Of a stretch of 23,287 nucleotides of DNA, positions 1 through 23,287 are shown in pieces; position 1 is the stretch's first letter; every line of letters begins with the position of its first letter. The position numbers and the translations under genes are program-made. The DNA is from a virus: positions 1 to 23,287 of the IMG/VR virus record IMGVR_UViG_3300027971_000226; one strand, 5' to 3'. Under the pieces are notes generated by a model. It saw only the letters and a list, made by a program, of their open reading frames with translations. It was not told the DNA's origin and searched no databases.

Positions 1-111
1 TTCTGAACGCAACGCAAAGTCTAATAGTCGGTCATACGCCTTTTGGACGAGACCTGCACCACCAGCGGTACCAGCGAGATTGCCAGTAGAGGATGTATAT
101 GCATTAGCCAT
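1..111 (-). CDS. Major capsid protein, N-terminal fragment
   Basis: Thirty-seven codons run from an ATG at 111 off the left edge, with no stop. The product begins MANAYTSSTG, continues with a Gly/Ala-rich stretch, and then reads AYDRLLDFALRSE. This resembles the N-terminus of N4-gp56-type major capsid proteins of actinophages, where an AYDR..FALR helix follows a flexible start. That match is recalled, not searched. The position after a scaffold-like gene, downstream of portal and terminase, fits the usual head-gene order. The start is supported by a strong Shine-Dalgarno site, AGGAGGTGA, six bases upstream, which lies inside a small hairpin listed separately. The protein would form the capsid shell. 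The fold cannot be confirmed because only the first 37 residues are present. Confidence 0.7.
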   Translation of the reverse strand, partial: MANAYTSSTGNLAGTAGGAGLVQKAYDRLLDFALRSE

Positions 112-117
112 TGTTGT

Positions 118-132
118 TCACCTCCTAGGTGA
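118..132 (-). promoter_or_regulatory. Hairpin overlapping the capsid gene ribosome binding site
   Basis: On the minus strand TCACCT-AGG-AGGTGA forms a 6-bp perfect stem with a 3-nt loop. The Shine-Dalgarno sequence AGGAGGTGA of the capsid gene starts in the loop and occupies the whole 3' arm, so folding would hide it. The structure is seen directly; translational control is inference. A very strong Shine-Dalgarno site may simply create a chance palindrome. Confidence 0.45.
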
Positions 133-152
133 GTTGTGAAATTACTATGTAT

Positions 153-632
153 TTATTGCTGTTGAGAGTAGATGATTGAGTTAAGTTCTTCTGCGGATGC
201 CGCATTATTAATTCGACTCAATAAATCTTCTGCTCGGTCAGGGGTCGAACCAAGTTGAGTAACCACATCTTGCTGCCTTAAGGCTGCTCGATTTAGTTCT
301 TTTTCTTCACTTACCTCTGGCTGTGTTAATCCAAACAGGTCTCCATTATCTTCAAGCCAGTTATTAACTGACTCTTCGGTAATATCATCCAAGTCTTTTA
401 GGATTAATCGTTGTGCCTTTGGATTGACACCCTTTTGTTCTAGGACCTCTTTGACTGTACGCTCACGCTGCGCCTTGGATAATCCCTCAAGTTGCTCAGT
501 GAGTTCCTTAATACGCTTCTCATCGTTGCGCTTGGCTTTTCGTAACTTTTTAAGTAAATCACTTCCATCCATCTGCACTTCGGTTTCGGTATCTAGGTCG
601 TCTTCGTCTTCATCCCAGTAGTTGTTGCTCAT
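153..632 (-). CDS. Putative capsid scaffolding protein
   Basis: This 159-residue protein is small, charged and mostly helical. It opens with an acidic patch (DEDEDDLDTE), followed by a Lys/Glu-rich coiled-coil-like segment around residues 25-60 containing KAQRERTVKEVL, and ends in Gln-rich sequence. This composition, and its place directly upstream of the capsid gene, are typical of scaffolding proteins that template the procapsid and then leave. The ATG at 632 is chosen over the longer frame that starts at 665 because AAGGGTGG precedes it at good spacing and the acidic start is characteristic. No protease motif is visible, so self-cleavage is not suggested. The role is inferred from context and composition. 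Another head-assembly role is possible. Confidence 0.6.
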   Translation of the reverse strand: MSNNYWDEDEDDLDTETEVQMDGSDLLKKLRKAKRNDEKRIKELTEQLEGLSKAQRERTVKEVLEQKGVNPKAQRLILKDLDDITEESVNNWLEDNGDLFGLTQPEVSEEKELNRAALRQQDVVTQLGSTPDRAEDLLSRINNAASAEELNSIIYSQQQ

Positions 633-718
633 AGCAACCCACCCTTCTATTCGTTTGAATCGCAAGCCTCAGATTCTAGTCGGGGAACTAGCCTGGCTCT
701 TACTACCAGTCTTCTACG

Positions 719-743
719 CTATGTGGGCTGGTCGGTCACATAG
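719..743 (-). terminator. Hairpin after the 536-residue virion gene
   Basis: CTATGTG and CACATAG form a perfect 7-bp stem around an 11-nt loop, ten bases past the stop of the upstream late gene. No U-tract follows on the minus strand, so it may be a weak terminator, an RNA processing point or an mRNA stabiliser. The gap it sits in (633-752) also holds a second small hairpin at 676-691 (CTAGT/ACTAG, 6-nt loop) flanked by AGCC and GGCT at 665-668 and 695-698. No gene is supported in the gap. It is the longest break inside the late block and separates the large virion genes from scaffold and capsid. Confidence 0.4.
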
Positions 744-752
744 GATTCTATT

Positions 753-2363
753 TTATATTAAGCCTGCTGCTGAAGATTTCTTTAGGTAGCCAGTACTATA
801 CGCACCTGGTGCGTTACCTGCACTACCTTCAAAACTGGCACGTTCCTTAGATGCTAACGTAGTACGCTTACGTTTTGCTGCATCACTAGCCTTAAGAAAT
901 TCTTCTTCACCAGTTGTTTGGTCATACTTAATACCAGTTTCACCGTAAATGTCACCTAGTTTAGTAGCCTCTGGTAATACACCTGCTATTTCAGCAGCAC
1001 CCTTAAGTGCGCCAGCACGGTCAATACCATACTGTGCAAGTTCAGTAGACCTTTGCTGTGTATAAGCCAAGCCCTGTCCAAGGAATGCACTACCAATTTC
1101 AGCAGATGTAACCTTTTCTGTTAACTTAGGTAGACCTTCTGCTGGATTAAGGAAGTAACCAACTAAGTCTGCATCATTAAGACTTGGGTAAAAGTCTTTA
1201 AGCAGTTTCTTAATTGTTGGGTCAGCATTAGAAACACGTGCTACTGCTAAGTCAACACGACTCTTAAACTCATCGGCACTTATGTCATTACCAATAATCT
1301 GAGCCATCTTAGCCTGCTTTGCCTGCCTATCAATACCAAAGTAATTTGCCTGACCATATGAGGTTAATGTTTCATCATATGCTCGCTCTGTTGCTAGGTA
1401 AATATCTTCTCTTAATGCGTTTTTACCAGCAGCAAGACGCAGTTGATTGCCCTTAAATCGGGCAATATATTCTGGAGAAGAACGCAATTCAAGTGTTGCT
1501 TGCTCTGGGCCAAGGTCGCGTTCCATATAACTTTTAATTGCTGGTACTAAAGATTCTAAACCATAGTCACGAAAGGTTGCTTCTAGCAATGCATAAGCAT
1601 TTTTAAACTCTTGTGATTGAACTGGACCTGTTCCTTGATTAAGGACTTCTTGTGAACCATCAGAAAAATAACCAATAGTATTTCCAGTTTTACTATCAAC
1701 TCTTGTTTCAATAAGAGTTTTTGTAGGCTTAACGGTGGTATTATCAACTACTCTTTTTGTTCCAATAATTTCAGTAGAACCATCACTATAAGTAATAGTA
1801 AATGTTCCGTCACCATTATCTACGCGAGAGACTTCTTTTTTCCCAGTTGTTGCAGCAAACTTTTTATTAATAACAGCAGTAGTTGGCTGTGTAACTTTAC
1901 CAGTAGTAGCATTAAAGTAGTCGCTAAGTTTTCCACCATATGTATCAACAAATGATTGTGCTAATGCTTGCGCACTATCATATACTGCTTGTTGGTCAGC
2001 AGTTCTTGCTTTAGTTGTTGTTGTTGTAGAAGTTCCTGATTCAAAACCAGCAGCCTTACTACCTACAAGCGGTGAACCAATTGGCATAATAACCTGCCAA
2101 TTGCCATCAATACTACCAACCCATTTTACTTGTCCACCGCCAGCAATTTGTTCATTAGACATTACTGGCTTAGGTGCTGCTGCTTGTGCCGCTGCTACCT
2201 GTGTATCTACATTTGCTGCATAATTAACAGAAGAACCAATATCGCGTCCAAGAGACGCTTCTACTGGAGAATTATAATAGTTACCATCTTTACCAAGATA
2301 CTGTCCAGTTGGTTTAGGCGCAACATAGTTGTAGAATGCATTATCTCTATCTAGTTTAGCCAT
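753..2363 (-). CDS. Virion-associated protein of unknown function (536 aa)
   Basis: The ATG at 2363 overlaps the stop of the upstream gene as TAATG, so translation is probably coupled. Residues 1-130 are low-complexity, rich in Gly, Ala and Thr, with a run of threonines near 115. Residues about 175-245 contain two similar beta-hairpin-like units with the core YSDGS / FSDGSQEV. Residues about 250-350 form a helical domain containing LRSSPEYIARFKGNQ and AYDETLTSYG, a pattern I recall from several phage virion proteins without an assigned function. The last 30 residues are Gly/Ser-rich. Its place between portal and scaffold suggests an internal or ejected virion protein, or a tail component. No catalytic motif was recognised. 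Confidence 0.6.
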   Translation of the reverse strand: MAKLDRDNAFYNYVAPKPTGQYLGKDGNYYNSPVEASLGRDIGSSVNYAANVDTQVAAAQAAAPKPVMSNEQIAGGGQVKWVGSIDGNWQVIMPIGSPLVGSKAAGFESGTSTTTTTKARTADQQAVYDSAQALAQSFVDTYGGKLSDYFNATTGKVTQPTTAVINKKFAATTGKKEVSRVDNGDGTFTITYSDGSTEIIGTKRVVDNTTVKPTKTLIETRVDSKTGNTIGYFSDGSQEVLNQGTGPVQSQEFKNAYALLEATFRDYGLESLVPAIKSYMERDLGPEQATLELRSSPEYIARFKGNQLRLAAGKNALREDIYLATERAYDETLTSYGQANYFGIDRQAKQAKMAQIIGNDISADEFKSRVDLAVARVSNADPTIKKLLKDFYPSLNDADLVGYFLNPAEGLPKLTEKVTSAEIGSAFLGQGLAYTQQRSTELAQYGIDRAGALKGAAEIAGVLPEATKLGDIYGETGIKYDQTTGEEEFLKASDAAKRKRTTLASKERASFEGSAGNAPGAYSTGYLKKSSAAGLI

Positions 2364-3616
2364 TAGCCTACCAATCCGAATGATTTAAGGATGTCATTTG
2401 CGTAACTTGCTGCTTCTTCACGAGCACCCTTAGTCTCTAAGAACTCACCTTTTGTATCTGGAGAAGTTCTTAAGTACTTTGTATATTCATCAAAACTCAT
2501 AACGCCTGACTTGCCACCATTCTTTATTGCATTCTGAATATCTTTGTCAAAGATACTATATGCGTTGCTTGGCTTCTCAAGAATTTTACTCTTGTATGCA
2601 GCAAACTGATTAGCAATATCAACGGGCTTAACACCAGCATCAATCAATGGTGCAATGTTGCCATAGAAAGCCTTAGACATTTGACGAATAGTATTCTTCT
2701 GACTATCAAGTTCACCTGTATTAAGGCTGCCGCCAACAGTTAAGCCAGATGAAACATAATCAAATGCTTGTTTGCTATCTAGTTGAATACCATACTCACC
2801 AGCAAAGTCCTTGAGTTCAAGGATTTGCTTTGCTACTTTACCACCTAGTTTATCAATACCCTCTAATGATGTGCCCTTTAAAGAAGGTGCAATAACCTTT
2901 GATGCAATACGGAAGTAATCATCTTCATTAAGGAACTCACCTACTGTTGTTTGTGTAGTTCCTGCAACCTTAGACTTACGACTTGCAACCAATTGTTCTT
3001 TTGTTAAGAGTTCAAAGTATTCATCTTTTTGTTCTTGTGTTGCATTCATTCCAGTTAACTCAAATATAAATCCTTGAATGTCTTGGTCAGCATCTAGTCT
3101 TTTTGTAGACTGCAACTCAGTATCAATAGGTGGCTTATCTGGCGTTAAGCCAGACTTCTTAGTGCTAAGCCATGTACTAAATCCAGCAAACTTATAACTA
3201 CTTTGACCAGGATTAAGTGTATACTTTTGTACCTGCTCCATTGAGTGCGAGTTTGCTGCATCAATAATTGCGTTGTTTAAAGATGCTTCATCTTTACGTG
3301 TATAGTCAGGCTTTGATATAAAGCCTAGTTCGTATAACTTTTTACGTAATGCTTCAAGACCACCACCTTGTGCTGCGGTTCTCTTGTACAACTGAATCAT
3401 TTGTGATTCAGTAGCAATACTAAAATCAGTACCATTTGCTGCAGGTACAAAGTAAACACGTACGGTTGCACCACTTTGGTTTTGAACAAGACGGAAATTA
3501 CCATATGGGTCTTGCTCAATACTTAAATCTCCACTTGGACCAAATCTTTTTGCTAGTGCTGCTACGTTTGCTGCAGCAACTGCTGCTTGCCTACTTTGTG
3601 TTGCTGGTTCAGCCAT
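2363..3616 (-). CDS. Virion-associated protein of unknown function (417 aa)
   Basis: A structural-block protein that I cannot assign to a family. It opens with an Ala-rich helix (residues 5-25) and then a short beta-rich part with DPYGNFRLVQNQSGA near residue 36. The remaining two thirds are helical, with repeated Phe/Tyr-rich turns such as DEYFELLTKEQL and FDEYTKYLRTSP. The stop overlaps the next start by one base. The Shine-Dalgarno site AAGGGG lies in the last codons of the 1759-residue gene upstream. This tight coupling argues that the three large proteins between portal and scaffold are made together and may form one assembly, for example an ejection apparatus in the capsid. That role is inference; the coding assignment itself is firm. 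Confidence 0.6.
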   Translation of the reverse strand: MAEPATQSRQAAVAAANVAALAKRFGPSGDLSIEQDPYGNFRLVQNQSGATVRVYFVPAANGTDFSIATESQMIQLYKRTAAQGGGLEALRKKLYELGFISKPDYTRKDEASLNNAIIDAANSHSMEQVQKYTLNPGQSSYKFAGFSTWLSTKKSGLTPDKPPIDTELQSTKRLDADQDIQGFIFELTGMNATQEQKDEYFELLTKEQLVASRKSKVAGTTQTTVGEFLNEDDYFRIASKVIAPSLKGTSLEGIDKLGGKVAKQILELKDFAGEYGIQLDSKQAFDYVSSGLTVGGSLNTGELDSQKNTIRQMSKAFYGNIAPLIDAGVKPVDIANQFAAYKSKILEKPSNAYSIFDKDIQNAIKNGGKSGVMSFDEYTKYLRTSPDTKGEFLETKGAREEAASYANDILKSFGLVG

Positions 3617-3622
3617 GTTTTA

Positions 3623-6600
3623 TTACCCCTTCTTTGGTGCAGCAGAGATAACATCTCTTGAGTATGTGTTAAGTAATGGTGTTAGAATTAAACGACTTGC
3701 TTCTTTAATTTCTGGTACTGATTTAGACAACTCATCAATAACTGCCTGCACTCTAGCCTTTTCACTTGCTTTCCTACCTGAGTAATCAAAAGCATCTTTG
3801 TTATCATTATCATTAGCAAATGCCACAAATCCATTAATCTCATCTATAGCAAATCTAAATGTTGCTCTTAGTTCTTTGCTAATAGGAGCCTTAGGGTCTC
3901 TTATTGCTGCATTAAGATTATATAATCTATCATCCAGATTGCCCTGGTTATCTAAGTTACCCTTAATTTCAGCCTTCAACATTGGATTTGCTGCAAGCAT
4001 TGCTGAACGTGAACGTTCTGAATCAGCAATAATTAATTGCCGTAATGAAGTATCGTTAGTTACCTTAAGTTGCTCATCTGCACTATCTTTAATTTTAAAG
4101 TATGTACTTTTGTCAACTGCTAATCGTACCTGGTCTAGGTATTCTTCAAATGAAGGTAATGATACAAGACCAAAACTCTTCATCCATGTGTATACATCTG
4201 GATTATATTCGCCAACCTTAGGAGCAAACAACCATGCTGCTTCTTTGTAATCATCTACAAATCGAGTATTCTTTTCAGCCCATTTTTTTACGTTGTCTGT
4301 CTTATTAATAAAGACTCCGTATTCTTTATTATTACGTGGTTCAATAAATGCAGCCCTACCAGGATTTTTACCTACAAATGTAGCAAGTGCTAAGTCCCAA
4401 GCATTATTAGAATTAGCACTATCATTTTTAAGAACACTATTGTATATATCCCAGAACTCTGCATTAGGGCTAGTAAGTCCTGCTTGCTTTAAGAACTCAG
4501 GAAGAGTTGCAGTCTCACGTAATGATGGCTGTCCTGGAGAAATTTGACCCATCATGTTACGGAATATAACAATAGTAGATGCAGCAAAACGTACGTTCTT
4601 TAGGTACTCTGATTCGGCTTTAATAAACTCATTCTCACGACCAATATAATCTTTTTGGACTGGAGCACCGTTACCAAATGCGGCTAAATACGAAATAGCC
4701 TGTAATCCAGCACTTTGCTTTTGACGGTCTTTTTCTGATGAACTAAGAGAACCATAAATACCCTGGAAAAGCATAGGAGTAATTGCTCGCTGTAAATCTA
4801 AACTAGCACCAATGTTACCTAATGCAATTGTATCAATTTCATCGGCTGCTCTATCCGTAAAAACGTTAATCTTTTCTTTAATAGAAGAAGGCAAGAAAAA
4901 GAAATCATTACGTAGTATTGCTTTTATTGCAAGCATAGATACAGCAGCAACTGGACCAGATAATGTTGGCTGTCCTGCATCTGGAGAAAATGAAGGGTTA
5001 ATTAAACGTAGTTTAAGAGCAAGGTCATTAAATACTGGAATTTTAAAACTATCATTACCAGTAAATTGACGCACTACAGGTTCTAATACGCTACTAATAA
5101 TAACATCTGTAGGGAAAATAATATAATCATTGCCCTGTTCATCAGTATAAACATCACCATTGGCCTCTAAGCCTTGATGTAGTAAACGCATGCGATATAA
5201 TGTACGTAATGGAGCCTTTGTATAAAGACGAAACACACGGCGGTAGAAATCTTCTGTTGCACGATAGAATCGCCCTGTTGCACGAACAGATACTGCAAGA
5301 TTAGAACGCACTGCGGGATTATCTACATACCTTAATAATGTATTCATTGCATCTGACCATGCTATTTCAACAACTTGCTTTTCAGCCAAGTTATCAGCAT
5401 CTTTTTTAGCACGTTTTAAGAAGTTTGGACCTGGATTAGGATTCATTGCTATCAAATTATCATAATGGTCTTTAGCAATGTTAGCCTGAAGTGGTTTTAA
5501 TTTTTTTAAATTGCCTGATACTTTAATCCATAACATTTTTTGACGATAGATACCAGTAACCTGAGCATCCATTACATCCATTGTCCAGTTTCCAAAACGG
5601 TCAAAGAATCCGCCAATGCCTTCAAACTCTTCAAATGCCTTAGCATCAAATCCTACATCACGAATATTAATTAAACGTGAGTTAACTAAGCCAGATGTAG
5701 GTATCATTCCTAAAGTTGCATCTTCAAACTCTTTAAAATCTGTTACTTCAATAGCCTTTGACCAAGTATCAAACGGAGTTTGATTCTTAACTTCTGCTTC
5801 TCTAAGAATTTCTGCACGCTTTTTACTAACTAGATTAAATAACGTGTCATTGAATCCATTAGTTGTACCATGAAAAAGTGTTTTCATATCTACTAAAATA
5901 TTTGTTATAATTGCATCAGCAATATCAATATCAGATAGACCCTGTTGACGATAGTAAGCAGTAGTACTATAAGGAGATATAAACTTTTTTACAAGTTCAG
6001 TATCTTTGCGTGGAACAAGCAATCCAGTTTCTTTGTCATAACGAATACCTAATTGCTCAAGCATTGCTCTACGAGCATTTGTTAAATCTCTAGAATTACG
6101 CAAGCCATTGTTAGCAAAAAAGAATGGTGTTGGATTAATATAAACACCAGGTGCAATCTTTTGACCATTAAAACCAAAACGCATCATCCAGTTATCATAA
6201 AACGCCATAGCGCGTTCTTTATCTTTCATTTTACTTAACTCACGAGGAGTATATGTCTTAGACTTTTTTAGTCCTTCTTCTAAAAAGAACCTATCCCAAG
6301 CATTACCAGTAAACATAGAATCTATATACTCAACATCAATCTTAGATGACATGCTTGCTTTTGCACTAACAGATTGTGCAAGTGAATCAATCATATGTGG
6401 ATTGTGTTTCATTACTAAACGAATTGTATCCCAAGTTTCTTTAGGCAATGTTTTACCATAAAAAGAAACTGCTCGGTCTATTGTAGATTCCATAATCTCA
6501 GCCTGTAAAACATTACCAATAGGACCATTGCCTGCAAGGTCTTCAATAATTTTACGGCGTGCTTCTGCTGGTAGTTTTTTACGTGGGTCTAAATGTGGAA

Positions 6601-8902
6601 ACATTTTGTAAACTCCACGTTTATACATACCAATACCAGCACTAGAACCAGTAACAGCAGTAGCAACCTTAATTTGTGCTCCAGTTGTATTTAATGGAGC
6701 AGTTGCTAAAGCCAGTAAGTCTGATATTGGTTCATTTAAAGCAGCAAATGAAATTTCATCAATACTATTTCTAATACCAGCGCGTGGGAAAAGAGTATAT
6801 CTAGTCCATTCATCGTTATATCTACGTGCAACTGGATGACGAGTAATGCCATTTACAAAATTTAAAAAATTAATTTCACCAAACTTATCTGCTGCAGCAA
6901 ACTGTAATGCTAAATCAAAATTAATTGGAGCAATACCTTCGGCAATTTGAGCAGGATGAATAATTCCACGGCTTGTTAAAATTGGAACATCATTATCGTA
7001 CTTATAAATAGCACGAGGTAATTCTGATTCCCAACCTTGTGGAATTTCAACACGAGCAAGGCTTGTCATACCAACTTGCTCATTAAAGGTTGAATTTAAC
7101 AATTCATCAATATGGTTATCACCATTGACTTGACCATTAATTCCAATTTTTTTATAGTATGCTGCATATAAATTACGAATCATTGTAACCTGATACTCAA
7201 CTGATTCATCTACAAAATGTTCAGCCATAATATCTGCATAATGACGAGGAAAACCAACTACATGTAATAGATTTCTAACTTCATCAATAGTCTTTATTGC
7301 ATCTGGTCCATAAAGAATACGACCAGGAGCACGTGATAACATGCGACCAGTACGCCTAATAGTTGTATCTATCTCTTTATTAATACGATTAATTTCATCT
7401 AACATTGGAGATAATAAATTATCTTCTGTTGCTGCCGTTAACTTAAGTTTGTCAACTGCTTCTTTAGCAGATATATCAAGTAATTTAAGTTCTTTACCAG
7501 TTAAATCACCAGATAAGGTTTTAGTAATATTTTGTTGTAATGCGCTTCTAAATAATCGGCTACGGCGTGCAACTGGAATACCACTGCGGTAGAAATCTGT
7601 GCCATCAACACGTAAGCCAAGTAGGTATCTAGCATTTTCACCCATTTGAAAAAATCTTTGTGCGGTAGGAGCATCAAATGCTCCTGCGTTTGCTAGTTCT
7701 CTAACAACACCTTCATTAGCCCATTCGGGGAACTCATCACGAATACCGCGATAGACTATTGCTTTTTCTGCTTTAGTTTCAGCCTCTGCGTATTTTTTTA
7801 CAACAGGGCCAAGTTGGTCATCCCATAATTTAACAACATCTTTTTCACCAAATACAAAACGTGTGGCTTCTTTAATTCCCATATCGCCACCACGTTCAGC
7901 AATAAATTGATATTGCTGCGCTAAACGTTCTCCACGATTTCTAAATCCACCAAATTGTAATGCTTCAACCAAACCGACTTTTACACCACCAACACCTCTA
8001 GTGGCTGTTTTAATTATTGGTCCTATACCAATCCAGTTAAGTGGGTCTGCAGGATTAAGTATTTGATACACAGCATCTATTGGGCCAGAAGCCAACTTAC
8101 TTGCTGTCATTTGTCCTTCAGTTGTAGTTACATCAATACCAAGTTTTTTAGAAACTTTAACAGCCCAGTGGTTAGGGTCTCCTCCAACAGTAGTTTGAGG
8201 ACGCGCTAAGTTTCGACCAGGACTAAGTTGAGAACCTTGTTTAATTTCATCAAGTACTTTTTGAAATTTTTCTGGTTCATTTACTTGAAAAACTAATGCT
8301 TCATACATTTCAGCATCAAGACCATTGCCATATAAATCAATAGATTCACCAGGAGTTTTAAACTCTGCAGCACCACGTGCAAGTGTAGTTAGGGCTTTGC
8401 CGTATTTTTTTTCATAAGCAGCAACATCATCCCAGCGCCATTGATTTAATCCATTGTATGAATCAGATAAAACTTTTTTAGTAAATGGTTTATCTTGATA
8501 AACGGTTTGTTGAAGTACATTGCCTGTAGTATTTGCTACTTTAGCCAGAGTACCTGCAAATTCAAAACCTTTAACAATTGGACTAAAATAGGTTTTTATA
8601 GCACCAGTTGCTGCATTACCAACAAGTTGTAAAGCCTTACCTATAAGACCTTGTTCTGGTTCAAATCGTTTTTGGTTAGGATGAAGCGTACGGATGTTTG
8701 TTTGAACAATTGGGTCTAAATCAAGAAACTCTTTACGAGCCCTTTCTTCACCTAACTTAAGAAGTTTAGAAGCCTTAACATATGTTTGAGACATCTGTTC
8801 AACCATGTTACGTGATGCTGGTGGCAAGTTTGCATTTTTTACAGCGTCAGCAAAACCAGGGCTAACTTTAATTAAAGATGGGTCTAAAGGTATTTCAGCC
8901 AT
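3623..8902 (-). CDS. Giant virion protein (1759 aa), probable internal or ejected protein
   Basis: This single frame takes up almost a quarter of the window. The N-terminal 30 residues contain FADAVKNANLPP. Residues about 85-130 and 270-300 are hydrophobic or small-residue-rich (for example LNPADPLNWIGIGP), and a third such patch lies near residue 1310. Such segments could insert into a membrane. The middle is helical and basic, with a striking Arg/Tyr/Phe cluster around 1220-1245 (GRFYRATEDFYRRVFRLYTK). I found no RNA polymerase, lysozyme, protease or ADP-ribosyltransferase motif. The size, and the position between portal and scaffold next to two other large proteins, resemble internal virion or ejection proteins of podoviruses, or the large polyvalent proteins of phages and mobile elements. 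The start ATG follows the upstream stop directly (TAAATG). Confidence 0.6.
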   Translation of the reverse strand: MAEIPLDPSLIKVSPGFADAVKNANLPPASRNMVEQMSQTYVKASKLLKLGEERARKEFLDLDPIVQTNIRTLHPNQKRFEPEQGLIGKALQLVGNAATGAIKTYFSPIVKGFEFAGTLAKVANTTGNVLQQTVYQDKPFTKKVLSDSYNGLNQWRWDDVAAYEKKYGKALTTLARGAAEFKTPGESIDLYGNGLDAEMYEALVFQVNEPEKFQKVLDEIKQGSQLSPGRNLARPQTTVGGDPNHWAVKVSKKLGIDVTTTEGQMTASKLASGPIDAVYQILNPADPLNWIGIGPIIKTATRGVGGVKVGLVEALQFGGFRNRGERLAQQYQFIAERGGDMGIKEATRFVFGEKDVVKLWDDQLGPVVKKYAEAETKAEKAIVYRGIRDEFPEWANEGVVRELANAGAFDAPTAQRFFQMGENARYLLGLRVDGTDFYRSGIPVARRSRLFRSALQQNITKTLSGDLTGKELKLLDISAKEAVDKLKLTAATEDNLLSPMLDEINRINKEIDTTIRRTGRMLSRAPGRILYGPDAIKTIDEVRNLLHVVGFPRHYADIMAEHFVDESVEYQVTMIRNLYAAYYKKIGINGQVNGDNHIDELLNSTFNEQVGMTSLARVEIPQGWESELPRAIYKYDNDVPILTSRGIIHPAQIAEGIAPINFDLALQFAAADKFGEINFLNFVNGITRHPVARRYNDEWTRYTLFPRAGIRNSIDEISFAALNEPISDLLALATAPLNTTGAQIKVATAVTGSSAGIGMYKRGVYKMFPHLDPRKKLPAEARRKIIEDLAGNGPIGNVLQAEIMESTIDRAVSFYGKTLPKETWDTIRLVMKHNPHMIDSLAQSVSAKASMSSKIDVEYIDSMFTGNAWDRFFLEEGLKKSKTYTPRELSKMKDKERAMAFYDNWMMRFGFNGQKIAPGVYINPTPFFFANNGLRNSRDLTNARRAMLEQLGIRYDKETGLLVPRKDTELVKKFISPYSTTAYYRQQGLSDIDIADAIITNILVDMKTLFHGTTNGFNDTLFNLVSKKRAEILREAEVKNQTPFDTWSKAIEVTDFKEFEDATLGMIPTSGLVNSRLINIRDVGFDAKAFEEFEGIGGFFDRFGNWTMDVMDAQVTGIYRQKMLWIKVSGNLKKLKPLQANIAKDHYDNLIAMNPNPGPNFLKRAKKDADNLAEKQVVEIAWSDAMNTLLRYVDNPAVRSNLAVSVRATGRFYRATEDFYRRVFRLYTKAPLRTLYRMRLLHQGLEANGDVYTDEQGNDYIIFPTDVIISSVLEPVVRQFTGNDSFKIPVFNDLALKLRLINPSFSPDAGQPTLSGPVAAVSMLAIKAILRNDFFFLPSSIKEKINVFTDRAADEIDTIALGNIGASLDLQRAITPMLFQGIYGSLSSSEKDRQKQSAGLQAISYLAAFGNGAPVQKDYIGRENEFIKAESEYLKNVRFAASTIVIFRNMMGQISPGQPSLRETATLPEFLKQAGLTSPNAEFWDIYNSVLKNDSANSNNAWDLALATFVGKNPGRAAFIEPRNNKEYGVFINKTDNVKKWAEKNTRFVDDYKEAAWLFAPKVGEYNPDVYTWMKSFGLVSLPSFEEYLDQVRLAVDKSTYFKIKDSADEQLKVTNDTSLRQLIIADSERSRSAMLAANPMLKAEIKGNLDNQGNLDDRLYNLNAAIRDPKAPISKELRATFRFAIDEINGFVAFANDNDNKDAFDYSGRKASEKARVQAVIDELSKSVPEIKEASRLILTPLLNTYSRDVISAAPKKG

Positions 8903-9286
8903 TTAGTACCCGCTGTCGTCAAGCATCCGAATAACTAATTCGGTATCTCCACTACGGTCATATTGAGCAATATCTTTTAGCACACTGTAAATATCTGGTT
9001 TTGAATTAGGAAGATTTAATGTGTTTGGACCATCACCAAAAGGAATACCAAAAGTCATACTTTCATTTGGACGCTCAGTAGGAGCCATTAATGGTGTAAG
9101 TGCTGGCATTGGATTACCTGCTAATGGAGCACCAGATTGTTGTTCTGCCATAGCCTTGTTATTACCATATGCACCGCCAGTATATGACTGTGCTGGTTGA
9201 GTAGGTTGTATTGGCTTTGTACTTTGCTTAAGCACACCTAAGTCTGTGCGTTTAGACTGCTTTCCTGGTCCCGATACTTCTGCCAT
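8903..9286 (-). CDS. Small proline-rich late protein (127 aa)
   Basis: The first 85 residues are rich in Pro, Gln, Gly and Ala and look disordered. The last 25 (DIYSVLKDIAQYDRSGDTEL followed by VIRMLDDSGY) look like a short helical domain. The start overlaps the upstream stop as TAATG. Its Shine-Dalgarno AGGAGGACGAG also encodes the acidic C-terminal tail of the upstream protein, so one sequence serves both genes. It lies directly upstream of the giant virion protein and may be its chaperone or linker. No family was recognised. Confidence 0.5.
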   Translation of the reverse strand: MAEVSGPGKQSKRTDLGVLKQSTKPIQPTQPAQSYTGGAYGNNKAMAEQQSGAPLAGNPMPALTPLMAPTERPNESMTFGIPFGDGPNTLNLPNSKPDIYSVLKDIAQYDRSGDTELVIRMLDDSGY

Positions 9287-9519
9287 TACTCGTCCTCCTC
9301 TTCAATATGTTTTCTAATATCTTCTGGTGATAACTCTCTCATCCATTTTGGATAAGTTTCTTTTGCAGATAACAGCCATAAAGCATTATCAACTGTAAAT
9401 CCCGCTCTGCGTAATGATTTATAAAACTCATGCAGTTCAATTGCATACTCGTCTAACTTTGAGTAATCATTATCAGCAACTTTTTTAACCCTTGTGGTTC
9501 TCTTACGAGATGTTGCCAT
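9286..9519 (-). CDS. Small charged helical protein next to the portal gene (77 aa)
   Basis: It has a basic N-terminus (ATSRKRTTRVKK), a central helix pair (YAIELHEFYKSLRRAGFTVD and ALWLLSAKETYPKWM) and a very acidic end (HIEEEDE). I recall short proteins of this shape beside portal genes in actinophages, without a known role. The Shine-Dalgarno site TAAGGAG includes the stop codon of the portal gene, which indicates translation coupled to portal. Possible roles include a portal or head-completion partner; this is inference from position. Confidence 0.5.
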   Translation of the reverse strand: MATSRKRTTRVKKVADNDYSKLDEYAIELHEFYKSLRRAGFTVDNALWLLSAKETYPKWMRELSPEDIRKHIEEEDE

Positions 9520-9528
9520 GATTACTCC

Positions 9529-11301
9529 TTAAATTTGTCGTTCTCTAGTAGTACTTACTGCTGACCTTGCCTGTCCACCACCACTTAAACTACTTAATAT
9601 TGTTTGTAAATCTGGTCTAGCCTGTTGTTCTGGTATTGGAGAACCTCCTGCTGGCGGACCAGCGGGAGCAGGGGACATTTGCTCAACCGCATTAGTTGGT
9701 GCACCAGCAGGAGGAACCTGTTGCTGCGGAGCAAAGGTTGCTTCTATTGCGTCCTCTAATGCTTGTCCCTTTTGACGAGCCTTTATTACCGCAGCAATCT
9801 TACGAACTACATCTGAAGCATCCTGACCTTGAGTAGCCATCTGTGGAATTGCTTGTGTATATGCCGTAAGTGAACCAAGGAGTGCAGTACGCATTTCTTC
9901 AATTTCAATTTTTTCTAATTCTTGTGTTACGTTAACTGTAAATGGTAGTTCTCTCATAGCCATATCTCGGCTGATGAGTTTTCCTCCAAGTGCTTGAAGC
10001 ATAAAGATAAGACCTTGTGCTGGATTAAGACCAGCAAGCATGCCATAACGGACATCAGCAGAATAATCATTCTTGATGTCTTTAGTTGGCTTGTATGTAA
10101 TCTCATAAGGTGAACCCGAATCTACTCCACGAATTGTTTTTTCTTCGGGATAAATCATTTCATCTACGCAAAAACAAATACTAATAATGTCCCGAAGTGT
10201 TGCAGCAAAAATTGCTTGTGCAGATTTAACTTGTGTATCAAAGGCTCCCATAAGAGCCTGCACTCCCTGACCAGTAACAATAGAAGCATCTATGTTTCCA
10301 GTACGAGATTCAGGGTATCGTGTACCAACACGTAGTTCTTGATTAAGAACTTGTTGTTCTGTAAATGCGCCTTGTGGCAAAGTAAGTTCTACGCGGCGTA
10401 CGCCTGCTGGATTGGCTGTGCGGATAACCGCATCACCACCAAGTTGCAGTTCTTGCACATCTTGCGGTAGAACAATTGGTGCCTGTACTGACTTTTCTGC
10501 CGCTTCCATTGCAAGTAATGCAAATCGATTGCGCAATAACTGAATACCAAGCACGTCATCAAACTGTCCACGCATCTCACCATCAATAGATGGCTTACGT
10601 GCAACAACAACCATCATTTTACCAAGCGGATTAGCAGCCTCAGAAAGAACTAGATTGCTTCTACGTGGTACATAGATTATAGATTGGTCTTTATCGTAGT
10701 AACGAACCATTTCAATTACTGCGTTAAGGTCTTGCTTGTATCCATCTGGTCCAAGAAGTTCTCTATCATACTCTGGGAACTGAGATACTAGTTCACCAAG
10801 TGTCATAGAGTAACGCTTAGCAAATGCCACACAACGTCCATAGCGGTCAAACTCTGGGTAAGCCCCAATAGGATTTTCTATGCGAATACGTGGCAGTTTT
10901 GCTTCATCGTCTAATTCAATAATGAATGGGACGAATCCATATGTTAGATACCAGTCAGCACCTGAGTACATCTGTACTGCTAGGTCTGAGTGTTGGAAAT
11001 AGTTAGAGGCAATACGAGTACGTTTATCAGCAAAGGTACGTGCTCTATCAGATACTTGATTGGCTGCAGAACAATTAACCGCTGGAAGCGGAGCCATAAC
11101 TTCAGATAGGTCACGAGCAACAATGTCAATAAAGTTTGCTACTACGTTAGCATCAACACCTTCTGGAAAGAAGTTAGGATATACCTGAGCAATCTTTCCT
11201 TTACGTACTGCAAGTACGTCAAGGTTACGCGCATCACGTTCGTGATTGCGGTAACGAAGGGAATCAACCCGTGCCGTTACCTGCTCTATTGTTAATGCCA
11301 T
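9529..11301 (-). CDS. Portal protein
   Basis: This 590-residue protein has the size and sequence pattern of a phage portal, the dodecameric ring at one capsid vertex through which DNA is packaged and ejected. Visible support includes an N-terminal helical region (MALTIEQVTARVDSLRYRN), a beta-rich wing with GADWYLTYGFVPFII near 115-130 and IENPIGAYPEFDRYGR near 140-155, and a helical stem and crown region around 330-480 containing GTRYPESRTGNIDASIVTGQ. The last 80 residues are a Pro/Ala/Gln-rich tail (PAGPPAGGSPIPEQQ) that is probably disordered. It lies downstream of terminase and upstream of scaffold and capsid, as expected. AGGA six bases upstream supports the ATG. There is no fused protease or MuF domain. 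Confidence 0.8.
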   Translation of the reverse strand: MALTIEQVTARVDSLRYRNHERDARNLDVLAVRKGKIAQVYPNFFPEGVDANVVANFIDIVARDLSEVMAPLPAVNCSAANQVSDRARTFADKRTRIASNYFQHSDLAVQMYSGADWYLTYGFVPFIIELDDEAKLPRIRIENPIGAYPEFDRYGRCVAFAKRYSMTLGELVSQFPEYDRELLGPDGYKQDLNAVIEMVRYYDKDQSIIYVPRRSNLVLSEAANPLGKMMVVVARKPSIDGEMRGQFDDVLGIQLLRNRFALLAMEAAEKSVQAPIVLPQDVQELQLGGDAVIRTANPAGVRRVELTLPQGAFTEQQVLNQELRVGTRYPESRTGNIDASIVTGQGVQALMGAFDTQVKSAQAIFAATLRDIISICFCVDEMIYPEEKTIRGVDSGSPYEITYKPTKDIKNDYSADVRYGMLAGLNPAQGLIFMLQALGGKLISRDMAMRELPFTVNVTQELEKIEIEEMRTALLGSLTAYTQAIPQMATQGQDASDVVRKIAAVIKARQKGQALEDAIEATFAPQQQVPPAGAPTNAVEQMSPAPAGPPAGGSPIPEQQARPDLQTILSSLSGGGQARSAVSTTRERQI

Positions 11302-11328
11302 TATTGTCCTAACGATTGATTAAAAAAA

Positions 11329-11718
11329 TTATTTACCTTTTGCAGACTTCTTAATTAATCTTGAAGTATTAGCAACTTTGCCAGAACGTGAAACAACATT
11401 CTTTGGAGCAGCATTCTTTGTATCTCCAACTTTTGCTGCCATTCTACGAGCAGCATCAACATCTCGTGCTGCAGTATTAAATGCTTTCTTACGTGTAGTC
11501 CCTGGGAAATACATTCCTCCAACTGTGCTGTACTGTTCGCCTTGACCACGGTTTCCTGCAGTAGTAACAGTTTTACGTCCAGCAGTATCTGGCTTGTATC
11601 CCTTAGGAGCCAATGAACCTTTATTTGCTGCTTTTAATCCTTTAGCGTTTGCTGCTGCTGCTTTTTTCTTTGCTGCTGCTTTTGCAACTGCTGATACAAT
11701 TTTTCCTACGTTTGGCAT
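11329..11718 (-). CDS. Small very basic late protein A (129 aa)
   Basis: The protein is rich in Lys, Ala, Arg and Gly and has almost no acidic residues in its first third (KIVSAVAKAAAKKKAAAANA). It ends in a basic tail (SRLIKKSAKGK). Its start MPNVGKIVSAVAK and end resemble those of the next upstream protein (MANVAKIVSKVVK ... TRLIGK), which suggests an old duplication. The Shine-Dalgarno AGGAAAA is inside the last codons of that upstream gene, two bases before the ATG region. Composition suggests a nucleic-acid-binding or virion-packaged protein, but no family was recognised. A histone-like or DNA-condensing role is only a guess. Confidence 0.55.
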   Translation of the reverse strand: MPNVGKIVSAVAKAAAKKKAAAANAKGLKAANKGSLAPKGYKPDTAGRKTVTTAGNRGQGEQYSTVGGMYFPGTTRKKAFNTAARDVDAARRMAAKVGDTKNAAPKNVVSRSGKVANTSRLIKKSAKGK

Positions 11719-11719
11719 T

Positions 11720-12442
11720 TTATTTTCCTATCAGTCTAGTTTTGCTTAGTTTTTTTCTTGTGGTTACCCTTTTGCTAATAGGAGTACGACTCTTAGAAGC
11801 GTTTCTTTTTGCTATTAAAGCAGCACGTTCACGTGCTTTAATTTCTTTTAATGCTTTAGCAGCGCGAGAGTCTGCTTCTATAAGGTTATAACTTTCGGCT
11901 TTAGGATTAGGACCTGGACGGTCTTGTGCTACTTTAGCATCACGTCTACGTGCAGCATCACGCATTTTTGCATCTTTTGCTGCATTAACATCATTTGCTT
12001 TGCGTTGTGCTACTGCGCGACTTTCATCTGCAGATAATTCACGAGGTCTTGTTGAATTTAAATTACGAACTGTATATTTACCTTTGTCGCGTAAATCTGT
12101 TTTATATATTTTTTCTTCAGCAGGACTACGGCGCATGCCTTTAGCGGCTGTGCCGCGAGGCAATATTGGGCGTAGTACTTTATTTAATTTTGCTTGACGT
12201 GCTTCTGCTTTTAAACGAGCAATTTCAGCAGGACTCTTAGGTGCTTTTGTTGCTCTTGTTACAGGTTGTTTAACGCGAACTCTTGCACTTTCACTAGGTG
12301 ATAATCCAGTACCACGCTTAACAATTGCACGTGGTGGTCCTGATGGTGGATATTTACCTACAGTAGCCTTAGCAATATCTTTTGCATCTTTAGCACTAAC
12401 TTTTTTGACTACTTTGCTTACTATCTTTGCTACATTAGCCAC
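11720..12442 (-). CDS. Very basic late protein B (240 aa), GTG start
   Basis: The start codon is GTG at 12442, preceded by TAGGTAA and followed by MANVAKIVSKVVKKVSAKD. The protein is extremely rich in Lys, Arg and Ala throughout. It has Pro-rich linkers (PPSGPPRAIVKRGTG near 33 and APKSPAEIARLKAEARQAKL near 67), a helical basic middle (AAKDAKMRDAARRRDAKVAQ) and a basic end (KKLSKTRLIGK). There is no recognisable domain. It lies between terminase and portal, where head-assembly factors are often encoded. The paralogous N-terminus with protein A suggests a shared docking signal or a shared ancestor. Possible roles include a minor capsid or DNA-binding protein; this is inference from charge alone. 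Confidence 0.55.
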   Translation of the reverse strand: MANVAKIVSKVVKKVSAKDAKDIAKATVGKYPPSGPPRAIVKRGTGLSPSESARVRVKQPVTRATKAPKSPAEIARLKAEARQAKLNKVLRPILPRGTAAKGMRRSPAEEKIYKTDLRDKGKYTVRNLNSTRPRELSADESRAVAQRKANDVNAAKDAKMRDAARRRDAKVAQDRPGPNPKAESYNLIEADSRAAKALKEIKARERAALIAKRNASKSRTPISKRVTTRKKLSKTRLIGK

Positions 12443-12444
12443 AA

Positions 12445-12669
12445 TTAATTACCTATATTTCTATATGCTTTGCTAACATATTTAGCACCTTTTTTTGTAA
12501 TACCAGCAACAGCACGCGCAACTTTACCGTATGGTATTAAATACAAAGCAGCATCTGCAGGAGTTTTAGGTATAAGGTATTCATCAACAATTTTCATTGC
12601 TTTACCAGTCTTACCACCAATAGGTTTTGACTTAACCCTTACATCAGTACGATTAGAGTACTTAGCCAT
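12445..12669 (-). CDS. Small basic late protein C (74 aa)
   Basis: This Lys-rich protein starts MAKYSNRTDVRVKSKPIGGK and has a more hydrophobic C-terminal half containing PADAALYLIPYGKVARAVAG, which could be an amphipathic helix. The Shine-Dalgarno TAAGGA includes the stop codon of the terminase gene, so translation is probably coupled. It is the first of three consecutive basic proteins between terminase and portal. Unlike the other two it lacks the NV.KIVS start. It is too large a frame with too good a start to be noise in a packed operon, but its function is unknown. Confidence 0.5.
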   Translation of the reverse strand: MAKYSNRTDVRVKSKPIGGKTGKAMKIVDEYLIPKTPADAALYLIPYGKVARAVAGITKKGAKYVSKAYRNIGN

Positions 12670-12678
12670 CTGAGTTCC

Positions 12679-14571
12679 TTATCCGTATATGTCTTGCCAC
12701 TGTTGTGAGAAAGCCTCATCTAAATTAATGGCGTATCGTTTATCTGTCTGTGCTCTTGTTGCCCATCTGTTGTAAGCATAGGTAGCACTATTGCTTGCTT
12801 GTTGCATTAGTTCGCGGATGCGAATAACGGCAAACCACATAGCCATAACAGTATCTGTCTTACCTTTAGTATCAGGTTTCCACGTAAGCAGTTGCTGAGT
12901 TAAAGCCTTTAATCCTTCAGAACCTTCTGAGGATGGTAGTTCAATGATGTTATTGTCTTGAAACTTGCCTTCGCGTTCTGTTCCAAAGAGGTTGGACATT
13001 GAGGCAACGCCGAAAGATGTGTCCCATTTATTCTTGCCTGTAAAGTGAGCATCAAGTCGTACGCCGTAAGAAGCAAGCCATTGTCTGAGTTCTTCATCTA
13101 GTGAGTATGCTTTCTGATGGGCGTTGATTTCTACACGAAACTCTTGTGGCTTGTACTTGATAGTCAACTCTTCAATTGTTGCACGAATCTTTTGAGGTGT
13201 CGGTTCTTCCATGTTGATACAGTCAAGAATATAAATCTTGCCGTCTTCTCTGTTGTATGCTGCAACAACAAAGGCAGCATTCCCCGCCATAGCGGGGTCA
13301 AAGCCAATTACAGTATGAGCCTGTACTTTAGGAGGATGTCCTGCAGCACCCGCACTTAGCAGTCCTCTTTTTCGCATCCCATTCGTGGCTCCCCGCACCA
13401 ACACGGGCGGGAAGATAGAATCTTCTTGGATGTCTTCTTGTTGATAGACGAGTGCCCACGTTGATGGTGTAACTTCGCTGCGGCGCTTAAATAAGGTTTC
13501 GCCGTCCCACTTAGGGTAGAGGCCGTCTTCTGAAGGCGTGTCATCGTCGCCGTCCCAGGGTACGTCCGAGTACGGCCAAAGCGTAACCCAGTCTTCGGGT
13601 TCCTCAGCATATTCAAGGACAGCAGGCATCCCCATGTAAGTAAAGGGAGTCCTACCCCCAGACCAATGCTTAGGATTACGAAGTTCTTTATAAAGGTCGT
13701 TAGCAGCAATTCGTGTCCCAACTACTAGCAGTTTGCCGTTCTTGCCCAGACGGGTGATAACTTCCTTCTGCAGCCAGTCCATCTGTTTTTCCCACTCATG
13801 GGCATTGGCAGTAGTGATGCAGTCGTCAAGGATAATCAGGTCAGCACGAGCACCGTAAATCTGGCCGCCCATACCAAGGGCTTGGAGGGTGGGGTCTTTC
13901 TCGCTAGAGTTACGCGCATCGCTCCCAAGGTAGACTGTATCGGCTTTCCAAGTATCAGCGTCTTCTTTCCACCCGCCATCTGGACCATATGCGGTCTGCA
14001 GTTTTAGCCAGCGTGGATGAGACAATCGTTGCTTGATAGCGTAAACGAACTCTCTAGCCTTATTCAAAGTCTTTGAGACCACAATGATGCGGACGTTGGG
14101 ATTGAGAGCGATGCGGTAAGTCGAGTAGTTCACCGTGATGACAGTGGACTTAGCATGTTCTGGCGGTACGTTCACCAGAAGTCTGTTGTTCTCCCCAGGC
14201 TCATAAATCATAGAAGGGTGTAGCCAGGTGGGTTCGTATCCCTCTAAAAGGTCTACCCAGTCCTGGTGGTGTGGAAATACGGTCTGCCCCAAAAACATCT
14301 GTGAAAAGTCTGAGAACTCAATTGACTCCTTGGTTAGCCCTAGGGCATCAAAGGATTGCTTAGTTCCCTCTTCTTTAGCCTCTTCAAGGGCCCTGGCAAA
14401 GTCGGGGTCTCGGCGCATCCACTGACGGATGGTATCTGCTTTCTTGTTTTCAGATGCCATAGCCGCTTGGATGGTGTAGCCAGACTTGATACGTTCCAGG
14501 ACTGCATCCTGTACAGCCTTAAGGTTCTTGACCAGATGGTGGTCTTTACCCTTTTGAAATCCTGATGCCAT
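12679..14571 (-). CDS. terL: Terminase large subunit with an N-terminal HTH segment
   Basis: This 630-residue protein is the motor and nuclease that packages DNA into the prohead. The ATPase has a Walker A variant VPPEHAKST (about residues 135-143), Walker B LIILDD (245-250) and a coupling motif VVGTRI. The C-terminal RNase H-like nuclease has VIGFDPAMAG, EFRVEINAH and TDTVMAMWFAVIR carrying the acidic metal ligands. Residues about 20-66 read like the helix-turn-helix of small terminase subunits (SGYTIQAAMA ... DTIRQWMRRDPDFARALEEA). The frame is open to 14709, but the ATG at 14571 is preferred. AAGGGGA stands just upstream of it, and the upstream extension (Cys/Phe/Tyr-rich) is not terminase-like. 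It is the first gene of the late block. Confidence 0.93.
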   Translation of the reverse strand: MASGFQKGKDHHLVKNLKAVQDAVLERIKSGYTIQAAMASENKKADTIRQWMRRDPDFARALEEAKEEGTKQSFDALGLTKESIEFSDFSQMFLGQTVFPHHQDWVDLLEGYEPTWLHPSMIYEPGENNRLLVNVPPEHAKSTVITVNYSTYRIALNPNVRIIVVSKTLNKAREFVYAIKQRLSHPRWLKLQTAYGPDGGWKEDADTWKADTVYLGSDARNSSEKDPTLQALGMGGQIYGARADLIILDDCITTANAHEWEKQMDWLQKEVITRLGKNGKLLVVGTRIAANDLYKELRNPKHWSGGRTPFTYMGMPAVLEYAEEPEDWVTLWPYSDVPWDGDDDTPSEDGLYPKWDGETLFKRRSEVTPSTWALVYQQEDIQEDSIFPPVLVRGATNGMRKRGLLSAGAAGHPPKVQAHTVIGFDPAMAGNAAFVVAAYNREDGKIYILDCINMEEPTPQKIRATIEELTIKYKPQEFRVEINAHQKAYSLDEELRQWLASYGVRLDAHFTGKNKWDTSFGVASMSNLFGTEREGKFQDNNIIELPSSEGSEGLKALTQQLLTWKPDTKGKTDTVMAMWFAVIRIRELMQQASNSATYAYNRWATRAQTDKRYAINLDEAFSQQWQDIYG

Positions 14572-14606
14572 AGGTCCCCTTATGGCAGTACTATCCCGCC
14601 TATTAA

Positions 14607-14635
14607 GTACAGTTTGTACAGTTAGTCTGTACAGT
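14607..14635. repeat. Three GTACAGT direct repeats upstream of terminase
   Basis: GTACAGT occurs at 14607-14613, 14616-14622 and 14629-14635. The last two are extended to TGTACAGT, each containing the palindrome TGTACA. The repeats lie about 36-65 bases upstream of the terminase ATG, in what would be the late leader or promoter. They are candidate binding sites for a regulator. The site is seen in sequence; the function is inference. Confidence 0.5.
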
Positions 14636-14638
14636 CTA

Positions 14639-14660
14639 GCAAGGCTCCAAAAAGCCTTGC
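14639..14660. promoter_or_regulatory. Inverted repeat in the late leader
   Basis: GCAAGGCT and AGCCTTGC form a perfect 8-bp stem with a 6-nt loop (CCAAAA). In the minus-strand transcript it would sit in the terminase leader next to the GTACAGT repeats. It could be an attenuator or a 5'-end stabiliser. There is no U-tract on either side long enough for a classical terminator. Confidence 0.45.
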
Positions 14661-14689
14661 AGTACATAGTAAAATAAAAACAATCTCTA

Positions 14690-14718
14690 TATATACTTAA
14701 TCCGTTCAAACAGGTAAA
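14690..14718 (-). promoter_or_regulatory. Weak candidate promoter for the late operon
   Basis: On the minus strand TTTACC (14718-14713) and TATATA (14695-14690) are separated by 17 bases and point toward terminase. Each hexamer matches four of six consensus positions, so this is only a candidate. The position, about 120 bases upstream of the terminase start, is suitable. Confidence 0.25.
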
Positions 14719-14802
14719 ACGAACACTTTTTATCCTGTGAGTTTTATCAGATATGTAAAAGCCCTGCTCAGAGCACTGTCACTATACCCCCAGAAATATA
14801 TT

Positions 14803-14819
14803 AGTAGAGATACTCTACT
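14803..14819. promoter_or_regulatory. Short palindrome with 3-base centre
   Basis: AGTAGAG-ATA-CTCTACT is a perfect 7-bp inverted repeat with a 3-base centre. It has the form of a dimeric repressor operator, and also of a tight 7-bp/3-nt hairpin. The XRE-type regulator at 17721 is a candidate ligand. Function is inference. Confidence 0.4.
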
Positions 14820-14834
14820 TATGTTACCAGCATA

Positions 14835-14872
14835 TTAATAAACCTAGGGTCTGTCGCCCCTAGATTTATTAA
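14835..14872. promoter_or_regulatory. Long hairpin in the control region (15 positions, one mismatch)
   Basis: TTAATAAACCTAGGG at 14835-14849 pairs with CCCTAGATTTATTAA at 14858-14872, with one C/A mismatch and an 8-nt loop. The A+T-rich outer stem and G+C-rich inner stem would act similarly in both directions. Candidates are a bidirectional terminator that insulates the two blocks, or an origin or recognition structure. The structure is clear; the role is not. Confidence 0.5.
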
Positions 14873-14922
14873 TCTAAAACAGCACAGCACTGTAGACTGG
14901 TCATGCTGTCACAGGATACTGT

Positions 14923-14958
14923 CTGCCCACCGAAATAAAAACAAAACGGTGGGGGCAG
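14923..14958. promoter_or_regulatory. G+C-rich hairpin with A-rich loop
   Basis: CCCACCG (14926-14932) pairs with CGGTGGG (14947-14953) around a 14-nt A-rich loop (AAATAAAAACAAAA). The stem can continue with CTG/CAG past a two-base GG bulge. On the plus strand an A+T-rich tail (TAATAAATAAAT) follows. Possible terminator or structured leader. Confidence 0.4.
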
Positions 14959-15023
14959 TCTAATAAATAAATGTCTACTGCTGGCTATGGTTCTACTCGT
15001 ACCTACCTGCTGACCGCACTGTA

Positions 15024-15078
15024 TCAGCCTGCATCAATCCGATGAAAAGACTCGGATTGACACTGGCTGAAGGTCTGG
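15024..15078 (+). promoter_or_regulatory. Two-part hairpin plus TGAAGGTCTGG, copy 1
   Basis: TCAGCC (15024-15029) pairs with GGCTGA (15065-15070). Inside a 4-by-4 internal loop, TCAATCCGA (15034-15042) pairs perfectly with TCGGATTGA (15052-15060) around a 9-nt loop. The 11-mer TGAAGGTCTGG begins at 15068 at the foot of the hairpin. A second hairpin ending in the same 11-mer lies at 15531-15580. It precedes the SLOG gene by 54 bases. The repeated arrangement suggests a common regulatory element at the starts of two early operons. Confidence 0.5.
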
Positions 15079-15083
15079 ATTCT

Positions 15084-15106
15084 GTAGTTATTAGATTGAT
15101 AACTAC
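15084..15106 (+). promoter_or_regulatory. Inverted repeat directly before the first early gene
   Basis: GTAGTTAT and ATAACTAC form a perfect 8-bp stem with a 7-nt loop (TAGATTG), 14 bases upstream of the Shine-Dalgarno site of the SLOG gene. It is a candidate operator or leader hairpin for the first early operon. Confidence 0.4.
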
Positions 15107-15132
15107 GTAGTTTGAGTTCTAAGGAGTTCGAT

Positions 15133-15525
15133 ATGTTTAGATTGCTAGTTACTGGTTCACGCGATTGGTCTGATGTTGAGGTTATCGCAACTGAACTACA
15201 GTTCATTGCTAAGAAGTACAAAAATGTGGTGCTGGTTTCAGGCCACGCTATCGGTGCTGACCGCATCGCGGAACTAATCGCAGTTGACCTCGGTTGGGTG
15301 GTCGAGATTCACGAGCCTGACTGGACGCTGCATGGCAAGAGCGCAGGATTCAAGCGCAACACCACGATGCTTGAGACTGATGTTCAAGCGGTGCTTGCCT
15401 TCCATAAAGATAACTCGAAAGGTACAGCCGATACCATCAAGAAGGCTAAAGAAAGAAAGATTCCTACCCGCGTACTGGTTGAGGAGTCACCTGAGTGGCT
15501 CTCTGGTTGGGCTGTTCAGGTCTAA
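15133..15525 (+). CDS. SLOG-superfamily protein (DUF2493, YAcAr-like)
   Basis: This 130-residue protein has the Rossmann-like pattern of DUF2493. The motifs are RLLVTGSRDW (3-12), VVLVSGHAIGADRIAE (32-47, the Gly-rich nucleotide-binding loop), PDWTLHGKSAGFKRN (62-76) and a strand-helix end with DNSKGTADTIKKA. SLOG proteins bind or process nucleotides and NAD-related ligands, and some act in phage-host conflict. The ATG at 15133 is chosen because AAGGAG lies six bases upstream; the longer TTG-started frame runs through this site. It is the first early gene after the control region. A strong hairpin follows, so it may be transcribed partly alone. The specific ligand cannot be read from the sequence. 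Confidence 0.75.
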   Translation: MFRLLVTGSRDWSDVEVIATELQFIAKKYKNVVLVSGHAIGADRIAELIAVDLGWVVEIHEPDWTLHGKSAGFKRNTTMLETDVQAVLAFHKDNSKGTADTIKKAKERKIPTRVLVEESPEWLSGWAVQV

Positions 15526-15530
15526 AACTA

Positions 15531-15580
15531 TCACGGCAGTCAAGGGGAAAAACGCCCCTTGACTAGCCGTGAAGGTCTGG
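15531..15580 (+). terminator. Strong hairpin plus TGAAGGTCTGG, copy 2
   Basis: TCACGGC (15531-15537) and AGTCAAGGGG (15538-15547) pair with CCCCTTGACT (15555-15564) and GCCGTGA (15566-15572). This makes 17 base pairs with one bulged A and a 7-nt loop. No U-tract follows; instead the 11-mer TGAAGGTCTGG (15570-15580) follows at once, as at the control-region hairpin. It may end SLOG transcription, act as a leader for the NADAR operon, or both. Confidence 0.5.
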
Positions 15581-15616
15581 TTTATGTAAGTTTCCTACTA
15601 TGAAAGGTTGTGTGTT

Positions 15617-15709
15617 ATGAAAGTTGTTCTGGTTGATGAAGAGAGTTGCCCTTGCTTCTATGGTGGCTCATGTCCTACTGATTATAAGCATAAGAAAGAA
15701 GGGAAGTAA
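15617..15709 (+). CDS. Cys-rich microprotein (30 aa)
   Basis: A 30-codon frame that starts MKVVLVDEE and contains CPCFYGGSC, with three cysteines at 11, 13 and 19. It ends one base before the NADAR start, which suggests coupled translation. AAAGG lies nine bases upstream of the ATG. The Cys pattern could bind a metal. It may be a leader peptide for NADAR rather than a stable protein. Confidence 0.4.
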   Translation: MKVVLVDEESCPCFYGGSCPTDYKHKKEGK

Positions 15710-15710
15710 G

Positions 15711-16118
15711 ATGATAGATAATCTGAAAGGTACTTACCTTAGTAACTTCTGGTCAGTACCTATCGTATATGAAGGCTTAACCTACCCTAATGCAGAGTGT
15801 GCATTCCAAGCCAGCAAGTGTGCTAATAAAAGCGAAAGAAAAATGTTCACCGTTATCAACGGAGCACAAGCCAAAGCGTTAGGCAAAAAGATAAAGATAA
15901 GACCAGACTGGAATGAGGTAAGACTATCCGTAATGTGGAATATTCTGCAAGCAAAGTTTGCCCAGCATCCAGACCTAACCGCTAAACTAATAGCAACTGG
16001 AGATAAAAAAATAATTGAAGGTAATACCTGGAACGATAAGTTCTGGGGCGTAAGTGACGGAGAAGGCATGAACCACCTCGGTATCATGCTAATGGCAATA
16101 AGAGAGGAAGCAAAATGA
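15711..16118 (+). CDS. NADAR family enzyme (YbiA-like)
   Basis: The 135-residue protein matches the compact NADAR fold over its whole length. It has LSNFWSVPIVYEGLTYPNAE near the start, AFQASKCANK, a central VRLSVMWNILQAKF, TGDKKIIEGNTWNDKFWGV near 105-123, and a final GMNHLGIMLMAIRE. NADAR proteins were predicted to work in NAD and ADP-ribose metabolism. Members have been shown to remove ADP-ribose from guanine bases or to hydrolyse riboflavin intermediates. The conserved Trp, Glu and Asp/Trp-Gly positions all appear present. The ATG at 15711 is preferred to the longer frame because the upstream part is read in another frame by the Cys-rich microprotein. It overlaps the next gene as ATGA. 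A role against ADP-ribosylating or NAD-consuming host defence is inference. Confidence 0.8.
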   Translation: MIDNLKGTYLSNFWSVPIVYEGLTYPNAECAFQASKCANKSERKMFTVINGAQAKALGKKIKIRPDWNEVRLSVMWNILQAKFAQHPDLTAKLIATGDKKIIEGNTWNDKFWGVSDGEGMNHLGIMLMAIREEAK

Positions 16119-16267
16119 TAGAACTATCACCACGCCTTGCTATCTATGACATAGTTAAGGCTGTAGAATTAGGTGACATCACCCGCTATCAAGCCAACGA
16201 GTACATCATGGATGTACTCATGAACATACCGCCACACCCAGCAACAGAGGAAGGTATCAACTCATGA
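16115..16267 (+). CDS. Small protein of unknown function (50 aa)
   Basis: The start overlaps the NADAR stop (ATGA), and its own stop overlaps the next start the same way. The sequence is helical: SPRLAIYDIVKAVELGDITR, then YQANEYIMDVL, and a Pro-rich end. The chain of four-base overlaps argues that it is translated. No family was recognised. It may be a regulatory or accessory partner of the operon. Confidence 0.5.
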   Translation: MIELSPRLAIYDIVKAVELGDITRYQANEYIMDVLMNIPPHPATEEGINS

Positions 16268-16380
16268 CAGAAGAACTATACAAGGAGATGTTGTATCGAG
16301 CCATGTCCGATGACGGACTGATGGCTCGTATAATGTCAGAAGCACCAGACAACAGCAAAGGAGATAACTACGATGAGTGA
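16264..16380 (+). CDS. Small protein of unknown function (38 aa)
   Basis: Met-rich and acidic (TEELYKEMLYRAMSDDGLMA). It starts inside the previous stop (ATGA). Its end carries the Shine-Dalgarno AAAGGAG for the following gene and overlaps that gene by eight bases. It is probably translated by coupling. Its main purpose could be to deliver ribosomes to the next start. Confidence 0.4.
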   Translation: MTEELYKEMLYRAMSDDGLMARIMSEAPDNSKGDNYDE

Positions 16381-16840
16381 GTACGCACAATCTCAGGGCA
16401 TATCAGTATCTAACACCTGCTATGACTGCGCCCTAGTCAGTGAGTACAGTCCAGAATATAGATGCATTCCATGCATTGAAGACAAAGAAGGACGAGATGA
16501 TGCCATAGCCTACGAGTTAGTAGATGAGGGCAACATGCAATACGGCAAGACTATGTGGTCACGAACAGATGACAACCCCAGTGGACATGACTGGATTAGT
16601 TCTACCACAAGAATAGAACCATACTTCAGTATCTATACACTGAAGATAGAAGATACCCGTGAAGAATTTACACCACCCATAGTGCAACTCGTTGACGGAG
16701 GAGTGCTCGATAACCTATGGGAATTAGATGATTACACACAATACATGCGTGAGACACAATGCCAATGGTGCAACCTGCTTACGCCCAAGATGTTCAATGA
16801 CTGCCAAGTCTGCGACAAACCTTTAGAGAACAATCTCTGA
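16373..16840 (+). CDS. Protein with a zinc knuckle at each end (155 aa)
   Basis: Four cysteines at 16, 19, 31 and 34 form one CxxC-x11-CxxC zinc ribbon, and four at 130, 133, 144 and 147 (CQWC ... CQVC) form a second. Between them is an acidic beta-rich domain of about 90 residues (GNMQYGKTMWSR, PYFSIYTLKIED). The ATG at 16373 is preceded by AAAGGAG nine bases upstream. It is the last gene of the NADAR operon and is followed by a terminator-like hairpin. Paired zinc ribbons often bind nucleic acids or host transcription proteins. The actual target is unknown. Confidence 0.6.
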   Translation: MSEYAQSQGISVSNTCYDCALVSEYSPEYRCIPCIEDKEGRDDAIAYELVDEGNMQYGKTMWSRTDDNPSGHDWISSTTRIEPYFSIYTLKIEDTREEFTPPIVQLVDGGVLDNLWELDDYTQYMRETQCQWCNLLTPKMFNDCQVCDKPLENNL

Positions 16841-16842
16841 AG

Positions 16843-16878
16843 CAGGGTTCCCCTGTCCTTCTGACAGGGGTAACCCTG
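16843..16878 (+). terminator. Terminator-like hairpin after the NADAR operon
   Basis: CAGGGTT and CCCCTGTC (16843-16857) pair with GACAGGGG and AACCCTG (16863-16878), giving 15 base pairs with one bulged T and a 5-nt loop. It starts two bases past the stop of the zinc protein. There is no U-tract, as is common for actinobacterial terminators. Confidence 0.6.
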
Positions 16879-16905
16879 ACCAACTAACTACAACAAGGAG
16901 AAAAC

Positions 16906-17262
16906 ATGTTACAAAATACACTAACAGTTAGTGGCTCAATCAAAGCGTTCACAGACAAGAGCCTCAAGACTAACGAATACGGCACGCAACTACTAGGCTG
17001 GATTAGCCAGCGAGATGTTGCACGCATGAGCAACGGCGATGCAAGCGGTAACCCACGATACATCGTAGGTGTAGGCTTCAAAGCAACAGACCCAGCAATC
17101 ATTGCTGAACTAGTAGCACTAGACAATGCCCGACAAGGCACAGCAGAATCAACCCCAGTCACACTAACAGGACGCTTAACCCAATGGGTTGCTAAGTCCA
17201 AAACAGGTGGACCTGATGAGTTCCGTTACCAACTAGAGGTACTGGATGTAGAACAAGTCTGA
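16906..17262 (+). CDS. Candidate ssDNA-binding OB-fold protein (118 aa)
   Basis: AAGGAG stands six bases upstream of the ATG, the gene stands alone between two terminator-like hairpins, and the translation is even in composition. Its strand pattern fits an OB fold: TLTVSGSIKAFTDKSLKTNE, then GWISQRD, then YIVGVGFKATD, VTLTGRLTQWV and FRYQLEVLDVEQV. The size, the V-x-G-x-I start and the TLTGRL unit recall small phage single-stranded DNA-binding proteins. No acidic C-terminal tail like that of cellular SSB is present beyond DVEQV. Function is therefore tentative. Placement in a block with exonuclease and helicase-like genes would suit a replication protein. Confidence 0.5.
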   Translation: MLQNTLTVSGSIKAFTDKSLKTNEYGTQLLGWISQRDVARMSNGDASGNPRYIVGVGFKATDPAIIAELVALDNARQGTAESTPVTLTGRLTQWVAKSKTGGPDEFRYQLEVLDVEQV

Positions 17263-17268
17263 TTAGAT

Positions 17269-17297
17269 AGAGGCAGGGACTAATCATCCCTGCCTCT
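17269..17297 (+). terminator. Perfect 11-bp terminator hairpin
   Basis: AGAGGCAGGGA (17269-17279) pairs perfectly with TCCCTGCCTCT (17287-17297) around a 7-nt loop, then CTTTC follows. It lies seven bases after the stop of the OB-like gene. It is the most classical terminator in the window, although the U-tract is short. Confidence 0.7.
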
Positions 17298-17381
17298 CTT
17301 TCAGTAAGCCAAGCAGTAGCAGAGATGGTGAGCAGCGAGTCGGTCAACTACACACTACATACAAGAGAGAGAGAGAACATT

Positions 17382-17555
17382 ATGTATCTATCACAAGGTG
17401 ATATAATTGCTATAACTATAGCGTTAGGTACTAGCCTAACACTAATAATTATTATGTTGTATGCTAACATACAACTATTAAAAGAAAACAGATTCCTCAA
17501 GGCTAGGCTACAAGCATGGCGCAAGTCATACCAAACTAACAATGAGCAAGCATAA
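17382..17555 (+). CDS. Small one-TM membrane protein (57 aa)
   Basis: The start ATG at 17382 follows a (GA)6 run (17365-17376) that can serve as ribosome binding site. A frame upstream to 17325 is open but lacks such support. Residues about 6-31 form one strongly hydrophobic helix (DIIAITIALGTSLTLIIIML), then a basic, helical tail (KENRFLKARLQAWRKSYQ). This layout fits an N-out, C-in membrane protein. It might be a holin-like, spanin-like or membrane-anchored regulatory protein. A lytic transglycosylase gene lies 750 bases downstream, but four genes intervene, so the link is weak. Confidence 0.5.
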   Translation: MYLSQGDIIAITIALGTSLTLIIIMLYANIQLLKENRFLKARLQAWRKSYQTNNEQA

Positions 17556-17661
17556 ACATCATTGGTTATGCAGCGATACACCAGGACAATACTATTGTAA
17601 TGACTGCACTGCACTAGGATGGTGGAGTCAGATGTTTAGAAAGGTAGTAACAAATGAATGA
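17542..17661 (+). CDS. Mini zinc-finger-like protein (39 aa)
   Basis: This short frame overlaps the TM gene by 14 bases and begins MSKHKHHWLC. His 4, 6 and 7 and Cys 10, 19 and 22 (C-x8-C-x2-C) could bind one metal ion. Aromatic residues are abundant (WWSQMF). No family was recognised. It is supported by the chain of overlaps and the repeated pattern of tiny Cys-rich frames in this region. Confidence 0.4.
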   Translation: MSKHKHHWLCSDTPGQYYCNDCTALGWWSQMFRKVVTNE

Positions 17662-17737
17662 TGACGCACGCTGCAGTCAATGCGGCACACTATGTGATGT
17701 ATGCAATATGGAGGAAGATAATGAACCCAACCTATAG
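17654..17737 (+). CDS. Mini CxxC-CxxC protein (27 aa)
   Basis: The 27-residue product contains CSQCGTLCDVC with cysteines at 7, 10, 14 and 17, enough for a zinc knuckle, and an acidic end. It overlaps its predecessor by eight bases and contains the GGAGG ribosome binding site of the XRE gene. The frame is so short that chance cannot be ruled out, but the four cysteines make translation plausible. Confidence 0.35.
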   Translation: MNDDARCSQCGTLCDVCNMEEDNEPNL

Positions 17738-18014
17738 AACTGTACGCAAAAGACTACGAGCAATACGACAAGCCAAAGGCTTGACACTTAGCGAAGCATC
17801 TAGAATTACACGAGTAACTGCAATGACATTAGGCAGTTGGGAAAGAGGAGATAGAAAACCAACGCTTGAGAACCTGATACATCTATGTAACAGGTATGAA
17901 GTATCTATTGAATCATTAGTCAAAGAAGAAGAACCTATACAATTGCTTATGAAAATATATCATAAGCAATTAACACAAGGGAGAATGTACAATGAGCAAA
18001 GAATTGCAAGATAA
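17721..18014 (+). CDS. XRE-family HTH transcriptional regulator (97 aa)
   Basis: Residues about 11-65 form a Cro/CI-type helix-turn-helix domain: LRAIRQAKGLTLSEASRIT, then the recognition helix with VTAMTLGSWERGDRKPT, then LENLIHLCNRYEVSIESLV. The remaining tail is short and basic. The ATG at 17721 is chosen because GGAGG lies eight bases upstream; the longer frame upstream runs through two smaller genes. It is probably a Cro-like or early switch protein that binds palindromic operators such as those at 14803 or 17941. No integrase is visible, so a lysogenic role is not implied. The last codons carry a perfect 12-bp inverted repeat, and the gene overlaps its downstream neighbour by 23 bases. 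Confidence 0.8.
   Translation: MNPTYRTVRKRLRAIRQAKGLTLSEASRITRVTAMTLGSWERGDRKPTLENLIHLCNRYEVSIESLVKEEEPIQLLMKIYHKQLTQGRMYNEQRIAR
17941..17971 (+). promoter_or_regulatory. Perfect 12-bp inverted repeat within the XRE gene
   Basis: AATTGCTTATGA (17941-17952) pairs with TCATAAGCAATT (17960-17971) around a 7-nt loop. It lies inside the coding sequence, just before the ACAAGGGAGAA ribosome binding site of the next gene (17974-17984). It could be an operator for the XRE protein or a translational attenuator hairpin. Both are inference. Confidence 0.5.
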
Positions 18015-18177
18015 ATTAGATGCAGCAGCACGGGCATTAACGCCAGTGCTTCATAAGATATTAAACGAAGAAGAAGATACCATTGCATGCTGGCGATGTG
18101 AAGAACAAACACCAATGTCAGATATGATAGCAGTACATGCTGAGTGGGTATGTGGGGTCTGTTACGATGACCTATGA
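17992..18177 (+). CDS. Small zinc-ribbon protein (61 aa)
   Basis: An N-terminal helix (KELQDKLDAAARALTPVLHK) is followed by a zinc ribbon with cysteines at 33, 36 (CWRC), 54 and 57 (CGVC). The start has ACAAGGGAGAA upstream, the same sequence found before 18881 and 21067. It overlaps the XRE gene by 23 bases and the next gene by 11. Such ribbons often bind nucleic acid or RNA polymerase, but the target cannot be inferred. Confidence 0.6.
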   Translation: MSKELQDKLDAAARALTPVLHKILNEEEDTIACWRCEEQTPMSDMIAVHAEWVCGVCYDDL

Positions 18178-18298
18178 GCCACCACTAGAAGATGACACAG
18201 CGTTAGGTAAAGATGGAGACTGCGAGTACTGCGGTAACTATGTGATAGAATGTACCTGTAACAGTGAGCCTGACCGCATGTATGGGAGCGAAGACTAA
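18167..18298 (+). CDS. Mini zinc-ribbon protein (43 aa)
   Basis: Cysteines at 19, 22, 29 and 31 (CEYC ... CTC) sit in an otherwise acidic 43-residue protein (PPLEDDTALGKDGD). The start overlaps the previous stop by 11 bases, and its stop TAA forms part of the TAAGGAG that precedes the transglycosylase gene. Too short for a family call, but consistent with the zinc-protein cluster around it. Confidence 0.45.
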   Translation: MTYEPPLEDDTALGKDGDCEYCGNYVIECTCNSEPDRMYGSED

Positions 18299-18308
18299 GG
18301 AGATAGCA

Positions 18309-18737
18309 ATGAGTAACATAAGAAAATGGATTGCTGTTGGTGGCAGTATACTGCTGACACTAACAAGTCTTGTAGGTTTACCATTAAAGTATTACTCGCA
18401 GCATGTCAATAACCTATGCTATAACGAACAACGATTACCTAAAGTATGGACACCATATGCAGCCAAGATGTATGCTTTGTCATACATGAAGATGTGGTAC
18501 CCCGAATGGGGTAGAGGTGAACACAAAGCACTGATGAAACTATGGGGTAAAGAGTCAGCATGGAAATATAATGCAGACAATCCTAACTCAACAGCCTATG
18601 GCATAGCACAAGTACTAGGTACTAAACCTGGGACCCCAGCCCCGCAACAAGTTGCGCGGGGGCTGGAGTATGTAATACATAGGTATGATAAGCCATCAAT
18701 TGCGTGGTCACATTGGAGGAAACATGGCTGGTACTAG
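18309..18737 (+). CDS. Membrane-anchored lytic transglycosylase (SLT-like)
   Basis: This 142-residue protein has a hydrophobic N-terminal segment (IAVGGSILLTLTSLVGLPL, residues 8-26), either a signal peptide or a signal-arrest anchor. It is followed by a small goose-lysozyme-like domain. ALMKLWGKESAWKYNADN gives the catalytic Glu at about residue 82. YGIAQVLG and the end AWSHWRKHGWY are typical of actinobacterial transglycosylases. It would cut peptidoglycan between MurNAc and GlcNAc, most likely for host lysis, although entry is possible. AAGGAG seven bases upstream supports the ATG at 18309. A G+C-rich hairpin lies inside the gene at 18636-18666. It overlaps the following gene by 14 bases. 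Confidence 0.75.
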   Translation: MSNIRKWIAVGGSILLTLTSLVGLPLKYYSQHVNNLCYNEQRLPKVWTPYAAKMYALSYMKMWYPEWGRGEHKALMKLWGKESAWKYNADNPNSTAYGIAQVLGTKPGTPAPQQVARGLEYVIHRYDKPSIAWSHWRKHGWY

Positions 18738-18888
18738 TTACATAGTACAAGTAGAGATAGAAGTAGAAGCAGATAACGATGATGCTGCACTCTTCTGGGT
18801 GCAGGATGCAGTAACTATGTATGGGGCAAACATGTCCATACATAGATGGATAGACACACGACTAAACAAGGGAGAAGCAAGTGAATAA
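18724..18888 (+). CDS. Small protein of unknown function (54 aa)
   Basis: GGAGG six bases before the ATG and a 14-base overlap with the transglycosylase gene support this frame. The start SYIVQVEIEVEADNDDAALF is a beta strand followed by an acidic helix. A similar unit (FQVEAEDADEAESMF) occurs near the end of the protein at 20515, which may mean a shared small fold. The function is unknown. Confidence 0.5.
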   Translation: MAGTSYIVQVEIEVEADNDDAALFWVQDAVTMYGANMSIHRWIDTRLNKGEASE

Positions 18889-19417
18889 AACAATAATCAA
18901 ATCAAGAATAGAACAAATCAAAAAACTGTCTAGTCAAGATGAGCACGGACAGTTTGAAATGGGTACACCTGAACAACAAAGCGCTGCTAGGTTAGTAGAA
19001 GATTTCTATACTAACTTTGACTTAAGTAAAGAAACAAGTGAAGATGAACTATCTATTACAACAGCCGCTGTTATACTAGCACTCAAAGATATTCAAGTGC
19101 GTGACTATGCACTAGGAATGTATGACCCAGCAGAAGAGAAGGCTAGACTATGCTTTGAGTTCTTAACAAAGCATGCACCCGCTAAGTACATTGCTGCACC
19201 TACTACATTGCTTGCTCTTACATACTATGAGAAGCATCAAGATGGTAAAGCAGATGAAGCATTGAAACCAGCATTAGCACAAGGCTATTCATTAGCAACA
19301 CTATTGAGCCGAGTGTTCCAAACTAACTGGCCTGTTGGTGCATTCAATAGCATGCGCCTGGAACTACATCCACGCGTAAAGGCAGGCATATTCGGAGGGA
19401 CAGATGACAATAACTAA
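18881..19417 (+). CDS. DUF4192-like protein (178 aa), GTG start
   Basis: The start is GTG at 18881, preceded by AAGGGAG. Residues about 105-178 match the pattern of DUF4192, an actinobacterial family of unknown function: KYIAAPTTLLALTYYEKHQD, then ADEALKPALAQGYSLATLL, then a Pro/Leu-rich end. The N-terminal half is acidic and helical (STEDELSITTAAVILALKDI-like) and contains one SITTAAVILAL helix. It is shorter than the usual cellular members. It overlaps the DUF932 gene by 14 bases and is the best hint of an actinobacterial host. Function unknown. Confidence 0.65.
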   Translation: MNKTIIKSRIEQIKKLSSQDEHGQFEMGTPEQQSAARLVEDFYTNFDLSKETSEDELSITTAAVILALKDIQVRDYALGMYDPAEEKARLCFEFLTKHAPAKYIAAPTTLLALTYYEKHQDGKADEALKPALAQGYSLATLLSRVFQTNWPVGAFNSMRLELHPRVKAGIFGGTDDNN

Positions 19418-20393
19418 AAACAAATCAGCATGGGTAAGAGGTGGCACTGCAGTTGAGGCTACCTCTGCCCGTGATGCAGCAACACAAGCAGGACTTAACT
19501 GGACTGTACGCACAAGTGAACTACAAGCAGTAAGTACACCTCTATCTATTAATGAGCATGGTGTAACACCAGCCACATACATAGATGTACCAAAGAAGCA
19601 GGCTATTATCCGTGAGGATAACAACACAGTCATTGGTATTGTTGGTAAGAAATACAAAATGGTACAGAACATGGAAGTATTTAATGCACTAGATACATTG
19701 GTAGACTCAGGTGATGCACGTTATACCGCAGCAGGTGAGTTTAATGGTGGTGCTAACATCTGGATGCTACTTGAGTTACCGCAAGGTGTAGAGGTAGCCA
19801 ATGACCCACATGCTGCGTTCCTATTGGTTAAGACATCACATGATGGTTCATCATCAGTAGTAATTAAGCCAGTCATTGAGCGTTTGTTCTGCGCTAACCA
19901 AGTTAACGGCTTGATTAGTAACACAGGTAGAAAGTACAATGAGTACACATACCGCATGACACACACAACTAATCAAGAGTTATCTATTGCGGACATCCGC
20001 AACATTACTAACCTAACATACACTGCTATAGCAGACTATCAATTGGTTGCTAACAATTTGTTACGCAAGCCAATGACACGACAAGAAGCAGTTAACTTCT
20101 TCAAGAGAGTATGGCCTCTACCTACTACAGTAGAAGATAAACCATACGACCTACTCACTAGAGGTGAGCGTAAGCAACAGACTATTGCTAAAGATTCCCG
20201 TGCTAAAGCATGGTCCATCTATAGCGAATCAGAAACACAAGAGAACATCAGAGGCACAGCCTTTGGTGCATGGCATGCAGTAGTAGAACATGCTGACCAT
20301 TACGCTACGGGTGGCGCGTCTCGCCTTGCCGCGGCCACCCTGAGTGGACGCAATGATAAGATAAAGACAAGGGCTTTATCTTTGTTAGTATAG
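19404..20393 (+). CDS. DUF932 phage/plasmid protein
   Basis: This 329-residue protein matches the DUF932 (TIGR03299-like) pattern. It has VIGIVGKKYKMVQNMEVFNA near residue 75, then GGANIWMLLELP, KTSHDGSSSVVIKPVIERL (about 147-165), FCANQVNGL and a final GTAFGAWHAVVEHADHY. The family is common in phages and plasmids and is suspected to act in DNA replication or recombination; no activity is proven. GGAGGG five bases upstream of the ATG supports the start. A G+C-rich hairpin lies inside the gene near 20309-20340. The stop is followed by a 121-base gap with a weak hairpin (TTTACC/GGTAAA at 20395-20412), a T-rich stretch and the pseudoknot. Confidence 0.8.
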   Translation: MTITKNKSAWVRGGTAVEATSARDAATQAGLNWTVRTSELQAVSTPLSINEHGVTPATYIDVPKKQAIIREDNNTVIGIVGKKYKMVQNMEVFNALDTLVDSGDARYTAAGEFNGGANIWMLLELPQGVEVANDPHAAFLLVKTSHDGSSSVVIKPVIERLFCANQVNGLISNTGRKYNEYTYRMTHTTNQELSIADIRNITNLTYTAIADYQLVANNLLRKPMTRQEAVNFFKRVWPLPTTVEDKPYDLLTRGERKQQTIAKDSRAKAWSIYSESETQENIRGTAFGAWHAVVEHADHYATGGASRLAAATLSGRNDKIKTRALSLLV

Positions 20394-20459
20394 GTTTACC
20401 TTGAGGGGTAAAAGCGCAGAACTTATATCGTTAATCCTTTTTTTATATAAGGGACACCT

Positions 20460-20493
20460 CACTGGGTTGCTCCGCCAGTGGCGAACACGGAGC
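20460..20493 (+). ncRNA. Candidate H-type pseudoknot in an mRNA leader
   Basis: CACTGG (20460-20465) pairs with CCAGTG (20475-20480), and GCTCCG (20469-20474), within that loop, pairs with CGGAGC (20488-20493). Both stems are perfect 6-bp helices. Loop 1 is 3 nt, the stems abut, and the last loop is 7 nt, which is good geometry for an H-type pseudoknot. It ends 11 bases before the ribosome binding site of the gene at 20515. A translational control element or riboswitch-like leader is possible. No known riboswitch consensus was recognised. Confidence 0.5.
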
Positions 20494-20514
20494 ATTAAAC
20501 AACGAGAGGAACAC

Positions 20515-20934
20515 ATGAACACAATCCAAATCACAACAGTAGATGGTGCAGTAAACTATACTGAATCTGAAATTGTCCGTTACATTGAGAAAGCAAAGGC
20601 AGTAGATGACCTTAACGACATGCTTGGCAAACAAGTCTACGCAATCCGTGAACTTAAAAATAAAGTCCGTGACTTCTTCAGTGAAGTTGAATGGGAAGAC
20701 GGTGAGCAAACAGTCACTAAGTCTGATGTCAATGAGTTTCTTGAATCCATTGGATGCCACAAACTTACATCAAGATATGGTGGTACATTTAGAATCACTG
20801 GTACCTTCCAAGTAGAAGCAGAAGATGCAGATGAAGCAGAGTCTATGTTCATAGATAATGTAGATGTATCCTTCAATGATGGTGATTACACCATTGATGA
20901 AACAGAAGTTAATGATGTAGAAGAAGACTACTAA
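20515..20934 (+). CDS. Acidic early protein (139 aa)
   Basis: The ATG at 20515 follows AGAGGA and is preferred to the in-frame start at 20401, because the extension runs through the pseudoknot leader. The protein is very acidic, with a helical middle (ESEIVRYIEKAKAVDDLNDM, RELKNKVRDFF) and an end with FRITGTFQVEAEDADEAESM and EEDY. No family was recognised. Acidic early phage proteins can mimic DNA or bind host nucleic-acid enzymes. That is one hypothesis only. Confidence 0.6.
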   Translation: MNTIQITTVDGAVNYTESEIVRYIEKAKAVDDLNDMLGKQVYAIRELKNKVRDFFSEVEWEDGEQTVTKSDVNEFLESIGCHKLTSRYGGTFRITGTFQVEAEDADEAESMFIDNVDVSFNDGDYTIDETEVNDVEEDY

Positions 20935-20995
20935 ACTCGGCGCAACACGCCAGCATCATCATACATAGTCCGTCACACTATGCTATGATGAGGGC

Positions 20996-21048
20996 AGGTT
21001 AGAGGTGGCAGGGTTTTGGTTCTCTCCTTGTTCCTGCTCCTCTAATCT
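20996..21048 (+). promoter_or_regulatory. Structured leader before the exonuclease gene
   Basis: AGGTTAGAGG (20996-21005) pairs with CCTCTAATCT (21039-21048), ten pairs with one G-U. After a small internal loop, GCAGG (21008-21012) pairs with CCTGC (21033-21037), leaving a 20-nt pyrimidine-rich apical loop. It ends just before AAGGGAG, the ribosome binding site. TATGAT at 20984-20989 could be a promoter -10 element, but no good -35 is seen. It may control expression of the recombination genes. Confidence 0.4.
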
Positions 21049-21066
21049 ACTTAACAAGGGAGAACT

Positions 21067-21840
21067 ATGACAGTAGAAATAACAAGAGATAGATACGGTA
21101 GACCTATGGTAGTGCCACCTAAGGGTGGCAAAGCAGTACCGTATACACGCACTACTACAGTTGCAGGTTCATTAGATGATGGCACTGCACTAGTAGCATG
21201 GAAGTTGCGCATGGCTGCAGCAGGATTAACACTGCGTCCTGACCTACTGTTGGCTGCAAGTGCAGCGAGAGACAACAAGTTAGAGATGGATAAGTTAGTT
21301 GAAGATGCAATGGAAGCAGCAGGTGCAACAGCACAGGCTACTATAGGTACAGCCATACACACACTGACAGAGAAGCACGACAGGGGCGAAAACCTTGGCG
21401 TGATACCAGAAGATTATGTTGCAGACATACAAGCATACGCTGATGCAACTAAACACTTTAACAATGTATTCATTGAACAGTTTTGTGTGTTAGATAAGTA
21501 TAAGATTGCTGGCACACCTGACCGCATAGTTGAATACAAAGGTGAGTTGTTTATCTCTGACCTAAAGACAGGCAGTATCTCGTATCCAAACAAGATTGCT
21601 ATGCAGTTAGCCGTGTATGCGCACGGCCTGCCGTATGACCCTGCCACGGCAGTCCGTGGTAGTTGGGGTGGTGTCAACCAAGATAAGGGAATCATTGTCC
21701 ATCTACCAGCAGGTAGTGGTAAATGTGAACTGCATTTCGTTGACATCAAACAAGGTTGGAAAGGTATAGAGTTAGCAATAAAAGTCCGTACCTTTAGAGA
21801 TGGAAAAAAATCCCTAGTAACATCTATTCAAGGAGAATAA
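21067..21840 (+). CDS. PD-(D/E)XK exonuclease, Cas4/RecB-like
   Basis: The 257-residue protein shows the core of the PD-(D/E)XK nuclease fold: ATIGTAIHTL with His 98, an acidic helix, AGTPDRI with Asp 152, SDLKTG with Asp 165 and Lys 167, and QLAVYAHG with Gln 180 and Tyr 184. These are the motifs of Cas4 and RecB-type exonucleases. No cysteine cluster for an iron-sulphur centre is seen, so it is closer to phage RecB-like or lambda-exonuclease-like enzymes. AAGGGAG precedes the ATG. The gene abuts the zinc protein downstream (TAA, ATG) and probably forms a recombination or replication operon with it. It may degrade or process DNA ends. Confidence 0.8.
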   Translation: MTVEITRDRYGRPMVVPPKGGKAVPYTRTTTVAGSLDDGTALVAWKLRMAAAGLTLRPDLLLAASAARDNKLEMDKLVEDAMEAAGATAQATIGTAIHTLTEKHDRGENLGVIPEDYVADIQAYADATKHFNNVFIEQFCVLDKYKIAGTPDRIVEYKGELFISDLKTGSISYPNKIAMQLAVYAHGLPYDPATAVRGSWGGVNQDKGIIVHLPAGSGKCELHFVDIKQGWKGIELAIKVRTFRDGKKSLVTSIQGE

Positions 21841-22293
21841 ATGGCAAGTACCGAAGCACCTATCAGCATCACAGTTAAGACAGCAACAGGTTCTCTTGTT
21901 ACTGTTCGCGCCGAGAACGGCGAAGAACTAGACCAAGTAGTAGCCCTATCATTAGCATCACTAGCATCAGCAGTGCATGAGTTAGAAGCAGCAGTCAAGC
22001 CTACTAACACAGCAGTACCACCTAACCCACAGATAGCAGCAATTGCTACATCATTCGGTGCAACAGAAGTAGCACCATTTGTTCCAGCAGCATACGCTAA
22101 TGTAACTGATGGTCAGCGTGTATGTCCTCACGGTATGATGACACGCATCCATGGATTAACAGGTAAGTTTGGCCCATACAAGGGCCACTTCTGTCCTGCT
22201 AAGCAAGGTGACATGACTAAGTGCACCACTCAATACATCAAAGCAAATCAACCAGAATGGAATAGTTTCCAAGCCGACCAAACAAAGGCATAA
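21841..22293 (+). CDS. Zinc-finger protein of the replication operon (150 aa)
   Basis: The N-terminal 50 residues form a small beta/helix domain (ISITVKTATGSLVTVRAENG, then a Leu/Ala-rich helix). A Pro-rich linker leads to a C-terminal zinc finger with Cys 95, His 97, Cys 118 and Cys 128 (CPHG ... FCPA ... KCTTQYI). This resembles topoisomerase-type C4 fingers that grip DNA. It starts directly after the exonuclease stop and ends directly before the ATPase start, so it probably assists DNA processing by its neighbours. A ssDNA-binding or loading role is inference. Confidence 0.55.
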   Translation: MASTEAPISITVKTATGSLVTVRAENGEELDQVVALSLASLASAVHELEAAVKPTNTAVPPNPQIAAIATSFGATEVAPFVPAAYANVTDGQRVCPHGMMTRIHGLTGKFGPYKGHFCPAKQGDMTKCTTQYIKANQPEWNSFQADQTKA

Positions 22294-23112
22294 ATGAAAA
22301 CATTACGCCGTAGTATAGGCAAGCCTGAAGTGGGGGGCGAACCACTCGCCCCTCCCTTCCAAGGGTTTCAAAGAGAAGGCATGATACTTAGACGCGCAGA
22401 GGTAACTGTAATTGCAGGTACACCTGGAGCAGGCAAGTCATCTATTGCATTACATATCGCAGCAAGACTAAAACAACCTACATTATATTTCTCTGCTGAT
22501 ACTAATGCACACACAATGGCTATGCGTTTGCTTTCTATGAAAGCAAAGATAACACAAGCACATGCTGAGTACATGCTCAAGACAGAACCAGCCAAAGCAC
22601 AAGAGTTCTTGCGAGAGTTCTCTAATCTCTATTGGTCATTTGAACCTAGCCCTACACTTAAAGATTTAGATGATGAGGTATCAGCATTTGAAACTATGTG
22701 GGGTAGAAGTCCAACGCTTATCGTAGTAGATAATCTTATGGACATAGCGATAGATGGACACGAAGAGTTTGCTGGCATGCGACAAGTAATGAAAGAGTTG
22801 AAGTATCTTGCAAGAGATACTAACGCATGCGTATTAGTATTACATCATACTAAAGAAGGTGCACTAGGTTATCCATGTCAACCACGCTCAGCATTACAGG
22901 GCATGGTCTCTCAGATACCAGCAATGGTACTGACAGTAGGACAGATGATGCAGGGACAGGATGTATACCTATGTGTAGCACCTGTTAAGAATCGTTATGG
23001 CAAGGCAGACCATAGTGGTAGTACATACATATCACTATCATTTGACCCAGCATCTATGTATCTTGAGGATATAGTAAGAGACTATAGACAAATAGAAACA
23101 TCTAATGGGTAG
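22294..23112 (+). CDS. DnaB/RecA-like ATPase, helicase domain only
   Basis: The 272-residue protein has the RecA-like core of hexameric helicases. Walker A is GTPGAGKSS (42-50), Walker B is LIVVDN (142-147), LVLHHTKE (181-188) is the H-containing sensor loop, and PVKNRYG (230-236) carries a likely arginine finger. DnaB has an additional N-terminal primase-contact domain that is missing here, so it is a stand-alone motor related to DnaB or to phage RecA/RadA-type proteins. It would translocate on single-stranded DNA in phage replication or recombination. The start is contiguous with the previous stop, and the frame overlaps the next gene by 8 bases. A G+C-rich hairpin lies near its start at 22332-22355. 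Confidence 0.75.
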   Translation: MKTLRRSIGKPEVGGEPLAPPFQGFQREGMILRRAEVTVIAGTPGAGKSSIALHIAARLKQPTLYFSADTNAHTMAMRLLSMKAKITQAHAEYMLKTEPAKAQEFLREFSNLYWSFEPSPTLKDLDDEVSAFETMWGRSPTLIVVDNLMDIAIDGHEEFAGMRQVMKELKYLARDTNACVLVLHHTKEGALGYPCQPRSALQGMVSQIPAMVLTVGQMMQGQDVYLCVAPVKNRYGKADHSGSTYISLSFDPASMYLEDIVRDYRQIETSNG

Positions 23113-23287
23113 CGCAGCAAAAGCCAAGGGCTCAGGAGCAGAACGAGATGTAGTTAAGTATCTCAAGCAATGGTTTCCCTATGTAGACAGACGCTTGGCT
23201 GGTGCTACGCTAGATAAAGGTGACATTAGTGGTATACCTGGAGTTACAATAGAGATTAAAAACCACGCCAAGATGGACTTGGCGGGG
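23105..23287 (+). CDS. Holliday-junction-type nuclease, N-terminal fragment
   Basis: Sixty-one codons run from the ATG at 23105 off the right edge. The sequence carries a Gly/Ser-rich start (KGSGAERDVVKYLKQWFP), a DRRLAGATLDKGDI segment and VTIEIKNHAKMDL. The pattern E-R-D, then G-D-I, then I-E-I-K fits PD-(D/E)XK enzymes such as VRR-NUC or Hjc-type resolvases. It would cut branched or junction DNA in replication or packaging. It overlaps the helicase gene by 8 bases. The C-terminus is missing, so the family call is provisional. Confidence 0.6.
   Translation, partial: MGSAAKAKGSGAERDVVKYLKQWFPYVDRRLAGATLDKGDISGIPGVTIEIKNHAKMDLAG

Follow-up and report, generated by a model that had tools for sequence, protein, structure and literature searches.

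A covarying pseudoknot within a well-supported three-way junction lies between genes of uncultured freshwater phages and may act on mRNA stability

Results

The segment 20460-20493 comes from an uncultured virus that infects bacteria in fresh water. Covariation among its homologues supports it well as a real RNA fold, an H-type pseudoknot, and it makes up the 3' part of a larger motif, which occurs in far more than a hundred related viruses and is frequent among uncultured phages of fresh water. The DNA analysed, here called the window, is the whole stretch of 23,287 nt of IMG/VR record IMGVR_UViG_3300027971_000226.

The plus-strand letters of this segment, CACTGG-GTT-GCTCCG-CCAGTG-GCGAACA-CGGAGC (34 nt), had been described in a sequence-only reading as two interleaved perfect 6-bp stems with loops of 3 and 7 nt. 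Re-reading the geometry from the letters gave the same arrangement, two interleaved helices with short loops as in other H-type pseudoknots, and the homologues agree with it (Table 1). The two stems abut, with 0 nt between them, and U20468-A20494 is a possible seventh pair of the pseudoknot helix. The distance of about 11 bases given in that reading between the end of the pseudoknot and the ribosome binding site likewise stands, at about 10 nt to the start of GAGAGG; the ATG of the acidic gene is at 20515.

Table 1. Features of the element and its surroundings (positions in the window, except where a locus is named)
Feature	Position	Strand	Observations
DUF932 (PF06067) gene	19404-20393	+	Upstream same-strand gene; domain match
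Accessory hairpin TTTACC/GGTAAA	20395-20412	+	Just past the DUF932 stop; one of several exchangeable structured modules there (leader comparison)
P1, 5' strand CGC	20415-20417	+	CGC at the same place in 122/122 distinct inserts with enough upstream sequence
P2 hairpin CTTATAT/ATATAAG	20422-20428/20445-20451	+	Sequence free among relatives
P3 CACTGG/CCAGTG (stem 1 of the sequence-only reading)	20460-20465/20475-20480	+	6 bp; 5/6 pairs with double-sided changes, 96.9% paired, 49 distinct sequences
L1	20466-20468	+	3 nt
Pseudoknot helix GCTCCG/CGGAGC (stem 2 of that reading)	20469-20474/20488-20493	+	6 bp; 99.7% paired; 2/6 pairs with double-sided changes, four near invariant
L3 (7-nt loop of that reading)	20481-20487	+	7 nt
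P1, 3' strand GCG	20481-20483	+	First three bases of L3; compensation in L027, L297 and L259
Linker AACA, P1 to pseudoknot helix	20484-20487	+	ACA invariant in the alignment
Shine-Dalgarno-like GAGAGG of the acidic gene	20504-20509	+	Outside all helices; kept in the majority of related acidic-gene leaders
Acidic gene	20515-20934	+	139 aa; no Pfam, PHROG or INPHARED match
PK2 example	L022:634-660
PK2 example	L364:8529-8555
PK2 example (Roseobacter phage SIO1)	L414:601-627

Neither the geometry nor the energy of one sequence is proof of such a fold, and it is the homologues that decide. A slightly looser geometric scan gave 0.68 such arrangements per shuffled window, with several others in the real window, and an energy fold by a pseudoknot-free method, which is blind to pseudoknots, gave z = -0.75. 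A frequency of around 0.7 per shuffled window and an unremarkable z-score are what would be expected of a chance arrangement, or of a DNA-level element without an RNA fold. Against this, double-sided compensation was found in P3, the pseudoknot helix, P2 and P1, and we regard that explanation as refuted by the covariation counts that follow.

Two protein-based IMG/VR scans with the acidic gene gave many relatives, in whose leaders the pseudoknot is kept while its letters change in step (GCTCCG/CGGAGC, GTCCCG/CGGGAC, GTCCCG/CGGGGC and GTACCG/CGGTAC). Viral contigs were then searched with the degenerate core pattern GGGTN5CGCCN4GCGNACACGN3C, which leaves seven pairs unconstrained on both sides and yields abundances that are lower bounds. 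Among the matches listed, all 12 pairs were present in 113 of 119 distinct instances and at least 11 in 118 of 119, and a second pattern recovered a further subtype, with C-G rather than G-C as its last P3 pair. Over 49 distinct 34-nt cores, 98.3% of cells were paired, and the covariation score was 0.559, compared with 0.171 after shuffling (0 of 500 shuffles reached the observed score) and with 0.112 or less in slid controls. Double-sided changes numbered 122 in these cores against 36.1 in shuffled ones, a count that kinship among the cores inflates; kinship cannot explain the covariation, however, because the P3 strands CACTGG, GGATGG, AAGTGG, TGCTGG, GCGTGG and GAGTGC each occur with the matching partner. 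The remaining pairs of P3 and the pseudoknot helix are near invariant, in part since the search patterns fixed those letters. Compensatory changes in homologous leaders, on which the sequence-only reading had staked its fold, were thus looked for and are abundant.

That reading lacked the upstream helices P1 and P2 (20415-20451). The 122 inserts share one order, with CGC 20-62 nt upstream, the P2 hairpin, a spacer of usually 3-11 nt and then the pseudoknot. P2 is represented by 95 distinct stems among these inserts, with a stem score of 20.3 against 8.3 for shuffled sequence. As our first patterns had fixed the GCG of P1, an extra scan was run demanding that its middle base not be C; this gave two motif-fitting loci, both with GTG and with CAC upstream (L027, identical with L295, and L297), and L259, with GCGT and ACGC, is a third locus with compensation in P1. 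The core is matched without a clear P1 in L293/L294, and the matches in L296 and L298 look like chance. The whole is well supported by these comparisons as a three-way junction of P1, a P2 of free sequence and P3, closed by a pseudoknot in which the P3 loop pairs with the strand that follows P1 on its 3' side.

We also considered the P2 hairpin as the -10 region of a promoter and rejected this, since GC-rich or unrelated stems occupy the same place in L036, L052 and L074; no sigma-70-like site was scored at the hairpin.

Among the matches listed, 119 of 140 distinct instances lie between two same-strand genes, as assigned with a simple ORF caller, and 103 of those 119 do not overlap another ORF call; the few instances with an opposite-strand call upstream are probably ORF-calling noise. 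In the 103 clean instances the element lies, at the median, 72 nt past the upstream stop and 24 nt ahead of the next start. The next start is 20-29 nt away in 74 of them, which, with the strong conservation of the loops and junction, a size like that of small pseudoknot riboswitches and the precedent of T4 gene 32, would suit a translational regulator of the next gene, that is, a small riboswitch or a protein-bound operator of the gene 32 type that alters ribosome access. We consider this unlikely, although it deserves to be taken seriously: the downstream genes are diverse, copies at operon ends have no downstream gene, other copies stand 50-170 nt from the start with further structures between, the Shine-Dalgarno sequence is outside all helices, and no Rfam riboswitch model matched.

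At least four different phage genes follow the element, namely the acidic gene, DUF932, a PD-(D/E)XK exonuclease gene and a MARGNG-type gene, or others, and the operon-end copies lie ahead of a terminator hairpin or a convergent gene with no translation start near (L158, L265, L269 and L291). The original description of a leader element of the acidic gene therefore survives in part: the element does lie just upstream of that gene's ribosome binding site, on the transcribed strand, but it also stands ahead of other genes and at operon ends, and it is missing from L132 and L136, close relatives that retain the acidic gene. Most phage contigs carry a single copy; in one contig two copies stand apart from each other, and another has a tandem pair. 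The tandem copies are those of L168/L216/L288.

The upstream side of the element bears on a different role, in which it would hold back 3'-5' exonucleases or be processed by an endonuclease, shielding the mRNA of the upstream gene as intercistronic hairpins do. A same-strand gene is near upstream wherever the upstream call is clear, and the operon-end copies would fit; directly ahead of terminators (L158 and L269), however, such a barrier would be redundant, and this role does not account for the strong association with the following start codon, so that we hold it to be improbable. We think it more doubtful still that the element is a cis-acting antitermination or protein-binding RNA site, like HK022 put or lambda nut, acting on RNA polymerase in an early operon. 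The compact, conserved fold speaks for such a site, as does the fact that a genome usually has the element once, within the block of DUF932, acidic and exonuclease genes, whereas copies right ahead of intrinsic terminators or convergent genes (L158, L269 and L291) would favour harmful read-through, and positions vary between genes.

In five loci (L161, L190, L193, L155 and L200), a promoter-like TTGCAA, 16 nt, TATACT (or an extended -10) lies between the element and the exonuclease gene, and there the element may mark the close of the preceding transcription unit and not the leader of the following one.

Outside the uncultured phages, blastn of three core versions against the INPHARED isolates gave short partial matches only, and the element is absent from OX376640 and OX376641, the nearest named phages by TerL. 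The strict pattern had one match in 84,980 bacterial and archaeal species, within a Polaromonas ORF, which we judged to be chance.

Comparison of leaders indicated that the region between the DUF932 and acidic genes is a mosaic of structured modules. Directly ahead of the acidic gene lies either the element or a pseudoknot unrelated to it in sequence, PK2 (CACCTGAGNANGTGNNTAAACTNCTCA), and neither is present in L132 and L136. PK2 is an H-type pseudoknot of 28 nt with an S1 of 3-4 bp and an L1 of 1 nt, in which no P1 or P2 was seen; 97.3% of its positions are paired and its covariation score is 0.266 against 0.121. It occurs in more than 120 contigs at least, among the matches listed, and often starts 5-20 nt past a stop codon; it is also found in series, ahead of tRNAs in two phages, and in isolates including Lentibacter phages and Roseobacter phage SIO1, where it lies just past the ribonucleotide reductase gene, at 22199-22226 of that phage. 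The window has no PK2, and no Rfam match was found in the PK2-bearing loci scanned. Both are thus intercistronic H-type pseudoknots that occupy the same site in related phages and can be tandem, although they differ in sequence and the phage range of PK2 is much wider. Because of their positions, the PK2 copies before tRNAs and after stop codons cannot serve translation control.

Other structures were seen in these leaders. Module C (L029:1310-1385 and L166:7250-7310), with an internal loop GAACCAGCGTAA/GATGCAGGTAGTT and a covarying closing stem, is usually just upstream of either pseudoknot, and a variant with its strands in the opposite order, and so circularly permuted, is found in L166, L177, L187, L226 and L359. 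The acidic-gene leaders of L018, L031, L053 and others hold further modules, one with TTCCGTATGCATACTGC..GCAGCGATAGCGCGGAA and a covarying outer stem and several more, which are apparently confined to that one intergenic site.

Elsewhere in the window, the leader (20999-21064) of the PD-(D/E)XK exonuclease gene (21067) contains a hairpin, TTAGAGG..GCAGG/CCTGC..CCTCTAA. Its loop, TTCTCTCCTTGTT, is rich in pyrimidines and complementary to AACAAGGGAG, the ribosome binding site. Seventy relatives have 50 different stems here (score 11.1 against 6.4 shuffled), and the loop-to-site match, at 7.9 against 7.0 for shuffled loops, is only modestly higher; the hairpin is a candidate for a pseudoknot that sequesters the ribosome binding site. 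Ahead of the same gene, at 20964-20990, a conserved CATAG..CTATG hairpin and TATGCTATGATG, which is extended -10-like, are present in most relatives and are possibly its promoter. A NADAR-domain protein (PF08719) is encoded at 15624-16115, possibly a gene of NAD/ADP-ribose metabolism or of counter-defence.

Discussion

The element most likely protects or trims virus mRNA, acting on the stability or the ends of the RNA. As a specific form of this, we tentatively favour, at somewhat less than an even chance, a compact mechanical roadblock that would stop a host ribonuclease, with the 5'-3' exonuclease RNase J as the most plausible candidate, and would fix the end of a stable mRNA. In such a scheme 20415-20493 would be transcribed within a polycistronic early phage mRNA; the long transcript would be cut, or would decay from its 5' side, and 5'-3' degradation by RNase J would halt at the knot, leaving a stable downstream RNA whose first bases lie a little ahead of an undamaged ribosome binding site. 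Where the element stands at the end of an operon, what remained would be a short stable 3' RNA. Given the spacing of 20-29 nt to the start, RNA stopped at the knot would retain the full ribosome binding site, which is one reason for favouring a 5'-3' block; a second is that the topology is that of the class 1 exoribonuclease-resistant RNAs (xrRNAs) and that an xrRNA can stop bacterial RNase J1. A purely translational role is excluded for the group of elements by the operon-end and pre-tRNA copies. The diversity of downstream genes, the tandem copies and the exchange with PK2 also count toward a roadblock. Counting against it are the mostly single copy per genome, whereas a general stabilizer could be thought likely to recur across several operons, the tight start spacing, which equally fits translational control, and the P2-P3 spacer, which is unlike that of the class 1 xrRNAs.

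Class 1 xrRNAs consist of P1, P2 and P3 with a pseudoknot between L3 and the downstream sequence, have a variable P2 and occur in serial copies, and in subclass 1b the gap between P2 and P3 is 0, or rarely 1 nt (PMC7527734); a flaviviral xrRNA blocks bacterial RNase J1 in vitro (PMC5760640). The element shares with the class 1 (1a/1b) xrRNAs of the Flaviviridae the three-way junction, the short P1, the variable P2, the conserved P3, the serial copies and the pseudoknot joining the P3 loop to the strand that follows P1. It differs in its P2-P3 spacer, mostly 3-11 nt where 1b helices are adjacent, in an L1 of just 3 nt, and in its intercistronic place in a DNA phage. Class 1 xrRNAs further possess a second pseudoknot, which links their 5' end with the junction, a base triple and a ring round the 5' end, and the likeness of the element to them is one of topology alone. 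We have not filed it as an xrRNA, as the spacer misfits 1b and there is no Rfam match.

The xrRNAs of plant viruses (dianthovirus and polerovirus), which are eukaryotic RNA viruses, are small pseudoknotted RNAs. The likeness of the element to them is that of a small pseudoknotted RNA, the sequences having been compared through the Rfam scan alone; these plant-virus xrRNAs are mentioned in PMC8826918 and PMC7527734.

Gene 32 of T4 offers a phage comparison. RNase E cleaves its mRNA directly upstream of a pseudoknot, and the mRNA is unusually long-lived (PMC3014915), which provides a precedent for phage pseudoknots that mark the ends of processed messages. The T4/T2 gene 32 leader and the element both have an H-type pseudoknot ahead of a phage gene, and the two pseudoknots are alike in size, that of gene 32 being on a processed polycistronic mRNA; here, by contrast, there are many downstream genes, no ssDNA-binding gene was identified among them, and the pseudoknot sits inside a three-way junction. 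The gene 32 operator is bound by the ssDNA-binding product of its own gene; examined as a possible counterpart, the acidic protein gave no Pfam or PHROG match and a poor AlphaFold model (pLDDT 72, pTM 0.34), and the element also precedes DUF932 and exonuclease genes. The A+U-rich UUAA(A) repeats that the gene 32 leader has between the pseudoknot and the ribosome binding site are absent here, where 20494-20503 reads ATTAAACAAC with one TTAAA that most relatives lack. The suggestion of leader control in the style of gene 32 finds no support, given the recurrence of the motif before DUF932, PD-(D/E)XK exonuclease and MARGNG-type genes and at operon ends. Autoregulation like that of gp32 is unlikely because the element is not tied to the acidic gene, and we do not classify it as an operator of the gene 32 type, since it has no UUAA repeats and stands ahead of many different genes.

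The sequence-only reading had not recognized the fold and thought that it might be new, and no Rfam family matched it: the window and 15 related loci gave no match at gathering scores and nothing relevant at E≤5, and no covariance model of a known riboswitch class matched. Within the literature searched (subscription papers and preprints being outside its scope), the core sequence appeared, across 5.39 million papers, in one unrelated neuroscience paper only, and no report of nuclease-resistant RNAs in phages was found. The RNA family appears to be new, undescribed in Rfam or the searched literature, while the type of fold is itself already known.

The finding adds a structured RNA family of uncultured freshwater phages, and a second, PK2, which reaches isolated phages and is open to study now. 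Should the element prove to be a riboswitch or a protein site instead, it would still represent a new and very small class for which the covariation model is clear. With rather less confidence than its opposite, we suggest that there may be a widespread family of phage xrRNAs, in which xrRNA-like three-way-junction pseudoknots, interchangeable with unrelated small pseudoknots, lie between genes, halt 5'-3' decay by the host and define the termini of stable mRNAs or of short noncoding RNAs. If the roadblock is real, the nuclease-resistant RNA strategy of eukaryotic RNA viruses would also have evolved in the DNA phages of bacteria, and the element would offer a direct test of how phage messages survive RNase J, as well as a small, portable stabilizer of mRNA.
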